Shown here: in pieces, positions 1-64,000 of the stretch
Layout of the letters: the number at the start of each line of letters is the position of its first letter
Position numbering within the stretch: position 1 is the first letter of the stretch
Source of the DNA: Maribacter sp.
GTDB lineage: Bacteria > Bacteroidota > Bacteroidia > Flavobacteriales > Flavobacteriaceae
Length of the DNA stretch: 64,000 nt
Assembly (NCBI GenBank): GCA_020629285.1
Contig: JAHDDP010000016.1
Coordinates: 1-64,000, forward strand
Reading direction: 5' to 3'
Notes under the pieces: generated by a model
Told to the model about the DNA's origin: nothing
The model's database searches: none
The model's input: the letters and a program-made list of their open reading frames with translations, nothing else
Program-made: the position numbers and the translations under genes

Positions 1-169
1 TGATAATTAATTGTGATTAAATAATTTATACCTACTAACAAATTTATATGGATTTATGAGCAACACAAGTAAAACGGGCGGAAATCCCCTATTTTGTTGA
101 TAACTCAGCGTGTTTGTTGATAAAGTAGGTTTTTTTTTACGTTTCTCGCAGCCCAACAAACACGGGGTC
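1..169. other. Intergenic region with DnaA-box-like repeats
   Basis: No gene is visible here. The first 60 bases are very AT-rich. TTTGTTGATAA occurs at 93-103 and again at 113-123, start to start 20 bases. Read on the minus strand each contains TTATCAACA, one base away from the DnaA box TTATCCACA. The region also carries a leftward promoter (39-68). It could be the leader of a leftward gene outside the window, or part of a replication-related site. The role is unproven. Confidence 0.4.
39..68 (-). promoter_or_regulatory. Leftward promoter for a gene beyond the left edge
   Basis: On the minus strand TTG (68-66) is followed after 19 bases by TAAATTTG (46-39). This fits the Bacteroidota sigma pattern TTG/TTTG - about 20 - TAnnTTTG. 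The gene it would serve lies left of the window. In related genomes fmt is often followed by an HU gene (memory, not shown here). Confidence 0.45.
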
Positions 170-1117
170 TCACCCCATTTTTGCATTTTTCTCCAAATTG
201 AGGCCGTTCAATAAATCTCTTACCAACATCCTTTTCTTGCCTTGAAGTTGTATTTCATCGAGATTTAGGTACCCACCTTGCACGGCAACTTTCATCTCTT
301 TTTTAGTAAAAATCAGAGATCCCATTGGTAATTCATGTTTTTCGACTTCTACATTTGCCTTGTAAATTTTGGTAGTCAACGATTGTTCTCCATTCGTTAA
401 CGTAGTCCATGCGGCCGGGTACGGACTCAAACCTCTTATAAAGTTGTAAATATCTTCTGCAGATTGGTTCCAATCTATTTCGCACGTTTCTTTAAAAAGT
501 TTGTGGGCATCTTTTAAATCATTTGAATCTGGCTGTTTTGTCGTCTCAAAATTTCCTTCTTGAATACGTACTACGGTTTTTACAACGGTGGCTGCGCCTA
601 AATGCATTAACTTGTCATGTAAGTCTTCTGCATTATCTGTTTTTTCAATAATGGCTTCGTCTTGCATTATAATGGCACCTGTATCAATTTTCTCATCGAT
701 AAAGAATGTAGTCACTCCTGTTTTTGTCTCACCATTTATAATAGCCCAATTTATAGGGGCGGCTCCTCTATATTGTGGTAATAAAGATGCATGTAAATTA
801 AAGGTACCGTATTCTGGCATGTTCCAAACAAGCTTAGGTAGCATTCTAAAAGCAACTACTATTTGTAGGTTGGCATCTAAAGATTTTAAGCTGTTTAGAA
901 AATCAGGGTCCTTTAAATTGGTTGGTTGTAAAATATTAAGGTCGTTTTCTATAGCATATTTCTTAACCGCAGATTCATTTAATTTTCTACCTCTTCCTGC
1001 AGGTCTATCTGGTGCGGTTATAACGCCAACTATATTATATTCTTTTTTTACCAGCTTGTCTAAAATGCCCACGGCAAAATCTGGCGTTCCCATAAATACA
1101 ATTCTCAATGCTTTCAT
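170..1117 (-). CDS. fmt: Methionyl-tRNA formyltransferase
   Basis: This cytoplasmic enzyme transfers a formyl group from 10-formyl-tetrahydrofolate to Met-tRNAfMet for translation initiation. The 315-residue product is full length for the family. It has the N-terminal FMGTPDFAV segment (8-16), the formyl-transfer motif HASLLPQYRG (109-118), and the expected catalytic set Asn107, His109 and Asp145. The C-terminal half matches the tRNA-binding domain in length. It is the last gene of a leftward operon and its ATG lies one base after the recQ stop codon. Identification is secure from the motifs and length. Confidence 0.97.
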   Translation of the reverse strand: MKALRIVFMGTPDFAVGILDKLVKKEYNIVGVITAPDRPAGRGRKLNESAVKKYAIENDLNILQPTNLKDPDFLNSLKSLDANLQIVVAFRMLPKLVWNMPEYGTFNLHASLLPQYRGAAPINWAIINGETKTGVTTFFIDEKIDTGAIIMQDEAIIEKTDNAEDLHDKLMHLGAATVVKTVVRIQEGNFETTKQPDSNDLKDAHKLFKETCEIDWNQSAEDIYNFIRGLSPYPAAWTTLTNGEQSLTTKIYKANVEVEKHELPMGSLIFTKKEMKVAVQGGYLNLDEIQLQGKKRMLVRDLLNGLNLEKNAKMG

Positions 1118-1118
1118 A

Positions 1119-3014
1119 TTATAATAGTTGGTATTCGTTCGTTGCGTTTAATGATATATAATCCTCTTCTAATAGTTCTTGTAAACCAGCAATAAGTATT
1201 TCTTGAGCAATGTTCAAGCGATTTTGCAATTCGCGAGAATCTGCCTTGCGCTCTTTTAAAATTTGAATGATTTTAATTTTAGCATGCACAATATCGGTAT
1301 TACCTGCTTTTTGATTCATACAGACATCGCATATACCGCATTCTTTTTCTTGTATCTCTCCAAAATAATCTAATAAATGAATGCTTCTACAAACAGTGTC
1401 ATTTTCAATGTAGCTTAACATTTTAGTCACTTTCTCAATTTTGAGTTGATTTTGCTCTTCAATGTTCTTTGCAAACATGTTTATGGTACGGTCATCATCA
1501 CGTGGTACTAAAAACAGCATTTCTAAATCACTTGACACACTCGTGTATTCAATGATTTCATCCTTTTCTAACACCTCAAAATGCTGATGTATCAATGATT
1601 CTGATAATGATGTTTTCTTAGATAGTAAATAGGTGTTTATTTGAGTGTCGAATTCAAAGAGTCCGCCGTAGGTGCGCAATACTACTTTAATGAAGTCGGC
1701 GAGTTTAGGATTATTGTCAATATATCGATACAAGGTATCCTTATCCGTAATAAATTTAATAGTGATTTTTTTATAGAAATTTTCAGATAATGACACTACT
1801 GAATTTCTATCTAGCAGTTGTAATGCGTTGTAGGTTAAAAATGTGTTCAGTTTATAAATGCTACAGAATTCATTGAAATTTAGATGAAACTTTGCTTCTG
1901 TAAATTCTCCATATCCTATTTGAAAGTATGTATTTAACTTTCTGTATATCATTTTTACATAAGCTACATCTGGTAAGATCTCAATAAATTGCTTTTTTAC
2001 TAAAACCTTATCTGTTGTATTGGTTAGTAATATTGCTTTTGCAAAGTCTCCGTTTCTACCACCTCTACCTGCTTCTTGAAAGTAATTCTCTAAACTATCT
2101 GGTATTTGATAATGAACAACCAATTCAACATCTGGTTTGTCTATGCCCATACCAAAAGCATTTGTAGCAACCATAATCTGAATTTTATCTTCTAACCAGA
2201 GATTTAATCGCTCGGTTTTCATTTTCTGATCAACACCACCGTGATAGAATGTTGCCTTTAAATTATTGTTTACAAGAAATTTAGATAGTTCTTCTGCCTT
2301 TCTCCTGCTTCTAACATATACAATAGCGCTGCGTTTAATTTGCTGGCAGTATTGTTTTAAACGCCCATTTTTATCTTCGGTCAATAGGACTCCAAATCCT
2401 ATATTTTTTCTAAAAAAAGAATCTTTAACAACAAAAGGATAGGTAAGGTCCAATGATTTAATGATATCATCACTAACTCTTTTTGTTGCAGTTGCCGTCA
2501 AAGCAACCATAGGTGGGGTGGGGTGTAGTTCTCGCAATATGGAACAACTTAAATAAGCTGGTCTAAAATCGTGACCCCATTGAGAAATACAATGCGCCTC
2601 ATCTATAACGAACATAGAAACGTTCATTGCCTTAATACGTTCTTGTACCAATTCTTGCTGTAAGCGTTCTGGCGATAGATATAAGAATTTATAATTGCCG
2701 TAAATACAATTGTCCAATAGCTTATCTACCTCGGCAAATTTGAGTCCGCCTTTTAGACCTATGGCTTTAATACCTAGTTTCTGAAGGTTGTCTACCTGAT
2801 TTTCTATTAATGCAATTAACGGGGAAATAACGATACAAATACCTTCTTTCATTAATGCGGGTACCTGAAAACAAAGCGATTTACCGCCTCCTGTGGGCAA
2901 TAAACCTAAAACATCTTGACCGTTAGATATGGCATTGATGATTTCTTCTTGAGAGCCTCTAAAGCTATCAAAACCCCAATATTTAGATAAAATTTCTTTT
3001 GGTGTATTACTCAC
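1119..3014 (-). CDS. recQ: RecQ-family ATP-dependent DNA helicase, short form
   Basis: A 3'-5' superfamily 2 DNA helicase acting in recombination and fork repair. Visible elements are Walker A TGGGKS (41-46), DEAH (138-141) followed by CISQWGHDFRP, motif VI QEAGRGGRNG, and a zinc-type cysteine cluster near the C-terminus (C, then CGICDVC). The 631 residues end soon after a winged-helix-like region, with no clear HRDC domain, so this is the shorter RecQ type. The start is GTG at 3014, overlapping the last 8 bases of the upstream ATPase gene; no ATG lies nearby that keeps the conserved N-terminus. It is probably translated by coupling to that gene. Confidence 0.95.
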   Translation of the reverse strand: MSNTPKEILSKYWGFDSFRGSQEEIINAISNGQDVLGLLPTGGGKSLCFQVPALMKEGICIVISPLIALIENQVDNLQKLGIKAIGLKGGLKFAEVDKLLDNCIYGNYKFLYLSPERLQQELVQERIKAMNVSMFVIDEAHCISQWGHDFRPAYLSCSILRELHPTPPMVALTATATKRVSDDIIKSLDLTYPFVVKDSFFRKNIGFGVLLTEDKNGRLKQYCQQIKRSAIVYVRSRRKAEELSKFLVNNNLKATFYHGGVDQKMKTERLNLWLEDKIQIMVATNAFGMGIDKPDVELVVHYQIPDSLENYFQEAGRGGRNGDFAKAILLTNTTDKVLVKKQFIEILPDVAYVKMIYRKLNTYFQIGYGEFTEAKFHLNFNEFCSIYKLNTFLTYNALQLLDRNSVVSLSENFYKKITIKFITDKDTLYRYIDNNPKLADFIKVVLRTYGGLFEFDTQINTYLLSKKTSLSESLIHQHFEVLEKDEIIEYTSVSSDLEMLFLVPRDDDRTINMFAKNIEEQNQLKIEKVTKMLSYIENDTVCRSIHLLDYFGEIQEKECGICDVCMNQKAGNTDIVHAKIKIIQILKERKADSRELQNRLNIAQEILIAGLQELLEEDYISLNATNEYQLL

Positions 3015-3576
3015 CCGCTTTATTTATAAAATCTACTACAAACTGCATACGATTTTCAATAGTATCAAAAGGAACTTCTATGGGAGTATAACCAAGGTCA
3101 ATATACGTTTTTTCGAGCTTTTCGTGAATTCCACAGGCTTGTTCAAAATTTTCCATTCGTTCGTTGTCTTGAACATAGATTTCTTTCCACGGTGGTAATA
3201 TCAGTACTTCGTCATACCTGTGTTCTAGGCATAAATCGGTATAATGTTGCTCAGCGGACTGACCGAAATAGTCCATGTATGCAAGTACATCCGGTAAGCC
3301 GCGATCATAGAACAGATGATCTTTTTCGATGTTTTTGCCATTAATGAAGTGCTGTAAACGAGCGTTGATCAATTCATCATTAAAACTCTTTGAGTCTTCA
3401 ACGAAATCAATAGGGTTTACTAATTTATCATCTAAGCCAACATCGCCCAGGGCATCTAAAGTCATTGTTCTAATTACTTCATGAAAACAATGATATCCAT
3501 TTTCTTCAAGTGAAGATATCAATACCGTTTTGCCTGTTCCCGGGCCACCTGTTACAACAATTCTCTTGCTTTTCAA
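3007..3576 (-). CDS. AAA-type P-loop ATPase/kinase-like protein
   Basis: A 189-residue protein with a Walker A loop GGPGTGKT directly after the N-terminal strand (about 10-17). It resembles small AAA_28/NadR-kinase-like ATPases of flavobacteria, whose substrate is unknown. The start is TTG at 3576: the P-loop begins at residue 10, so no later start is possible, and a -7 element TACTTTTG lies at 3602-3595, 18 bases upstream. It is the first gene of the leftward operon with recQ and fmt and overlaps recQ by 8 bases. A role in nucleotide or cofactor phosphorylation is possible but not shown. Confidence 0.8.
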   Translation of the reverse strand: MKSKRIVVTGGPGTGKTVLISSLEENGYHCFHEVIRTMTLDALGDVGLDDKLVNPIDFVEDSKSFNDELINARLQHFINGKNIEKDHLFYDRGLPDVLAYMDYFGQSAEQHYTDLCLEHRYDEVLILPPWKEIYVQDNERMENFEQACGIHEKLEKTYIDLGYTPIEVPFDTIENRMQFVVDFINKAGE

Positions 3577-3594
3577 ACTCTTAATTTATAAAAG

Positions 3595-3602
3595 CAAAAG
3601 TA
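3595..3602 (-). promoter_or_regulatory. -7 element of the ATPase-recQ-fmt operon
   Basis: TACTTTTG on the minus strand matches TAnnTTTG and sits 18 bases before the TTG start at 3576. No good -33 TTTG is visible. Confidence 0.5.
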
Positions 3603-3640
3603 CAATAATCGTCAGTATTAAAAAACTGGTACATTACACT

Positions 3641-3648
3641 TATCTTTG
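3641..3648 (+). promoter_or_regulatory. -7 element of the DUF493 gene
   Basis: TATCTTTG is an exact TAnnTTTG element, 15 bases before the ATG at 3664. The TTG at 3646 that opens a longer frame is the last three bases of this element, so it cannot be the start codon. Confidence 0.65.
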
Positions 3649-3663
3649 CATAAAATACTAGTG

Positions 3664-3951
3664 ATGGACGAAAATAACCCAGAAGAATTTTATAAAAAAT
3701 TACACGAACAATTAACGGAAACATCCAAATGGCCTTCGGACTATCTGTACAAGTTTATTGTGGAGACGGCATCTGATAAGATCGATAAAATAAATACTAT
3801 TTTTGATAATACGGGAGCGGTCATCAATTTAAAGAAATCTAAAAACGGTAAATATACCAGTGTTTCTATAACAGTTAATTTGAAGAGTCCGGATGCTGTC
3901 ATTGAAAAATATAAAGAAGTGGGTAAATTAGAGGGTGTAATATCCCTGTAA
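3664..3951 (+). CDS. DUF493 (YbeD-like) family protein
   Basis: A small soluble protein of 95 residues from the ATG at 3664. It has the DUF493 layout: an N-terminal segment with FYKKL, the WPSDYLYKFIV-type strand, and a C-terminal VSITVNLKSPDAVIEKYKEV segment, an ACT-like alpha/beta fold. The family (E. coli YbeD) is thought to be regulatory, but the function is not established. A promoter at 3641-3648 indicates its own transcript, divergent from the ATPase-recQ-fmt operon. The longer frame from TTG at 3646 starts inside that promoter and was rejected. Confidence 0.88.
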   Translation: MDENNPEEFYKKLHEQLTETSKWPSDYLYKFIVETASDKIDKINTIFDNTGAVINLKKSKNGKYTSVSITVNLKSPDAVIEKYKEVGKLEGVISL

Positions 3952-4032
3952 AATAGCATTTCATCTATAATTTTCTTAATTTGGCATCGTTATAAGAATA
4001 CTTCTCAAACACATTAAGCTAAAATTTTCAAT

Positions 4033-4689
4033 TTGCAATTAGTAGAAAACCTAGAATATAATACAGAGCGTGAGCATTTGATTATACCAGAGTATGGGCG
4101 TCATTTTCAAAAAATGGTGAACCATGCCATATCAATTGAAGATCGTGAAGAAAGAAATAAAGTAGCTCAGGCAATTATCAGCGTCATGGGAAATATACAG
4201 CCCCATTTGCGAGATGTGCCCGATTTTCAGCATAAACTGTGGGATCAGTTGTTCATCATGTCCGATTTTAAGTTGGATGTGGATTCCCCTTTTCCTATTA
4301 CTTCAAAAGAGGTATTGCGAAAAAGACCCGATCCTTTAGAATATCCTCAAAATTTTCCGAAGTATCGTTTTTACGGTAACAACATTAAACGTATGATCGA
4401 TGTTGCCGTAGAGTGGGAGAAAGGTGATAAGCGTTCTGGTCTAGAATATGCAATTGCCAATCATATGAAAAAATGTTACTTGAATTGGAATAAAGATGTA
4501 GTTGACGATAAAGCTATTTTTAAACATTTGTTCGAATTAAGTGACGGTCGCATAGATTTAGCCTCAGAAGGTGAAAGTTTAACGGATAGCGGACAGTTTC
4601 TTAAGAACAGAGTTGCAAAAACGCCTCGTTCAAATAATTCAGGAAAGAAAAATCAAAGAAATAATAACCGCGGTAAAAAACGCTATTAA
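4033..4689 (+). CDS. DUF4290 domain-containing protein
   Basis: A 218-residue soluble protein of the Bacteroidota-specific DUF4290 family; function unknown. It has the family's N-terminal segment LEYNTEREHLIIPEYGRH and a basic, Asn-rich C-terminal tail (RSNNSGKKNQRNNNRGKKRY), which could bind nucleic acid (inference). The only start that keeps the conserved N-terminus is TTG at 4033; no ATG occurs before residue 36. It lies 16 bases before murA on the same strand and is probably co-transcribed with it, a pairing common in this group (memory). Confidence 0.85.
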   Translation: MQLVENLEYNTEREHLIIPEYGRHFQKMVNHAISIEDREERNKVAQAIISVMGNIQPHLRDVPDFQHKLWDQLFIMSDFKLDVDSPFPITSKEVLRKRPDPLEYPQNFPKYRFYGNNIKRMIDVAVEWEKGDKRSGLEYAIANHMKKCYLNWNKDVVDDKAIFKHLFELSDGRIDLASEGESLTDSGQFLKNRVAKTPRSNNSGKKNQRNNNRGKKRY

Positions 4690-4705
4690 ATTTCCACTTC
4701 TCTAG

Positions 4706-6013
4706 ATGGGGACATTCAAAATTGAAGGAGGGCACCAGTTATCTGGTGAAATAACACCTCAAGGAGCAAAGAACGAAGCACTTCAAATACTTTGCGCAGT
4801 ATTACTTACAGATGAAAAAGTAACAATCAACAATATTCCTGATATTGTCGATGTAAATAAACTAATAGCTCTTTTAGAGGATCTAGGTGTAAAAATTCAA
4901 AAGAAAGGTAAAGGCTCTTATACTTTTAAGGCCGATGACATTAACTTAGAATATTTGCAGTCTGATCAGTTTAAACAAGATGGTAGAGGCTTAAGAGGCT
5001 CTATTATGTTAGTTGGACCCTTGTTGGCACGTTTTGGAAAAGGGTATATACCTAAACCTGGTGGTGACAAAATAGGTCGTAGACGTTTAGATACACACTT
5101 TGAAGGTTTCATTAAACTAGGTGCCAAATTTCGTTACAACCGCGAAGAATATTTCTACGGGGTTGAGGCTGATAAGTTGAAAGGAACTTATATGCTGTTA
5201 GATGAAGCTTCTGTAACCGGTACTGCGAACATTGTTATGGCTGCAGTCTTGGCAGAAGGACAAACAACAATTTATAACGCGGCATGTGAACCATATTTAC
5301 AGCAGTTATGTAAAATGCTGAATAGAATGGGTGCCAAAATATCTGGTGTTGGTTCTAACCTTTTGGTTATCGATGGTGTTGATAAATTAGGTGGTACGGA
5401 TCACCGTATGTTACCTGACATGATCGAAATAGGTAGCTGGATCGGTTTGGCAGCAATGACTAAAAGTGAATTGACTATTAAAGATGTTAGTTGGAACGAC
5501 TTAGGTCAAATACCAACCGTATTTGAAAAACTGGGTATAACGTTGGAAAGAAAAGGTGATGATATCTACATTCCTGCCCATACCGACGGATACGAGATCC
5601 AAAACTATATAGATGGCTCTATTTTAACTATAGCAGATGCACCATGGCCAGGATTGACTCCTGATTTATTGAGTATCATTTTAGTTGTGGCAACACAGTC
5701 TAGAGGTGAGGTTTTAATTCATCAAAAAATGTTTGAAAGTCGTTTGTTCTTTGTAGATAAATTGCTGGATATGGGAGCAAAGGTTATTCTTTGTGATCCG
5801 CATAGAGCAACAGTTATAGGTCATGATTTTCAATCTACTTTAAAAGCGACAACAATGACATCGCCAGATATTAGAGCGGGTGTTTCATTGTTGATTGCGG
5901 CGTTATCAGCAAAAGGAACTTCTACTATTCATAATATTGAACAGATAGATCGTGGTTATGAAAATATAGATGAAAGACTGCGCGCAATTGGTGCTAAAAT
6001 TACCAGGGTTTAA
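4706..6013 (+). CDS. murA: UDP-N-acetylglucosamine 1-carboxyvinyltransferase, Cys-to-Asp variant
   Basis: Catalyses the first committed step of peptidoglycan synthesis, transfer of enolpyruvate from phosphoenolpyruvate to UDP-GlcNAc in the cytoplasm. The 435 residues match the family, with the N-terminal GAKNEAL segment (20-26) and the inside-out alpha/beta barrel repeats. The mobile catalytic loop reads PGGDKIGRRRLDTH, so Asp121 (codon 5066-5068) stands where E. coli has Cys115. Natural Cys-to-Asp MurA enzymes are active but are not alkylated by fosfomycin. It follows the DUF4290 gene. A terminator hairpin just downstream lies inside the convergent gene. Confidence 0.97.
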   Translation: MGTFKIEGGHQLSGEITPQGAKNEALQILCAVLLTDEKVTINNIPDIVDVNKLIALLEDLGVKIQKKGKGSYTFKADDINLEYLQSDQFKQDGRGLRGSIMLVGPLLARFGKGYIPKPGGDKIGRRRLDTHFEGFIKLGAKFRYNREEYFYGVEADKLKGTYMLLDEASVTGTANIVMAAVLAEGQTTIYNAACEPYLQQLCKMLNRMGAKISGVGSNLLVIDGVDKLGGTDHRMLPDMIEIGSWIGLAAMTKSELTIKDVSWNDLGQIPTVFEKLGITLERKGDDIYIPAHTDGYEIQNYIDGSILTIADAPWPGLTPDLLSIILVVATQSRGEVLIHQKMFESRLFFVDKLLDMGAKVILCDPHRATVIGHDFQSTLKATTMTSPDIRAGVSLLIAALSAKGTSTIHNIEQIDRGYENIDERLRAIGAKITRV

Positions 6014-6416
6014 AAGTACTATATATCGTAAGTATAAAAATTAAACTCCATAAAACGGTTCTTGACCAATTATGGAGTTTTATTTTTTTAATAGATAAGT
6101 CTGTTTCTATTTCATTAGAAATGTCATGGTGCAACGGCACAAATATAATAAAGGTCAATAGCCACGCGCTTATAACCATAATGCTATATAATATACTGTA
6201 TATATTAGGGTTTGTATAAACTTGTAAAAGACTTATTATTAATTGTGTAACCATTAACGGTATTACCACAAGAGCAATTCTTTTGGTATATATTTTATGC
6301 CATGTAAACAGATTTTTGTGACTGTAAAATGCAAAACTTGGATATATAATTAATTGCACGATCCAAATTAAGACCAACAAACCACTATCACAGACCAAAC
6401 GAAGAGTCGCTATCAT
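6000..6416 (-). CDS. Small integral membrane protein, function unknown
   Basis: A 138-residue protein with about four hydrophobic segments (near 10-30, 45-65, 73-95 and 118-135) separated by short charged loops with His residues. I do not recognise a named family; similar short membrane proteins with an LxNWxRTxLW-type segment before the last helix occur in flavobacteria (memory). Its start codon directly abuts the stop codon of the upstream pirin gene, so the two are likely co-translated. Its 3' end overlaps murA by 14 bases on the opposite strand, and the murA terminator hairpin lies within its last helix. Confidence 0.75.
   Translation of the reverse strand: MIATLRLVCDSGLLVLIWIVQLIIYPSFAFYSHKNLFTWHKIYTKRIALVVIPLMVTQLIISLLQVYTNPNIYSILYSIMVISAWLLTFIIFVPLHHDISNEIETDLSIKKIKLHNWSRTVLWSLIFILTIYSTFKPW
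6043..6090 (+). terminator. murA rho-independent terminator inside the convergent gene
   Basis: AAACTCCATAA (6043-6053) and TTATGGAGTTT (6070-6080) form a perfect 11-base-pair stem with a 16-base loop, followed by TATTTTTTTA. It begins 30 bases after the murA stop and lies wholly within the coding region of the leftward membrane protein. Confidence 0.75.
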
Positions 6417-7415
6417 TTACTTTTCAATTAAAGTTCCGTCAGGATATTTAGCAAACCTTCCTCTATTATTCTCGTGAACATTGTCAATATGCCTCCATGG
6501 CCAACCGCCGAATCGGGTAGTTCTAAATTCGTTCATGGCAATTTCTAATTCTTCATCTGTGTTCATGACAAACGGTCCGTATTTGGCAACAGGTTCGTTT
6601 ATTGGTCGTCCTTGTAATACAAGAATATTTGCCGGTTTGCCTAGAGCCTTAATTTCAATTTCTTCGCTAGGTGTAACTTCAATACCATGGTTAGATGGTA
6701 TTTCTTTATCTAAAACCTTAATAGTATCGCCTTCATAAAAATACACGGTTCTTATAGTTCTATTATTAGCTTTAGGTAGTGTTATAGTTCCATTGGTACG
6801 CACATTAATATTCCATATAGCAACATCGTTATTTGTATCTGCCGCCCATGAATTTGGTGCTGGTGCCAAAGCATTTAAAGAGCCAAAATTACCGGCAATA
6901 ACCGTAACGGTGGATTGCTCTAGTTTTAATACTGGAATATCTTCATGCCAAAGCATTTTAAAATGTGGATCTGCAAATTTGTTTTTAGCGGGTAGATTCA
7001 ACCATATTTGAAAAACCTCTAATGTATTTTCTTTATCGGTATAAATCAACGGAAACATTTCTGAATGTTGTACGCCACTACCGGCTGTCATCCATTGTAC
7101 ATCGCCTTCTCCAAATCGGCCCGCGGCACCTAAAGAATCTGAATGGTCGCAATACCCATTATTTGCTATGGTAATAGTTTCAAATCCACGATGCGGGTGT
7201 GCCGGAAACCCTGGAACATTAGTGCCATGGTACATGCGATAACCATCTTTTAATTGAAAATCATTCCCTAAATTCCTTCCATCTAACGAATCTGCAGGTC
7301 CAAGTTTGCCATCTCCTTTTGGATATTGATCTAAGTGGTACGCACAGAATAAAAATGGGTCTTGTGTTCGCCAAGGAAAACCTAGTTCGAATATTTGCTT
7401 AATCTTGTCATTCAT
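6417..7415 (-). CDS. Pirin family bicupin protein
   Basis: A two-domain cupin of 332 residues, somewhat longer than the usual 290. It has the pirin metal-site motifs HPHRGFET and, further on, GVQHSEMFP, which supply three His and one Glu for an iron site in known pirins. Some pirins act as quercetin dioxygenases, others as redox-sensitive regulators; the sequence does not decide between these. The C-terminal part (FGGWPWRH) matches the flavobacterial pirin form. It is the first gene of a two-gene leftward unit with the membrane protein at 6000-6416, with zero spacing between stop and start. Confidence 0.9.
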   Translation of the reverse strand: MNDKIKQIFELGFPWRTQDPFLFCAYHLDQYPKGDGKLGPADSLDGRNLGNDFQLKDGYRMYHGTNVPGFPAHPHRGFETITIANNGYCDHSDSLGAAGRFGEGDVQWMTAGSGVQHSEMFPLIYTDKENTLEVFQIWLNLPAKNKFADPHFKMLWHEDIPVLKLEQSTVTVIAGNFGSLNALAPAPNSWAADTNNDVAIWNINVRTNGTITLPKANNRTIRTVYFYEGDTIKVLDKEIPSNHGIEVTPSEEIEIKALGKPANILVLQGRPINEPVAKYGPFVMNTDEELEIAMNEFRTTRFGGWPWRHIDNVHENNRGRFAKYPDGTLIEK

Positions 7416-7502
7416 AAGAGTTAATTGTAAAATTAATAAGTAGCATTGTTCATTTGCACCCTGTTTCTATTGAATATTGAAGTATCAAGTTACCTGAAAT
7501 TG

Positions 7503-7532
7503 AAAGAAGCTACCTATTAAGATAGCTTCTTT
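7503..7532 (-). terminator. Terminator-like hairpin after the M20 gene
   Basis: AAAGAAGCTA (7503-7512) and TAGCTTCTTT (7523-7532) pair over ten bases with a ten-base loop, just after the end of the leftward amidohydrolase gene. The run of T on the minus strand is short, so termination may be weak. Confidence 0.5.
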
Positions 7533-7542
7533 ATTATAGTAA

Positions 7543-8970
7543 TCATTGCTCACCTATTGGTGGTGGACCATCGATCATTGGTTCATAAACTTCATCACCT
7601 TTACGTGTTTTAAATTCTTCTTTTACCTTAGTTACCAATTTAGGATTTTGAAATAAATCAAGCATGGTCATACCCATAGCTTTAGATGCATGAATCATAC
7701 CTTTATGACCTATCGACATTCCGCCGCAGGCAACAACTGCCCATGAATGCCAAGGTGTACCTGTTGGTGCTACAGAAACACTTAAATTAATGTTTGGTAC
7801 ATTCCAGCTAACATCACCTACATCAGTTGATCCCCCACCTGGGTTTTCAAGAGTTTCTCTTAATGGATGAACCGTGCCGTCAAAACCAACTTCTGGTTTA
7901 CCTGTTGCTTTTTGAATTGCTTTACCAAAAACAGTTTCTTCTTCGGTATATGTAATGGGACCTAATAACTCTAGATTGTTCTGCATGATTTCTCCACCAG
8001 AACGATTTACCAAAGTTTCGTAGATACCAGAAACCAAAGAGATTTTATAATCTACATTAGCCATAATTGCCGCACCTTCTGCCATAGCTTTTACTCGCTC
8101 GTATGTAGGTAGCATTTTCGATCTTTTAGGGTCTCTAACACGAACCCATAGTTTTGCATAATCAGGTACCACATTTACAACCTGGCCGCCATCTTGTATA
8201 TGGTAATGAATTCTAGAAGATGGTAAAATATGCTCTCTGTAATAGTTGATACCTGTAGTGTATAGCTCTAATGCATCAGATGCACTACGACCATTCCAAG
8301 GGTCCATAGAGGCATGTGCCGCTTGACCATAAAACTCAACAACAAAATCAATAAGTGATAATCCACTTTGTACATCGGCTTCGATACCAGCACCTGGGTG
8401 CCAGCTTACATTGACATCAACATCATCCCAAAGTCCGGCTTTTACCATCCATACTTTTGCAAAATATTTTTCTTCTGCCGGTGTGCCTAAGAACTTAACG
8501 GTTCCTTTAATTTTTCCTGCATCCATTAGTTCTTTTATGGCAATGGCAGAACCTAAACTAGCTGTACCGAACATGTTGTGTCCACAACCATGACCCGCAG
8601 CTCCTTCTTTAAAAGGCTCTTTAATAGGAGATGTTTTTTGAGAAATTCCCGGTAAGGCATCGAATTCACCTAAAATACTGATTACAGGACTTCCAGACCC
8701 GTAAGTTGCCGTAAATGCTGTTGGTATATCTGCCACACCTCTTATTACGGTCATTCCGTTTTTCTCGGCATAATCCGCTAAAATTCTTGAAGATTCAGTT
8801 TCGTCAAAAGCAGTTTCAGCAAGTGCCCAAATAGAATCACTAATTTTAATCAATTCTTCTTTATGTTTTTCTACAGAAGAAATAATTAGATTTTTGTCCT
8901 TACTCATTCTTTGAGCAAAAACCGATGCGCTAATGCAAAAGCATAGCGCAAGTAGAAATGTTTTTTTCAT
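7543..8970 (-). CDS. Secreted M20 family amidohydrolase (AbgB-like)
   Basis: A 475-residue metal-dependent amidohydrolase or peptidase. A signal peptide (about 1-20, ending VFAQ) sends it out of the cytoplasm. M20 features are GHGCGHNMFG, PAEEKYFAKVWM (the acidic pair after the first metal ligands), SWHPGA, and the dimerisation domain with GQAAHASMDPWNG. The closest named relatives are aminobenzoyl-glutamate/indoleacetamide-type hydrolases such as AbgB, but the substrate is not shown. It stands alone on the leftward strand with a hairpin after it. Confidence 0.88.
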   Translation of the reverse strand: MKKTFLLALCFCISASVFAQRMSKDKNLIISSVEKHKEELIKISDSIWALAETAFDETESSRILADYAEKNGMTVIRGVADIPTAFTATYGSGSPVISILGEFDALPGISQKTSPIKEPFKEGAAGHGCGHNMFGTASLGSAIAIKELMDAGKIKGTVKFLGTPAEEKYFAKVWMVKAGLWDDVDVNVSWHPGAGIEADVQSGLSLIDFVVEFYGQAAHASMDPWNGRSASDALELYTTGINYYREHILPSSRIHYHIQDGGQVVNVVPDYAKLWVRVRDPKRSKMLPTYERVKAMAEGAAIMANVDYKISLVSGIYETLVNRSGGEIMQNNLELLGPITYTEEETVFGKAIQKATGKPEVGFDGTVHPLRETLENPGGGSTDVGDVSWNVPNINLSVSVAPTGTPWHSWAVVACGGMSIGHKGMIHASKAMGMTMLDLFQNPKLVTKVKEEFKTRKGDEVYEPMIDGPPPIGEQ

Positions 8971-9082
8971 TTTAAAATTAGATTATGTAGTTGTTCTCAT
9001 TAGTTCTTTTAAAGATACTCAACTTTAAACTAATTCAAATTAATGGTTTTTCTATTATTGAATATAATTGCGATAATCTTAA

Positions 9083-10393
9083 TTAGGAGACTGCTTCTTT
9101 GTAAGTTTCTAAGCATCTTTCTCTAGCCATTTTGTGATCTACCATTTTTTCTGGGTACTTATCAGTATCGTATTCAGAAATCCATTTTTTAATATACTCC
9201 TTATTTTTGTCAAATTTATCTATTTGGGTCATAGGGTTGAATATTCTAAAATATGGAGCAGCATCAACACCACTACCTGCAGCCCATTGCCAATTACCAA
9301 CGTTAGAGCTCATTTCGTAATCCAGTAGTTTTTCAGCAAAATAGGTTTCTCCCCATCGCCAATCTATAAGTAAGTGTTTACATAGAAAACTAGCTACTAA
9401 CATACGAACGCGATTATGCATGTATCCGGTTTCGTTTAGTTGACGCATACCGGCATCTACTAAAAGATAGCCTGTTTCACCATTTTTCCATTTTTCAAAT
9501 TCTTCTTCGTTGTTACGCCATTCTATACGGTCATATTTTGCTCTAAACGCATTATTCACAGTTTTTGGAAAATGGTAAAGAATAGTCATGAAAAACTCTC
9601 TCCAAATTAATTCGCTCCAGAAAACCTTATTATTTTCGGTAATTGCCTTTTTCATCATTTTACGGACGGATACTGTTCCGAATCGTAAATGTGGACCTAG
9701 TCGTGATGTTCCACTTTCTTTCGCGGGAAAATTACGAGTGTCTTCATAATTATCGATTAGGGTAGGGGTTACATCATATTCCGGCACCTCTATTTTTGAT
9801 TTTTCAAAACCAATATCGGCTAGTGATAAGTTCGGTAATCGTGAATTTTTAATCAGGTTAGATAAATGTTGACTAGTGTAGTGAATCTTTAAGTCTTTAT
9901 CGGCGTTAAATTTATCTTGCCATTTATTTTTATAGGGCGTATAAACTACATATGGGTCGCCATCTCCTTTTACGATTTCATCCTTTTCAAAAATAACTTG
10001 ATCCTTAAAGTTTTTGAAAGTAATATCATTTTCAGATAAAATGTCTGATATTTTTTTATCGCGTTCTTTTGCGTAAGGTTCATAGTCTCTATTTGTAAAA
10101 ACAGACGCAACGTCATAGTCTTTTATCAAGTTTTTAAAAATATCTACTGGCTTGCCATGAAACATTGCTAAAGAGCTTTCATTCTCTTCTTGTAGCTGAT
10201 TGCGCATGTGCTGCAATGTTTCATGTATAAAGGTGAGCCTTGCATCGTCTTTCGGTAATTTGGAAAGAATTTCTTCATCAAAAATGAAAATAGGCAATAC
10301 AGGATGGTCTCCTTTTAATGCTTCAAGGAAACCTACATTATCATCCAACCTCAAATCTCTTCTAAACCAAAATATAGATACTTTTTTTGACAT
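9083..10393 (-). CDS. phrB: Deoxyribodipyrimidine (CPD) photolyase
   Basis: Repairs UV-induced cyclobutane pyrimidine dimers using blue light. The 436 residues show the N-terminal antenna-domain motif FWFRRDLRLDDN (8-19) and the FAD-domain motifs TGYMHNRVRM, LLIDWRWGE and SNVGNWQWAAG, which include the tryptophans of the electron-transfer chain. This is the class I photolyase/cryptochrome layout rather than cryptochrome-DASH. It is the third gene of an operon with an SRPBCC protein and an SDR; its start codon abuts the SDR stop codon. The operon's upstream dyad is shared with folE, whose product feeds pterin (antenna cofactor) synthesis. Confidence 0.93.
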   Translation of the reverse strand: MSKKVSIFWFRRDLRLDDNVGFLEALKGDHPVLPIFIFDEEILSKLPKDDARLTFIHETLQHMRNQLQEENESSLAMFHGKPVDIFKNLIKDYDVASVFTNRDYEPYAKERDKKISDILSENDITFKNFKDQVIFEKDEIVKGDGDPYVVYTPYKNKWQDKFNADKDLKIHYTSQHLSNLIKNSRLPNLSLADIGFEKSKIEVPEYDVTPTLIDNYEDTRNFPAKESGTSRLGPHLRFGTVSVRKMMKKAITENNKVFWSELIWREFFMTILYHFPKTVNNAFRAKYDRIEWRNNEEEFEKWKNGETGYLLVDAGMRQLNETGYMHNRVRMLVASFLCKHLLIDWRWGETYFAEKLLDYEMSSNVGNWQWAAGSGVDAAPYFRIFNPMTQIDKFDKNKEYIKKWISEYDTDKYPEKMVDHKMARERCLETYKEAVS

Positions 10394-11083
10394 TTAATTG
10401 ATGTTTAAAGTTGATAATCCTCCATCTACACCGATTACCTGTCCGGTCATCCACGTACTTTTACCACTTAAGAGAAAAACCGCTGCATTGGCGATGTCAT
10501 CTGCATTTCCAACTCTTTTTAAAGGATGGCGCTCACTCATCATCTCTCGTTTCTTATCATTGTTTAAAAGTCTTTTAGCTAAGGGGGTATCTACCAAAGA
10601 CGGAGCAACTACATTGACTCTTACCTTTGGGGCATATTCTGCCGCAAGTGACTTGGCGAAACCTTCAATTGCACCTTTAGCTGCAGAAACGCTTGTGTGA
10701 AATGGCATACCGGTACCTACCGCAATAGTACTGAAAAAGACCATACTTGAACCTTCGTCCATTTTTGATATAATCTCCTTCACCACTTTTACCATAGAAA
10801 AGAAATTAAGTTCCATATCATCTTTAATGGTGTCCAATGACATCATTTTAAATGGTTTCAGATTAATGCTACCCGGGCAGTATACAAAACCGTCAAGTTT
10901 TTCTGGTAGTACAGAAGTATCTAACACATCTGTAGTAACATCAAAAGGGATGTGCGTTATATTTTCATATTGCAAATCTTCTTCTGTACGAGATGCTACA
11001 AAAAGTTGATGTGTGTCTTGTAATTCTTTAACTATCGATAGCCCAATACCATGCGAGCCACCTATTAACAATATATTTTTCAT
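10394..11083 (-). CDS. SDR-family protein lacking the catalytic tyrosine
   Basis: A 229-residue short-chain dehydrogenase-like protein with the nucleotide motif GGSHGIG (8-14) and the catalytic-type Ser118 and Lys136. The position that normally holds the essential Tyr of YxxxK is Val132 (SVSAAK, 131-136), and the NNAG motif is CPGS (69-72). Photolyase-linked SDRs of this type recur in other bacteria (memory), so the change is probably a family trait and not a sequencing error. Activity as an ordinary dehydrogenase is doubtful. It is translated between the SRPBCC gene and the photolyase gene with zero-base junctions on both sides. Confidence 0.88.
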   Translation of the reverse strand: MKNILLIGGSHGIGLSIVKELQDTHQLFVASRTEEDLQYENITHIPFDVTTDVLDTSVLPEKLDGFVYCPGSINLKPFKMMSLDTIKDDMELNFFSMVKVVKEIISKMDEGSSMVFFSTIAVGTGMPFHTSVSAAKGAIEGFAKSLAAEYAPKVRVNVVAPSLVDTPLAKRLLNNDKKREMMSERHPLKRVGNADDIANAAVFLLSGKSTWMTGQVIGVDGGLSTLNIN

Positions 11084-11581
11084 TTAAAAAGATTTTAGTT
11101 GAAGTTGATTTGGAATGGAATCTACCACTCCAAAGAGTTCTTTTAATTTTTGCTCACGAAATTTAAATATTTCCATTAGCTGTTTTTTTACAATTAATGG
11201 ATGTGCTATTTGACCTAAGATACCAAGGGGAATTTTGTAATCTATAATATCTTCCATCAAAACACCTTCATCAATTTCTTTAATAAAGTGTTTGTGATGC
11301 CAAAGTGCGTAAGGTCCGAACCTTTGTTCATCGACAAAATAATTTCCTTGGTCTACATGTGTAATTTCGGTTACCCATTTAGTAGTATATCCTGGGAAAG
11401 GGGAAACTTTATATTGTATGATCTGACCAGGAAACATTTCTCTATCTGCACCGTCCAATATATTAAAACCCATATGTTCGGGAGTGATTACTTTTAAATT
11501 AGCAGGGTCAGATAAAAATTTCCATGCTGTATCTTTAGTAATCGGTAGAGCTTGTTTAGAATGTAATTGATATAGTTTCAT
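11084..11581 (-). CDS. SRPBCC (START-like) family protein of the photolyase operon
   Basis: A 165-residue protein of the SRPBCC lipid/ligand-binding fold, of the type often labelled 'cell division inhibitor' near photolyase genes. It starts with KQALPITKDTAWKFLSDPAN and continues with strands including GFNILDG and FVDEQRFGPYALWHHKH, typical of this subgroup. The ligand is unknown. It is the first gene of the SRPBCC-SDR-photolyase operon; its stop directly abuts the SDR start. The dyad at 11613-11643 is 32 bases upstream of the ATG. Confidence 0.85.
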   Translation of the reverse strand: MKLYQLHSKQALPITKDTAWKFLSDPANLKVITPEHMGFNILDGADREMFPGQIIQYKVSPFPGYTTKWVTEITHVDQGNYFVDEQRFGPYALWHHKHFIKEIDEGVLMEDIIDYKIPLGILGQIAHPLIVKKQLMEIFKFREQKLKELFGVVDSIPNQLQLKSF

Positions 11582-11612
11582 AAATACATCATTATAATGG
11601 TTAGATTAAATA

Positions 11613-11643
11613 TGTCTAACATTAATCAAAAATAGTTAAACAA
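11613..11643. promoter_or_regulatory. Candidate operator shared with folE
   Basis: TGTCTAAC (11613-11620), 14 bases, then GTTAAACAA (11635-11643) form an imperfect dyad in front of the leftward photolyase operon. The same pattern, TTGTTCAAC-N14-GTTAAACA, lies before folE at 46775-46805. On the minus strand the outer TTG is placed like a -33 element, so a bound protein would block or reshape the promoter. The regulator is not in this window. Confidence 0.55.
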
Positions 11644-11750
11644 TATCAAAAATGCTTTTTTATAGCCTTAAAAATTAACTTTATCGATTAAATTAAATTT
11701 AGGTCACTTAAAAACAGTTGATTAACATTATTCTATCTTATTTTGCAACA

Positions 11751-13022
11751 ATGAAAATTTTTGTCCAACAATTAGGTCTTATTCTTTTTTTCTTAAGTAC
11801 GGCATCGCTAGCTGCACAAGAGAATGTTGAAACGGTTGGTGAACTGCCTAATGAGGTATTTGAAACATCTGGATTAATTTATTTCAACGGTCATTTAATT
11901 ACCCATAATGATTCTGGTAATGAAGCCGTACTTTATGAGTTAGATACATTGACGCTATCTATACAGAGAAGAGTAAATGTGACTAATATTATAAATGTAG
12001 ATTGGGAGGCTATCTCACAAGATGATGAATATATCTACATTGGTGATTTTGGTAACAATGTAGGCTCAAGAACTAATTTGGCTGTTCATGTCATTTCAAA
12101 AGAAGAGTATTTGAATTCTAATACCGTTTCTGCCACTACGATTAACTTTTCTTATGAAGATCAACAGAATTTTGATAATAATGGTAATAGCGATTGGGAT
12201 GCAGAAGCATTTTTTGTTATTGATGATCGTATAGTGGTATTGACCAAGCAATGGCAATCGTTAGGGTCTGTGGCTTATGAGTTTCCAAAATTTCCAGGAA
12301 CTTATATGGCTAGTAGGGTAGGTGCTATCGAAGATATAGGTTTAATAACCGATGCCACTTATGATGTGGAATCAAACCGATTAGTTGTAATTGGTTATTC
12401 CTCTATATTGAGTCCTTTTGTGGGGGTGGTAGAAAGTTTAAATTTTAATTCTGTTTTTGAAGGATATGAACAGCAATCCTTAGGACTAAATTTTGTGCAA
12501 GCGGAAGGAATAACCCAAACAGGGACCGAAAGTTATTTCTTTTCATCTGAATATTATTCTAGGCAAACACCAACCATTGTATCTTCATCGCGTTTGTTTT
12601 CTTTACAAATTCCCGTTGTTGTGACGGAAGAACCAGAAGAGCCGGAAACCCCTGAAAACCCAGAAGAAACTGAAAACCCAGAAGAAACTGAAAATCCTGA
12701 AGAGCCTGATACGCCAGAGGCACCACAAGATCCAGAAAACCCTGAAAGTCCGGTATTACCTGAAATTACAGAGGATGCCGATCAAGATGGTAAATTAATC
12801 ATTTATCGAGATAATAATTCTAGTCATTATTATTACTCCATTGCCACGGATAAAACTGTTTTTGGTCAGGTGATTTATGATGTATCTGGTAAAGAGGTTT
12901 GGCAAAATACCGAAGACGTTGAAAAAAAAGGAATTATTTCTCATCATTTAGAATCTTCTATTTATTACCTGACCATGTTTTTAGAAGATGGTGTAATTTC
13001 AACCTCGTTCGCTGTTTATTAG
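11751..13022 (+). CDS. Secreted protein with Pro/Glu repeat linker and T9SS-like C-terminus
   Basis: A 423-residue exported protein; function not recognised. From the ATG at 11751 it has a signal peptide (ending SLAAQ), then a region of short repeated strands with ITHNDSGN and IYIGDFGNN, which looks like a beta-propeller-type domain (inference). A linker of Pro-Glu-Glu/Asn repeats follows, then a C-terminal segment with IYDVSGKEVW ending FAVY that resembles a type A type IX sorting domain. A longer frame from TTG at 11718 would put 11 residues before the signal peptide and was rejected. It stands alone, divergent from the photolyase operon. Confidence 0.75.
   Translation: MKIFVQQLGLILFFLSTASLAAQENVETVGELPNEVFETSGLIYFNGHLITHNDSGNEAVLYELDTLTLSIQRRVNVTNIINVDWEAISQDDEYIYIGDFGNNVGSRTNLAVHVISKEEYLNSNTVSATTINFSYEDQQNFDNNGNSDWDAEAFFVIDDRIVVLTKQWQSLGSVAYEFPKFPGTYMASRVGAIEDIGLITDATYDVESNRLVVIGYSSILSPFVGVVESLNFNSVFEGYEQQSLGLNFVQAEGITQTGTESYFFSSEYYSRQTPTIVSSSRLFSLQIPVVVTEEPEEPETPENPEETENPEETENPEEPDTPEAPQDPENPESPVLPEITEDADQDGKLIIYRDNNSSHYYYSIATDKTVFGQVIYDVSGKEVWQNTEDVEKKGIISHHLESSIYYLTMFLEDGVISTSFAVY
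12627..12763 (+). repeat. In-frame Pro/Glu linker repeat
   Basis: The DNA repeats units close to GAAAACCCAGAAGAAACT in frame, giving PEN/PEET/PEEP repeats between the N-terminal domain and the sorting-like domain. This is a low-complexity, repeat-length-prone linker, not a mobile element. Confidence 0.8.
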
Positions 13023-13099
13023 TATTTAGGAAATTGTTAACATTTCTACCTCTCCTTTATAAGTAGTTTTGCTATAAATAACTAATTAGTAAAACAATC

Positions 13100-13945
13100 A
13101 TGAACAAAGTAGTACTCTTTTTATTGGCAATTGTAGCTTCCTTAACAGTTGAAGCACAAATAAATACACCTGCACCTAGTCCTGCTGCAAAAATAATGCA
13201 GACCGTAGGTTTAACAGAAGTAAGCATTGATTATTCTAGACCTTCAATGAGAGGTAGAAAAGTATTTGGCAACTTAGTTCCTTTTGATAAATTATGGAGA
13301 ACAGGAGCAAACGGATACACTTTAGTAACCTTTGATGCAGATGTAACTATTGCAGGTAAAGAAGTAAAAGCTGGTACTTACTCAATTTTCACTAAGCCGG
13401 GAGCTTCTAATTGGGAAGTTTTCATATACACCGATACTGTTGGTGGAGGTACACCAAGTAATTGGGAAGAAAGTAAGGTAGTTGCTCAATTATCGGTACC
13501 GGTCTATAAAATGGAAATGCCTGTTGAAACTTTTACGATCACTTTTGATGATGTAAAAAGCAATGGAGCTAATATTGGTATCATTTGGGAGAATACCTAT
13601 GTTGCCATTCCTTTCTCTGTAGGTACAGATGCTGCTGTAATGAGTAGTATCGATAAAGCCTTAAACGGACCATCTGCTGCTGATTATTATGCTGCGGCAG
13701 TATATTATTCTATTGAAGGCAAAGATATCAATAAAGCTAAGGAGTGGATGGACAAAGCAATGTCAATGACTGAAAAGCCAGCATTTTGGCAGCTAAGACA
13801 ACAGTCTTTAATATTAGCGAAAGCGGGTGACAAAAAAGGAGCAATCGAAGCTGCAAAAAAATCGTTGACCGGTGCTACTGCAGCTGGTAATGCCGATTAC
13901 ATAAAAATGAACAATGATTCTATTAAAGAATGGAGTTCTAAGTAA
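13100..13945 (+). CDS. DUF2911 domain-containing exported protein
   Basis: A 281-residue protein with a signal peptide (about 1-19, ending TVEAQ). The first two thirds match DUF2911: VDYSRPSMRGRKVFG-type segment (here IDYSRPSMRGRK), then KLWRTGANGYT, AGTYSIFTKPG and a WEVF strand. The C-terminal part (from about 195) is helical with a TPR-like pattern, including AKEWMDKAM and KKGAIEAAKKS. Function unknown; the family is common in flavobacteria. It is monocistronic and ends at a strong bidirectional terminator shared with galK. Confidence 0.88.
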   Translation: MNKVVLFLLAIVASLTVEAQINTPAPSPAAKIMQTVGLTEVSIDYSRPSMRGRKVFGNLVPFDKLWRTGANGYTLVTFDADVTIAGKEVKAGTYSIFTKPGASNWEVFIYTDTVGGGTPSNWEESKVVAQLSVPVYKMEMPVETFTITFDDVKSNGANIGIIWENTYVAIPFSVGTDAAVMSSIDKALNGPSAADYYAAAVYYSIEGKDINKAKEWMDKAMSMTEKPAFWQLRQQSLILAKAGDKKGAIEAAKKSLTGATAAGNADYIKMNNDSIKEWSSK

Positions 13946-13964
13946 ATATCCATTTTATAAAATT

Positions 13965-13997
13965 AAAAGTCCGTGTTTTAAAACACGGACTTTTTTT
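13965..13997. terminator. Bidirectional terminator between DUF2911 and galK
   Basis: A perfect palindrome with arms AAAAGTCCGTGTTTT (13965-13979) and AAAACACGGACTTTT (13980-13994), followed by more T. On both strands the stem is followed by a T run, so it can end the convergent transcripts of both neighbours. Confidence 0.88.
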
Positions 13998-14016
13998 ATG
14001 CTTTAATTTTAAATTG

Positions 14017-15174
14017 TTATTCAAATACTTTTACCCCATCATCAATTGCCAAATGGTAATACTCGGCATCAATCTCAGTTTGTTCTTTGTATTGTGTTAA
14101 AATCGATTTTATACTCTCTTCAAGCTTATCGGTTTTTATAAGGTTTATGGTACAACCACCAAATCCGCCGCCCATCATTCTAGATCCTAAAACACCGTCT
14201 AGGCTTTCGCCAATTTGTACTAAGGCATCTAATTCTTTAGTGGTTATTTCGTATTGTGTAGACATTGCCCAATGACCTTCTTTTAAAACTTTACCTACAG
14301 CATTAGCATCGCCTTCAGTTAGTACCTCCATCATTTTACGAACGCGGTCATTTTCTTCAATGACATATTTGGCACGTTGTACATCTATTTCTTTAACGTT
14401 GCTTTTTACGGTAACCAAGTCTTCAAGGGTAACGTCTCTTAAAGAAGTTACTTCTGGTTTGTACTTTTGAACCTGTTTAACAATGTTCTCACAAGAAACA
14501 CGTCTCTTATTATACTCGGAATCTACGGCTAGATTGTGTTTTATGTTAGAGTTTATCAGTACCCAGCTGTAGCCTTCTAAATTAATGGGAATGTAACTGT
14601 GGCTTAAGTCTTTGCAATCTAAAAAGAAAGCATTTCCTTTTTTGCCGAAAAGCACTGCGTATTGATCCATTAATCCACAGTTAAGTCCAATTTTATGTTC
14701 TGCTTCTTGTGCTATTAATGCAATATCTTCTCTAGAAATCTCTTTACCGGATATTTTTGTTATCGCATATATAAAACCACAACATAACGCGGCAGAAGAG
14801 GAGAGTCCGGATCCAATTGGTATGTCTCCGCCAAAAACACAATCCATTCCTTTTAAAGGGTATTCTTTGGCAACCAGTATTTCTATAATTGCTTGAAAGT
14901 AATTTCCCCAAAAGGACTCGAATTTTTCATGATCACCGTTTAGTTGAAAAGTGATTTTCTCTGGTTGTGTCAAAAATGTTTCGATCTGTATAGTATGCTG
15001 GTCGTTGCCTGATATTGCAAAATATATTCCTTTTTCTATAGATGCCGGAAGCACTAGACCTTCATTGTAATCAGTGTGTTCGCCTATTAAATTAATTCGT
15101 CCGGGGGCTTTTATGAGTGTAGGTGAATCTGTATAATGCTCCTTGAAATATGATTCTATTTTTTTATGTATCAT
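14017..15174 (-). CDS. galK: Galactokinase
   Basis: Phosphorylates alpha-D-galactose at C1 with ATP, the first step of the Leloir pathway, in the cytoplasm. The 385 residues carry the three GHMP-kinase motifs: GRINLIGEHTDYNEG (25-39), IPIGSGLSSSAAL, and MGGGFGGC near the C-terminus. It is the last gene of a leftward unit PIG-L deacetylase - 37-residue peptide - sodium:solute symporter - galK, 19 bases after the symporter stop. The order suggests that the symporter imports galactose or a related sugar for it. No galT or galE lies in the window. Confidence 0.95.
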   Translation of the reverse strand: MIHKKIESYFKEHYTDSPTLIKAPGRINLIGEHTDYNEGLVLPASIEKGIYFAISGNDQHTIQIETFLTQPEKITFQLNGDHEKFESFWGNYFQAIIEILVAKEYPLKGMDCVFGGDIPIGSGLSSSAALCCGFIYAITKISGKEISREDIALIAQEAEHKIGLNCGLMDQYAVLFGKKGNAFFLDCKDLSHSYIPINLEGYSWVLINSNIKHNLAVDSEYNKRRVSCENIVKQVQKYKPEVTSLRDVTLEDLVTVKSNVKEIDVQRAKYVIEENDRVRKMMEVLTEGDANAVGKVLKEGHWAMSTQYEITTKELDALVQIGESLDGVLGSRMMGGGFGGCTINLIKTDKLEESIKSILTQYKEQTEIDAEYYHLAIDDGVKVFE

Positions 15175-15193
15175 TAAATGCTTAAAATTAATC

Positions 15194-16930
15194 TTAGTTG
15201 GTTGCCAATGGTTTTTTTAACATACGGTCAAAGGCTTCAAATATAAATGATATAATAATGACCAAAGCTGCTCCAAAAAAGTTTAGCCATAAATAACCTA
15301 ATTTTTCTTGACCTGAAGGATAAATATGAATTAGATAATAATAAATTATACAAATGATTATTTGTGTTACCACAGCAGCAAAGAAAACTGCATTACCTTT
15401 TACGAATTTTAAGAAGAATGCAATTAGAAAAATACCTAAAACATTGCCGTAAAAAATACTACCAATAATATTAACGAGTTGTATTAAATTATCAAATAGG
15501 TTTGCAACACATGCTATTAATATGGCGACGACACCCCAAATTAAGGTAAAGAACTTAGACGCTTTGACATAATGTTCTTCAGACAGGTTTTCTGTTTTTC
15601 TGTTTCTTTTATATAAATCTAACGCGGTTATGGTACCTAATGCATTAAGTTCAGATGCCGTAGATGACATTGCAGCCGATAAAATTACCGCTAATAACAA
15701 ACCAACTAATCCCGTGGGTAAATTATGAAGTATAAAGTGAATAAAGACGTAATCTTTATCATTGGTTTCAACTATATCATTTGCCTGTTTTATTAAAGAC
15801 TTGGCAGCGATACGATTGGTGCTATCTTTCTGATTTATACGAATAATCTGCTTTTTAGCTTCTTCCACAGCGGTATATTCTTTAATCTCTAATGCTGCCG
15901 AGAATTTATTTTGCGCAATTCTTTTTTCGGCTTCCAATGCAATTTGCCCTTCTTGCAGTAATTTGTAATCTTCGGCATAATTAGATTCCATTACGGCTTT
16001 CGTTGCAGACGGATTAAAGTTTAATGGTGAAGGATTGTATTGATAAAACACGAATACCATTACACCTACCAGAAGAATAAAAAACTGCATGGGTATTTTT
16101 AGAATGGCATTAAAAATTAAACCTAACTGACTTTCTCTTACGGATTTACCGGATAAATACCGTTGTACCTGACTTTGATCTGTACCAAAGTATGCCAGGA
16201 AAAGAAAAAGTCCGCCCGTAATACCACTCCAGAAAGTATATCTGCTAGACGTATCCAGATCAAAATTCAGAATCTCTAATTTGTTACTGGCACCAGCGAT
16301 TTTCATGGCCTTGCTAAAGGTAATATCAGATGGTAAGTAGCCTAATATAAAAAAGAAGGTAATGAACATACCTGTCATGATGATGAACATCTGCTGTTTT
16401 TGAGTAACACTAACAGCTTTGGTACCACCAGATACGGTGTAAATGATTACTAAGGTTCCCAGTATGATATTTAGTGTGCGTAAATCCCATCCTAATACCG
16501 CGGATAAAATGATAGAAGGGGCGAAAATAGTAATCCCTGCCGCTAGCCCTCTTTGAATCAAAAATAGAACTGCAGCTAACGAACGGGTTTTAAGGTCAAA
16601 TCTACCTTCTAAAAATTCGTAGGCGGTATATACCTTCATTCTATGGTAAAGCGGAACAAATACCATACAAATGATTATCATGGCCAACGGTAGCCCAAAA
16701 TAGAATTGAACAAAGCCCATACCGTCATGAAATGCTTGACCGGGTGTGGATAAAAACGTTATTGCACTGGCTTGAGTTGCCATAACCGATAGACCAATAG
16801 TCCACCATTTAGAATCATTGCCACCACGAACATAGTCATTGACATTTTTGCTTCCTTTTGTTTTCCAAACACCGTATACTACGATGAAAAGAAGTGTGCC
16901 GGCAAGAATAATCCAATCTAATCCTTCCAT
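15194..16930 (-). CDS. Sodium:solute symporter (SSS/SGLT family)
   Basis: A 578-residue inner-membrane transporter with about 13 predicted helices. N-terminal features are WWTIGLSVMATQASAITFLS and a GMGFVQFYFGLP helix typical of SGLT-like members. Between helices in the second half lies a hydrophilic, Glu/Lys/Ala-rich insert of about 80 residues (near 320-400) that is probably helical or coiled; other parts match the family well. It sits between the 37-residue membrane peptide (stop two bases before its ATG) and galK, which suggests sugar uptake driven by sodium. The substrate is inferred only from context. Confidence 0.9.
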   Translation of the reverse strand: MEGLDWIILAGTLLFIVVYGVWKTKGSKNVNDYVRGGNDSKWWTIGLSVMATQASAITFLSTPGQAFHDGMGFVQFYFGLPLAMIIICMVFVPLYHRMKVYTAYEFLEGRFDLKTRSLAAVLFLIQRGLAAGITIFAPSIILSAVLGWDLRTLNIILGTLVIIYTVSGGTKAVSVTQKQQMFIIMTGMFITFFFILGYLPSDITFSKAMKIAGASNKLEILNFDLDTSSRYTFWSGITGGLFLFLAYFGTDQSQVQRYLSGKSVRESQLGLIFNAILKIPMQFFILLVGVMVFVFYQYNPSPLNFNPSATKAVMESNYAEDYKLLQEGQIALEAEKRIAQNKFSAALEIKEYTAVEEAKKQIIRINQKDSTNRIAAKSLIKQANDIVETNDKDYVFIHFILHNLPTGLVGLLLAVILSAAMSSTASELNALGTITALDLYKRNRKTENLSEEHYVKASKFFTLIWGVVAILIACVANLFDNLIQLVNIIGSIFYGNVLGIFLIAFFLKFVKGNAVFFAAVVTQIIICIIYYYLIHIYPSGQEKLGYLWLNFFGAALVIIISFIFEAFDRMLKKPLATN

Positions 16931-16931
16931 A

Positions 16932-17045
16932 TTAATTGAATGAAGTCATTACGTAATAGAAAATAAGAACATATATGAGATTAAGCACCAATACAATGCT
17001 ATACTCTTTTTTCCAAGTTTTATTTTCATCTCGTTCGTTACTCAT
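16932..17045 (-). CDS. 37-residue single-pass membrane peptide, symporter-linked
   Basis: A short gene easily missed: ATG at 17045-17043, TAA at 16934-16932. The peptide has a charged N-terminus (MSNERDENKTWKKEYS) and one hydrophobic segment (about 17-34, rich in Ile, Leu, Val and Tyr). Its ATG overlaps the TGA of the PIG-L gene as ATGA, and its stop is one base short of the symporter ATG (16930). This stop/start linkage argues for real translation coupled to both. By analogy with small partners of other SSS transporters (the DUF485 and DUF997 proteins beside ActP and PanF) it may be a symporter accessory subunit; this is inference. Confidence 0.75.
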   Translation of the reverse strand: MSNERDENKTWKKEYSIVLVLNLIYVLIFYYVMTSFN

Positions 17046-19573
17046 CCTTTGATTTTGGCTTTCGTTTCTACTTTATCTTTTCCAACGGATAACATATTTG
17101 AGAAAAGTTTATATGCACCTGGAACACCAACTGGTAATTCCCTAAAAAAACTCAGTCCGGTATAAATATAGTTTCCCTTTCCATATGGGGCAATTAATAA
17201 GCTACCTTTTAATGATTCTTCCCCTTTATCGTGCATTTCCAAAATAGGTGTAAATTCAGCACTCCATTTGTTTGGAAAGTACAAACCTCTCTCTTGAACC
17301 CAGCCATTAAAATCACTCTCGTTGATTTCGTTTGGAAAATGTACCAGTGAATTACCTTTTGCAATAATCTTTACATCAGAATTTTCATTAGTAACACGAT
17401 CTCTGGAGATTTCTAGTTCATAAGGTGCAATATTTTCAAATTGAGAACCCCATCTACTTGCTGTATTATATTGCACAATTACCGTACCACCATTCTTGGC
17501 ATAATCTAAAATAAAACGTTGTTTAAATTTAAGCTCATCTACTACATTGTAGGCTCTAATTCCTAAAACAACAGCATCATATTTTTTTAGGGATTCTTTA
17601 GTAATCGTTGTAGGATCTATTAGTTGAACATTGTATCCTATTTGCTCTAAACTTGTAGGTACTGCATCACCGGCACCCATAATATAACCTATATTTTCTC
17701 CTGCTTTCTGAATATTTAATCTAACGACTTTTGTTTCGGATGGTAGTAGTATTGTTTGAGTAGGTACATGGTCATAAGCAATAGATACTAGCTCTTTGGT
17801 AATCTCTTTGCCGTCCAATTTAATAATAGGGGAGATGCTACTTTCGTTCTCTGTACCTGGCGGACTCAACTTAAAATAAACGGTTTGTTCATCTCCTTTT
17901 TTGTTGATGGAGAATGGTTGTAATTTTTTATCAACTTGCCATCCTGTGCCGTATTTTAATTCAACTGTACCAGAAATACTGTCTTTATGCGCCTTAATTG
18001 TTACAGGAATTCTTTTTGGTGATGCATCGGCAAATATCATAACCTTATCGGTAAAGCTTGCGGTAGCTTCAGGTACCACTTCAAAAGGTTGATAAATTTC
18101 GCCTTTATCGGGTTTAGCATATTTGTAAACTAAAGGTTTGGTGAATGGAATTGATATTCCGTTTATGTTCAAATTAAAAGTAGCATTAAAAGCTCTTGGT
18201 GTTTCCGGTTTTCCTATTAAAGCTTTGTTCTTGACAGTATACGTGCCTAAAGTTCCTTTTTCCATCAACCAATACGGACTGGTAAAATCAGTTGAAGACG
18301 GAATATTTAAACTAATTTTCTTTTCAAACAATTTGTTATTGTTCAAAGTACTCAGCTCAATATTTGTATTTTGATTGTTAATAAATACCGATTCTAATTC
18401 AGTAGTGATGTCACTTCTGTTCAATGCTTGGATTTGAACATCGACATTCTGACCAGGATTTGTAGATGAGATTTTGGTAAACGCTTCTAAATGTAATCCT
18501 GATATAGCAGAAATAATTGTAGTTAGCTCTTTAATTTTTAAATTCTTCCAATGTTCATTAGAAACATTTTGCAATAATTCATAGGCTTCCAATAATTTAG
18601 GAATATGAACCGAAGGATTTTTAAAATTAAAATTTTCTTGCACATTATAAAGGATATCTCCAATTGCCTTACCACCATCAATTCTAGACCAGGTTGTATC
18701 TATGCCATCAAAAAGATTGGATTTGTCTTGTGGTAAATCACCCTTTAATAATTCTATATATTCATCTTCACTACCTCTTGAACTTAGTCTACCAAAACCT
18801 TGACATAGATGTTGGCTACTGGCTAATGAGGCAATTTCGTTGTTAGATTTTCCTAGTATAGGGTAGTACGTGCCTACATCCATATGCAAAAGATTGGTTT
18901 TATCCGCTGCTTTAAATTTTTCTTGGCTACCATAAAACCACCACGATGTATTAAAAAACAATCGTTTTGGTTGCCAAGTGTTTGTTGCTGATAATTGTTC
19001 TGGGTAGGCGTTAGCATCATTTGCTAGATCAAAAGCTTCAAAGCTTAACATTGCCGAAGAAGTATGATGACCATGGGTAGTGCCGGGAGTTCTATGATCA
19101 AACCTGTTGATAATTACATCTGGCTTAAACTTGCGAATCGTTCTAACCACATCACCAAGAATGGCTTCTTTGTCCCAAATTTTTAGGGTCTCATCTGGTT
19201 GTTTGGAATAGCCGAAGTCATTGGCGCGACTAAAAAATTGTTCTCCCCCGTCAACCCTTCTTGCTGCAAGTAATTCTTGCGTACGCAATACACCTAAAAG
19301 TTCGCGTAATTCGGGACCAATTAAATTTTGACCACCGTCACCTCTTGTAAGAGATAAGTAACCCGTTCTCGCTTTAACATTATTTGCCAAATAAGCGATA
19401 AGACGCGTATTTTCATCATCTGGGTGTGCGGCTATATATAGTGCAGTACCTAGAAAATTAAGCTTTTCAATGGAGTGGTAAATGTCTGTGGACGAGCTAA
19501 TCTCTGGCGTTTGGGCATTGAGGGTGCTGAGTGCAAAAAGACTACAAGCTAACAAGCCTAATAGATATCGCAT
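17042..19573 (-). CDS. Exported PIG-L deacetylase with GATase-like C-terminal domain
   Basis: An 843-residue exported protein. A signal peptide (about 1-20, ending LNAQ) precedes a PIG-L/LmbE zinc deacetylase domain with AHPDDEN (49-55) and a later His cluster THGHHTS. Such domains remove N-acetyl groups from amino sugars or related amides. The middle holds beta-rich NEW3-like segments. The C-terminal third (near 610-800) has IGYIMGAGDAVP and YDAVVLGIRAYN, resembling a ThuA/class I glutamine amidotransferase-like fold. It begins the leftward unit with the 37-residue peptide, symporter and galK, which hints at processing of a sugar substrate before uptake. Confidence 0.88.
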   Translation of the reverse strand: MRYLLGLLACSLFALSTLNAQTPEISSSTDIYHSIEKLNFLGTALYIAAHPDDENTRLIAYLANNVKARTGYLSLTRGDGGQNLIGPELRELLGVLRTQELLAARRVDGGEQFFSRANDFGYSKQPDETLKIWDKEAILGDVVRTIRKFKPDVIINRFDHRTPGTTHGHHTSSAMLSFEAFDLANDANAYPEQLSATNTWQPKRLFFNTSWWFYGSQEKFKAADKTNLLHMDVGTYYPILGKSNNEIASLASSQHLCQGFGRLSSRGSEDEYIELLKGDLPQDKSNLFDGIDTTWSRIDGGKAIGDILYNVQENFNFKNPSVHIPKLLEAYELLQNVSNEHWKNLKIKELTTIISAISGLHLEAFTKISSTNPGQNVDVQIQALNRSDITTELESVFINNQNTNIELSTLNNNKLFEKKISLNIPSSTDFTSPYWLMEKGTLGTYTVKNKALIGKPETPRAFNATFNLNINGISIPFTKPLVYKYAKPDKGEIYQPFEVVPEATASFTDKVMIFADASPKRIPVTIKAHKDSISGTVELKYGTGWQVDKKLQPFSINKKGDEQTVYFKLSPPGTENESSISPIIKLDGKEITKELVSIAYDHVPTQTILLPSETKVVRLNIQKAGENIGYIMGAGDAVPTSLEQIGYNVQLIDPTTITKESLKKYDAVVLGIRAYNVVDELKFKQRFILDYAKNGGTVIVQYNTASRWGSQFENIAPYELEISRDRVTNENSDVKIIAKGNSLVHFPNEINESDFNGWVQERGLYFPNKWSAEFTPILEMHDKGEESLKGSLLIAPYGKGNYIYTGLSFFRELPVGVPGAYKLFSNMLSVGKDKVETKAKIKG

Positions 19574-19655
19574 TTTAAGTTGGTTTTGGTAGTAATTCCA
19601 AATATAATAAGATTAGGTACTACGCTTACTTGCTTTTACGACTTCTTTAACAAAA

Positions 19656-20234
19656 TCATATGATTTGTTCCTCTTGTTCTTCAACACTGATAAATTCTCC
19701 TTGTTGGTACGTAGATATTAAAATGACACCTTTCTGAAGAACCAAATTATTAGGATAGGTTAAAATTTCTCCATTGCTTCTTCTCAAGTGTAGATGAAAT
19801 GCCTTAATATCTTCAATTACAAATTGATCCAAATCTGAATTGTTAGGGTCAAGTAGTTCTTTATCTAAAATTCTGATGGTGTTTCCTATTTTAAAAGGAA
19901 ATGAGAAGAAAAGAATAACACCGGCTGTAATGTTGCTTAAAATAGACCATTGAGCAAATAGGGCGACACCTATTACCGCAAACACAGAAGATAGCATAAC
20001 CCCTAGATCTTGGTAATTTACACTCCATACTAAGGTAAGTGCCACTATAGCGATTATGGTCAAAGCAATGTTGATGAACTTAATAATCAGGTTGGTCCTA
20101 ACCGGATTAAAATCACTAATCTTACTTACCTTTCTAACAGCTGTGGTAAAAAGAAATTTTAAAACAACGATCACAATTAAAATAATGAGACTGTAGATTA
20201 GCTCATTATAATGTTCAGCAACAAACTCTTTCAT
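19656..20234 (-). CDS. Short mechanosensitive channel (MscS-like) protein
   Basis: A 192-residue inner-membrane protein with three hydrophobic segments (about 10-30, 55-75 and 78-105) followed by the MscS beta-domain region (FFSFPFKIGNTIRILDKE). It lacks the large C-terminal cage domain of E. coli MscS and is much shorter, so it is a minimal member. The likely role is pressure relief or ion flux; gating is not predictable from sequence. It is the last gene of a five-gene leftward unit, three bases after the lipoprotein gene. Confidence 0.85.
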   Translation of the reverse strand: MKEFVAEHYNELIYSLIILIVIVVLKFLFTTAVRKVSKISDFNPVRTNLIIKFINIALTIIAIVALTLVWSVNYQDLGVMLSSVFAVIGVALFAQWSILSNITAGVILFFSFPFKIGNTIRILDKELLDPNNSDLDQFVIEDIKAFHLHLRRSNGEILTYPNNLVLQKGVILISTYQQGEFISVEEQEEQII

Positions 20235-20237
20235 ACG

Positions 20238-21194
20238 CTATAACCCTAAACTATCGCGCAAATATAAATCCTTATTCGATTTCTGTTGCCAATAGGGTGT
20301 TGTAATCCTGTTAATTCTTGTTCCTTTAGAAGTTAAAACTTTATTATTTTGTCCATACCCATCAAAAAAAGTATCTGTCCAGCTTTCTATTAAGTACGGA
20401 AACTTGCTTTCAAAATTGATTTTTAAGGTACGTTCTAATCCAGGATAGCTGATTTCATATGTGTTCATACCATCAACCTCGCTCAGCGAAGTTATTGCCT
20501 TGTAAGCCTTGAGTTCTTTATGGGTTGTTCTGATAAACTCCAAAGAAGGAATCATTTTAATTTCACCGATAGGCAAATTTTCTGGTTTTACCCTGATTTT
20601 GTTCCAAACTTCATTTTCAAGAGTAGCTTTTTCTATTTGATAATCTTTGTCACCTTCAGATTCAAAATAAGAATGACTCATTATTTCAAAATCGTCTTTA
20701 TTGTTCAATTGTGCGTATACATGACCACACCATTCTTGTGCGGAAAAAGATACTTTAAGCGCATGTTGATTATCATGCACAGGGTAGAAGCTACTGGTCA
20801 TTATAGAGTAGGGGTAAATACCCGTAATATAGTTTTTGGTGGTATTTAGTTTTAAAACAGGAATATTGCTTTTGCTACTGTTATCTGCCTTTAGTTGAGC
20901 ATCTGGTAAAAATGGTTCGGTCACATAAATTAATACAGCACTGCCTTCTCTCATCTCGCCATATCTAGCTTGTTCTAACTTGTAGGAAGTGATTTCTGCC
21001 GTACCGTTATACCAATAATCTTTAAATTCTTGCGAAAGCTCTTTTTTAGGAGCTTCCGTTTTTATTTCTGTAGATAACATAGCTAATGTATCGCTATTGG
21101 TTTTGGGTTTTTCTTTACAACTAGTAAATAGAATTGCCAATACGAAAAAGCTGTAAACTGCCTTGTTTAGTTTTAATAGTTTCATACCTGTCAT
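20238..21194 (-). CDS. Lipoprotein of unknown function, adjacent to maf
   Basis: A 318-residue lipoprotein with lipobox LFTSC (Cys about residue 26). The mature part contains EFKDYWYNGTAEITSY near the start and WCGHVYAQLN in the middle; no catalytic motif is recognisable. Proteins like this are sometimes labelled 'septum formation inhibitor Maf' in databases (memory), probably because of the neighbour; it has no Maf motif. Two starts are possible, ATG at 21194 or at 21185 (MKLLKLNKA); the second gives a more typical signal. It lies 14 bases after maf and 3 before the mscS-like gene. Confidence 0.82.
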   Translation of the reverse strand: MTGMKLLKLNKAVYSFFVLAILFTSCKEKPKTNSDTLAMLSTEIKTEAPKKELSQEFKDYWYNGTAEITSYKLEQARYGEMREGSAVLIYVTEPFLPDAQLKADNSSKSNIPVLKLNTTKNYITGIYPYSIMTSSFYPVHDNQHALKVSFSAQEWCGHVYAQLNNKDDFEIMSHSYFESEGDKDYQIEKATLENEVWNKIRVKPENLPIGEIKMIPSLEFIRTTHKELKAYKAITSLSEVDGMNTYEISYPGLERTLKINFESKFPYLIESWTDTFFDGYGQNNKVLTSKGTRINRITTPYWQQKSNKDLYLRDSLGL

Positions 21195-21208
21195 AATTTT
21201 AAATTATT

Positions 21209-21796
21209 CTATGTTACCAATTGTAATAAGGTTTCATAAACTAGTTGTGTTGGTAAACCAACTACATTCGTGTATGATCCTTTAATTTTTTCAATACCTA
21301 TAAGTCCTATCCATTCTTGAATGCCGTATGCACCTGCTTTATCGTAAGGTTGATATTCCTTTATATAATGTCGAATTTCATCTTCCGATAAATTCTTGAA
21401 CTTGACTTCTGTTATTGAATGTTGAACTATCTGTCGTTCAATTGTGGTAAAACATACAGAAGAAATTACCTGATGCCAATCTCCAGATAGTTTTTTTAGC
21501 ATTTCTTCAGCTTCCTTGCTATCTTCTGCTTTGGCTAAAGATTCATTATTATGCCAAACAACCGTATCTGAGGTAATTAGAATATCTTTTGGTTGTAATT
21601 CGGGCAAAAATACCTCTGCTTTTAATTTTGCTAGATAGTCGGATATTTCTGCTCCTTTTAATTCAACAGGATAGACTTCATCTACAGATTTGATTCTCAC
21701 CTCAAAATCAAGCTCCATTTCCTTAAAAAACTGATGCCTTCTTGGTGAGCCAGATGCTAAGATTAAGTGATGTTCTTTAAGTTTATTCTTCAACAT
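21209..21796 (-). CDS. maf: Maf-family nucleotide pyrophosphatase
   Basis: Hydrolyses non-canonical or modified nucleoside triphosphates (dTTP/UTP class) to monophosphates and pyrophosphate in the cytoplasm. The 195 residues show ASGSPRRHQF at the N-terminus (about 14-23), SDTVVWHNNESLAKAED, and the C-terminal YDKAGAYGIQEW segment, all typical of Maf/YhdE proteins. The start ATG is 3 bases after the kdsC-like stop. It is the third gene of the leftward DUF2520 - kdsC-like - maf - lipoprotein - mscS-like unit. Confidence 0.94.
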   Translation of the reverse strand: MLKNKLKEHHLILASGSPRRHQFFKEMELDFEVRIKSVDEVYPVELKGAEISDYLAKLKAEVFLPELQPKDILITSDTVVWHNNESLAKAEDSKEAEEMLKKLSGDWHQVISSVCFTTIERQIVQHSITEVKFKNLSEDEIRHYIKEYQPYDKAGAYGIQEWIGLIGIEKIKGSYTNVVGLPTQLVYETLLQLVT

Positions 21797-21799
21797 ATA

Positions 21800-22327
21800 T
21801 TAGTCGTTTGCAGCACTAAAATGGCTGGTCCAATCTCCACGTACTTTTAAAACCTGTTCAATGACATCACGTACACAGCCATGACCGCCATTTATATGCG
21901 AAATGTATTGACTTACGCTTTTAACTTCTGCAACAGCATTCTGCGGACAAGTAGCTAAAGCAACCGCTTGTAATGGTGGAATGTCTGGTATGTCATCACC
22001 CATATATAATATGTTTTCGGATTCTATATGATAAAGATCCATATATTCCTCTAACGCATCCATTTTGTAATGTGCACCCATATAGATATCTGTAACTCCA
22101 AGTGCTTTTAATCTTATGCGAACACCTTCATTTGTTCCTCCTGTTATAATACATACATTGTATCCTTTCTTAAGCGCAACTTTTAGGGCATAACCATCTT
22201 TAACACTCATTTTACGTAACAACTCCCCTTCGCTGGTAACTAAAAGACTTCCATCTGTAAACACCCCATCTACATCAAAAATAAATGTGGTAATATCTTT
22301 TAAATACTCTTTATAATTTTTTTCCAT
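21800..22327 (-). CDS. KdsC-like HAD phosphatase
   Basis: A 175-residue HAD-superfamily phosphatase without a large cap domain, the KDO-8-phosphate phosphatase type. It has FDVDGVFTDG (17-26; nucleophile Asp18, acid/base Asp20), IITGG in motif II, and GDDIPDIPPL in motif IV. In this phylum such proteins are expected to make KDO for lipopolysaccharide or to act in another nonulosonate pathway; which one is not shown here. Its first 17 bases overlap the end of the DUF2520 gene, suggesting coupled translation. Confidence 0.87.
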   Translation of the reverse strand: MEKNYKEYLKDITTFIFDVDGVFTDGSLLVTSEGELLRKMSVKDGYALKVALKKGYNVCIITGGTNEGVRIRLKALGVTDIYMGAHYKMDALEEYMDLYHIESENILYMGDDIPDIPPLQAVALATCPQNAVAEVKSVSQYISHINGGHGCVRDVIEQVLKVRGDWTSHFSAAND

Positions 22328-23075
22328 GTTTTTCTTTTATAGCGTTGCTTAAAAGGGTGTAAAGTTCCCTTTGGTGTTTGTCTTTTATGATTTGTAAATG
22401 ATTATGTAATGTTTTTTGGTCTCCGCGTTTTGCCGGTCCCGTTTGTGCCTGCATGGTTGTTAACGTGTCTAATTTTGCAGCCGTCTCTTTAATAAGGGGT
22501 TTTAGCAATGAGAAATCTAAGTCATGCTCTGCACAAATATCAGAACCCAGGGTATACATGTAATTGGTAAAATTATTTACGAATACCGCAGCCACATGTA
22601 GTGTTTTTCGCTGCTCAGAATCTATTTTAACTACGTTTTCACTAAGTTGTTTTCCTAGTGCTGTTAATATTTCAAGATCTTTATTGTTAGTCGCTTCTAT
22701 GCAAATAGGAATATCATCAAATGAAATGATTTTCCCTTTTGTAAAGGTTTGTAATGGATAAAAGATCCCTGGTCGCTTTGCAGATTTAATTGCGTTAAGC
22801 GGTGTCGCGCCAGAGGTATGGACCAAAATGCCTTCTACATTTTTAAAATTTTCGACAACGGTACTTATAGCATCGTCAGAAATGGCTAGTATGTAAACAT
22901 CTGCGCTTATATCACCAGTAAATTCAGTACTAATAAGTGCTTTGTCATGTACAAATGCCAAGTGTGCTCTATTTCTGCCTATTACCTGCTTTACGCTAAC
23001 ATCTGCAGACTTTTGAAATGCCTGAAACAAATTCTGTGCTACATTACCAGAACCTACTATAACTACTGATATCAT
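22311..23075 (-). CDS. DUF2520 / Rossmann-fold oxidoreductase-like protein
   Basis: A 254-residue protein with an N-terminal NAD(P)-binding motif VIVGSGNVAQNLF and a C-terminal helical DUF2520 domain (QTGPAKRGD, HLQIIKD). It resembles ketopantoate/pyrroline-carboxylate reductase-like proteins, but the substrate is unknown. I chose the ATG at 23075 (MISVVIVGSGN): the longer frame starts at a TTG (23090) upstream of a -7 element TACTTTTG (23087-23080). It is the first gene of the five-gene leftward unit. Confidence 0.85.
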   Translation of the reverse strand: MISVVIVGSGNVAQNLFQAFQKSADVSVKQVIGRNRAHLAFVHDKALISTEFTGDISADVYILAISDDAISTVVENFKNVEGILVHTSGATPLNAIKSAKRPGIFYPLQTFTKGKIISFDDIPICIEATNNKDLEILTALGKQLSENVVKIDSEQRKTLHVAAVFVNNFTNYMYTLGSDICAEHDLDFSLLKPLIKETAAKLDTLTTMQAQTGPAKRGDQKTLHNHLQIIKDKHQRELYTLLSNAIKEKHGKKL

Positions 23076-23079
23076 ACTG

Positions 23080-23087
23080 CAAAAGTA
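23080..23087 (-). promoter_or_regulatory. -7 element of the DUF2520-kdsC-maf unit
   Basis: TACTTTTG on the minus strand, five bases before the ATG at 23075. If used, the transcript would have almost no leader. No clear -33 element is visible. Confidence 0.4.
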
Positions 23088-23178
23088 CAAAGTTTATAGA
23101 AGTCTTTTTGTATTAAAATTAACAGTTTATATGAAGTTTAAAAGAGATAAAAGGTATTCGAAAATGGGGAAAAGGCCT

Positions 23179-23186
23179 TATTTTTG
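23179..23186 (+). promoter_or_regulatory. -7 element of ccsBA
   Basis: TATTTTTG matches TAnnTTTG, with TTCG about 19 bases upstream. The last three bases form a TTG that would open a longer ccsBA frame; the start is therefore the ATG at 23214. Confidence 0.55.
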
Positions 23187-23213
23187 CATCTTGAAAATCA
23201 ACTCCTATCTTCC

Positions 23214-26200
23214 ATGACGGAAATGTTCAAAAAAATATTCTTCTCTACACGTTTAATGTCCATCCTATTTATCGTTTTTGCAACAGCAATGGCATTCGGT
23301 ACCTTCATTGAAAGTTGGTACAGTACAGAAACTGCACGAATTTGGATTTATAATGCATGGTGGTTTGAAGTAATCATGGTATTCTTTGTAATCAACTTTA
23401 TTGGTAATATCTCTAAGTACCGTCTACTGAGATTAGAGAAATGGCCGGTTTTGGTGCTGCATTTATCTTGGGTGTTGATTATAATTGGAGCTTTTGTAAC
23501 GCGTTATATCAGTTTTGAAGGTATGATGCCAATACGTGAAGGGAATACGGAAAAAGTATTCTATTCTGATAAAACGTATCTAACAGTTTATGTTGATGGT
23601 GAAATTGAAGGTGAAGCACGAAGAAAGATTTTAGAGGATGATTTAATTGTTACTCCGGAAGCTATAAAGTCTAATTTGCCTTGGAGTGCGGACTTCAATG
23701 GTCAAGATTTTGAGATTTCTTACGTCGATTTTATAAAAGGAGCCAAGCAAGGTTTGTTGCCAGATGAAAATGGAACAAAATTTCTAAAGATTGTTGAAGC
23801 AGGTGACGGTGAACGCCATGATCACTATCTGGAAGATGGTAAGGTAGCCAGTATACATAATGTACTTTTTGCACTGAATAATAATACAGATGGCGCCATC
23901 AATATTATGACCACAGATTCGACGTACCAAATTAAAGCTCCTTTTGAAGGAAATTTTATGCGTATGGCAGACCAATTTCAAGGGTTGTTAGTGAAAGACA
24001 GTCTGCAGCCATTGCAGTTGCGTTCATTATATAATACTGCTGGTATGCAATTCGTAATTCCTGATTCTGTTACACAGGGTTCTTATGGTATTGTTGAAAT
24101 TCCTACTGCAGAGAAAACCAAAATGGATCAAGATGCGATTGTCTTTGATGTTACCGCTAACGGTGAAACAAAACAAGTTAAGCTACTTGGTAGCAAAGGT
24201 CCTTCAGATTTTAGTGATAAGGTAAATGTAGGCGGACTCAATTTTTCAATTAGATATGGTTCAAAAGTCTATGAGTTGCCTTTTGGAATAAAGTTGAACG
24301 ACTTTATCGCAGAAAAGTATCCTGGCACCGACAAAGGGTATGCTTCATTTATGAGTAGAGTAACTATTGAAGATGAAAGACCTTTTGACTATGATATTTT
24401 TATGAACCATGTTTTAGATCACCAAGGATATCGTTTTTTTCAATCAGGTTTTGATCCCGATGAAAAAGGAACAACCTTATCTGTAAATCATGATTTTTGG
24501 GGAACATGGATAACTTACATTGGTTACTTTCTTTTATACATAGGGTTAATGGGGATTATGTTTTTCGGTAAAACCCGTTTTAAAGATTTAGCGGATTCTT
24601 TGGATACATTAAAAGTAAAGAAGAAAAAAATGTTTGGGGTAATAGCCGTTTTAATGGCATTCTCGTTTTCTTCTTTTGCACAAGAACAACATACACCAGA
24701 GGAAGGACATCAACAAGCACCAAGTAAAACACAAATAGATTCTTTACTTGAAGCTAGTATGGTCAGTAAAGAGCATGCCGATAAATTTGGTAAGCTGGTC
24801 ATACAAGATGAAGGTGGTCGTATGAAGCCTATTAACACATTTTCATCAGAACTACTTCGTAAGCTAAGCTTAAAAGACACGTATTTGGGCTATACATCTG
24901 ATCAGATTTTACTTTCTATGATGATGAATCCTGCGGTTTGGTATAATACGGAGTTCATTGCCCTGGATAAAAAATCTCAGAATGATAGTATTAGAAAAAT
25001 TATAGGTATTCCTTCTGGTCAAGAATATGTAAAGGCTACTGATTTCTTTGATAAAAAAGGGCAATATAAATTAGAGCCTTTTTTAAGAGAAGCAACGGCT
25101 ACCAATAACCCAAATAAATTTCAGCAGGATTATAAAGATGCAAATATGAGATTAGGTCTGCTGAATCAGGCTTTAGGTCAAGATATCGTTAAGATATTTC
25201 CATTATTAGATGATGAGAATAATAAATGGATTTCCGCTGTTGAGTATAGAGGGGGTCAGTATGAAATAAGAGATTCGCTGTATTCTAATTTTGTAAAAAA
25301 TGCAATGCCGTATTATTTAATGACCTTAGGTAAAGCACAACAAAGCGGAGATTATGCTTCTGCAGATAAACTATTGGCTGCATTTCATCAAAATCAGCTT
25401 AACCATGGTAGCGAAGTACTGCCTTCTCAGCAGAAAGTAGATCTTGAGGTAATCTATAATAAACTTAACATTTTCAATAGGTTATATCGGTTTTATGCGC
25501 TAGTTGGTTTGTTGATGTTTTTTACCTTAGTCTTTCAAATATTTAAAGATCGTTCTATTTGGCGCGTGGCCATATATTTCTTTAAAGGGACTATTATGCT
25601 ATTATTCTTGTGGCATACTGCCGGTTTGGTGATGCGTTGGTATATCTCTGGTCATGCCCCTTGGAGTGATGCCTATGAAAGTATTTTATATGTTGCTTGG
25701 GCTACTATGGGTATTGGTTGGGCTCTTGGTCGAAAAAGTGATATGACATTTGCTGCCTCTGCTTTTGTGACATCTATGCTTTTATGGATAGCACACCAAA
25801 GTTGGGTTGATCCATCAATAGGAAATCTAGTTCCCGTTTTAGATAGTTATTGGTTAATGATACACGTTGCCGTTATCGTAGGTAGTTATGGTCCTTTGAC
25901 AGTTGGTATGATATTAGGTTTGGTATCATTGATTTTAATGGTACTGACTACTGAAAAGAATAAAAAGCGAATGGCAATCAATATAAAAGAATTGACCATA
26001 ATCAATGAATTGGCATTGACAACAGGGCTTGTCATGCTTACCATAGGTAACTTCTTAGGCGGTCAATGGGCAAATGAAAGTTGGGGTCGTTATTGGGGCT
26101 GGGATCCAAAAGAGACCTGGGCATTGATTTCCATTATGATTTATGCTTTTGTAATTCACACACGACTAGTACCAGGCTTAAGAGGTAAATGGACTTTTAA

Positions 26201-26393
26201 TTTTATGAGCGTTGTTGCCTTTGGTAGTATTATGATGACCTATTTCGGAGTTAATTTTTACTTAGTAGGTCTGCATAGTTACGCAAGTGGAGCACAGGTA
26301 ATAACACCAACATTTATATACTATTTGGTTGCAGGAGTGCTAGTGTTAGGTGGTATCAGCTATTGGAGATATAAAGTTAATTATAGCAAGTAA
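23214..26393 (+). CDS. ccsBA: CcsBA-type cytochrome c biogenesis protein (ResB-ResC fusion)
   Basis: A 1059-residue system II haem-export and cytochrome c synthase. The N-terminal ResB/CcsB part has helices near 10-95, a large periplasmic region and a helix near 430-455. A second hydrophobic segment (FGVIAVLMAFSFSSFA) begins another extracytoplasmic stretch. The C-terminal ResC/CcsA part carries the tryptophan-rich haem motif WANESWGRYWGWDPKETWAL. It supports the c-type cytochromes in this window (42746-44584 and 49074-49559). Start is ATG 23214; an ATG three codons on is also possible. It stands alone, divergent from the DUF2520 unit. Confidence 0.93.
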   Translation: MTEMFKKIFFSTRLMSILFIVFATAMAFGTFIESWYSTETARIWIYNAWWFEVIMVFFVINFIGNISKYRLLRLEKWPVLVLHLSWVLIIIGAFVTRYISFEGMMPIREGNTEKVFYSDKTYLTVYVDGEIEGEARRKILEDDLIVTPEAIKSNLPWSADFNGQDFEISYVDFIKGAKQGLLPDENGTKFLKIVEAGDGERHDHYLEDGKVASIHNVLFALNNNTDGAINIMTTDSTYQIKAPFEGNFMRMADQFQGLLVKDSLQPLQLRSLYNTAGMQFVIPDSVTQGSYGIVEIPTAEKTKMDQDAIVFDVTANGETKQVKLLGSKGPSDFSDKVNVGGLNFSIRYGSKVYELPFGIKLNDFIAEKYPGTDKGYASFMSRVTIEDERPFDYDIFMNHVLDHQGYRFFQSGFDPDEKGTTLSVNHDFWGTWITYIGYFLLYIGLMGIMFFGKTRFKDLADSLDTLKVKKKKMFGVIAVLMAFSFSSFAQEQHTPEEGHQQAPSKTQIDSLLEASMVSKEHADKFGKLVIQDEGGRMKPINTFSSELLRKLSLKDTYLGYTSDQILLSMMMNPAVWYNTEFIALDKKSQNDSIRKIIGIPSGQEYVKATDFFDKKGQYKLEPFLREATATNNPNKFQQDYKDANMRLGLLNQALGQDIVKIFPLLDDENNKWISAVEYRGGQYEIRDSLYSNFVKNAMPYYLMTLGKAQQSGDYASADKLLAAFHQNQLNHGSEVLPSQQKVDLEVIYNKLNIFNRLYRFYALVGLLMFFTLVFQIFKDRSIWRVAIYFFKGTIMLLFLWHTAGLVMRWYISGHAPWSDAYESILYVAWATMGIGWALGRKSDMTFAASAFVTSMLLWIAHQSWVDPSIGNLVPVLDSYWLMIHVAVIVGSYGPLTVGMILGLVSLILMVLTTEKNKKRMAINIKELTIINELALTTGLVMLTIGNFLGGQWANESWGRYWGWDPKETWALISIMIYAFVIHTRLVPGLRGKWTFNFMSVVAFGSIMMTYFGVNFYLVGLHSYASGAQVITPTFIYYLVAGVLVLGGISYWRYKVNYSK

Positions 26394-26463
26394 AAAGGAT
26401 ATGTAATAAGAAAGCTTTTGGAAATTCCATGAGGCTATTTTATTTCTAGTAGTTTGTGAAAAT

Positions 26464-27735
26464 TTAGTTTTGACTATCAAGTAAATCCATAAGTTCTTCA
26501 GCTGCTACCTTGCCTTTTTCTTTTAAGAAATCTCTAGGGGTATTATCACCCAACTCAAAGACAATGGCAGGCATACCGTGATTTACATAAAAGTAATTAC
26601 GGGATACCATGGTTGGTTTAATAGCTGTAGAAGGTTTTACATTTGTAAGTTTTTGAGGAAGTCTATTAGTGATGTTATTAATCCAGTCAAAAACAATTTT
26701 TCCTTTTTCACCGGTAATCGTAGTGTCAATAGGGTAGTAGATATCGTCCCATGTAGAGTGAAAATCTGCACCAAAGACAAATTCATAACCTTCAGATTCT
26801 TTTTTTACTAAAAAGTCCCTAACACTTCTTGTTTCTGGTTGATTGAAATCTTGCCAATCTCTGTTCAAATCTATTCCGCCCGTATTATGGCGCCAATGAC
26901 CGTTATCTACACCATCAGGATTCATTAATGGCACAACAAATAAGTCATAGTTATCTCTAAATTTTTGAGCTTTTGGCGAGTCTCCGCTTAAAGTTTCAAC
27001 AAATGATTTCATTGCTAGAAATCCGGTAACTTCTGGAGGGTGTTGCCTAGAAATAACCATAACAGCTTTTTTGTGTTCTCCGTCGCTGATTTCCATCAAG
27101 TTCATGGCTCTTTGCTCTCTACTTTTTCCAATTTCATAGGTAGCTATAAAAGGTTTGGTAGCTAAAGAATCTATCCACTTTTTTACTCGTGTAGAACCGT
27201 AAAGTTCTTGGGCGGTAATGAATATAGGCTTTTCGCTAATATCTATTTTTATTTCTACAATCTCTGGTACAGCCTTAATACCGAAATCACCCGTTCCTTT
27301 ATTTATACCTGTGAAATTGGTACTATCTAACTGAGTAAAATTCTCACCATCAGTACTTATTTTAGGGTAATACCTACTTCTAGAGTCTTGGTAAGTCATT
27401 TTAATGGTGATGGTTTTTGGCGTTTTTGACCAAACTTTAAATGCATACCACGGACTTACGTTTACCGGAGTATTTTCAGCGGTTATTAAGGCAGTGTAGT
27501 GATTATTTCCGTCAGCTGTTATTCCGTTCAATCGTCCGCTTTCAAAGTCATTGCTAAAAAATGTAGTTTCATTGTCAAACGTCCAAATGCCTTTCCATTG
27601 TTTTTGTACAGGTTTGGATAATGTGGATACAACAGCGCTTTTACCCTGACCTTGATAACCTTGGGCAACGGGTTTCTGATTTTTACATGCAATTATGAAT
27701 ATTATAAGAAGTGCTGTATAGAATACTTTTTTCAT
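26464..27735 (-). CDS. M14 family zinc carboxypeptidase lipoprotein
   Basis: A 423-residue zinc peptidase with a lipoprotein signal (FIIAC, Cys about residue 17). An N-terminal beta-rich domain (about 45-190) precedes the M14 domain: SRQHPPE (His and Glu zinc ligands), VVPLMNPDGVDNGHWR, GGIDLNRDW, ADFHST (third zinc His) and VFELGD (catalytic Glu). This places it with exported M14 carboxypeptidases of flavobacteria; the substrate is not shown. It is monocistronic and divergent from the trans-sulfuration enzyme gene. Confidence 0.9.
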   Translation of the reverse strand: MKKVFYTALLIIFIIACKNQKPVAQGYQGQGKSAVVSTLSKPVQKQWKGIWTFDNETTFFSNDFESGRLNGITADGNNHYTALITAENTPVNVSPWYAFKVWSKTPKTITIKMTYQDSRSRYYPKISTDGENFTQLDSTNFTGINKGTGDFGIKAVPEIVEIKIDISEKPIFITAQELYGSTRVKKWIDSLATKPFIATYEIGKSREQRAMNLMEISDGEHKKAVMVISRQHPPEVTGFLAMKSFVETLSGDSPKAQKFRDNYDLFVVPLMNPDGVDNGHWRHNTGGIDLNRDWQDFNQPETRSVRDFLVKKESEGYEFVFGADFHSTWDDIYYPIDTTITGEKGKIVFDWINNITNRLPQKLTNVKPSTAIKPTMVSRNYFYVNHGMPAIVFELGDNTPRDFLKEKGKVAAEELMDLLDSQN

Positions 27736-28015
27736 GTTTAGAATATCTGTTAGTTCGAGTCCTAGTAAGTTTGTATTATAAATCTATCAACTAAAAATGA
27801 AAAATTTCTATGTTTGTTGGTAAATTTATGAAGTATTCGATATTTCTTAATTCATCTATTCATTTATTGAGGTATTCGTGAAATCGATTTTTTTTGAAAG
27901 GTTCAGGCTAATTGAAAGACATAAATAGAGATTTTAAAATTAGAGTATCTGTAAAGTAGAATAAGATTCATTTACATTCTAATTCCTTACCTTTATTTTC
28001 TATAATTAATTGCAC

Positions 28016-29167
28016 ATGAATTCGAATAAAAAAGGCTTGAATACCATATGTACCCATGTGGGTGAATTAGATGATAAGCAACACAAAGGAGCGGTATCTC
28101 CTTTATATATGAGTACATCTTATGCTTATGAAGATGTCGATATAAAGCGTTACCCAAGATATTTTAATACGCCTAACCAAGAAGGTCTTTGTAAAAAAGT
28201 AGCGGCTTTAGAGCATGCGGAATCGGCTCTTATTTTCGGTAGCGGAATGGCAGCTGTAAGTACGGCAATGTTAGCTTTTTTGAACTCAGGAAATCATGTG
28301 GTTCTACAACAAACGCTTTATGGAGGCACTTATAACTTGGTTAACGAAGAGTTTTCTAAATACGGAATAGAATATTCATTTACCGAAGGTTGGAGTGCCG
28401 AAGCTTTTGAAGCCCAGATTAAAGAGAATACAAAAGTTATTTATATAGAAACGCCATCTAATCCTTTACTAACAATTACAGATTTAGAAGCTGTTGCTAC
28501 GATAGCAAAAAAGCACGGAATAATAACTTTAATAGATAATACATTCGCTAGTCCTGTCAATCAAAACCCTATAGATTTTGGTATCGATGTAGTTATCCAT
28601 AGTGCTACAAAATATATGGGCGGTCATTCTGATATTTGTGCAGGTGCTGTTGCTTCGACTACTGAAAATATGGAGCGCATATTTCATTTAGCTAAAAATT
28701 TTGGTGGTAGCTTAAGTGATTATACAGTGTGGTTATTGGAAAGAAGTATGAAGACCATGGGTATTCGTGTAAGAGCTCAGAATGAAAATGCTATGGCAAT
28801 GGCTCATTTTCTAGACGATTTGCCTGATATTAAAAAAGTATACTACCCCGGTTTAGAAGCTCACCCCGAACATATGTTAGCAAAAAAACAAATGAAAGGT
28901 TTTGGTGGTATGTTGTCTTTTGAATTGAAAGAAAATTTAAATTCTTCTAAGCTCTCAAAAGCTTTGAATTTAATAAAACCATCTATGAGTCTTGCAGGTG
29001 TTGAGAGCACTATTATCTCACCTACCCAAACATCGCACGCCTTAATGAGTGCAGAAGTTAGGGCTGAGCAAGGTATTGCTGACGGATTAATCCGTTTCTC
29101 TGTCGGTATTGAAGAAGTAGAAGATTTAAAGGAAGATATTTTACAGGCTATTGCACAAATAAAATAG
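28016..29167 (+). CDS. PLP-dependent trans-sulfuration enzyme (Cys/Met metabolism family)
   Basis: A 383-residue member of the Cys/Met metabolism PLP family (cystathionine gamma-synthase, gamma-lyase, methionine gamma-lyase). It has the N-terminal LNTICTHVGE and SPLYMSTSYAY, the SGMAAVSTAM loop, and SATKYMGGHSD with the PLP lysine. The exact reaction is not decided by sequence. The start is ATG 28016; a TTG at 28010 only adds two residues. It lies 26 bases before bshB1 on the same strand and may supply cysteine, the residue added last in bacillithiol synthesis (inference). Confidence 0.92.
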   Translation: MNSNKKGLNTICTHVGELDDKQHKGAVSPLYMSTSYAYEDVDIKRYPRYFNTPNQEGLCKKVAALEHAESALIFGSGMAAVSTAMLAFLNSGNHVVLQQTLYGGTYNLVNEEFSKYGIEYSFTEGWSAEAFEAQIKENTKVIYIETPSNPLLTITDLEAVATIAKKHGIITLIDNTFASPVNQNPIDFGIDVVIHSATKYMGGHSDICAGAVASTTENMERIFHLAKNFGGSLSDYTVWLLERSMKTMGIRVRAQNENAMAMAHFLDDLPDIKKVYYPGLEAHPEHMLAKKQMKGFGGMLSFELKENLNSSKLSKALNLIKPSMSLAGVESTIISPTQTSHALMSAEVRAEQGIADGLIRFSVGIEEVEDLKEDILQAIAQIK

Positions 29168-29193
29168 TAGGTATAAATTACAAATAGCATATA

Positions 29194-29910
29194 ATGAAGT
29201 TGGATATTTTAGTATTTGGAGCGCATCCTGACGATGCAGAATTAGGGGCAGGTGGTACTATAGCCAAAGAAATAGCTCTAGGTAAAAAAGTAGGTATCGT
29301 TGATTTAACGCGTGGTGAGTTAGGTACAAGAGGTTCTGCCGAAATACGTGATCAAGAAGCTGCCGCGGCCGCGAAAATTTTGGGTGTTGCCGTTCGAGAG
29401 AATTTAAGGTTCAGAGATGGTTTTTTTATAAATGATGAGTCTCATCAATTAGAAATTATTAAAATAATCAGAAAATACCGCCCAGAAAAGGTTTTGTGCA
29501 ATGCTGTTGACGACAGACATATAGATCATGGTAAGGGAAGTAAATTGGTCAGTGATGCATGTTTTTTAAGTGGTTTAAGACGTATTGAAACCCAAATAGG
29601 AGAGGAGCACCAACAAGAATGGAGACCAAAATTGGTATATCATTATATTCAATGGAAAAATAGTACTCCTGATTTTGTGGTAGATATCAGTAATTATATA
29701 GACGCTAAGACTGATGCTATTTTAGCATATCGTTCTCAATTTCATGATCCTAATAGTAATGAACCGGAAACGCCTATAAGTAGTAAAACCTTTATAGAGA
29801 GTGTACACTATAGGGCTAAGGATTTAGGTAGACTTGTTGGAGTAGATTATGCAGAGGGTTTTACGGTAGAGCGTATGGTTGCCGTAAATTCTTTGGATGA
29901 TTTGATTTAA
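29194..29910 (+). CDS. bshB1: Bacillithiol biosynthesis deacetylase BshB1
   Basis: Removes the acetyl group from GlcNAc-malate to give GlcN-malate, the second step of bacillithiol synthesis. The 238 residues of the PIG-L/LmbE fold carry GAHPDDAELGAGG (zinc ligands His11, Asp14), the segment LTRGELGTRG, and DDRHIDHGKGS. It is distinct from the large exported PIG-L protein at 17042. Its stop codon shares 4 bases with the stop of the opposite-strand kinase gene. bshA and bshC are not in the window. Confidence 0.92.
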   Translation: MKLDILVFGAHPDDAELGAGGTIAKEIALGKKVGIVDLTRGELGTRGSAEIRDQEAAAAAKILGVAVRENLRFRDGFFINDESHQLEIIKIIRKYRPEKVLCNAVDDRHIDHGKGSKLVSDACFLSGLRRIETQIGEEHQQEWRPKLVYHYIQWKNSTPDFVVDISNYIDAKTDAILAYRSQFHDPNSNEPETPISSKTFIESVHYRAKDLGRLVGVDYAEGFTVERMVAVNSLDDLI

Positions 29911-31997
29911 GCGGATTCCTTGTATCTTTTTTGTATTCTTGGTATGGTAAAGTAAAAACTAGAGCCTTTGCCTATAGCGCTATGAACCCATATTTTACCA
30001 TTGTTTTTCTCCACCATTTCTTTGCAAAGTGACAGACCCAAACCGGTACCTTTTTCGTTATTTGTACCGTAGGTGGTGTGGTTAGAGTCTTTTTCAAATA
30101 GTTTGCCAATAATATCTTCTGACATGCCCATACCATTATCTTTTACGTATACCTCACACGTTTTGATTTTTTGTATGGCGCCGATAATAATTGTTCCATT
30201 ATTTGGTGTAAACTTTAGAGCATTGCTCAAAAGATTTCTAATAATAATATCTATTTGGTTGGGATCGGACCAAATTTGACAATTAGGTTCGATTCTGTTG
30301 ACCAATGAAATTGATTTTGATTCGGCAATTTCAGATAATAAGGCTATATTTTCTTCTACTATACAATCTAAATTTGTGACCGCATGTTTCGTTATTGAGC
30401 CATTTAACTGTGTTTGTCCCCATGATAACAGATTATTAAGGGTAAATGATATCGTATCGATGTCAACTTTTAATTTAGGTACGAAATTCAAGAATTCATC
30501 TTGCGTCATCTCTCCTTCTTTAAATAATTTTAAAAGACCTTGAAATGCCCCGATCGGACCTCTTAAGTCATGACCGATTATTGAGAATAGTTTATTCTTG
30601 GTTTGGTTTAATTCATTTAAATAAGCCTGTTTTTCTTCTAGTGCCGTTTTTTTGCTTCTTAGCTCTAAATTTAATTTTTTCTGTTCTTGCTCATTTCTAT
30701 ACACTATGAACGTTATAATTATAAATATCAATAGTAAAATTACAAATACATAAATATATATTTTTTGCTGTGCTAGGGCTTTTTCATTTTCAATAATCAA
30801 TTTCTGCTTTTGTTGGTCGTATGCAACTCTAGTTTTAAGCATGTTCAATGCTTTTTCGTTACTAATAGCTGAAAGAGATTCGTATGTGGTTTGATAGATT
30901 TCATGATACCATAAAGATTTTTCAAAATCATTTTTATTTTTGAAAATCTTCGACAAATTATGCGCACTATTTTTTATACCAAATCTTAGACCTATTTTTT
31001 TAGAAAGGTTGAACGCTTCAAAAGCATAAATTTCTGCTAAGCTATCTTTCTCGATATTTAGATAAGCCTCTGTCATTCCGTTCAGAAGGTCAATTTTACC
31101 GCGATCATCTTCAATTTCTTGGTGCAATAATTCACTTTGTTTATACCAATACAGTGCCCAATTGTTTTTGTTTTTTTTAAGGTAGATTTTTCCTTTAATT
31201 TCATAACAGTAAGCTAGCCATTCTAATATTTTCTCTTTTTCAAAAGTTGCTATACTTATATTAACGTTATACATGGCATAATCCAGCTTATTCATATCGG
31301 CATAGGTAGATGCTATGTTACTAAGGGTTTCCGCTAAAAAAATTGGGTTGCCTATTTCTTCATGAATATTTTTAGATCGCTGTAAAAATACCATTGCTTG
31401 TTCATAATCTTTTTGTTCTAGATATAGATGTGCTATGTTATCGTTTACTATAGAGATTATGTTTTTATAATCATGTTTTTCTGCAATCTCAATGGTAGCC
31501 AAATACCATTTCAATGCTTTAGAATATTCACCTTTGTAACCATATTCTTTGGCTAGATCGCTTAATGATTTTGCTTTTAAAAATGACTTTTCATGCTTGT
31601 CTGCAAGTTTGTAGGCTTTTGTATAATTAGTTATGGCCAAATCTATCATTCCTTTATCTGAGTAATAACCAGCTAAGGCATGGTAAGAATCTATTTCTCC
31701 ATTAATAAACGAAGCTTTTTTGCTCAGTTCTAGACTCTCTTGACTAAGAATCATTAAACTATCTAAGTTGTGAAAACGATATTGATCAGCTAAATAGAGC
31801 AAGTTATTAATGTACAGCGTGTCTTTAGAATCAAAATTGGTAGATTTTTTTATGCTTTTAATTTTGCTTAAAAGTGTTGTACGACTAGAATCTTGAGTTT
31901 GTGCGATATTAGATTTCGGATTAAACAATAAGCATATAAACGCACAACCTAATATTAGGTTGTTGCGTAAAGATTGTTTGAAAATTTTAAATTTCAT
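29907..31997 (-). CDS. TPR sensor histidine kinase (first of a tandem pair)
   Basis: A 696-residue kinase with a signal peptide or N-terminal helix, several TPR units (about 60-390), a transmembrane segment (about 412-432), a short coiled coil, and a kinase core. The core has the His box SIIGHDLRGP, N box NLLSNALKFTPNNG, G1 DNGMGMS and G2 GTGLGL. TPR domains outside the membrane and a kinase inside suggest sensing of an envelope signal. No response regulator gene is nearby, so its partner is elsewhere. It shares the NLL-WG-TQ segment after the His box with the next gene and is clearly a paralogue. Confidence 0.9.
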   Translation of the reverse strand: MKFKIFKQSLRNNLILGCAFICLLFNPKSNIAQTQDSSRTTLLSKIKSIKKSTNFDSKDTLYINNLLYLADQYRFHNLDSLMILSQESLELSKKASFINGEIDSYHALAGYYSDKGMIDLAITNYTKAYKLADKHEKSFLKAKSLSDLAKEYGYKGEYSKALKWYLATIEIAEKHDYKNIISIVNDNIAHLYLEQKDYEQAMVFLQRSKNIHEEIGNPIFLAETLSNIASTYADMNKLDYAMYNVNISIATFEKEKILEWLAYCYEIKGKIYLKKNKNNWALYWYKQSELLHQEIEDDRGKIDLLNGMTEAYLNIEKDSLAEIYAFEAFNLSKKIGLRFGIKNSAHNLSKIFKNKNDFEKSLWYHEIYQTTYESLSAISNEKALNMLKTRVAYDQQKQKLIIENEKALAQQKIYIYVFVILLLIFIIITFIVYRNEQEQKKLNLELRSKKTALEEKQAYLNELNQTKNKLFSIIGHDLRGPIGAFQGLLKLFKEGEMTQDEFLNFVPKLKVDIDTISFTLNNLLSWGQTQLNGSITKHAVTNLDCIVEENIALLSEIAESKSISLVNRIEPNCQIWSDPNQIDIIIRNLLSNALKFTPNNGTIIIGAIQKIKTCEVYVKDNGMGMSEDIIGKLFEKDSNHTTYGTNNEKGTGLGLSLCKEMVEKNNGKIWVHSAIGKGSSFYFTIPRIQKRYKESA

Positions 31998-32226
31998 GTA
32001 GACTGCTTATTGTGCGAGTCTAAAAGTATAGCAGAAAGATAGTTTGATGTAATAAATGTTGTGAAATGCTATTTCTTGTGTGTTTTATCGTTTCTAACGT
32101 GTAGTTTGTCGATGTTTTTACTTTTTACAAGTAAAATATTAACGTAAAGGGTGTAATAATAATGGATGATTTAAATGGTGATAATAAGTGATTTAGAATT
32201 ATATAAATACGAATTAACTTACTTTT

Positions 32227-34275
32227 TTATTTGTTGTCAATTGGCAGTTCAATTATGAATTGACTTCCTTTGTTCGGTTTGCTTTCTACTTTGATTTTAC
32301 CTCCATTTTTAATGACCATGGCTCTTACCAATCTTAAACCTAAACCGGTTCCTTTTTCTGAGTTAGTACCATAATTACTAAAATTTTCTGTGTTACTAAA
32401 AATTTTGGCGATATCGGTTTCTGACATACCCACACCGGTATCTGAAACTTTAATTACCAGATTTTCATCCTTTTTTTCTGTCGAAATAGAAACTACACCC
32501 TGATTTGGGGTAAATTTTATAGCATTGTTGATTAGGTTTCTAAATATAATATTGAATTGTTGTAAGTCTGCAGAAACCTGTACATTATCAGAAACTTGAT
32601 TGTTTATAACAATAGATTTTTTATTGATTTCATTTCTGTACAACTGTAAAATAGTTTCTAATTCATCTTTTACGGCAATGCTGGTAACGGTAATTGAAGA
32701 TCCTTGCATTTGCGTTTTACCCCAATGTAAAAGATTGTCCATGGTAAATTGTACTTGTTCTAAATCTTCTTTTAATTGCGGTGCAAACTTTTCAAAATAC
32801 TTTTTACCTTCATCATCTTCTAAGTATAGCGTTAAAATTTCGTTTAATGAGATTATAGGTCCTCTTAAATCATGACCAACTATGGAGAACAAGCGATCTT
32901 GATTTGCATTTATCTGAGTAAGTTTGTGTTGATTCTTATTTAATATTTCAGCTTGGTTCGCTAGTTTTTTATTTAAAACCTTTTCGCGGTTATTGGCTCT
33001 TAATATTATAAATACTATGATCAGTAAAACAAAGAGCCCAAGTAGGGACCATTTTACATATTTTCTTTGTTCGCTTAGTTCTAATTCGTTTTTGGCATTT
33101 AAATTTTCTGCTTCTTTTTGAAATTTTAATTTTGCACTAAGCATCATTAAATTTTGCCTATTTTTTTTCTTATTATTATCGTTGGAAATTTTTTCGGTTA
33201 GTTCTAGATATTTTAAAGATTCTGTAATATTATTATGTTTTCTAAATATTTCATACAAGGTTCTGTATGCTTTTTCAAGACCTTTGTCGTGATTTGAATC
33301 TAAACATAGTGCTACGCTCTCTTTGGCGTAAAACTCGGCGTTTTTTAAATTATTGAGTTTCAAATAGCATCTTGATAATCCATAAGTAACATCGGCTTTC
33401 GTTTTGATATCATTAAAACTCTTATGCATATCAAATGACTTTTGATAGTTTATCAATGCATTTTCGTAATCTTTAATTTTAAGGTAATATGATCCTAAAG
33501 TAGAATAGGTAAATGCATGCCAAGTGGTTTGTTTGTTCTTTTCAAAAAGAGATAAAGTTTTATCTAATTCAATTTTGGCTTCATCTAAATTGCCTAGCTC
33601 TAAATTCAAAAATGCCATATTGCTTAACATCATAGCCTCTTTGGTAGGGTCATTTAATTCTTTACTAAGTTTAAAGGCAATAGCATAATATTCTAATGCT
33701 TCTTCATGATCTTCCAACCTACTAAAAATAGTACCTAAATTCATGTTCATTCTGAACAAGTAAAATTTGTCGTTATTTTTTTCTGCAATTTTAAGTGTAT
33801 GTACAAAATGGGTGTAAGTTGATGGGTAGTCGTTTTTAAAATAATATCCTTGTCCAAGAATATTATGAACTTTCATTTGTGTTTTTGGATATTTATTTAA
33901 TTCAGGGTCTTTTGAAGCTTCTAAAGATAATTGAATTGATTTGTCAGTATCCCCAGTATATAAATATACTGTTGCAAGATTGACCAGTGCCTCAAGTTCT
34001 CCTTGTTTATAATTGTTCTTCTGGCTAAGTTCAAGAGCTTTCTCTGTATTGATCAACATTGAATCTTGCTGAAGTAGTCTTTGGTAATAAGAAAGTTGAT
34101 TTAAATGATCTATATATTCAAAGTCATTCTCAGAAAAATCAGGCCGATCGACTAATTCTGAAATTTTACGATGAAATAATTCTACACTATCTGATTGTGC
34201 TGTTGCAGATAAAAAAATGAAAAAAACTAATGCTAGGAGTAAAAAATTATGTTTATAATTTGATATAGAATGCAT
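32227..34275 (-). CDS. TPR sensor histidine kinase (second of a tandem pair)
   Basis: A 682-residue kinase with the same layout as its downstream neighbour: signal sequence ending TAQ, TPR units (about 60-370), a transmembrane segment (about 410-430), a coiled coil, and a HisKA/HATPase core. Motifs are SIVGHDLRGP, NLINNAIKFTPNQG, DTGVGMS and GTGLGL. It begins with ATG at 34275 and is separated from the other kinase by 229 bases without a clear terminator. Two adjacent orphan kinases point to a duplication with possible divergence of the sensing domains. Confidence 0.9.
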   Translation of the reverse strand: MHSISNYKHNFLLLALVFFIFLSATAQSDSVELFHRKISELVDRPDFSENDFEYIDHLNQLSYYQRLLQQDSMLINTEKALELSQKNNYKQGELEALVNLATVYLYTGDTDKSIQLSLEASKDPELNKYPKTQMKVHNILGQGYYFKNDYPSTYTHFVHTLKIAEKNNDKFYLFRMNMNLGTIFSRLEDHEEALEYYAIAFKLSKELNDPTKEAMMLSNMAFLNLELGNLDEAKIELDKTLSLFEKNKQTTWHAFTYSTLGSYYLKIKDYENALINYQKSFDMHKSFNDIKTKADVTYGLSRCYLKLNNLKNAEFYAKESVALCLDSNHDKGLEKAYRTLYEIFRKHNNITESLKYLELTEKISNDNNKKKNRQNLMMLSAKLKFQKEAENLNAKNELELSEQRKYVKWSLLGLFVLLIIVFIILRANNREKVLNKKLANQAEILNKNQHKLTQINANQDRLFSIVGHDLRGPIISLNEILTLYLEDDEGKKYFEKFAPQLKEDLEQVQFTMDNLLHWGKTQMQGSSITVTSIAVKDELETILQLYRNEINKKSIVINNQVSDNVQVSADLQQFNIIFRNLINNAIKFTPNQGVVSISTEKKDENLVIKVSDTGVGMSETDIAKIFSNTENFSNYGTNSEKGTGLGLRLVRAMVIKNGGKIKVESKPNKGSQFIIELPIDNK

Positions 34276-34385
34276 TAGGCAAATAGTATTGACCCAGTAG
34301 GTTATTTATTTAAAACTTAAAGTTAAATATAAAATTACAAAGGGTTTCTTTAATTTAATTTTTTTTTCAAATTTCAATTTATTAC

Positions 34386-34416
34386 TTGCTAGAACTGTAT
34401 AAAAAAATTATCTTTG
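34386..34416 (+). promoter_or_regulatory. Promoter of tRNA-His
   Basis: TTG (34386-34388), 20 bases, then TATCTTTG (34409-34416), 15 bases before the tRNA. This is a near-ideal Bacteroidota housekeeping promoter. Confidence 0.7.
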
Positions 34417-34431
34417 CACTCGCTTACAAAT

Positions 34432-34506
34432 GGTGGTTGTAGCTCAGCTGGTTAGAGCATCGGTTTGTGGTACCGAGGGTCGCCGGTTCGAACCCGGTCT
34501 TCCACC
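34432..34506 (+). tRNA. tRNA-His (GTG)
   Basis: A complete cloverleaf: T8-A9, D stem GCTC/GAGC, anticodon stem TCGGT/ACCGA with loop TTGTGGT (anticodon GTG), T stem GCCGG/CCGGT with loop TTCGAAC, and discriminator C73 (34506). G-1 (34432) is encoded and can pair with C73, as expected for histidine identity. CCA is not encoded. The acceptor arms GTGGTTG (34433-34439) and CTTCCAC (34499-34505) leave two adjacent T-T oppositions at pairs 5-68 and 6-67, which is unusual. Confidence 0.93.
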
Positions 34507-34517
34507 CTAAAGCAGAT

Positions 34518-34550
34518 AAAAAGTCTTGGATTTATTTCCAAGACTTTTTT
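34518..34550 (+). terminator. tRNA-His terminator
   Basis: Arms AAAAAGTCTTGGA (34518-34530) and TCCAAGACTTTTT (34537-34549) with a six-base loop, then a T run. Confidence 0.85.
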
Positions 34551-34588
34551 AGTTTAAAGCATTGGTTTTCAGTTTATAACGCACAAAA

Positions 34589-34617
34589 AAAAGTCTGATA
34601 GAAACTATCAGACTTTT
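34589..34617. terminator. Terminator of the M28 peptidase gene
   Basis: Arms AAAAGTCTGATAG (34589-34601) and CTATCAGACTTTT (34605-34617) with a three-base loop. On the minus strand the stem is followed by an eight-base T run, so it ends the leftward gene. Confidence 0.82.
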
Positions 34618-34638
34618 AATTTTAATAAGAATCTAAAG

Positions 34639-36189
34639 CTAGTCTACTTTCAGCTTTTTATCTCTATTTGCAATTTCCCAAGCAGTGTAAAAAACCAATC
34701 TACTTCTATTTTCTAGTAAATCATAGTTTATTTTATCTGGTGTGTCACTAGGCTTGTGGTAATCTGCATGTGTGCCATTGAAATAAAATATAATTGGAAT
34801 ATTGTTTTTAGCAAAGTTATAGTGGTCACTTCTGTAATAAAAACGGTTAGGATCATTCTCGTCGTTATAGGTATAATCAAGTTCTATATTCATGAACTTT
34901 TTATTCACCTCTTCAGATAGGTTATGCAACTCTAAACTTAACTTATCAGAGCCTATTAAATAGATATAGTTACGGTCTCCTTCACGTTCGGGGTCTATTC
35001 TACCGATCATATCAATATTTAAATTGGCAACGGTATTGGCAAGTGGAACAATAGGGTCTACATCAGTGTAATATTGTGAGCCTAACAATCCTTTTTCTTC
35101 ACCTGTAACATGTAAAAAAAGAATCGATCTTTTAGGTCCCGCTCCTGCATCTGCGGCTTTCTTGAATGCTTCTGCAATTTCCAATAGAGCAACGGTACCT
35201 GATCCATCGTCATCTGCACCATTATTGATTTCTCCGTCACCGGTAATACCAATATGATCTAAATGAGAAGATAACACCAAATATTCATCTGGCTTTTCTG
35301 ATCCCTTGATCATTGCTGCAACGTTTTCAGATCCTATTTTATCATTTGAACTTTCAAAACTTAGTACTACTTTTTCAGATAAAACTTTGGTTTCACTATC
35401 TGTCTCTATACCAGGTAACAGTTTTTTAGCAAGCTCTTGATCTATAAAAAGACTGTAAAACTCAGGTGCATCATCGTTTACAACCTCCATTCTGCCACTA
35501 TTGTTTAGTTTCATAGATTCAAACCTGCGTTTAAATCTGCTAAAGTTACCAGTGTCATAATACAATACACCAATGGCGCCTTTATCTACGGCAATCTGTA
35601 TTCTTTTTGTCAGTGATTCTGACATGTTACTCCATATGGAAGTTTCATTCGTGCCAGAAATTACAAAGTTTCCATCGGTCTTTTTTGGTTCGCCTGCTTT
35701 TAATAAAACTATTTTGCCGTTAACATCTATTTCGTTGTAACTGGAATAGGTTTCATCTTCAATGCCGTAACCAACATATACTATTTCATCTGCAGTGGTA
35801 TTTGCAGCGGTAAAGGTCAAGACATGTTCGCCAATTGGAAAATCCGTTCCGTTGACGCTTAGTTTCCCTTTTGGAAGTTTACTGATTTCTAACGGTACTT
35901 CTTGAAAATAGTTTCCATCAGTTTTAGCAGCAGGAATCCCTAATTTTTCATATTCAGCTTTTATGTAATCAATTGCTTTTTTCTGACCTGGTTGTCCGGT
36001 TTCTCTACCTTCAAACTCATCTGACGCGTAAATGTACAGATGGTCTTTTAATTCTGTTTCTGTAATAGATTCTGCAAACGTAATTTCTGATGCTGCCGTT
36101 GACGCTTCCGTAGCGACATCTTTTACGGTTTTTTGAGAAGAGTTACATGAAATGGCCGTAGCGACCAATAGGAATAGTGTTTTTTTCAT
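34639..36189 (-). CDS. M28 family peptidase lipoprotein
   Basis: A 516-residue zinc aminopeptidase-like lipoprotein; from the ATG at 36189 it starts MKKTLFLL with lipobox TAISC. An insert resembling a PA domain (about 110-270) precedes the catalytic part. Motifs are SSHLDHIG, NNGADDDGSG, HVTGEEKGLLGSQYY and NLNIDMIGR, with the zinc-ligand His/Asp/Glu set of the M28 family. A frame extension to TTG 36213 spoils the signal peptide and was rejected. It is followed by a terminator; upstream on the same strand lies an SGNH hydrolase gene. Confidence 0.9.
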   Translation of the reverse strand: MKKTLFLLVATAISCNSSQKTVKDVATEASTAASEITFAESITETELKDHLYIYASDEFEGRETGQPGQKKAIDYIKAEYEKLGIPAAKTDGNYFQEVPLEISKLPKGKLSVNGTDFPIGEHVLTFTAANTTADEIVYVGYGIEDETYSSYNEIDVNGKIVLLKAGEPKKTDGNFVISGTNETSIWSNMSESLTKRIQIAVDKGAIGVLYYDTGNFSRFKRRFESMKLNNSGRMEVVNDDAPEFYSLFIDQELAKKLLPGIETDSETKVLSEKVVLSFESSNDKIGSENVAAMIKGSEKPDEYLVLSSHLDHIGITGDGEINNGADDDGSGTVALLEIAEAFKKAADAGAGPKRSILFLHVTGEEKGLLGSQYYTDVDPIVPLANTVANLNIDMIGRIDPEREGDRNYIYLIGSDKLSLELHNLSEEVNKKFMNIELDYTYNDENDPNRFYYRSDHYNFAKNNIPIIFYFNGTHADYHKPSDTPDKINYDLLENRSRLVFYTAWEIANRDKKLKVD

Positions 36190-36275
36190 TTTATAGTAAT
36201 CAAATTTTTTCAAAAATAATCAAATCTTAACTAGTATGAATAGCTATACTATACATTCAAATGCTTTGTTATATC

Positions 36276-36965
36276 TTATTTTTTCAAAGCTTTGGCAATA
36301 GCAGCTTCCAATAAGGGCTCCATAACCTTATAGCCTTCAACTGTTGGGTGTACTTCATCTTCAGCGTATTTTTTTGGAAGACCATTTCTTTCATCTACCA
36401 TTGCAGAGAAATAATCTAAATAAATATGACCATTAGTTTCGGCATATTCTTTTATCATTTTGTTTAAAGCAATTATTTTTCCTGATGGTTCTAGACCTGG
36501 TTTCCACGGGTAATCATAAGCTGGTAGGGTAGAGGACAAAATAACTTTTATGCCGTTAGCATGGGCAAGTTCTGCCATCCCCTTTAAATTATCCATAATC
36601 ATCTCTAAGGTTGACGGACCTGTATTACCGGCTATATCATTGGTGCCCGCTAATATTGTCACGACTTTCGGATTCAGATCAATAACATCTTGTCTAAAAC
36701 GGATAAGCATTTGAGGAGTTGTTTGCCCGCTAATACCTCTGTTAATATATGGTTTGTTTTCAAAAAATTCTGGTCTGTTATTTAACCACCCTATGGTAAT
36801 GGAGTTACCCATAAATACAATACGATTTTCATTCTCCTGTAATTTTGGGACAGTTGAATTGGCTTCTTTAAAATGGTTTAAATCTGCCCAATCTTGTGCA
36901 TGAATTGTAGTTAACCCTAATAATGATAGCATACATGTTATAATTAATAGATTTACTTTTTTCAT
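36276..36965 (-). CDS. Exported SGNH/GDSL-type hydrolase
   Basis: A 229-residue exported esterase-like hydrolase with a signal peptide (ending IHAQ). SGNH blocks are visible: FMGNSITIGW (Ser), GISGQTT (Gly), ILAGTNDIAGN (Asn), and DEVHPTVEGY (Asp and His). This subtype is close to GDSL-like lipase/acylhydrolase or sugar acetylesterase proteins; the substrate is unknown. It follows the small membrane protein gene by 9 bases on the leftward strand. Confidence 0.88.
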   Translation of the reverse strand: MKKVNLLIITCMLSLLGLTTIHAQDWADLNHFKEANSTVPKLQENENRIVFMGNSITIGWLNNRPEFFENKPYINRGISGQTTPQMLIRFRQDVIDLNPKVVTILAGTNDIAGNTGPSTLEMIMDNLKGMAELAHANGIKVILSSTLPAYDYPWKPGLEPSGKIIALNKMIKEYAETNGHIYLDYFSAMVDERNGLPKKYAEDEVHPTVEGYKVMEPLLEAAIAKALKK

Positions 36966-36974
36966 TTTAGTTGT

Positions 36975-37433
36975 TTATGCTTTTTCAATTTTTGCTTGTT
37001 CATCACTTGTAAGCGGAACACTTTTTATGATATTACCTTTATTTGGTCGCTGTACCGCTAAGTAAGCTATTAAACAGATTGATATGACCAAGGGTAGTGC
37101 ATTACCAGAATTATTATATGCAAAAAGACCAATGAATGCAGGTATTTCTATAAGAGTATATTTAAGTTGTAAGGCAGACTTATATTTTCTTAATTTATCC
37201 TCTAAATCGCTTTCTATTTGAATGCTGGAAATCATTTTTTTAAAAATTAATTGACTTCCAAAATAACCGACCATGGCAAAAAGTGGTACTACATAAAGCA
37301 ACATGCCCTCAATTGTAGTGTTAGAGTTGAATGAATTGACTTTATAAATCACCCAAATAGTGATAACGACTAATACGCCCAACAGTAATAAATGTACTAT
37401 TGACAGGCTTTTAATAAAATTCTTTAAATCCAT
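36975..37433 (-). CDS. Small membrane protein, function unknown
   Basis: A 152-residue protein with four hydrophobic segments (about 12-30, 43-62, 93-105 and 112-125) and a charged linker (SDLEDKLRKYKSALQL) between the second and third. I do not recognise a family. It begins the leftward pair with the SGNH hydrolase (9-base spacing) and is divergent from the gene at 37547. Confidence 0.75.
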   Translation of the reverse strand: MDLKNFIKSLSIVHLLLLGVLVVITIWVIYKVNSFNSNTTIEGMLLYVVPLFAMVGYFGSQLIFKKMISSIQIESDLEDKLRKYKSALQLKYTLIEIPAFIGLFAYNNSGNALPLVISICLIAYLAVQRPNKGNIIKSVPLTSDEQAKIEKA

Positions 37434-37511
37434 AAGCTATTTAATTTTCTAAGATAATATAAATAATAAGCATAAAGAATAGAAGTCTTTATTTGTACCA
37501 CTATTATAACA

Positions 37512-37540
37512 TTGTTCATCTTGTAGAATTTTTATCTTTG
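37512..37540 (+). promoter_or_regulatory. Promoter of the small exported protein gene
   Basis: TTG (37512-37514) and TATCTTTG (37533-37540), 18 bases apart and 6 bases before the ATG at 37547. It supports that start over the upstream TTG at 37493. Confidence 0.6.
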
Positions 37541-37546
37541 CACGGT

Positions 37547-38002
37547 ATGAAAAAAATACTAGCTATTCTTCTTTTCTTGTTTTCCATTAATGGTACTTAT
37601 TGTCAGATTAAGCAAGATAAGGTGCTGCACTTTTTAGGCGGGAATTTATACGGATTAGTTGGTGCTGGTATTGCAAATGAAATTTCTGACGGGGATAGAA
37701 CTTGGACCTTTGTTGGAGCCGTTGGCGGTAGCTTGCTTATAGGTTTGGCAAAGGAAGGTATCGATGAGAAACAATATGGCGGATGGAGCAACGAGGATCT
37801 TCTAGCTACCGTTCTAGGTGGTGTTACCGTTGGGGTCACTATTGATATTTTTAAGAAGAAAAAGCAGCGTAAAAGAGAGCAATTGTATAGAGATGCAATT
37901 AAGTCTGCCGATACAGGATTTCAAAAGACATTCCCAACAGAAACAACAGAGATAAATTCATTGCTTGTATTGGGAATGTCTACTACTGTATTAGAAAAAT
38001 AA
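37547..38002 (+). CDS. Small exported protein with DKVLHF motif
   Basis: A 151-residue protein with a signal peptide (about 1-19, ending GTYCQ), then DKVLHFLGGN and two hydrophobic Gly-rich segments (LYGLVGAGIANEI and VGAVGGSLLIGLAKE). The DK-LHF start is shared with the YfiM-like group of small envelope proteins, so it may be a distant relative; function unknown. A longer frame from TTG 37493 would include the promoter and was rejected. It is convergent with the S10 peptidase gene, with 13 bases between stops. Confidence 0.78.
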   Translation: MKKILAILLFLFSINGTYCQIKQDKVLHFLGGNLYGLVGAGIANEISDGDRTWTFVGAVGGSLLIGLAKEGIDEKQYGGWSNEDLLATVLGGVTVGVTIDIFKKKKQRKREQLYRDAIKSADTGFQKTFPTETTEINSLLVLGMSTTVLEK

Positions 38003-38015
38003 TTTTATAATACTT

Positions 38016-39500
38016 TTAATATTTAGCACTTCTATCTGTAGCGATCGTGCGCTTAATAAATTCGCGAATATCATCATTTGCGTTTTTTAAATCTTCTCTT
38101 CTCAAATACATCATATGCCCTGATCGGTATCCTTTAAAGCTAAATCTGTCTTTCATACGACCGCTTGGGTCTACTTGCCACATGGTATATTTGGCATTGA
38201 AATACGTTGTGGCACCATCATAATAGCCAGATTGGATCATAACGTTTAAATAAGGATTTTGTGCCATTGCGTGCCTTAGATTATCCCTAGTATTATCGTT
38301 TTCATTGTTCCAGGGGTGTACAGGACCAAAAAGATTGTATTTAACATCTGTTTTAAAGTTCAATTCCTCTTGTAGGTAATAGTTTATTGCCGGTGTAAAA
38401 CTATGTAACCAAGAAGTCAATTCAGAATTGTAATCTGGTTTCATACCTGCAAGTTGCTTATCGATCCCTAAATATCTAGAATCTAATCGTCCTACGGTGT
38501 AACCACCTTTTTCTTTTAATAAATTTTTCCAGAAGAAAGAGGTTGGTACCACAAGATTTTGATCCAAAATGTCTTTTTTGTCTAATCCTGAATAATAAGC
38601 CATTTTATCTGCAATAGCATCTTTTTCAGTAGTATCTAAGAATCCGCCTTTAGCTAATGCAGGTATTAATTTATCTATGGTATATGCTTCTGATTCCGGT
38701 AGAATTTCCAGTAAATCTTTATTTTGCAATGCTGGTGGTAAAGCTTTATGATGCCAAGCTGCAGCGGTAAAATAGGGTAGATTGATTGCTTCAGCTACAG
38801 GACCTGAATTACGGATAACCTTATAGTCGGCCGGGGAAACCATTATAACACCATTTAAATACATCCATTGCTGATTTTGTAATGCTAAAGAAAGTCCCAT
38901 AACACGTGTGCCACCATAACTTTCGCCAATAATATATTTAGGCGAACGCCATTTGTTATTTCTAGTAACAAAGGTGTTTAGCCATTCGGCTAAATACTTG
39001 ATGTCCGCATTAATACCAAAGAACTTATCCCTGTCCACCTCTTTACCGCTTGCGGGTATGGTTCTACTGTATCCTGTATTTACAGGATTCACATATACTA
39101 TATCTGCAACATCTAAAACCGAATACGGGTTTGCGCTCACGCCATAAGGTTGTACAGGGTAGCCTTCATCATCAATTTTTAAAACCTTAGGTCCTGTGTA
39201 TGCTAGATGCATCCAAACAGAACCAGATCCCGGTCCACCATTAAACGATATTAATAATGGTCTTGCAGCTGAATCTTTAATATTATTTCTGGTATAATAG
39301 GTATAATGTAAAGAGGCAATGGGTTTTGCATTTTCATCCCATACAGGTTGCGTACCGGTTTGTGCTGTGTACGAAAAAGTTGATCCATTAATGGTGGCTG
39401 TATGCTGCGTGGTAATTACTGTATCTATGGGTAATTCCCTAGACTGACCAATGGCAAACGTGGTTGCCAAACAAATTGATAGTTGTAGTAGTTTTTTCAT
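38016..39500 (-). CDS. Exported S10 family serine carboxypeptidase-like protein
   Basis: A 494-residue exported serine peptidase-like protein with a signal peptide (ending AIGQ). Family features are FNGGPGSGSVWMH (oxyanion-hole region), IIGESYGGTR (nucleophile Ser) and the C-terminal RSGHMMYLR (catalytic His), with the Asp expected between. The large helical insert of S10 enzymes is present (about 230-340). The substrate is unknown. It is divergent from the Gfo/Idh gene across 220 bases that hold an orphan hairpin. Confidence 0.88.
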   Translation of the reverse strand: MKKLLQLSICLATTFAIGQSRELPIDTVITTQHTATINGSTFSYTAQTGTQPVWDENAKPIASLHYTYYTRNNIKDSAARPLLISFNGGPGSGSVWMHLAYTGPKVLKIDDEGYPVQPYGVSANPYSVLDVADIVYVNPVNTGYSRTIPASGKEVDRDKFFGINADIKYLAEWLNTFVTRNNKWRSPKYIIGESYGGTRVMGLSLALQNQQWMYLNGVIMVSPADYKVIRNSGPVAEAINLPYFTAAAWHHKALPPALQNKDLLEILPESEAYTIDKLIPALAKGGFLDTTEKDAIADKMAYYSGLDKKDILDQNLVVPTSFFWKNLLKEKGGYTVGRLDSRYLGIDKQLAGMKPDYNSELTSWLHSFTPAINYYLQEELNFKTDVKYNLFGPVHPWNNENDNTRDNLRHAMAQNPYLNVMIQSGYYDGATTYFNAKYTMWQVDPSGRMKDRFSFKGYRSGHMMYLRREDLKNANDDIREFIKRTIATDRSAKY

Positions 39501-39652
39501 GGTTTGATAAGGTTCTGTTGTCTAACGAAAATAAGAATAAATGCTTAATTTTAAGTTCTATTAAATTAGATTGAACCTGAAGTGCAGATTAACCTTTTTA
39601 ATTGATTATTTCAAAGAATAAGCTATTTTAAAACCTGATCTATTCTTATTGT

Positions 39653-39690
39653 AAAAATCATTGAATGATTAGTGAAGTTCAATGATTTTT
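39653..39690 (+). terminator. Orphan terminator-like hairpin in the Gfo/Idh leader
   Basis: AAAAATCATTGAA (39653-39665) and TTCAATGATTTTT (39678-39690) pair perfectly over 13 bases with a 12-base loop, and the sequence continues ATTTAAATTT. No rightward gene precedes it: the neighbour upstream is leftward. It may be an attenuator of the downstream gene or the end of a short unannotated transcript. Confidence 0.6.
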
Positions 39691-39720
39691 ATTTAAATTT
39701 CTTAGGTATAAAATAAACAT

Positions 39721-40857
39721 ATGAAACATTTAACAAGACGTTCTTTTAGTAGCCTGACCACGAAAGGAGTTATAGGCACTGCACTATTTGGTAGTATTCC
39801 ATTAGCAAAAGGCTTTACAACCGGGCAAAATAATAAGAAGTTGGGTATTGCTTTAGTAGGTTTAGGAAGTTATAGTACCTACCAGTTGGCACCATCATTA
39901 TTAGAAACAGAACATTGTTATTTAGCTGGAATTGTAACTGGAACTAAAGAAAAAGAAGCCATTTGGTCCAATAAATACAATATCCCCAAAAAGAATATCT
40001 ATGACTACGAAAATTTTGATTCCATAGCTAAGAATGATGATATCGATATCATTTATGTGGTATTGCCAAATAGTATGCATGCCGATTTTTGTATTCGGGC
40101 AGCTAAAGCAGGTAAGCATGTTATATGTGAAAAGCCAATGGCTGTAAACGTAGAGGAATGTGATGCAATAATCAATGCCTGTAAAGAGAATAATGTAAAG
40201 CTGGGTGTAGGCTATAGAATGCAAAGTGATCCTTATACACATGAGGTGAAAAAATATGTAAAAGAGAAAACTTTTGGCAATGTACTTTTTGTTTCTTCTG
40301 ACGCCGGTTATATTTCTAATGGTAACCCAGATCAATGGCGTTTAGATAAATCGCTTTCTGGTGGTGGTGCTTTAATGAATATGGGAGTGTATGCCATACA
40401 AACCAGTATATATGGTGCAGGACAAAATCCTATTTCTGTTTCTGCTCAAGAATTTAGTACAAGACCAGAATATTTTAAAGATACCGATGAGACCATTACT
40501 GCACAATTCAAATTTGCCAATGGAGCAGTTGCTCATATAATGACCTCACACAACGCAAACGGTAATAGGTTGAAGGTGCATGGTACCGATGGTTGGTTTG
40601 AACTTGATCCTGCTCATAGTTATGGACCAATAAGTGGGCGAACATCAAACGGGAATACTATAGAATTTCCATTCAAAAAACAGCAAGCTTTACAAATGGA
40701 CGATTTTGCTAAACATGTGCTATTGGGAACCAAAAACATGGCTCCTGGTGAAATGGGCAAAAGAGATATGATTATTGTTGAAGCCATTTATAAATCAATT
40801 CTAGAAGGCGGTAAAGAACAATTATTATCTTTAGGTGATATGGGTATCGTACCTTAA
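39721..40857 (+). CDS. Tat-exported Gfo/Idh/MocA family oxidoreductase
   Basis: A 378-residue NAD(P)-dependent oxidoreductase-like protein similar to glucose-fructose oxidoreductase. It begins MKHLTRRSFSSLTTKG, a twin-arginine signal (RRSF), so it should be exported folded with its cofactor. The Rossmann part has GIALVGLGSYS and the family's CEKPMAVNVEEC (Lys of the EKP motif). The C-terminal part has DQWRLDKSLSGGGALMNMGVYAIQ in register with the family's active-site helix. The sugar substrate is unknown. It is monocistronic with the hairpin at 39653-39690 in its leader. Confidence 0.9.
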   Translation: MKHLTRRSFSSLTTKGVIGTALFGSIPLAKGFTTGQNNKKLGIALVGLGSYSTYQLAPSLLETEHCYLAGIVTGTKEKEAIWSNKYNIPKKNIYDYENFDSIAKNDDIDIIYVVLPNSMHADFCIRAAKAGKHVICEKPMAVNVEECDAIINACKENNVKLGVGYRMQSDPYTHEVKKYVKEKTFGNVLFVSSDAGYISNGNPDQWRLDKSLSGGGALMNMGVYAIQTSIYGAGQNPISVSAQEFSTRPEYFKDTDETITAQFKFANGAVAHIMTSHNANGNRLKVHGTDGWFELDPAHSYGPISGRTSNGNTIEFPFKKQQALQMDDFAKHVLLGTKNMAPGEMGKRDMIIVEAIYKSILEGGKEQLLSLGDMGIVP

Positions 40858-40890
40858 ATAACTGTAATTTAATTAGTTAAAATTTAATTT

Positions 40891-40966
40891 AAACTTTAGT
40901 TCAAGATTTGATCACTTCAATTTCAAGTTAAGTTTACATGTTAACTTTAACATAAAGTTTAGTTCA
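40891..40966. promoter_or_regulatory. Repeat cluster upstream of the PhoX-like gene
   Basis: AAACTTTAGTTCA (40891-40903) and AAAGTTTAGTTCA (40954-40966) are near-identical direct repeats 63 bases apart. Between them AAGTTAA (40925-40931) and TTAACTT (40941-40947) form a 7-base dyad with 9-base spacer. It could be an operator, for instance a phosphate-response site; this is inference. Confidence 0.35.
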
Positions 40967-41010
40967 TTCATTCCTAATTTTTAGAATACCTTATTAAAAG
41001 GTTGTCTCTA

Positions 41011-41018
41011 TAGTTTTG
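41011..41018 (+). promoter_or_regulatory. -7 element of the PhoX-like gene
   Basis: TAGTTTTG matches TAnnTTTG, 28 bases before the ATG at 41047. No consensus -33 is seen, which would suit an activator-dependent promoter. Confidence 0.45.
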
Positions 41019-41046
41019 CCCTTGTAACCTAAAAACTATATTGATA

Positions 41047-42669
41047 ATGAAAAAATCAAAAAATTTACTAATTAAAGCCCTTTTCCTTTCTTGTTTAGGA
41101 TTAGCTGTAATGAGCTGTGACGGAGAAGATGGGGTAGATGGTACCAATGGTATAGACGGTGTTGATGGAGCCGATGGCGCTGACGGAGCAGATGGTGCTG
41201 ACGGAGCCGACGGTCAAGATCTAACTTTGGCAGAATCAATTCCGTTAACAAGCTCTGTAACGCCTAATGAGCTATTTGAATTAAAAGGTGCTTTTAGCGG
41301 TTCTGCTGAATTGAATATGATTATGTCATCAGCAGATATTTTAGAATCTGATTCTACTTTCGTGTACGGGTCTTATATGGATGGTGTAGCACTTTACCCT
41401 TCTGAAGATGGTAATTATGCATTGATCAACAACTTAGAAGCAGATTATTCTATTGCAAGAATAATGTTGAACTCTGAGTTACAACCTTTACAAGGTGATT
41501 ATATAGTAAACTCTACTGCTACAGCATTTACAGCTATGTGTTCTGGTTCTTCTATAACTGTTGAAGAGCATGGTTTTGGTCCTCTTTACCTTTCTGGTGG
41601 AGAATGGGGCGGTAATGCTAAGGGTGTTTACAAAGTTAATCCTTTCAGAGCTAAAGAAGATAGGGTAGAAGCTGAGAGATTACCTGCATTGGGTGAGTGG
41701 TCAACTGAAAATGCAGTTGCTATAGGCAAAGATGCATATGCTTCTCAAACGGTTATTTTTATGGGTGATGATGATAGTGATAACACGTATCCTCAAGCAC
41801 ACTTTGGTATGTATGTAGGTCAAAGAGGTGATCTTTACGGTGGTAAACTATATGTTTTAAAAGGCACTAACCCTGTAGAGTCTGCTCCTGGTGAAGGAGG
41901 TCAGTTATTTGAAATGGGAATGGCTCAAGATGTTGAATATGATGTGGAATGGGTAGAAGTTACTGAAAGAACAATAGATGAGTTAAACCAAGAAGCAATT
42001 GATTTAGGTGCTATTGGTTTTCAGAGAATTGAAGATATCGATTGGAGAAGAGGTACTGCCGAAGCTCAAAGAGAGGTTTATTTTAATGCAACAGGTAGAA
42101 TTCGCGGAGATAACCCAGATCTTAACTTAAGAGGTACAGGTTTTGGACGTGTTTACAAGTTAGTACTTGATGCTGAAGATCCAACGGCGCCTGCTAAATT
42201 AACTGTTGTTGTAGACGGTGATTTAGAAGGTGGTAAAGGTGACGGTATGCATTCTCCTGATAATATTTTAGTTACAGAAAACTATGCTTACGTTCAAGAA
42301 GATCCAAATGGGTATGCTGATTTGAATGCAGATATTACAGGTTTTGCTAAACTATGGCAATTAGACTTAAATACTGGTGATTTTGTAGAGGTGATGGAAT
42401 GTGACCAAACTTATGCATCTAGTGTTGGTATTGGTAATACTGATAGTATGTGGGAAATTACAGGTTTAATAGATGTTACCGATATTATCGGTGCTTCTGA
42501 GCCAATATTTATTGGTGGTGCTCAAGTGCATGGATGGAATTTTAGTACAACTCCTGATACTGCAGTAAGAGCTGACGGACTTAAGTTTGTTGATCCAACT
42601 GCAATTAGTGAAGGTAGTGCTAGGTTAGAAGGTTCTGTTTTGTTCAAATTGACAGGCTTACCTAGATAA
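41047..42669 (+). CDS. PhoX-like (DUF839) lipoprotein with collagen-like N-terminal repeat
   Basis: A 540-residue lipoprotein (lipobox VMSC, Cys 24 from the ATG at 41047). Right after the Cys lies a run of about eleven Gly-x-Asp/Asn triplets, a collagen-like, Asp-rich stalk. The rest resembles the DUF839/PhoX calcium-dependent phosphatase propeller: TVIFMGDDDSDNTYPQAHF, FGRVYKL, and SPDNILVTENYAYVQEDPNG. Phosphatase activity is likely but the metal-ligand set was not fully traced. The start is ATG 41047; a TTG at 41041 adds two residues. A terminator separates it from the peroxidase gene. Confidence 0.72.
   Translation: MKKSKNLLIKALFLSCLGLAVMSCDGEDGVDGTNGIDGVDGADGADGADGADGADGQDLTLAESIPLTSSVTPNELFELKGAFSGSAELNMIMSSADILESDSTFVYGSYMDGVALYPSEDGNYALINNLEADYSIARIMLNSELQPLQGDYIVNSTATAFTAMCSGSSITVEEHGFGPLYLSGGEWGGNAKGVYKVNPFRAKEDRVEAERLPALGEWSTENAVAIGKDAYASQTVIFMGDDDSDNTYPQAHFGMYVGQRGDLYGGKLYVLKGTNPVESAPGEGGQLFEMGMAQDVEYDVEWVEVTERTIDELNQEAIDLGAIGFQRIEDIDWRRGTAEAQREVYFNATGRIRGDNPDLNLRGTGFGRVYKLVLDAEDPTAPAKLTVVVDGDLEGGKGDGMHSPDNILVTENYAYVQEDPNGYADLNADITGFAKLWQLDLNTGDFVEVMECDQTYASSVGIGNTDSMWEITGLIDVTDIIGASEPIFIGGAQVHGWNFSTTPDTAVRADGLKFVDPTAISEGSARLEGSVLFKLTGLPR
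41119..41220 (+). repeat. Tandem 9-base Gly-Ala-Asp coding repeat
   Basis: Imperfect tandem repeats near GGAGCCGAT encode the Gly-Ala-Asp run after the lipobox. It is an in-frame repeat, prone to length change, that sets the length of the surface stalk. Confidence 0.8.
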
Positions 42670-42690
42670 GTGAAATAATTTAACCAATTA

Positions 42691-42722
42691 TAAAGGTTCT
42701 CTTAACTGGGAACCTTTTTTCT
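42691..42722 (+). terminator. Terminator after the PhoX-like gene
   Basis: AAAGGTTC (42692-42699) and GAACCTTT (42710-42717) pair over eight bases with a ten-base loop and are followed by a T run. It partly isolates the PhoX-like gene from the downstream peroxidase gene. Confidence 0.72.
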
Positions 42723-42745
42723 ATTTATAAAATTTAATATATAAC

Positions 42746-44584
42746 ATGAGAATACTGCATAATAAATGGATAGTTGTTGCTCTTTTTGGTTTTTTTCTTT
42801 CATGTAAAGATCAAGAAACCAAACCATTATTGGCTATTAACTCTAATGATACATCAATGTTCAACGATGCAATTCGCGAACATTATTTTATAGCATTGGA
42901 TAGTACTTCTTATTATATGCAGCAAATAGATACTTCTAATACCTTGTCAAATAATAAAAGTCTTTTTCTTAAAAGTAGAGAATGGTATAAAAGAGTAGAA
43001 CCAATGCTGATAGCCTATGATTATGAGAATTATATTTCAATGAATGCACCTAATCTGCTAAAAGTTGAAATTGATGACCATCAAGATATTAAAATCTTAA
43101 AACCGAAGAGCTTTCAAGTTTTAGAAGAGTTATTATTTACTGAAGAAGGATTCACAAACAAAGAATTACATACTGTTTTAGAATATTTGAAAATTAGAAT
43201 TCCATTTGTACGTAAAAATCATATTCTCATAAAGCAAAGAGATAGGCATCATTTAAAAATGATTCGCGATGCTATAGTAAATATCGCTACAAAAGGTATT
43301 ACTGGGTTTGATTCCGCTATGTTGGCTAATTCCCTAAATGAAGCCATTTATAACTACGAAACCTTGCAGGTTGTTTTAGCTATCTACAAAGATGCTTTTA
43401 CAGATGAAAAATTGTACACGCAATGGGAAGATGAAATTACCGCTACCATTGATGTACTTAAAAATGGGAATTTCGATGATTTTGATCGGTATTCTTTTAT
43501 AAAACAACACACTAATAAGCAATTGGACTTAGTGGCTAAAACCGCGCAAGATTGGAATATTGAATTGAGTAAATCTCGGGCGCTAGACCCCAAAGTAACT
43601 AGTTTGTTTGACAAGAATTTTTTTAACATGAAAATGTTCTCTACCCAAAGAGCACCAGATATTACCGAAGAAAGAATTGAACTAGGTAGACAGTTGTTCA
43701 ATGATAAAGATTTATCTGGATCAGGTACTATAAGTTGTGCCACTTGCCATGTAAAAGAGAAAGCATTTACTGATGGTCATAAAATTGCCAAAGGGATAAA
43801 CGGACAAGATTTGCAACGCAATTCACCTACCTTAACCTATGCCGTTTACCAACGTTCTTTGTTTTATGATGGTAGGGCAGACGGACTTGAAGATCAAATT
43901 GTTGGTGTTACCAATAATGAAAATGAGTTTCATATTGATTTGGAACAATTAGAAGAGAAGATTCAAGCAAAATCCGCGTATAAAGTTCAATTTGATTCGC
44001 TTTATGATGGTAAAATTACCGATATGAATGTTCGTAACGCTATAGCAACTTACATAAGAAGTTTAGCTCCGTTCGATTCTAAATTTGATCGAAATATGAA
44101 CAATCTTGAAGAAACAATGACTGGAGAAGAAGTTAAAGGCTTTAATCTTTTTATGGGTAAGGCAGCGTGTGCTACTTGTCATTTTCCACCGGCTTTCAAT
44201 GGTACGGTTCCACCAAAATATATGGAGAGCGAATTTGAAAATCTTGGAGTACCTAAAAACGCAAGTTTTGAAAATCCTATTTTAGATGATGACTGGGGGC
44301 AGTACTATCCTTATGAAGTAGAGGAGAAGAAGCATTTCTTTAAAACATCTACCGTACGAAATGTTGATTTAACCGGACCATATATGCACAATGGGGTGTA
44401 TAAAACATTAGAGGAAGTGGTTGAATTCTACAACGTTGGTGGTGGTCAAGGTATGGGCTTAGATGTACCTTACCAAACTTTGCCTCCAGATTCGTTGAAC
44501 CTTACCAATGCAGAATCAAAGGCAATTATTGCTTTTATGAAAACACTGACCGATAAAAGATTTGAAAAAGAAGCAATAAACTAG
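42746..44584 (+). CDS. Imelysin-like/dihaem cytochrome c peroxidase fusion lipoprotein
   Basis: A 612-residue lipoprotein (lipobox FFLSC, Cys about 20). The C-terminal 300 residues are a dihaem cytochrome c peroxidase/MauG-type domain with two haem motifs, CATCH (331-335) and CATCH (475-479), and the segments NSPTLTYAVYQRSLFYDGRA and GPYMHNGVYKTLEEVVEFYN. The N-terminal 290 residues are helical and resemble an imelysin-like domain (inference). Such peroxidases usually lack this domain, so this is a fusion form. Haem attachment needs the CcsBA system at 23214. Its stop codon TAG shares CTAG with the stop of the opposite-strand gene. Confidence 0.85.
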   Translation: MRILHNKWIVVALFGFFLSCKDQETKPLLAINSNDTSMFNDAIREHYFIALDSTSYYMQQIDTSNTLSNNKSLFLKSREWYKRVEPMLIAYDYENYISMNAPNLLKVEIDDHQDIKILKPKSFQVLEELLFTEEGFTNKELHTVLEYLKIRIPFVRKNHILIKQRDRHHLKMIRDAIVNIATKGITGFDSAMLANSLNEAIYNYETLQVVLAIYKDAFTDEKLYTQWEDEITATIDVLKNGNFDDFDRYSFIKQHTNKQLDLVAKTAQDWNIELSKSRALDPKVTSLFDKNFFNMKMFSTQRAPDITEERIELGRQLFNDKDLSGSGTISCATCHVKEKAFTDGHKIAKGINGQDLQRNSPTLTYAVYQRSLFYDGRADGLEDQIVGVTNNENEFHIDLEQLEEKIQAKSAYKVQFDSLYDGKITDMNVRNAIATYIRSLAPFDSKFDRNMNNLEETMTGEEVKGFNLFMGKAACATCHFPPAFNGTVPPKYMESEFENLGVPKNASFENPILDDDWGQYYPYEVEEKKHFFKTSTVRNVDLTGPYMHNGVYKTLEEVVEFYNVGGGQGMGLDVPYQTLPPDSLNLTNAESKAIIAFMKTLTDKRFEKEAIN

Positions 44585-45345
44585 AACTTTTCAAACACAC
44601 CTAAACCAAATAGGGCAAAATCATATTTAACTGGATCCAATGGGTCCAGTTTTCTAAGATTTTTATCTAGCTCGGCTAGTGCCTTTGCATCGTTTTGTTT
44701 TCGTTTTAACAATCCTAGTTTTCTAGCTACGTTGCCAGAGTGTACATCTAATGGGCAAGATAATTTTGAGGGATGAATACCTTTCCAGATTCCAAAATCT
44801 ACGTTGGTGGCGGCATCTCTAACCATCCAACGTAAAAACATGTTTATTCTTTTTGCTGCGGAGCCCTTTAATGGGTCAGAAACATGTTTGGTTGTGCGTT
44901 GCTCATGCGGTAATTCAAAAAATATTTTTTTGAATTCTGAAATGGTGGGCTGTAGACTATCCTTTGTTTGATGTGTTGTAAAAACACCTTCTAATCCGTT
45001 ATGGTTTTCGTAAATAGTTTTTAGACTCTGAATAAAGTAGGTAAGGTCAATGTCATTGAAAGTTCTATGAACAAAACCAGATAAATTCTCGAGATTTTCA
45101 TCAGTATGGTTGATTACAAAATCGTAAGGACTTTGTCCCATTCTTTCCATGAGTTTATGTGAATTATTGATGATGCTCTTCCTGTTGCCCCAAGCTATCG
45201 TTGCCGTTAAAAATGCACTTATTTCAATGTCTTCTTTTGACGTAAAAAGATGTGGAATTTGTATAGGGTCAGTTTCTAAGAATTCAGGATTATTATACTG
45301 AATAACCTTTTCGTCTAAAAATACTTTTAACTCACTTTTTGTCAT
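44581..45345 (-). CDS. TIGR02757 family protein
   Basis: A 254-residue protein of the uncharacterised TIGR02757 family, common in Bacteroidota. It has the segments SAFLTATIAWGNRKSIINN, RWMVRDAATNVDFGIWKGI, PLDVHSGNVARKLGLL and the C-terminal LDPLDPVKYDFALFGLG. The pattern hints at an HhH/DNA-glycosylase-like helical fold, but function is unproven. It overlaps the upstream CPBP gene by 4 bases (ATGA) and the opposite-strand peroxidase gene by 4 bases at its stop. Confidence 0.88.
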   Translation of the reverse strand: MTKSELKVFLDEKVIQYNNPEFLETDPIQIPHLFTSKEDIEISAFLTATIAWGNRKSIINNSHKLMERMGQSPYDFVINHTDENLENLSGFVHRTFNDIDLTYFIQSLKTIYENHNGLEGVFTTHQTKDSLQPTISEFKKIFFELPHEQRTTKHVSDPLKGSAAKRINMFLRWMVRDAATNVDFGIWKGIHPSKLSCPLDVHSGNVARKLGLLKRKQNDAKALAELDKNLRKLDPLDPVKYDFALFGLGVFEKF

Positions 45346-45899
45346 TCAATGGGTATATCTAAAATTTGCATTATCAATACGGGGACTATGAGCACCATGT
45401 TGTAGCAAGCATGCAGTGCCATTGACCAAACCAGTCCAAATTTAACGCGTATAAATCCTAAAAGAAATCCAACACCTATTTGTGGTGCGACCAATAATGG
45501 TGAAAACAATACTACTTGTGTGCTCATTTCAAAATTACTAATGTGCATGAAGCCAAAAGCGATAGTGAATACATAGAAAGCATATTTGAAAAATTTTGAA
45601 TCTTTAAAAAAGATTAATGGTCCTCTAAAAAGTAATTCTTCAAAAAAAGGAGCCATTACTACTGCTAAGAAGAAAATAAGTAAAGGGGAGTAGTTCTCGA
45701 ACAAATCGTCCATTGCATGTTTGCCCATCTCAAGTTGAAGTAAATTTTCAACTCCACTAGCAATCAGTAAAAGCACAATGCTTGTGCATAATGCTATAAT
45801 CAAAAGCTTAAAAAATGTTCTTAATTTGTTGGCGAATGGATTAGTGATATCCTGTTCGTAAACCGGGTTCTTTGCAAATAATAAAAGTTCTTCTAGCAT
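45342..45899 (-). CDS. CPBP family intramembrane metalloprotease
   Basis: A 185-residue membrane protein with about five helices and the CPBP/ABI motifs EELLFRG (87-93), a later His segment (FMHISNF) and HACYN near the C-terminus, which supply the Glu and His catalytic or metal positions. Family members cleave membrane substrates or help peptide maturation; the substrate here is unknown. It lies 9 bases after the ABC ATPase gene and couples to TIGR02757 by an ATGA overlap. Confidence 0.88.
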   Translation of the reverse strand: MLEELLLFAKNPVYEQDITNPFANKLRTFFKLLIIALCTSIVLLLIASGVENLLQLEMGKHAMDDLFENYSPLLIFFLAVVMAPFFEELLFRGPLIFFKDSKFFKYAFYVFTIAFGFMHISNFEMSTQVVLFSPLLVAPQIGVGFLLGFIRVKFGLVWSMALHACYNMVLIVPVLIMQILDIPIE

Positions 45900-45908
45900 C
45901 TGTTTTAC

Positions 45909-46589
45909 TTATGCTAAAATGATTTCTTTGTCAACAATTTTACCATCTACCATAGTTAATTTTCTATCGGCCATTTCTGCCAGTTCGCTATTATGGGTTA
46001 CGATAACGAACGTTTGTCCAAATTTTTCCCTTAATTCAAAGAATAGTTTATGAAGATTGTCGGCACTTTCAGAATCCAAATTACCACTAGGCTCATCAGC
46101 AAAAATAATGGACGGATTATTGATCAATGCTCTTGCAACCGCAACGCGTTGTTGTTCTCCACCAGATAATTCTGATGGTTTATGATTATATCGATGCGAT
46201 AATCCTAAAAAATCTAAAAGTTCCTTTGCCCTTACTTCAGCATCGGCTTTTGGTGTTTTTTTAATGAATGCAGGTAAACATACATTTTCAATGGCGGTAA
46301 ATTCTGGTAATAATTGATGAAATTGAAAGATGAAACCTATATGTTCATTTCTGAACTTCGCTAAATCTTTATCATTCAAATTTGTAGTTTCAATATTATT
46401 TATTAGTAGGGTACTGTCTTTTCGGTTAGACTGTACATCTAAGGTTCCCAAGATTTGTAATAAAGTAGTTTTACCGGCACCAGAAGCACCAACAATAGAA
46501 ACGATTTCTCCCTTCTTTATATGAAGGTCAACACCTTTCAGTACTTCTAATTCTCCGTAATATTTATGAATGTTAGAAGCCTTTATCAT
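45909..46589 (-). CDS. LolD-like ABC transporter ATP-binding protein
   Basis: A 226-residue ABC ATPase of the MacB/LolD class. It has Walker [10 protein letters not shown] (34-42), the Q-loop [14 protein letters not shown], signature [15 protein letters not shown], Walker [13 protein letters not shown] and the switch His in VTHN. Such ATPases pair with LolCE- or FtsX-like permeases for lipoprotein or peptide export; no permease lies nearby, so the partner is elsewhere. It begins a leftward unit with the CPBP protease and TIGR02757 genes and is divergent from folE. Confidence 0.9.
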
Positions 46590-46774
46590 GAGAAAGTTTG
46601 TGTTAGAAGTATAATTATATTAAAATTCAAAATTAAGGAAAAAGGAGCATGCTAAAAATAGTTATTCGTTTTTAGTTAATCCTAATATAGCTTAAGGGTG
46701 ATTAGATATGGCAATACAGCAATGTAAACTATTTATGATATTTTTACGTTTGATGATGAAAGAATTCATTAAAT

Positions 46775-46805
46775 TTGTTCAACTTAAATTTAATTAGGTT
46801 AAACA
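46775..46805. promoter_or_regulatory. Candidate operator upstream of folE, shared with the photolyase operon
   Basis: TTGTTCAAC (46775-46783), 14 bases, then GTTAAACA (46798-46805), ending 13 bases before the folE ATG. The same dyad with the same spacing lies before the photolyase operon at 11613-11643. The outer TTTG (46774-46777) is placed like a -33 element, so binding would affect transcription start. Confidence 0.55.
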
Positions 46806-46818
46806 CAAATAGAAATTT

Positions 46819-47418
46819 ATGTCCCCATATAAAAATTTAGAAGAATACAATCTTGAAATTACCGATGAAGTTAAAAGCAGGTATTCATCAATAATTGATG
46901 AAATAGGTGAAGATGTATCTAGGGAAGGTTTGGTTAAAACACCTGAACGTGCTGCTAAAGCTATGTTGTTTTTAACTCAAGGGTATCAGCAAGATGCTGT
47001 AGAGATTTTACAAGGGGCAATGTTCAAAGAAGATTATGATGATATGGTCATCATAAAAGATATTGAATTATACTCATTATGTGAGCACCATATGTTACCA
47101 TTCTTTGGCAAGGCTCATATTGCATATATACCTAACGGACAAATAGTTGGGCTAAGTAAGATACCACGTGTAGTTGATGTTTTCGCTAGAAGGTTACAAG
47201 TGCAAGAAAGGCTAACACATGATATCTTAGAGTGTATTAACAATACTTTAAAACCTAAGGGTGTTGCTGTGGTAATTGAAGCATCGCACATGTGTATGAT
47301 GATGCGTGGTGTTCAGAAGCAAAATTCGGTAACTACAACATCTGGCTTTAGAGGTCAGTTCGAGAAAATTGAAACAAGAAACGAATTCTTGAAATTGATA
47401 AGCGCAAAACTTTCTTAA
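46819..47418 (+). CDS. folE: GTP cyclohydrolase I
   Basis: Converts GTP to dihydroneopterin triphosphate, the entry to folate and pterin synthesis. The 199 residues hold the zinc ligands Cys88 with CEHH (88-91) and Cys159 in HMCMMMRG, and the C-terminal [11 protein letters not shown]-type segment (here [12 protein letters not shown]). It is the type I (FolE) enzyme. It is monocistronic with the dyad at 46775-46805 just upstream, which links it to the photolyase operon and thus to supply of a folate/pterin light-harvesting cofactor. Confidence 0.95.
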
Positions 47419-47500
47419 TAGACCTTAACTCGTCTTTTATTTATTTTTAAAATTTGGCATCTTTGTTGCATTCTTAAGTTAGAATAACTAATTTTTCAAT

Positions 47501-47800
47501 ATGTCAATTTTAAAAGATAAAAAATACAAGCAACTTTTTATGGGTTTGCTTTTTGACGGTATAGGTATGCTGTCTTTCGTTATACCATTTGTTGGTGAAT
47601 TTTCAGATATAGTTTGGGCACCCTTAGCAGGTTGGCTTATGACTAGAATGTATAAAGGCAAGGTAGGCCAAGCAGCTGGTGCATTTACTTTCTTGGAAGA
47701 GATTATACCAGGCTTTGATGTTATACCATCATTTACACTTATGTGGTTATATACATACGTTTTTAAGGCGTCTAAAAAAGGGCGAACAATAGAGGTGTAA
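47501..47800 (+). CDS. Small membrane protein, function unknown
   Basis: A 99-residue protein with two or three hydrophobic segments (about 12-30, 35-47 and 72-88) and a basic cytoplasmic start (MSILKDKKYK) and end. It contains FDGIGMLSFVIPFVGEFSD and EEIIPGFDVIPSFTLMW. Similar short proteins occur widely in flavobacteria without a known role (memory). A promoter is only suggested by CATCTTTG near 47457. It is not obviously linked to the sulfite-oxidase pair that follows. Confidence 0.75.
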   Translation: MSILKDKKYKQLFMGLLFDGIGMLSFVIPFVGEFSDIVWAPLAGWLMTRMYKGKVGQAAGAFTFLEEIIPGFDVIPSFTLMWLYTYVFKASKKGRTIEV

Positions 47801-47852
47801 ACTTACTTTTAGTTTATTAAAAATCTTAACTTTAGCTCAAATCACGTGAGTT

Positions 47853-49073
47853 TTGAAGAGAAGAAATTTTGTTGCAAAATCTAGTTTAGGTGGTCTAGCT
47901 GCCTTATTAGGTGTAGATATAGTTTATAAAAATGTCATGCCAGCTGGTTATACTCCTGTAGCCTTGCAAAATCCTGATCCATTCAAATTGTTCAATAAAG
48001 ACAAGGGAATGGTCGTTTTAAACGATAAACCTTGGAATATGGAGGCTCAAGCTCATCTCCTAGATGATAGAGTAACACCGAACAAATCTATATTTATTAG
48101 AAATAACGGACTCATTCCTGAGGAAATCGATGTAGAAAACTGGACGCTTACCATAGATGGCGAATCCGTTCAACAGGAAAAAACGTACTCTTTAAAAGAA
48201 CTTAAATCTAAATTTAAACATTACACCTATCAATTAACACTTGAATGCGGTGGTAATGGTAGAAGTGAATTTGATCCACCTGCAAAGGGAAATCAATGGA
48301 CCATTGGTGCTGTGTATTGTGCCAGCTGGACTGGTGTACGATTACGCGATGTTTTAGAAGATGTAGGTATCAAGGACGATGCCGTTTACTTTGGGTATCA
48401 TGCTGCAGATATACATTTGAGTAGAGACCCAACTAAAGAACCAATTTCTAGGGGTGCACCAGTGTCAAAGGCATTGCAAGACGAAACTATATTGGCTTTT
48501 AAAATGAACGGAGAGGATATACCATTAGCCCATGGTTATCCGTTAAGGGTAATTGCCGGTGGTTGGCCAGCTTCGGTTTCTGGAAAATGGCTACAACGAA
48601 TCAGTATTAGAAATATAATTCATGATGGAACTAAAATGACGGGTACAGCTTATAGAGTGCCATGTAAACCCGTTGCTCCTGGTGAGAAAGTGGCAGATGA
48701 AGATATGTGTATCATAGAATCTATGCCGGTTAAGTCTTTAATTACGTATCCTAAAACTGGGGCTACATTATCTAAAGGGAGGAAATTGAATATTAGAGGA
48801 CACGCTTGGGCTGGTGAGTTAGAAGTTGCTAAAATGGAATATTCTATAGATTTTGGTGCCACATGGAACAACTGTACCATTGAAAAACCTGCTAATCGTT
48901 TAGCTTGGCAGCATTTTTCTGCCGCAATCTCTTTTCCTAAAGAAGGGTATTATGAAGTTTGGGCAAAAGCTACGGATACTAATGGTGTAAGCCAGCCAAT
49001 GTTATTACCTGGTTGGAACCCTAAAGGTTATTTAAATAATGCTTGCCATAGAATAGCTGTAAAAATCGCATAG
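47853..49073 (+). CDS. Tat-exported sulfite oxidase-like molybdopterin enzyme
   Basis: A 406-residue molybdenum enzyme of the sulfite oxidase family, probably a sulfite dehydrogenase catalytic subunit. It starts at TTG 47853, which is needed to keep the twin-arginine signal KRRNFVAKSSLGG; no ATG is available. The Mo-pterin domain has LECGGNGR with Mo ligand Cys132 and AHGYPLRVIAGGWP. The C-terminal Mo-co dimerisation domain (about 300-400) has the Ig-like EYSIDFGATW. The cytochrome c gene follows with zero spacing and is its likely electron acceptor. Whether sulfite is the real substrate is not shown. Confidence 0.88.
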   Translation: MKRRNFVAKSSLGGLAALLGVDIVYKNVMPAGYTPVALQNPDPFKLFNKDKGMVVLNDKPWNMEAQAHLLDDRVTPNKSIFIRNNGLIPEEIDVENWTLTIDGESVQQEKTYSLKELKSKFKHYTYQLTLECGGNGRSEFDPPAKGNQWTIGAVYCASWTGVRLRDVLEDVGIKDDAVYFGYHAADIHLSRDPTKEPISRGAPVSKALQDETILAFKMNGEDIPLAHGYPLRVIAGGWPASVSGKWLQRISIRNIIHDGTKMTGTAYRVPCKPVAPGEKVADEDMCIIESMPVKSLITYPKTGATLSKGRKLNIRGHAWAGELEVAKMEYSIDFGATWNNCTIEKPANRLAWQHFSAAISFPKEGYYEVWAKATDTNGVSQPMLLPGWNPKGYLNNACHRIAVKIA

Positions 49074-49559
49074 ATGAAAAAACAGAACCATGACAAATTG
49101 AAACGCGATTTTCAAGGTTTGTATCAAAAGATTATATTAGCGATTGTTATTGTGGCTATTGGAGGTTTAGCTTTGATATACTTTATTTACGATCCTAGTC
49201 TATCCGCTTTCAAAGGAAACGAACCAGAAATAGAAATTGTTGAAATACCTGTTGAAGATGACTTTGATAAAATAGAAAATGGTATACATGTAAGTACTGG
49301 ATTTATAGAGGCACCAGGAATGATAGAAACTATTCAGAATTGTACCAATTGCCATTCTGCCAAGTTGGTAATGCAAAATAGAATGAATAAAGAGCGATGG
49401 AAATCGACTATTAAATGGATGCAAGAAACTCAAAACCTTTGGGATTTAGGTGAGAATGAAGCTATTATTATTAATTATTTAGTAACTAATTATCCACCAA
49501 AAAAAGTGGGTAGGAGGGCAGTACTTACAGATGTTGAGTGGTATCAATTAGAAGAATAG
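49074..49559 (+). CDS. Membrane-anchored monohaem cytochrome c, partner of the Mo enzyme
   Basis: A 161-residue cytochrome with an N-terminal membrane anchor (about 20-38) and one haem motif CTNCH (90-94). The region after it has RWKSTIKWMQETQNLW, which may supply the axial Met. It begins directly after the sulfite-oxidase-like gene, so the two should be made together; by analogy with SorAB it takes electrons from the Mo centre. A strong terminator follows. Haem attachment is expected from the CcsBA protein at 23214. Confidence 0.88.
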   Translation: MKKQNHDKLKRDFQGLYQKIILAIVIVAIGGLALIYFIYDPSLSAFKGNEPEIEIVEIPVEDDFDKIENGIHVSTGFIEAPGMIETIQNCTNCHSAKLVMQNRMNKERWKSTIKWMQETQNLWDLGENEAIIINYLVTNYPPKKVGRRAVLTDVEWYQLEE

Positions 49560-49566
49560 AAAACAT

Positions 49567-49603
49567 AAAAAAAGCCTTTGAATTTTAATTCAAAGGCTTT
49601 TTT
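49567..49603. terminator. Terminator after the sulfite-oxidase/cytochrome pair
   Basis: A long near-perfect palindrome with AAAGCCTTTGAATT (49571-49584) and AATTCAAAGGCTTT (49587-49600) around a two-base loop, flanked by A and T runs. It can end both the cytochrome gene and the convergent lipoprotein gene. Confidence 0.85.
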
Positions 49604-49624
49604 ATAAAAGATTTGAGTTCGTCC

Positions 49625-50179
49625 TTACTCTACTGTTACAGAAAAAGTTTGAGCTATATCAGTCTCACCACCAGCATCTGCCAAAGTACCATCATTTGGT
49701 TTTGTTGGCTCATGACGCAATGTAATTGTAATAGTACCAGAACCTGCATCACCTGTTGTCAATTCAAATTCAAGACCAATAGGGTATCCATCTTCATCAG
49801 TATCGGTATATGTTACGTCTGTTAAAGAACCACTTAATCCAAAGAAAAACTGGTGCTCGTCAGCTTCTTCTTCTACTTCTTCGGTAATGTCTTCAGCAGG
49901 AGTTTCAGTTTCGTTCAATAATTCAATACTACCTGTGTAAGTTGTATTTGCAGTTAAATTATCTGCTGTAATTACTGGGGCAGTTGGTCCGTCACCATCT
50001 AAATCTTGAGATTGTAGTGTTGCAGTACCATCAGCACTAGTTAAAGTAATCGTCATTGTTGTAATAATTTCTTCTTCATTTACTACTTCTGGGGTATCGT
50101 CATCACTAGAACATGATGTCATAACTGTTGCCATTAAGCTTAATGCTAAAACTGTTTTTAAGGTTTTGTTTCTTTTCAT
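49625..50179 (-). CDS. Acidic lipoprotein linked to a TonB receptor
   Basis: A 184-residue lipoprotein (lipobox VMTSC, Cys23, then SSDDD). The mature part has strands with TMTITLTSADG, an acidic block (EDITEEVEEEADEHQ, about 98-112) and ITITLRHEPTKP. It contains no known catalytic motif. Proteins like it are found after TonB receptors in flavobacteria, sometimes under a periplasmic-binding label that the sequence does not support (memory). It lies 32 bases after the receptor and probably works with it at the outer membrane; the acidic/His patches could bind metal (inference). Confidence 0.75.
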   Translation of the reverse strand: MKRNKTLKTVLALSLMATVMTSCSSDDDTPEVVNEEEIITTMTITLTSADGTATLQSQDLDGDGPTAPVITADNLTANTTYTGSIELLNETETPAEDITEEVEEEADEHQFFFGLSGSLTDVTYTDTDEDGYPIGLEFELTTGDAGSGTITITLRHEPTKPNDGTLADAGGETDIAQTFSVTVE

Positions 50180-50211
50180 AGTTGCTCTTGTTTTAAAATG
50201 TTAGATTAATA

Positions 50212-52605
50212 TTAATAGTTAAAAATTAGGCGCAGACTTATATTTCTGCCCATGTCGTCTACAAAATATCGTTGGCGATTTAAATAATCACGATAATTAG
50301 TATTTAATGGGTTACTTGCACTAAGACCTACAGTTAAATCGTTTTTGTTTTTAAGGGTAAATGATGCTTCTGTATTTAGGGATAAAAGGTGATAAGCATC
50401 TGGTGGTGTATTGATATCCAAAATCACATTTTCTTGCTGTTCTGGTGAAAAGACCTCAATGTTATCTGGAAATCTCGTTTGTTCGAATACATACTGACTT
50501 TCTAGACTAACTAGAAAATTATTCCATTTAGGGTTTGTGTATGTAATGCTATTAGTGAAATTGGCAGCGGGTATGTTTATCAGCGGTGTGTCTGTTTCTG
50601 TATCCGTTCCTCTTACCCAAGCAAACTTATGGTCTGTTCTAATTTTAGAAGACCAATTGTTGTATAATGATGCGTCAACTCCCAATAAAATGGCATCGGT
50701 CTGTCTATAAGACCATACGGGGAAAGCACCTCTTATGGTGAATTCTACACCTGTTGGTTCAACAAGTATAAAATCTTTAATACTATTCAAAAAAGGAGAT
50801 AAAGTATAACCCCATGTATTGGTATTTCTTTCTAAGGATGCGGAGAGTTTAGATGACGTTTCGCTCTTTATTCTTAAATCACCCAATTCTATACGTGCTG
50901 CAGAGTGGTGTAACCCATCACTAAATAATTCTGATGGATTGGGTGCTCTTTGCGAATAAGCATAATTAAAACGTAAATGATCTTTGTCGTTTATCTCATA
51001 ATGAAACCCTGCAGTCCCAGAGAAATTATGGTAGTCAAAAACGGGGTTTACAAGCAATTGTGTACCTAAGTCCTCAATAATAAGATCTGCAAAATCCAAA
51101 TCATAACCACGTTCTTCCCAACGTGAAGTTCTATAAAATTTCTTTGAATCTATTCTACTAAAATCATAACGAGCACCTGCATCTAGCGTCCAATCAGTGT
51201 TTAGTTCATAGCTGCCAATTGCAAATAATCCAAAATCGTATTTATCGTAATCAGGTATTAGCCTTCTTACACCAGTATCAGGGTTTGCAAAATTAGTTTG
51301 ATATCTGCCTAATGCACCTACCTTGAGGTCAAAACCTTCTTTAGCATCAAATTTTATATTGGTTAAAACAGAATGTGTTGTCAGTTTTAAATCCAACGAT
51401 GCTTTATCGGCATCATCACCTACACGAATATCATATTCAAGCCTTCTATTTTGTTGAAAATCATATTGTGTGGTCCATTTTCCAAAACCTTCAAATCTTC
51501 GGTAATAACTAAGTTTTCCTAAATGATGGGTTACCTCTTGGTTGGGTTGGGTAATATCATAAGTGAAGTCATTAATTATACTAGGTACATCACTGTTAAT
51601 TGCGTTTATAAGATCATCTACGTTACCGATATGAGAAGCTCTTAATATACCGATCTCCGAATTAAAATAGGAATAATAGCCTTCCCAACCTTGTTCGAAA
51701 TCGCGTTTTCCGATATTTAACGATAAACCGCTTTCGTTAATACCAGTATTTGAAAGTATGTAATCTGGAGCTTCTAAATCTCCTAATTTCTTATATGAAC
51801 CTTGGGCTTTAATATATAGTCCAGATTTGTACGATTTGGTCAATGAAGATGTAACATTACCACCTCGACCATTAGACGATAGGTTTAATTGCGTTTTACC
51901 AAACAGAGAATCTGTTCTAATAACAGGTAACGGCTCTAGAACAATTACTCCGCCTATGGCATCACCACCATATTCAATTGCTACTGCGCCTTTAATGACG
52001 CTTATGTTCTGGTTAGCATTGACATCAACATTTGGGGCATGTTCTTCTCCCCATTCCATGTCTTGCATGCGAACGTTATTATTTAGAATTAAGATTCTAC
52101 TACCGTTTAAGCCTTGTATTACAGGTTTGACGATATTACCACCGGTATTTAATGTTGATACTCCTGCAATTTTCTTTAAAGCGTCACCTAGACTATTTCC
52201 ACTATTTCGTTCTATATCTTTTACCGATAAAATATTCTCTTGTGCAGAGTTGGTACTTTTGGGAACGTCACCAATTACTTTTACCTCACTTAATTCTTCT
52301 AAATGGTGTTCTAACCTAATCTCGGAAAAAGTATCGCCATTGATTGTTACCGTAACAAATTTGGTAGTACATTCTGGGTGTGATATTTCTAATTCTAAAA
52401 CTCCATCACACAAATTTTTAAAAGTAAATTTTCCATTTTCTTTAGAAACTGTTGAGCGGTTTTTACCAGTAATATTAATAGTTGCACCACTTAACGTACT
52501 GTTGTCATGGAAATCAACTATTTCACCTATTAATATTGAATTGCAATCTTGAGCATAAATTATTGAACTACAAAAGATTACGAAAACATATAAATAATAT
52601 TTCAT
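50212..52605 (-). CDS. TonB-dependent outer-membrane receptor, possible metal uptake
   Basis: A 797-residue receptor with a signal peptide (ending IYAQ), a carboxypeptidase-regulatory-like domain (IGEIVDFHDNSTLSGATINITG, about 25-105), a plug (about 120-225 with KIAGVSTLNTGGN and IEYGGDAIGGVI) and a 22-strand barrel ending SLRLIFNY. No SusD partner is adjacent, which argues against polysaccharide uptake. It sits between a His/Cys small membrane protein and an acidic lipoprotein, a grouping seen with metal-type receptors (inference). The substrate is not shown by the sequence. Confidence 0.88.
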   Translation of the reverse strand: MKYYLYVFVIFCSSIIYAQDCNSILIGEIVDFHDNSTLSGATINITGKNRSTVSKENGKFTFKNLCDGVLELEISHPECTTKFVTVTINGDTFSEIRLEHHLEELSEVKVIGDVPKSTNSAQENILSVKDIERNSGNSLGDALKKIAGVSTLNTGGNIVKPVIQGLNGSRILILNNNVRMQDMEWGEEHAPNVDVNANQNISVIKGAVAIEYGGDAIGGVIVLEPLPVIRTDSLFGKTQLNLSSNGRGGNVTSSLTKSYKSGLYIKAQGSYKKLGDLEAPDYILSNTGINESGLSLNIGKRDFEQGWEGYYSYFNSEIGILRASHIGNVDDLINAINSDVPSIINDFTYDITQPNQEVTHHLGKLSYYRRFEGFGKWTTQYDFQQNRRLEYDIRVGDDADKASLDLKLTTHSVLTNIKFDAKEGFDLKVGALGRYQTNFANPDTGVRRLIPDYDKYDFGLFAIGSYELNTDWTLDAGARYDFSRIDSKKFYRTSRWEERGYDLDFADLIIEDLGTQLLVNPVFDYHNFSGTAGFHYEINDKDHLRFNYAYSQRAPNPSELFSDGLHHSAARIELGDLRIKSETSSKLSASLERNTNTWGYTLSPFLNSIKDFILVEPTGVEFTIRGAFPVWSYRQTDAILLGVDASLYNNWSSKIRTDHKFAWVRGTDTETDTPLINIPAANFTNSITYTNPKWNNFLVSLESQYVFEQTRFPDNIEVFSPEQQENVILDINTPPDAYHLLSLNTEASFTLKNKNDLTVGLSASNPLNTNYRDYLNRQRYFVDDMGRNISLRLIFNY

Positions 52606-52670
52606 TATATAAGATTTTCGAAAGTATGTGCCGATTCTGAATGGAACCGATTTAATTGTTGGATAGCGTA

Positions 52671-52976
52671 CTAATCTTGGAAGGGAGGAGGTCTGCCGAA
52701 TGTGGCATACCTAAAATAAAATGAAGGTGCCTCTAAGACTAAAGGCGAAATTCTTTTACCACTAAAAGAAATCAATGGTAATAGGATAAAAAGCAAAACG
52801 GCAACAAAAGTAAATTCAGAATTCTGATTCTGAATTGCCATATCACAAATACTACAATTCTCAATATTGTCAATAGAATTGTCGTCATGTGAGTACACAT
52901 GAAATGAAGTCACCTTAATTAGCATAAGGCAAAACAAAATAAATACAGAGAAATATGTAAATATTGAATTCTTCAC
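52671..52976 (-). CDS. Small His/Cys membrane protein upstream of a TonB receptor
   Basis: A 101-residue protein with an N-terminal helix (about 7-24), an exposed loop with His26, His30, Cys41 and Cys44 (FHVYSHDD and ENCSICDMA), a second helix (about 53-71), and a C-terminal tail ending GRPPPFQD. The paired His and CxxC residues look like a metal or haem site. It lies 65 bases before the receptor on the same strand. Similar short proteins with this tail occur near TonB receptors (memory); function unknown. Confidence 0.72.
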   Translation of the reverse strand: MKNSIFTYFSVFILFCLMLIKVTSFHVYSHDDNSIDNIENCSICDMAIQNQNSEFTFVAVLLFILLPLISFSGKRISPLVLEAPSFYFRYATFGRPPPFQD

Positions 52977-53034
52977 GACGCTAAAGTACTAAAAGTAGTA
53001 GAACTGAATGTTAAAGAAAACCTAACAAAATTTA

Positions 53035-53349
53035 TTAGAACAGAAATCCTAGACCTAATCTTGTTAGCATCTTTTTCTCAAAAGCCCAAAAGAATTTGAA
53101 TTGTCCAAATAACCAGCCATATATTACTAATAGTATCTGATAAAACGGAAAAATTAAAAGAATTCGTAATACCCAGTAGATTGTTGTTCCCCACCATGCA
53201 TCAGGAAAATTAGCTTGTTGTAGGCCAATTAAATTTAAAAAAGGTTTAGCCACAAAGACAGAAGATGATCCTGTAATGGCAAATACTATAAAAATAATCG
53301 TTAATTGAAAATTGCTAGTTACGCCCCAGCGCTCTTTTAATTTTTGCAT
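53035..53349 (-). CDS. DUF6787 family membrane protein
   Basis: A 104-residue membrane protein from the ATG at 53349 (MQKLKERWGVTSNFQ). It has two or three hydrophobic segments (about 18-35, 58-80) and a Trp/Phe-rich C-terminal half (WLFGQFKFFWAFEKKM). The family is Bacteroidota-specific and of unknown function. The longer frame from TTG 53370 begins inside the -7 element TATATTTG (53375-53368), so it was rejected. Confidence 0.85.
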   Translation of the reverse strand: MQKLKERWGVTSNFQLTIIFIVFAITGSSSVFVAKPFLNLIGLQQANFPDAWWGTTIYWVLRILLIFPFYQILLVIYGWLFGQFKFFWAFEKKMLTRLGLGFLF

Positions 53350-53367
53350 GACATTTTTTGAGTGCCA

Positions 53368-53398
53368 CAAATATACTTTTTATATGCGTGGTACAAAA
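53368..53398 (-). promoter_or_regulatory. Promoter of the DUF6787 gene
   Basis: On the minus strand TTTTG (53398-53394), 18 bases, then TATATTTG (53375-53368). It overlaps the 3' end of the upstream DUF6146 gene and gives DUF6787 its own transcript. Confidence 0.6.
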
Positions 53399-53844
53399 GG
53401 ACCTAAACGTTGATTGTATTTTCTTTGGAAATAGATGAAGTAATTATATAGTTTGTAATTAACTTCATACCCATAATCTATTTGGTTAGTGTAATTAATT
53501 TGTAGTTCATATAAATTGGGGTTAAATCTAGCCGGTTGCATAACTCTATTGTTCCATTCTAAGACCATAATGTAATTTCTATTCTCAAGAAAATTTTGAG
53601 AATAATACCCCTCAGGTTTTGCAACGGAATTTAGCCAGACATTAAAACCTGGTTCTATAATTATTATTTCATAATCTGTTTTGTCGCTTGCAATGGTAAT
53701 GGTGTCGCCTTGAACTTGCTTAAAAGCCTTTTCTTCATCGCTAGATATAGTTAATGATTCTTTTGTACTGCCACAGCTAATTATACATAGTGTAAGCGTA
53801 GCAAGTACTAATAAGTTTTTAAATAGTAAATATGTCTTTTTCAT
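53380..53844 (-). CDS. DUF6146 family lipoprotein
   Basis: A 154-residue lipoprotein from the ATG at 53844 (MKKTYLLFK, lipobox CIISC). The mature protein has GFNVWLNSVAKPEGYYSQNFLENRN and a C-terminal YNQRLGPFVPRI, typical of DUF6146 in flavobacteria; function unknown. The longer frame from TTG 53883 runs into the terminator hairpin of the upstream gene and was rejected. It is followed closely by DUF6787. Confidence 0.83.
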   Translation of the reverse strand: MKKTYLLFKNLLVLATLTLCIISCGSTKESLTISSDEEKAFKQVQGDTITIASDKTDYEIIIIEPGFNVWLNSVAKPEGYYSQNFLENRNYIMVLEWNNRVMQPARFNPNLYELQINYTNQIDYGYEVNYKLYNYFIYFQRKYNQRLGPFVPRI

Positions 53845-53860
53845 ACTATTTAATATACAA

Positions 53861-53891
53861 AAAAAAACCGCTTGCAGTTGCAAGCGGGTTG
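53861..53891 (-). terminator. Terminator of the DUF937 gene
   Basis: AACCGCTTGCA (53866-53876) and TGCAAGCGGGTT (53879-53890) form a GC-rich stem with a GT loop; on the minus strand it is followed by a run of nine T. Confidence 0.8.
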
Positions 53892-53912
53892 TATAAATAG
53901 AATCTTTAAGTT

Positions 53913-54545
53913 TTATTTACCGAATAGACCTCCTAAAAGACCGCTAATTCCGCCACTACTTTTGTTACCGCCCATTACCATACCGGCAACATCGTCTAAA
54001 ATACTACCATCACCATCTGCATCTAACAAAGAAGTAATTAAGCTTTGGTTTTCTTTTGGTTGCCCACCTAGCATACTCCCTAAAAGAGCATTCATGCCCG
54101 TACCGTCACTAACATTACTTTGCGCAGTTTGCTTACCTATCATTCCCATAACTATAGGAGCGGCTATTTTTAATATTTGAGCAACTGATCCAGAGTCTAT
54201 ACCAGATTTAGCACTTAGAGCACTTTCTACTTGTGGTTGCTTGTCTCCGAAAACGTGACCTAAAATACCAGCACCATCCGCCATTACACTATCGTCAACA
54301 CCACCGCCAAAAAGACCGCCTAGGTTATCTAAAATGCCACCTGAATGTTTACTTGACAATGCACTCATTAAACCTTGAGCTCCTTCTGGTGTAGAAACAT
54401 TCTTTTTCATTGCACCTAAAATTAATGGCATAGCCATACTAAGTACATTTGCGGTTTTGTCTGCTGGTTGATTTGTCTGACCTGCTACTCCGCTAATTAA
54501 TTGTTGCCCCATTGGGCTATTTAATAAATCTAATAATCCTGCCAT
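53913..54545 (-). CDS. DUF937 domain-containing protein
   Basis: A 210-residue Gly/Ala/Met-rich protein of the DUF937 (YidB-like) class. It starts MAGLLDLLNSPMGQQLISGVAGQ-like and repeats MNALLGSML-type Gly-Leu segments, ending GGISGLLGGLFGK. An Asp-rich DADGDGSILDD segment (about 172-182) resembles a calcium-binding loop. Function unknown. It is monocistronic with a terminator after it. Confidence 0.85.
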   Translation of the reverse strand: MAGLLDLLNSPMGQQLISGVAGQTNQPADKTANVLSMAMPLILGAMKKNVSTPEGAQGLMSALSSKHSGGILDNLGGLFGGGVDDSVMADGAGILGHVFGDKQPQVESALSAKSGIDSGSVAQILKIAAPIVMGMIGKQTAQSNVSDGTGMNALLGSMLGGQPKENQSLITSLLDADGDGSILDDVAGMVMGGNKSSGGISGLLGGLFGK

Positions 54546-54615
54546 TATAATGGTTTGTTTTTATGTTTATGTTGTAAAATACGAAAAAGAGCCAACAATA
54601 TTGCTTTTTAAACCG

Positions 54616-55566
54616 CTATTTTAACAGTGATATTATCTGCTCTGCCAATTCTAGCCCTATTCTCTCTTGTGCTTCTAAAGTCGCTGCGCCAATATGAGGC
54701 GAAAGTGAAATGCTGGAATGCATTAAAATTTTGATTTCAGGTTTTGGTTCTGATTCATAAACATCTAGACCTGCAAAAGCTACAGTTCCATTTTCCAAAG
54801 CTTCAATTAAAGCAACTTCATCTAGTACACCGCCTCGGGCCGCATTTACGATACCAACTCCTTTTTTCATTTGGGAGAACTCTGATTTGCCTAAAACATA
54901 ATTGTCTTGACCTGGAATATGTAACGAGATATAATCTGCCTTTTTTAGTAATTCTTCTTTAGTTGAATTCTTTAAATTGAATGTCACTTTCTGACCATCA
55001 AAAAAGGTAAGTTCAATTTCTGTTTGTTCTACTTCTGGGTCGCAATAAACAACATTCATACCTGCACCAATGGCAAGTTTTGCTGTTGCCTGACCAATGT
55101 TTCCAAATCCAAAAATACCTAAGGTCTTACCTCTTAATTCGGTACCTTTTGAATATGATTTTTTAAGACCTTTAAAGTTGCTATCCCCTTCTAAAGGCAT
55201 ATTTCTGTTAGCATCATATAAAAAACGCGCACCACCAAAAAGATGTGCAAATACTAATTCTGCTACAGATTCTGATGAAGCAGCTGGTGTATTAATGATA
55301 TGAATACCTTTGTCTTTAGCATAATCAACATCAATATTATCCATACCTACGCCACCTCTACCAATTAACTTTAGGGTAGGGCAGGCGTCAATTAATTCTT
55401 TTCTGACCTTGGTTGCACTGCGTACCAGTAAGGCATCGATTTTATGCTCGTTTAAATAATTGACTAACTGTTCTTGAGCAACAGTAGTCGTTAAAACTTC
55501 AAATCCTGATTTCTCTAATGCGGCTATACCGTTTTGAGAAATACCATCATTTGCTAATATCTTCAT
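54616..55566 (-). CDS. serA: D-3-phosphoglycerate dehydrogenase (D-2-hydroxyacid dehydrogenase)
   Basis: A 316-residue NAD-dependent D-2-hydroxyacid dehydrogenase, taken as SerA from its position next to serC. It has GRGGVGMDNIDVDYAKDKGI, the NAD motif LGIFGFGNIGQ (150-160), a catalytic Arg-Glu-His arrangement (NAARGGVLDE and SPHIGAAT). It lacks the C-terminal ACT domain of E. coli SerA, so feedback inhibition by serine through that domain is not expected. It follows serC on the leftward strand after 183 bases that contain a hairpin. Confidence 0.9.
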   Translation of the reverse strand: MKILANDGISQNGIAALEKSGFEVLTTTVAQEQLVNYLNEHKIDALLVRSATKVRKELIDACPTLKLIGRGGVGMDNIDVDYAKDKGIHIINTPAASSESVAELVFAHLFGGARFLYDANRNMPLEGDSNFKGLKKSYSKGTELRGKTLGIFGFGNIGQATAKLAIGAGMNVVYCDPEVEQTEIELTFFDGQKVTFNLKNSTKEELLKKADYISLHIPGQDNYVLGKSEFSQMKKGVGIVNAARGGVLDEVALIEALENGTVAFAGLDVYESEPKPEIKILMHSSISLSPHIGAATLEAQERIGLELAEQIISLLK

Positions 55567-55658
55567 ATGTTTTACTCGATAATCGAGATTTTTATGTTCT
55601 AAGGCTAGCTTGCGCTTACCATTTTAACAGATCTCGAAATTTCACCTATGTTTTCTTA

Positions 55659-55695
55659 AGCAATACCTTATGGGTTTAGCCTAAAGTGTATTGCT
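55659..55695. repeat. Hairpin in the serC-serA gap
   Basis: AGCAATAC (55659-55666) and GTATTGCT (55688-55695) pair over eight bases around a 21-base loop that can pair further. It lacks a T run, so it is not a classical terminator. It may slow or protect the serC-serA transcript or be part of a serA leader. Confidence 0.5.
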
Positions 55696-55749
55696 AAATT
55701 TTAATTTAAAACAGAATGTAATGATGTTTGAATAAATCGTTTAAAACGA

Positions 55750-56814
55750 TTATCCTTTTCGCTCCATTTCACTCATTACATCAACTAACACGCCAACACT
55801 TTCTAAAGAAAGGGCGTTATACATGCTGGCCCTGTAACCACCAACTGAGCGGTGCCCATTTAAACCATTAATACCTGCTTCTTTTAGCATGTTGTCAAAT
55901 GTAGATTTTAAAACCTCATCTGTAATATTGAATGTTGCGTTCATCAAAGAACGGTCTTCAACGTTGGCATAGCCTTCAAATACGGGATTTAAATCTATTT
56001 CAGAATACAACAATCTGGCTTTTTTCTCATTTACTTCTTCAATAGCAGCAATGCCACCACGATTTTTTAACCACTCTAAAGTTAGCATAGAAGTATAAAC
56101 CGCGAATACCGATGGGGTATTGAACATACTGTCTTTGGCAATATGCACTTGGTAGTCTAACATAGAAGGAATTTTTCTAGAAACTTTTCCTAAAATATCT
56201 TCTTTAACAATGATTAAAGTTGTTCCGGCAGGACCCATATTTTTTTGTGCTCCAGCATAGATTAAATCGAACTGAGAAAAATCCATAGTCCTAGAAAAAA
56301 TATCGGAACTCATATCGCATACTAGTGGACAGTCCGTTTTTGGAAATTTTTTGAATTGTGTCCCGTATATGGTGTTATTTGATGTAATATGTAAGTAGTC
56401 TAAACCGGTAGGTACTGAATATCCTTTAGGTATGTATTTGAAATTTTCATCTTTAGATGATCCAACTTCAACAACTTCCCCAAACAATTTAGCTTCTTTA
56501 ATTGCTTTATCGCTCCAGGTACCTGTATTTAGGTATCCAGCTTTTGATTCTAACAAATTATATGCGGTCATTAAAAACTCTAAGCTTGCGCCACCTTGAA
56601 GAAAAAGAGCTTTGTAGCCTTTGTCTTTTAGGTCAAGTAGCTCTAAGGCCAATGATCTTGCATTTTCCATTACGGCAACAAAATCTTTGCTTCTGTGAGA
56701 AATTTCAATAAGTGAAAGTCCTGAGCCGTTGAAGTCCATAACTGCTTCAGAAGCTTTTAACAATACTTCTTTTGGTAATATACAAGGACCAGCGCTAAAA
56801 TTATGTTTTTTCAT
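55750..56814 (-). CDS. serC: Phosphoserine aminotransferase
   Basis: A PLP enzyme converting 3-phosphohydroxypyruvate to phosphoserine, and acting in pyridoxal phosphate synthesis. The 354 residues match the family, with the N-terminal FSAGPCILPKEVL, GGASLEF, the PLP lysine in IYAGAQKNMGPAG, and the C-terminal NGLNGHRSVGGYRASMYNA. It lies upstream of serA on the same strand, so the two early steps of serine synthesis are encoded together. serB is not in the window. Confidence 0.95.
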   Translation of the reverse strand: MKKHNFSAGPCILPKEVLLKASEAVMDFNGSGLSLIEISHRSKDFVAVMENARSLALELLDLKDKGYKALFLQGGASLEFLMTAYNLLESKAGYLNTGTWSDKAIKEAKLFGEVVEVGSSKDENFKYIPKGYSVPTGLDYLHITSNNTIYGTQFKKFPKTDCPLVCDMSSDIFSRTMDFSQFDLIYAGAQKNMGPAGTTLIIVKEDILGKVSRKIPSMLDYQVHIAKDSMFNTPSVFAVYTSMLTLEWLKNRGGIAAIEEVNEKKARLLYSEIDLNPVFEGYANVEDRSLMNATFNITDEVLKSTFDNMLKEAGINGLNGHRSVGGYRASMYNALSLESVGVLVDVMSEMERKG

Positions 56815-56878
56815 TTTGTGTGTAATTTAAGGATGCAAATGTCAGGATTTTTTAAGAATTTATAGGCAGTATGGCCAT

Positions 56879-57949
56879 TTAATTCAAGGATGTTCTCAAC
56901 AAGAAATCAACTGTATCTATACCATCGGCATAGTCGTTCAATGAAGGCTGCTGTGTTTTACCGAACGGAATTTCATTATCAATAAAGCCAGATGATACTA
57001 TGCATTGAATATTGTCTTCTTGACCTTTTAGGCTAGCTTTCAAAGCATCGGTATCTTCATAATACTCGTAGAATAGAGATGCAATAGGGGAGCCAAAACT
57101 TTCTTCTTCCTTTAAAATGAGAAAACCATTATCCAAAATCTTAAACTCGCTCATTAAGTAAACCGCTTTGTTATAATCGTAATTGTTAGCGTATTTGTTA
57201 TGATTTATAATATCGCTATAAGGAAACATTGCCTTAAAAAACGTATCGATCTTATAATTTTTAGGAATATAAATTTTGGAGACACTTCTGCATCCTAATC
57301 CAAAATATCTAAAAATATCTTCACCAAGGGCTTCAAGCTCTTCAGAAGTTTCTTTTCCATTAAGTACCGCAACAGAGTTTCTATTTTTACGAATAATGTT
57401 TGGTTTTTTACTGAAATAATATTCAAAGTATCTTGCGGTATTATTACTGCCGGTGGCGATTACTGCATCGTAGTTTTCAAGCTTTTCTTTGGTGAACGTA
57501 ACCCTGTCTTTAAATAGTGGCTCAATTTCTATAAGATAGTCAATAAGCAGAGGAATTAATTTCTGGTCGTTACTAGATAATTTCACCAATGCTTTGTTTT
57601 CTGTAATCAATACACATAGAAGGTCGTGAAACCCTACCAGCGGTATATTGCCAGCCATAATAAGGGCTACAACTTTCTCTTGGTTAGTTTCTAGGTCATA
57701 GTTTTTAAGCCAGTTCTCTATATTTTTTTCGGTGAGAGCATTACCCCATTCTTGAAAAGCATGAATACAGTTTTCTTCTGTAAACCACCCATTATAATGT
57801 TGGGCTCTTTCCGCTTCGGTTTTAAAACGCTCAATCCATTTGTCGTTTAAATGGTCAGAAATTGCATTTGTTGTGACTAAATCGCAAAATGTACTTAGAA
57901 AATTTCCAAGTTTAACAAAAGCTTCTATACTAAGGTTGCTATGGGCCAT
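56879..57949 (-). CDS. Acyl-CoA reductase (LuxC-like)
   Basis: A 356-residue protein of the LuxC-type acyl-CoA reductase group. It contains LIMAGNIPLVGFHDLLCVL, ATGSNNTARYFEYYF (NAD-binding region) and the active-site-type Cys in YFGLGCRSVSKIYIP. It likely reduces an acyl-CoA to aldehyde; the physiological substrate is unknown. No luxA/B/D/E gene is present, so there is no link to bioluminescence. It is divergent from the ferredoxin gene and upstream of serC by 64 bases. Confidence 0.88.
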   Translation of the reverse strand: MAHSNLSIEAFVKLGNFLSTFCDLVTTNAISDHLNDKWIERFKTEAERAQHYNGWFTEENCIHAFQEWGNALTEKNIENWLKNYDLETNQEKVVALIMAGNIPLVGFHDLLCVLITENKALVKLSSNDQKLIPLLIDYLIEIEPLFKDRVTFTKEKLENYDAVIATGSNNTARYFEYYFSKKPNIIRKNRNSVAVLNGKETSEELEALGEDIFRYFGLGCRSVSKIYIPKNYKIDTFFKAMFPYSDIINHNKYANNYDYNKAVYLMSEFKILDNGFLILKEEESFGSPIASLFYEYYEDTDALKASLKGQEDNIQCIVSSGFIDNEIPFGKTQQPSLNDYADGIDTVDFLLRTSLN

Positions 57950-57953
57950 TATA

Positions 57954-57985
57954 TTTGTATACTAATTCGGTAGGAATTACCTTTG
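57954..57985 (+). promoter_or_regulatory. Promoter of the ferredoxin gene
   Basis: TTTG (57954-57957), 20 bases, then TACCTTTG (57978-57985): a full match to the Bacteroidota consensus, 53 bases before the ATG. A small leader hairpin (ATGCCC 57999-58004 and GGGCAT 58015-58020) lies between. Confidence 0.75.
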
Positions 57986-57996
57986 TGCAAAAATAA

Positions 57997-58389
<393 letters not shown>

Positions 58390-58500
58390 ATAACTTATAT
58401 TTTTTCTAAAGGTTTTGATGATTGTAGTTAATCCTTAGACTGCTATATTGTTTACCTTTTTATGAAGAAATTATAATTTCATAACAAACTTGTTTTAAAT

Positions 58501-58536
58501 AAAAAAAGCTACCTAAATGAATAGGTAGCTTTTTTA
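58501..58536. terminator. Bidirectional terminator between ferredoxin and the TonB receptor
   Basis: AAAAAAGCTACCTA (58502-58515) and TAGGTAGCTTTTTT (58522-58535) pair over 14 bases with a six-base loop. T runs on both strands let it end both convergent genes. Confidence 0.85.
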
Positions 58537-58552
58537 TTAAAACTAAATCAAA

Positions 58553-61500
58553 CTAAAATTTATAATTCAACGATAGGTTGAACATAGTACCTAATTGACT
58601 AAAGTGATACCCATCATACGTCATCTGAGAATAACGTTGGTTGAAAGTAATCAAGTTAGATTGGTTTTGAGTCTGAGCCGGATCTGCCAAGATAGCATCA
58701 CCTGCTGCATTTTGAGAAACAAAACTCCATTCTGGCAATACATTGAATAAGTTGTTAATGTTCAATGCGATTGTCAATTTATCTGAAGCGCTAAAGTTAA
58801 CACCTAGATCAGTAACTACTTTCGGGTCAAATTCAGTACCAAGGTTGAAATTACCATTCGTATCTGTACTCAAACCTTGTTGAAAGAAACTAGTTTTTCC
58901 AAATAAGGTGTTATTTAAAGAAAATCCGAATTTATTAATATCGTAGTTTGCCCCTAAAATCCACTTTGTTCTTGGTCTTGATGTAAAGAATAAAGCTTCT
59001 TGAGTTTGGTTAACTACAGATTGACCTGAATTTGCAACTAGAGCAATATCTTTTACGGGTCCGTCTAATTCATTCTGAATCGTATAGTTACCTGATAGGT
59101 TTAAATCTAAACTTCCTTCGCCGATTTCAATACCTTTATAGGCCAAAACAACATCTACACCAGAGGTTTTAGTGTCTATAGCGTTAGAAAAGAAGCTAAC
59201 ATCACTTAAATTGTTATTTGCCAAAAGAATATCTAATGGATTTGTTGGGTCGCCACTTCCACCTATTTCATTACCCAAAACAATTCTGTCTTTTACCTTA
59301 ATGTTGTAGTAGTCAAAAGTATAGCTGAATTTGTTGGCTATTTTTCCTCCAAAACCAACAGTAAAGTTAGTAGAGGTCTCAGCGTCTAATTGCGGTATAC
59401 CCAATAATTTGGCTTGTGTAGATACATTGTTTATTAAACCACCAACTTGAATACCTTGACCTGGCACAAAGCTATACTGTGCTTTTTGAGTATAAATTTG
59501 ATGTAGGGTAGGAGCTCTAAATCCTGAAGATATAGAACCTCTTAATGTAAATGCATCACTAAACTTATAGCGAGAACTAAACTTATAAATGAAAGTATTA
59601 CCAAAATCTGAATAGTTCTCCGTTCTAATAGTACCACTTAATAAAAATGCATCAGATACATCATAATCTAAACTTAAGTAGCCACCGATATTGTAACGAT
59701 TAAATTTTCCTGAGTTTTGTGGAGAGGCACCTGCAAATGAATCTGCACCACCGCCATCGTAAGAGGCTAATTCACCTTCTATAATTTCAAATGTTTCAGT
59801 TCTAAACTCGGCACCAACACCAATACTTACTTTGTCAGATAATAATCTAGAAATATCAATGTTACCGACGTTATGTGAAAACCTTGTTCCACCCGGGTCA
59901 AATGACTGCTGGCTATTTTCTCTATATAATTCTGAGCCTTCGGTAATTTCACCATCATCAACTGAACCATTACCATTTGCATCTATGAATACAGAAGGAG
60001 AATAAACAACATTTCTATTATGGGTATTGTTTACCTTGTAAGTTTGTAAGTTGCCACCAGTGGTGAAACTTGCATCAATATTCCAATCGTTAATTACTGA
60101 TTTAAATCCAATAGTTGCATTGTAATCACTTAATAAACCTTCAAATGTTGGTAGGTAGCCATCGTATCCGCCAGCTGTATTTGGGTTGTCGCCAGGAAAG
60201 AAATCTGCTAAGTAAGGGAAATCATCCACTGTTCTCCAATAAGGTGTTCTGTAGTTAGCAAAACTATTTACTGCTTTGTAAACATAAGCCGCATTACCAT
60301 AAAGAGATGTATTTGCGCTTAGGTCATAACCTAAATTTACAGAAAACTTTGCGGCTGCGGTTTCTGGTGAACCGTTAATGTTGCCTGCATCTGGTCGTCT
60401 TGATAAGAATTCCTGTACATCTGCAATATTAGCACCAAAATCGCCAGCTTCACCTGCAGCATTTACAGTACCCGGTCTATTTGCTTGATTTACCTTAGAT
60501 AAATCAACGGTGTAGTTTACAAACCCCTTGTCATCACCAATAGTAGAACCGTTATTGATAGCGACTCCGAACATTTCGCCATCGCCTTCAGAAGTAATAC
60601 CTGTTCTTACCGTAGCAGAACCTTCATTCGGAGAATCTTTGAGAATAATGTTCATTACACCTGCAATGGCATCTGAACCATATTGTGCAGAAGCACCATC
60701 ACGTAAAATCTCTACTCTCTTGATTGCATCTGTAGGTATAGCTGAAATATCAGCACCTGTTTCACCACGACCCGGAGATGTTTGTGTATATAACAATGCA
60801 CTTAAGTTTTTACGCTTACCGTTGATCAAAATCAAAGTTCTAGACGGTCCCATGTTTCTGATTTCATAAGGATCTAATAAAGAAGTCGCATCGTTTACAG
60901 GTGTTTGTACCGTATTAAATGATGGTATTCTATATTGTAAGGCTTTGTCAAAAGTTGCCTGACCGGTAGAAGTTAATTCTTTAACACCTACTACATCTAC
61001 AGGTAAAGGTGTGTCTGTATTACTTCTTGGTGCTGTACGAGAACCAACGACGATAAATTCGTCTAACTGCATACCTTCGGATAATTGCACGTTTATTGTG
61101 TTTTTTCCTGCAGTTGAAACTTCTTGTGTGGCAAAACCAATATAGCTAAATACTAATTTAGTGTCATCAGTTACATTGATGGTGTAGTTTCCATCAAAAT
61201 CAGAAGTAGTTCCGTTAGTTGTACCTTTTTCAACAATGTTAACTCCCGCCAATGGCATTCCAGAATCATCTGTTACTTTACCGGTAATGCTATTTTGAAT
61301 TTTTTTATTCAAAGTCATTGCCGTAATTCCGTTAGTGCTTGAGTTAATTTTTAAAACCTTGGCTCTTTCTGGTTTTTTATGGTAAACAACATAATATTTA
61401 TTGCCTAGATATTCGAAATCAAAACTAGTCTTGCGTTCTAATTTGTTGATAATCTTATCTAGTACAGGGAATTTGTATTCATCAGGGTTTAAGCTGGTAC

Positions 61501-61672
61501 TTGATACCAGAGTTGGATTGTAAGTAAAAAACACTTCGTGTTTTTCACTGATCTCATTAAGAAACTCGCTTAGGGTAACGTTTTCTTTGAGTTCATTAGC
61601 AGCTGTTACACTGGTGATGCTTGAAAATAGCATTACCGCAAGCAGCAATCTCATTAGTTTGTTCGTTCTCAT
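58553..61672 (-). CDS. TonB-dependent receptor with STN domain (FecR-regulated)
   Basis: A 1039-residue outer-membrane receptor with a signal peptide, a secretin/TonB N-terminal STN domain (about 28-95), a carboxypeptidase-regulatory-like domain (about 128-205), a plug with TRTAPRSNTDTPLPV and SAQYGSDAIAGVMNI, and a barrel ending MFNLSLNYKF. The STN domain can signal to FecR when the ligand binds. Directly upstream lie FecR and the ECF sigma factor. No SusD gene follows; a terminator does. The ligand is unknown and could be a siderophore, oligosaccharide or peptide. Confidence 0.9.
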   Translation of the reverse strand: MRTNKLMRLLLAVMLFSSITSVTAANELKENVTLSEFLNEISEKHEVFFTYNPTLVSSTSLNPDEYKFPVLDKIINKLERKTSFDFEYLGNKYYVVYHKKPERAKVLKINSSTNGITAMTLNKKIQNSITGKVTDDSGMPLAGVNIVEKGTTNGTTSDFDGNYTINVTDDTKLVFSYIGFATQEVSTAGKNTINVQLSEGMQLDEFIVVGSRTAPRSNTDTPLPVDVVGVKELTSTGQATFDKALQYRIPSFNTVQTPVNDATSLLDPYEIRNMGPSRTLILINGKRKNLSALLYTQTSPGRGETGADISAIPTDAIKRVEILRDGASAQYGSDAIAGVMNIILKDSPNEGSATVRTGITSEGDGEMFGVAINNGSTIGDDKGFVNYTVDLSKVNQANRPGTVNAAGEAGDFGANIADVQEFLSRRPDAGNINGSPETAAAKFSVNLGYDLSANTSLYGNAAYVYKAVNSFANYRTPYWRTVDDFPYLADFFPGDNPNTAGGYDGYLPTFEGLLSDYNATIGFKSVINDWNIDASFTTGGNLQTYKVNNTHNRNVVYSPSVFIDANGNGSVDDGEITEGSELYRENSQQSFDPGGTRFSHNVGNIDISRLLSDKVSIGVGAEFRTETFEIIEGELASYDGGGADSFAGASPQNSGKFNRYNIGGYLSLDYDVSDAFLLSGTIRTENYSDFGNTFIYKFSSRYKFSDAFTLRGSISSGFRAPTLHQIYTQKAQYSFVPGQGIQVGGLINNVSTQAKLLGIPQLDAETSTNFTVGFGGKIANKFSYTFDYYNIKVKDRIVLGNEIGGSGDPTNPLDILLANNNLSDVSFFSNAIDTKTSGVDVVLAYKGIEIGEGSLDLNLSGNYTIQNELDGPVKDIALVANSGQSVVNQTQEALFFTSRPRTKWILGANYDINKFGFSLNNTLFGKTSFFQQGLSTDTNGNFNLGTEFDPKVVTDLGVNFSASDKLTIALNINNLFNVLPEWSFVSQNAAGDAILADPAQTQNQSNLITFNQRYSQMTYDGYHFSQLGTMFNLSLNYKF

Positions 61673-61687
61673 AAATAAATAGTTTAG

Positions 61688-62701
61688 TTAATAAATAGGG
61701 TTTTCTTGTACGCGTAAAATATTCTCTTTGTTAGTGATTCTTGTTCCTGTAGCTTTTTCGATAGCGGCAATACATATTTGTAAATTCTGATTGGGTATAC
61801 CGCCAGAAATAGGTAAATCTTTTAAATGTTCTGATTCATATTGAACTTTTACTCCGTAAGTAGTTTCCAAATTGTACATGACCTCTTTTAGCGGTATTTC
61901 ATTAAAGGCATAAGTGCCACCTCGCCATAGTGCGTAAGGGGTTTCTGTATCTACTTTTTGGTGCGTTAGTTCTTTGCTTTCGTTTGAAAAGGAAACCATT
62001 TCACCAGGTATCATTTTGGTGACTTCTCCGTTTTTTAATTCTAAATGAATTGAACCTTCATCAAGTACTACATTGGTTTTTTGTTTTCTTGTATTTACAT
62101 GAAATTGTGTACCAAGAACTTCAACTTTAAGGTCTTCTGTTATTACCCAGAATTTAGCATTGGTACTAGGTATGGATTTAACTTTGAAATAGGCTTCCCC
62201 TTTTAAGTTGATAAGACGAGGATTATCTTTTTTATACCATATTTCAGAATTACCATTTAGTACAACAGAGGTGCCATCTGGCAATTTTAAGTCTATTATT
62301 TCTCCAAAGTTGGTTTTGTGATTGGTTGTTGAGCTATTGTTTAAATACGAATAGCTAGTGTAGCTTATCAATACAAGTAATACTGCAGCCGCTGCAGTAA
62401 TTATAGTACGGTTTATGGTGTGTGTGTTCTTAAATTTAGTTTTTGTAGAAGATGTTATGTCTACTTTCGGTAAAACACTTGCCAGTGCTTGATCTATTTT
62501 TTCATTACTTGGATAATGTTGATTGAAATTGATACCTGTAATTATAGATTTCGCATTTTCTACTATTTCTATATGTTCAGGGTTGTTGTGAATCCAATTA
62601 TTCCAATATGTAATGTCATTTTTGTTTAAGCCTTTGGCCCAGTTTTCAAATGAAGCATCCGATAAGAAATAATGTAAGTCGAATTTATTTTTGTTGTCCA
62701 T
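61688..62701 (-). CDS. FecR-family anti-sigma factor
   Basis: A 337-residue inner-membrane regulator. A cytoplasmic N-terminal part (LHYFLSDASFENWAKGL, then WNNWIHNNPEHIEIV) binds the sigma factor; a transmembrane helix (about 94-114) follows; then the periplasmic FecR domain (LPDGTSVVLNGNSEIWY) and the DUF4974 C-terminal domain (about 265-335). It lies between sigma and receptor and should pass the receptor's ligand signal to the sigma factor. Confidence 0.92.
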   Translation of the reverse strand: MDNKNKFDLHYFLSDASFENWAKGLNKNDITYWNNWIHNNPEHIEIVENAKSIITGINFNQHYPSNEKIDQALASVLPKVDITSSTKTKFKNTHTINRTIITAAAAVLLVLISYTSYSYLNNSSTTNHKTNFGEIIDLKLPDGTSVVLNGNSEIWYKKDNPRLINLKGEAYFKVKSIPSTNAKFWVITEDLKVEVLGTQFHVNTRKQKTNVVLDEGSIHLELKNGEVTKMIPGEMVSFSNESKELTHQKVDTETPYALWRGGTYAFNEIPLKEVMYNLETTYGVKVQYESEHLKDLPISGGIPNQNLQICIAAIEKATGTRITNKENILRVQENPIY

Positions 62702-62758
62702 TTAGTAAGGTGTTCCATTTATAAGAGCCTGAACGCTTAAAAATATACCCTACTATTT

Positions 62759-63337
62759 TCAACTTTTTTTCAAAATAGTTTTAATCTGTTGATTTTCAGA
62801 TGCTATTCGAAGTTTTTTTATCGCTTTTTGTAGTGTGTTTAAAACGCTTTGGTAGTTCATATCCATTACTTCTGCAATATCAGTTGTTGGCATTTCGCTG
62901 TAGTACTTTAAATAAATAGCTTCTTTCTGTCTTGGTGATAATTGGTTGATAAGTGTAGCTAGGGTAGAGGTACAAAGAAATTGGATTTCTTGCTTGATGG
63001 ATATTTCTTCAATCGAAAAAGTAAAGTTCGTCTTAAATAATTGAGCTTCTGAAATCGGTATGTTATTTTGTTTCTTTTGTAATTGTTTTATTAATCTTCT
63101 TTTAAACGAAACGAATAGGTATGCTTTTAAGCTATTTATTTTTCCTAAACGCTCTCTATTTTCGAAAAGTTGAATAAAGAAATTTTGAAGGCAATCCTCT
63201 GTCAATTCTTGGTTATTGCTCAATTTTAAACCATAAACATGTAATTGTGGATAATACTTTTTAAAAAGTAGACTGAATCCGTGGGATTCGCCCTTTTTAA
63301 AAAAATACCATATAGTTTCATCTGAATGAAGTTCCAT
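62759..63337 (-). CDS. ECF-type RNA polymerase sigma factor (FecI-like)
   Basis: A 192-residue extracytoplasmic-function sigma factor. It has region 2 with FKKYYPQLHVYGLKLSNNQELTEDCLQNFFIQL and region 4 with LSPRQKEAIYLKYYSEMPTTDIAEVM and a helix-turn-helix (SVLNTLQKAIKKL). It should drive the receptor gene and be held by the FecR protein that follows, 57 bases downstream. It is divergent from ychF. Confidence 0.93.
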   Translation of the reverse strand: MELHSDETIWYFFKKGESHGFSLLFKKYYPQLHVYGLKLSNNQELTEDCLQNFFIQLFENRERLGKINSLKAYLFVSFKRRLIKQLQKKQNNIPISEAQLFKTNFTFSIEEISIKQEIQFLCTSTLATLINQLSPRQKEAIYLKYYSEMPTTDIAEVMDMNYQSVLNTLQKAIKKLRIASENQQIKTILKKS

Positions 63338-63436
63338 AAATTCTTACAAGTTCTTCTGCCAAAGTAGTAATAATTTATTAAAATGTGTTAAAGATGTCAA
63401 TTTTTAATACCGAATAGCTCAATAATTTAACTAATA

Positions 63437-63450
63437 ACAAATTAATTTGT
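63437..63450. promoter_or_regulatory. 14-base palindrome between the sigma gene and ychF
   Basis: ACAAATTAATTTGT is a perfect palindrome in the 200-base divergent region. It may bind a dimeric regulator or be AT-rich chance. Confidence 0.3.
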
Positions 63451-63507
63451 AAGAAGCCTGTTGAAAGTTATATATGAAAATTGAATGAAAATTGTCTTGG
63501 TAAAAAC

Positions 63508-63515
63508 TATATTTG
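63508..63515 (+). promoter_or_regulatory. -7 element of ychF
   Basis: TATATTTG matches TAnnTTTG, 22 bases before the ATG at 63538. The -33 box is not clear. Confidence 0.55.
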
Positions 63516-63537
63516 CATCCTTGAAATATGATTAGTT

Positions 63538-64000
63538 ATGAAAGCAGGTATTGTAGGATTGCCAAACGTTGGTAAATCAACACTTTTTAATTGTTTATCA
63601 AATGCAAAAGCGCAAAGTGCAAATTTTCCTTTTTGTACGATTGAACCTAATATAGGTGTGGTAAATGTGCCAGATGCTCGTTTGCAAAAGTTAGAAGAAT
63701 TGGTTGATCCAGAGAGGGTTTTGCCTGCCACTGTAGAGATAGTAGATATTGCAGGGCTGGTTAAAGGAGCTAGTAAGGGCGAGGGACTAGGAAATCAGTT
63801 TTTAGGAAACATTCGTGAAACAGATGCTATATTACATGTATTGCGTTGTTTTGATAATGACAATATTGTTCATGTTGATGGTAGTGTTGATCCCATTAGA
63901 GATAAGGAGACTATTGATATGGAGCTTCAATTAAAAGATTTGGAGACCGTTGAAAAGAAACTGGAGAAAGTAAAAAGAGCAGCTAGAACAGGTAATAAAG
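63538..64000 (+). CDS. ychF: Redox-regulated ATPase/GTPase YchF, 5' part
   Basis: The first 154 residues of YchF, an Obg-related ATPase linked to ribosomes and oxidative-stress response; the rest lies beyond the right edge. Visible are the P-loop GLPNVGKST (6-14), the switch region with TIEPNIGVV, the Walker B-type segment [20 protein letters not shown], and the start of the coiled-coil insert ([16 protein letters not shown]). ATG at 63538 fits the family N-terminus [10 protein letters not shown]. It is divergent from the sigma factor gene. Confidence 0.93.

Follow-up and report, generated by a model that had tools for sequence, protein, structure and literature searches.

CarH is a B12-dependent dark repressor of carotenoid genes that is described from T. 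thermophilus, Bacillus megaterium and myxobacteria. Its published half-site is TnnACA, and the operators characterised for CarH consist of 11-bp direct repeats in tandem, each of the form nnnnTnnACAn (excerpts of PMC9304148). In Pseudomonas, class II LitR proteins act through T(G/A)TACA-N12-TGTA(C/T)A sites on light-inducible genes, among them phrB, cryB and folE, and the class II LitR clusters contain a short-chain dehydrogenase, an FAD-dependent oxidoreductase and cryB (excerpts of PMC9758184).

The Flavobacteriaceae account for a large share of the sequenced bacteria that bear proteorhodopsin (excerpts of PMC3587595), and the −7 promoter box of Bacteroidetes has the consensus TAnnTTTG (PMC3587595, section 29). 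In Dokdonia MED134 a response to light is reported for the genes of proteorhodopsin, of retinal synthesis, and of cryptochrome and photolyase (excerpts of PMC9040609). Proteorhodopsin expression in strain PRO95 is described as constitutive in section 29 of PMC3587595, which also states that proteorhodopsin regulation needs further work, and as light-responsive in the excerpted part of PMC9040609. MliR, an iron regulator that resembles MerR and comes from a marine flavobacterium (excerpts of PMC9478572), was set aside as a different protein because it has no effector domain. Titles and abstract beginnings of the open-access literature, among the matches listed, gave neither a link between CarH or LitR and proteorhodopsin nor a dyad of the kind described below in Flavobacteriia, an absence that carries little weight; the excerpted portions of PMC11796333, PMC9614035 and PMC5045206 hold nothing on Flavobacteriia, and that of PMC2860490 nothing on regulation.

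Here we analyse a 64-kb stretch of a Maribacter genome (hereafter the window) that contains two long inverted repeats, one before a photolyase operon and one before folE. We argue that these dyads are probably operators of one photoprotection and phototrophy regulon under a CarH/LitR-related MerR-type protein, a putative dark repressor that would depend on B12.

Two dyads in the window and their conservation

Both dyads of the original prediction were found where it had placed them and with the letters that it had given (Table 1). The photolyase-operon dyad, read on the minus strand, departs from TGTTTAAC-N14-GTTAAACA at one position, and the ends of the two dyads lie 31 bp (photolyase operon) and 13 bp (folE) from the first gene. 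The first gene of the photolyase operon had been labelled SRPBCC; the label found no confirmation, as neither Pfam nor NCBIfam returned a match. A homologue of this gene (at least 60% identity) is present in 34 of 36 Maribacter genomes, split in two pieces in one of them (G009).

Table 1 Features of the window and of the candidate regulator locus
Feature	Position	Strand	Sequence, family or remark
Photolyase-operon dyad operator (predicted)	11613..11643	-	TGTCTAACATTAATCAAAAATAGTTAAACAA forward; TGTTTAACTATTTTTGATTAATGTTAGACA on the - strand
folE dyad operator (predicted)	46775..46805	+	TTGTTCAACTTAAATTTAATTAGGTTAAACA; noted as TGTTCAACTTAAATTTAATTAGGTTAAACA, one mismatch
Operon gene 1, 165 aa ("SRPBCC" in the original prediction)	11084..11581	-	without Pfam or NCBIfam match
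Short-chain dehydrogenase/reductase	10394..11083	-	PF13561, PF00106
DNA photolyase/cryptochrome family protein	9083..10393	-	PF03441, PF00875
folE, GTP cyclohydrolase I	46819..47418	+	PF01227
−7 box match (TAnnTTTG), photolyase operon	11627..11634	-	TATTTTTG; between the arms, dyad positions 9-16
−7 box match (TAnnTTTG), folE	46770..46777	+	TAAATTTG; overlaps the left arm of the dyad
Candidate regulator, CarH/LitR-related MerR, 299 aa	contig C63, 50906-51805		upstream of crtI-crtB-crtZ
merR core in the source genome	L019 5884-5913 = contig C63 50883-50912		TTTGTTTAA...ATGAACA across the start codon

At zero to one mismatch the pattern TGTYYAAC-N14-GTTRAACA occurs in the window at these two dyads only, and at up to three mismatches there are 7 matches against a chance mean of 6.79, so that only near-perfect matches are informative. 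The source genome (3.6 Mb, 83% complete) has three matches to TGTTTAAC-N14-GTTAAACA at up to one mismatch, both window dyads among them, and none to the reversed pattern; at up to three mismatches it has 46 matches against 76 reversed ones. Scanning at three mismatches was rejected, its counts being equal to or below the control in window and genome alike. At up to two mismatches 10 distinct sites were found, 8 before genes and 2 inside ORFs. The corresponding ratios of matches to reversed matches in four other genomes are 17:7 (G108), 7:5 (G279), 7:8 (G361) and 7:4 (G288), and because the counts of the latter three barely exceed or undercut the control, sites with two mismatches need positional support.

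Such support comes from orthologous genes. A dyad at up to two mismatches precedes the photolyase operon at all 26 Maribacter loci scored, always 30–34 bp from the start codon, and folE at 23 of 30 loci; the reversed pattern at the same threshold is absent from the scored loci of both kinds. For the photolyase operon, 35 genomes had a match and 30 of these supplied one locus each; four of the 30 loci, in which the pattern found no start, were left out. At up to one mismatch, 36 Maribacter genomes hold 117 matches against 6 reversed ones, and 63 of 100 genomes of the order carry at least one match, with a sum of 182 matches against 15 reversed; the genome lists behind these counts are samples.

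Chance palindromes in AT-rich promoters would fit the three-mismatch counts, which do not rise above the control, and the two-mismatch counts of three of the four other genomes, which do so barely or not at all. They are contradicted, however, by the roughly twelvefold excess of sites with at most one mismatch over the reversed control, by the fixed places of two-mismatch sites before orthologous genes, where reversed controls number zero, and by the conservation counts; the spacing of the dyad and its place at the regulator gene merR (see below) are likewise fixed. We therefore give chance a negligible probability, and the dyad is confirmed as a real, recurring motif of the Flavobacteriaceae. 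Two outcomes had been named in advance as speaking against a shared operator, namely random genomic hits with no functional bias and loss of the dyad in close relatives. The data show the opposite on both counts: near-perfect matches are not random and lie before functionally related genes, and the relatives carry the dyad before the photolyase operon and, in most cases, before folE.

Proteorhodopsin and other genes behind the dyad

The third source-genome site at up to one mismatch lies between a gene for a fasciclin-domain lipoprotein (at 116 bp; PF02469) and a gene labelled mnmA-like by eye (at 158 bp). Of the eight gene-preceding sites with up to two mismatches, two are those of the photolyase operon and of folE. 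One stands before a QueD-folE2 pair that has a cryptochrome-like gene nearby, one before a TetR-ABC1 pair set against htpG, two before fasciclin genes and two before DoxX-like genes, the second of which (labelled by eye) is set against an FAD amine-oxidase-like gene. In other genomes, the site-to-gene tables cover the loci fetched, among the matches listed, with gene labels taken from BLAST against a small custom library and partly by eye. These loci have dyads upstream of crtI directly behind merR, which are perfect palindromes in L032–L034, L036 and L397, and further dyads at fasciclin, TetR-ABC1, folE, QueD, DoxX-like and SDR-like genes. The genome G108 alone has ten sites at up to one mismatch, one of them before an unnamed gene. 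Three of the other nine precede crtI, proteorhodopsin and TetR-ABC1, three precede fasciclin genes, two of which encode lipoproteins, and one precedes a TIGR03643 and folE2 cluster that adjoins a cryptochrome-like gene; the last two stand before genes for a CrtW-like ketolase and a mevalonate-kinase-like protein, both labelled from NCBIfam matches below the cut-off. Photolyase, cryptochrome, folE and redox genes are all preceded by one type of site, as in a light regulon of the LitR type, and a MerR protein would be the predicted binder.

Several features of these loci were observed in passing. Fasciclin-domain genes are common dyad targets in the fetched loci (L022 5668-6180, L020 2139-4166 and relatives). 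Tandem double dyads occur at L126 3001-3070, L413 2001-2070 and L394 1501-1565, where the two dyads are 40, 40 and 35 bp apart, respectively. At L393 1561-2258, a perfect dyad is followed by a 142-aa gene of no known family, a TIGR03643 gene and then folE2, which has a cryptochrome-like gene next to it; L128 and L133 also have small genes of this sort behind dyads. A second family of the order has a dyad between PAS-like and ECF-sigma-like genes (L026 1501-1530, genome G073), beside crtI-like and CarH-like MerR genes, as labelled by eye; the same type of site is found in L027 (G084). The label "kynurenine monooxygenase" for the FAD protein of L145 was dropped, its best NCBIfam match being a VioC-type oxygenase, below the cut-off.

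A rhodopsin gene is present in 70 of 299 sampled family genomes; in the 83%-complete source genome a proteorhodopsin gene was sought and not found. We compiled 68 proteorhodopsin upstream regions, 66 of them from the 70 rhodopsin genomes and chosen regardless of the dyad, plus two (L042, L154) that were found through their dyads, which there lie between the rhodopsin gene and blh, the gene of the retinal-forming enzyme Blh. Three genomes with partial genes (G141, G177, G364) and one of 69 loci, with too short an upstream region, were left out. A dyad at up to two mismatches is present in 32 of the 68 regions, and the reversed pattern in none.

The presence of the dyad follows the identity of the MerR protein of the same genome to that of the source genome: dyads were found in 19 of 20 cases at 60% identity or more, in 5 of 10 at 55–60%, in 4 of 18 at 50–55%, in 2 of 6 at 35–50% and in 2 of the 14 cases that gave no full MerR hit. 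This last class includes three genomes with weak or partial MerR hits (G222, G312, G367), and its two dyad-keeping genomes are 81% and 73% complete. Five proteorhodopsin genes (L168, L177, L179, L194, L200) have a shifted form of the site, AGTTTAA...CTAAACA; four of the five genomes encode a MerR of 51–54% identity and the genome of L177 gave no MerR hit. The shifted form may reflect a specificity that has co-evolved with MerR.

A named set of 80 proteorhodopsin loci, which overlaps in part with the 68 regions and is not independent of them, has the dyad in 61 loci at up to two mismatches and in 70 at up to three, against 0 and 1 for the reversed pattern. Carriers include loci of Maribacter, Croceitalea, Winogradskyella, Kordia, Nonlabens, Robiginitalea, Aquimarina, Leeuwenhoekiella and Dokdonia, and five or more mismatches were counted in 6 of 12 Polaribacter loci and in the Psychroflexus locus. 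The inverted arms are spaced by 14 nucleotides in 61 of the 80 loci, and no alternative spacing between 4 and 24 occurs in more than 2; the 8-bp arm recurs as a same-strand repeat in at most 13 of 80 at any spacing in that range. TGTT (positions 1–4) and AACA (positions 27–30) are invariant in the 61 sites, which were themselves chosen for closeness to the consensus. The commonest distance from the dyad to the proteorhodopsin start is 21 bp.

A CarH-like MerR protein as the candidate regulator

The original prediction had suggested looking for a MerR/CarH-type gene near a hit; a gene of this type, merR, lies beside crtI. A MerR-type helix-turn-helix is encoded at three places in the source genome, the candidate regulator gene among them; the downstream crtI, crtB and crtZ genes were read by eye. 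The regulator carries an N-terminal MerR helix-turn-helix (MerR_1; PF13411, PF00376) and a B12-binding_2 domain (PF02607), and PF02310 was not reported in the Pfam search. Its best relatives of solved structure are T. thermophilus CarH, with WQTDTISPAHEH matching WHRGEIGVAEEH and EIHDIG matching ERHEIG. The best NCBIfam match is the CarH equivalog NF052513, and because its score of 66.9 bits is below the 400-bit cut-off, the regulator is not classed as a CarH equivalog.

Almost every MerR protein read retains the two cobalamin-related motifs, Wx9EH and ExHxxG; the former is missing from L029 and the latter from L026, L027 and L229. In an alignment of 34 MerR proteins, W143 and E153 are invariant, and H154 and H193 are found in 90% or more. 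In the predicted structure of the regulator (pLDDT 89), full-length CarH is the first fold match at 18% identity, and both cobalamin-binding parts are matched well in fold; the ExHxxG histidine motif of the Rossmann domain aligns with CarH ERHEIG. The source genome also encodes a cobalamin adenosyltransferase.

Whether B12 serves as a light sensor in this protein bears on a further explanation, according to which MerR binds the dyads, does not perceive light by means of B12 and responds to a different cue, such as redox state, singlet oxygen or a partner photoreceptor. Class II LitR of Pseudomonas, which has one of the two B12 domains and a LOV protein as partner (excerpts of PMC9758184), offers a precedent, and B12-binding_2 is the only one of these domains that Pfam recognises in the regulator. 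The conservation of Wx9EH and ExHxxG, with W143 and E153 invariant, and the modelled match to both parts of the CarH cobalamin-binding region argue against this explanation, which we hold to be unlikely.

Several lines of evidence connect the dyad with this protein. First, at 54 of 58 loci a core of the site, TGTnnA-N18-TnnACA, lies over the start codon of the regulator's own gene. The left arm stands at offset −23 in 54 of the 58 and at no other offset between −40 and +4 in more than 2 of them; one of 59 MerR loci gave no hit, and L222 (G005), counted among 28 loci of "other genera", belongs to Maribacter. The right arm at merR coincides with ATGAACA, which encodes Met-Asn, and may thus be kept by protein constraint; the left arm precedes the start codon and is therefore the better evidence. 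A full operator at merR in Maribacter was rejected, and the claim for this site concerns the core, because the site differs from the full consensus by 3–4 mismatches at 29 of 30 Maribacter loci.

Second, the junction between merR and crtI itself may hold a dyad. Among junctions fetched by the MerR protein alone, dyads at up to two mismatches were found at 5 of 29 in other genera, and further perfect junction dyads, those of the five loci named above, occur in loci fetched by the motif; none of the 30 Maribacter junctions has a dyad at up to three mismatches. Third, outside the genus the dyad is present in 24 of 38 genomes with a MerR hit versus 3 of 26 without (Fisher P 4e-5, kinship uncorrected). 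Two genomes with the protein, G053 (MerR 71% identical) and G055 (53%), have no site at up to one mismatch.

Fourth, the co-occurrence of dyad and MerR holds where a TetR gene is missing. This bears on the explanation that the dyad serves as operator for a TetR-type protein, whose gene precedes that of the ABC1 (UbiB-like) kinase, and that merR is a bystander. TetR-ABC1 operons with a dyad upstream (L031, L037, L038, L047, L048, L052 and others) would fit an autoregulated TetR, and both families were confirmed at L047 (PF17931, PF03109). Yet six of the seven genomes that have MerR at 45% identity or more and give no TetR hit keep dyads (five in G054, three in G023, two each in G046, G056 and G062, and one in G002; none in G053), and both genomes with TetR and no MerR, G064 and G077, are without a dyad. 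As the genomes that hold one gene without the other side with MerR, TetR was rejected as the binder of the dyad, and we consider that explanation very unlikely.

Considering (i) the CarH half-site TnnACA in the arms, (ii) the core at the start of merR, (iii) the junction dyads, (iv) the co-occurrence that persists without TetR, and (v) the fading of proteorhodopsin dyads as MerR diverges, the CarH-like MerR is the likely binder of the dyad. The comparisons support the original proposal that a regulator of the MerR/CarH type controls the photolyase operon together with folE: both dyads are conserved in the genus, near-perfect sites show a functional bias, the core lies at the start of merR, and dyad and regulator co-occur.

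Promoter boxes, proposed model of regulation and comparison with known systems

Each dyad had been said to sit where it would overlap the promoter. A match to the −7 box TAnnTTTG lies inside the photolyase-operon dyad and another across the left arm at folE (Table 1). The same match starts at dyad position 9 at 13 of 26 Maribacter photolyase-operon loci, at −5 relative to the dyad at all 23 folE sites, and at position 16 in 11 of 12 crtI sites, which are chosen sites; all 13 crtI upstream regions were selected for holding the dyad and are uninformative on its frequency, and G108 is represented twice among them (L245, L397). Among 61 proteorhodopsin sites the box is found at position 15 in 14 and at −5 in 10. 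Shuffled spacers place a box inside the dyad in 2.5–10% of cases. The trinucleotide TTG is found 18–20 bp upstream of the −7 box for only 2 of the 42 boxes that lie inside dyads, so that classic promoter geometry was rejected and no −33 element is claimed.

The position of the box also bears on the alternative that the dyad is the site of an activator or of an alternative sigma factor and not that of a repressor. In favour of it, MerR proteins are often activators, and dyads of one gene class keep a fairly constant distance from the start codon (30–34 bp for the photolyase operon, most commonly 21 bp for proteorhodopsin). The arms, however, are symmetric, unlike promoter elements, and the box lies at dyad position 9, 15, 16 or −5 depending on gene class, which suits blocking better. 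Because the position of the box differs between gene classes, blocking of the polymerase is likelier than activation of the MerR type, and we regard an activator or sigma factor site as quite improbable.

For the repressor that we favour, we propose the following model. In the dark, the MerR protein carrying adenosylcobalamin would occupy the inverted TnnACA half-sites; sitting over or against the −7 box, it would block transcription. Light would break the cobalamin bond, upon which the protein would be released and the genes expressed. The two inverted half-sites, whose cores are 18 bp apart, might be spanned by a dimer of dimers, which is a guess. That the protein binds the sites directly, is loaded with B12, represses in the dark and is released by light is inferred here by analogy with CarH, and a light-responsive regulon would be the consequence.

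On balance, and with less assurance than for the operators themselves, we favour the broader proposal that across the Flavobacteriaceae a single photoreceptor, dependent on B12, induces proteorhodopsin along with carotenoid, folE/pterin, photolyase and cryptochrome genes. The light pump and photoprotection would then form one B12-dependent programme, and the operator would be a novel, inverted version of the CarH site, with the start codon inside it at the regulator gene. Membership of proteorhodopsin in the regulon was unexpected, and this larger regulon could not be seen from the window. The analysis names a candidate regulator, gives the operator exactly along with a list of genes, and predicts that the system depends on B12; if the proposal is true, flavobacterial phototrophy is tied to the supply of vitamin B12, and the CarH half-site extends to a different operator layout.

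The light-responsive genes of Dokdonia belong to the same groups as those of the dyad regulon, and their regulator is not named in the excerpted part of PMC9040609; at two Dokdonia loci proteorhodopsin is preceded by the dyad, with 2 mismatches in L279 and 3 in L320. Class II LitR, exemplified by PplR1 of Pseudomonas putida and PmlR2 of P. mendocina, resembles the present system in regulon content, with phrB and folE (excerpts of PMC9758184). Unlike class II LitR, which combines T(G/A)TACA-N12-TGTA(C/T)A sites with a LOV sensor and one B12 domain in the same excerpts, the regulator described here has both cobalamin-binding parts, as judged by motif and fold.

CarH of T. thermophilus, Bacillus megaterium and myxobacteria shares with the regulator the MerR helix-turn-helix, the cobalamin region and the motifs Wx9EH and ExHxxG, and the likeness extends to a gene that adjoins crtI, the half-site TnnACA and a site over promoter boxes. 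The systems differ in three respects: the operator here is the inverted TGTnnA-N18-TnnACA and not a tandem of 11-bp direct repeats; the regulon is dispersed in the genome and includes photolyase, folE and proteorhodopsin; and the regulator has 18% identity in the fold alignment and scores below the equivalog cut-off. The present system is thus of the CarH/LitR kind, set apart by the arrangement of its operator and by a proposed regulon that takes in proteorhodopsin.
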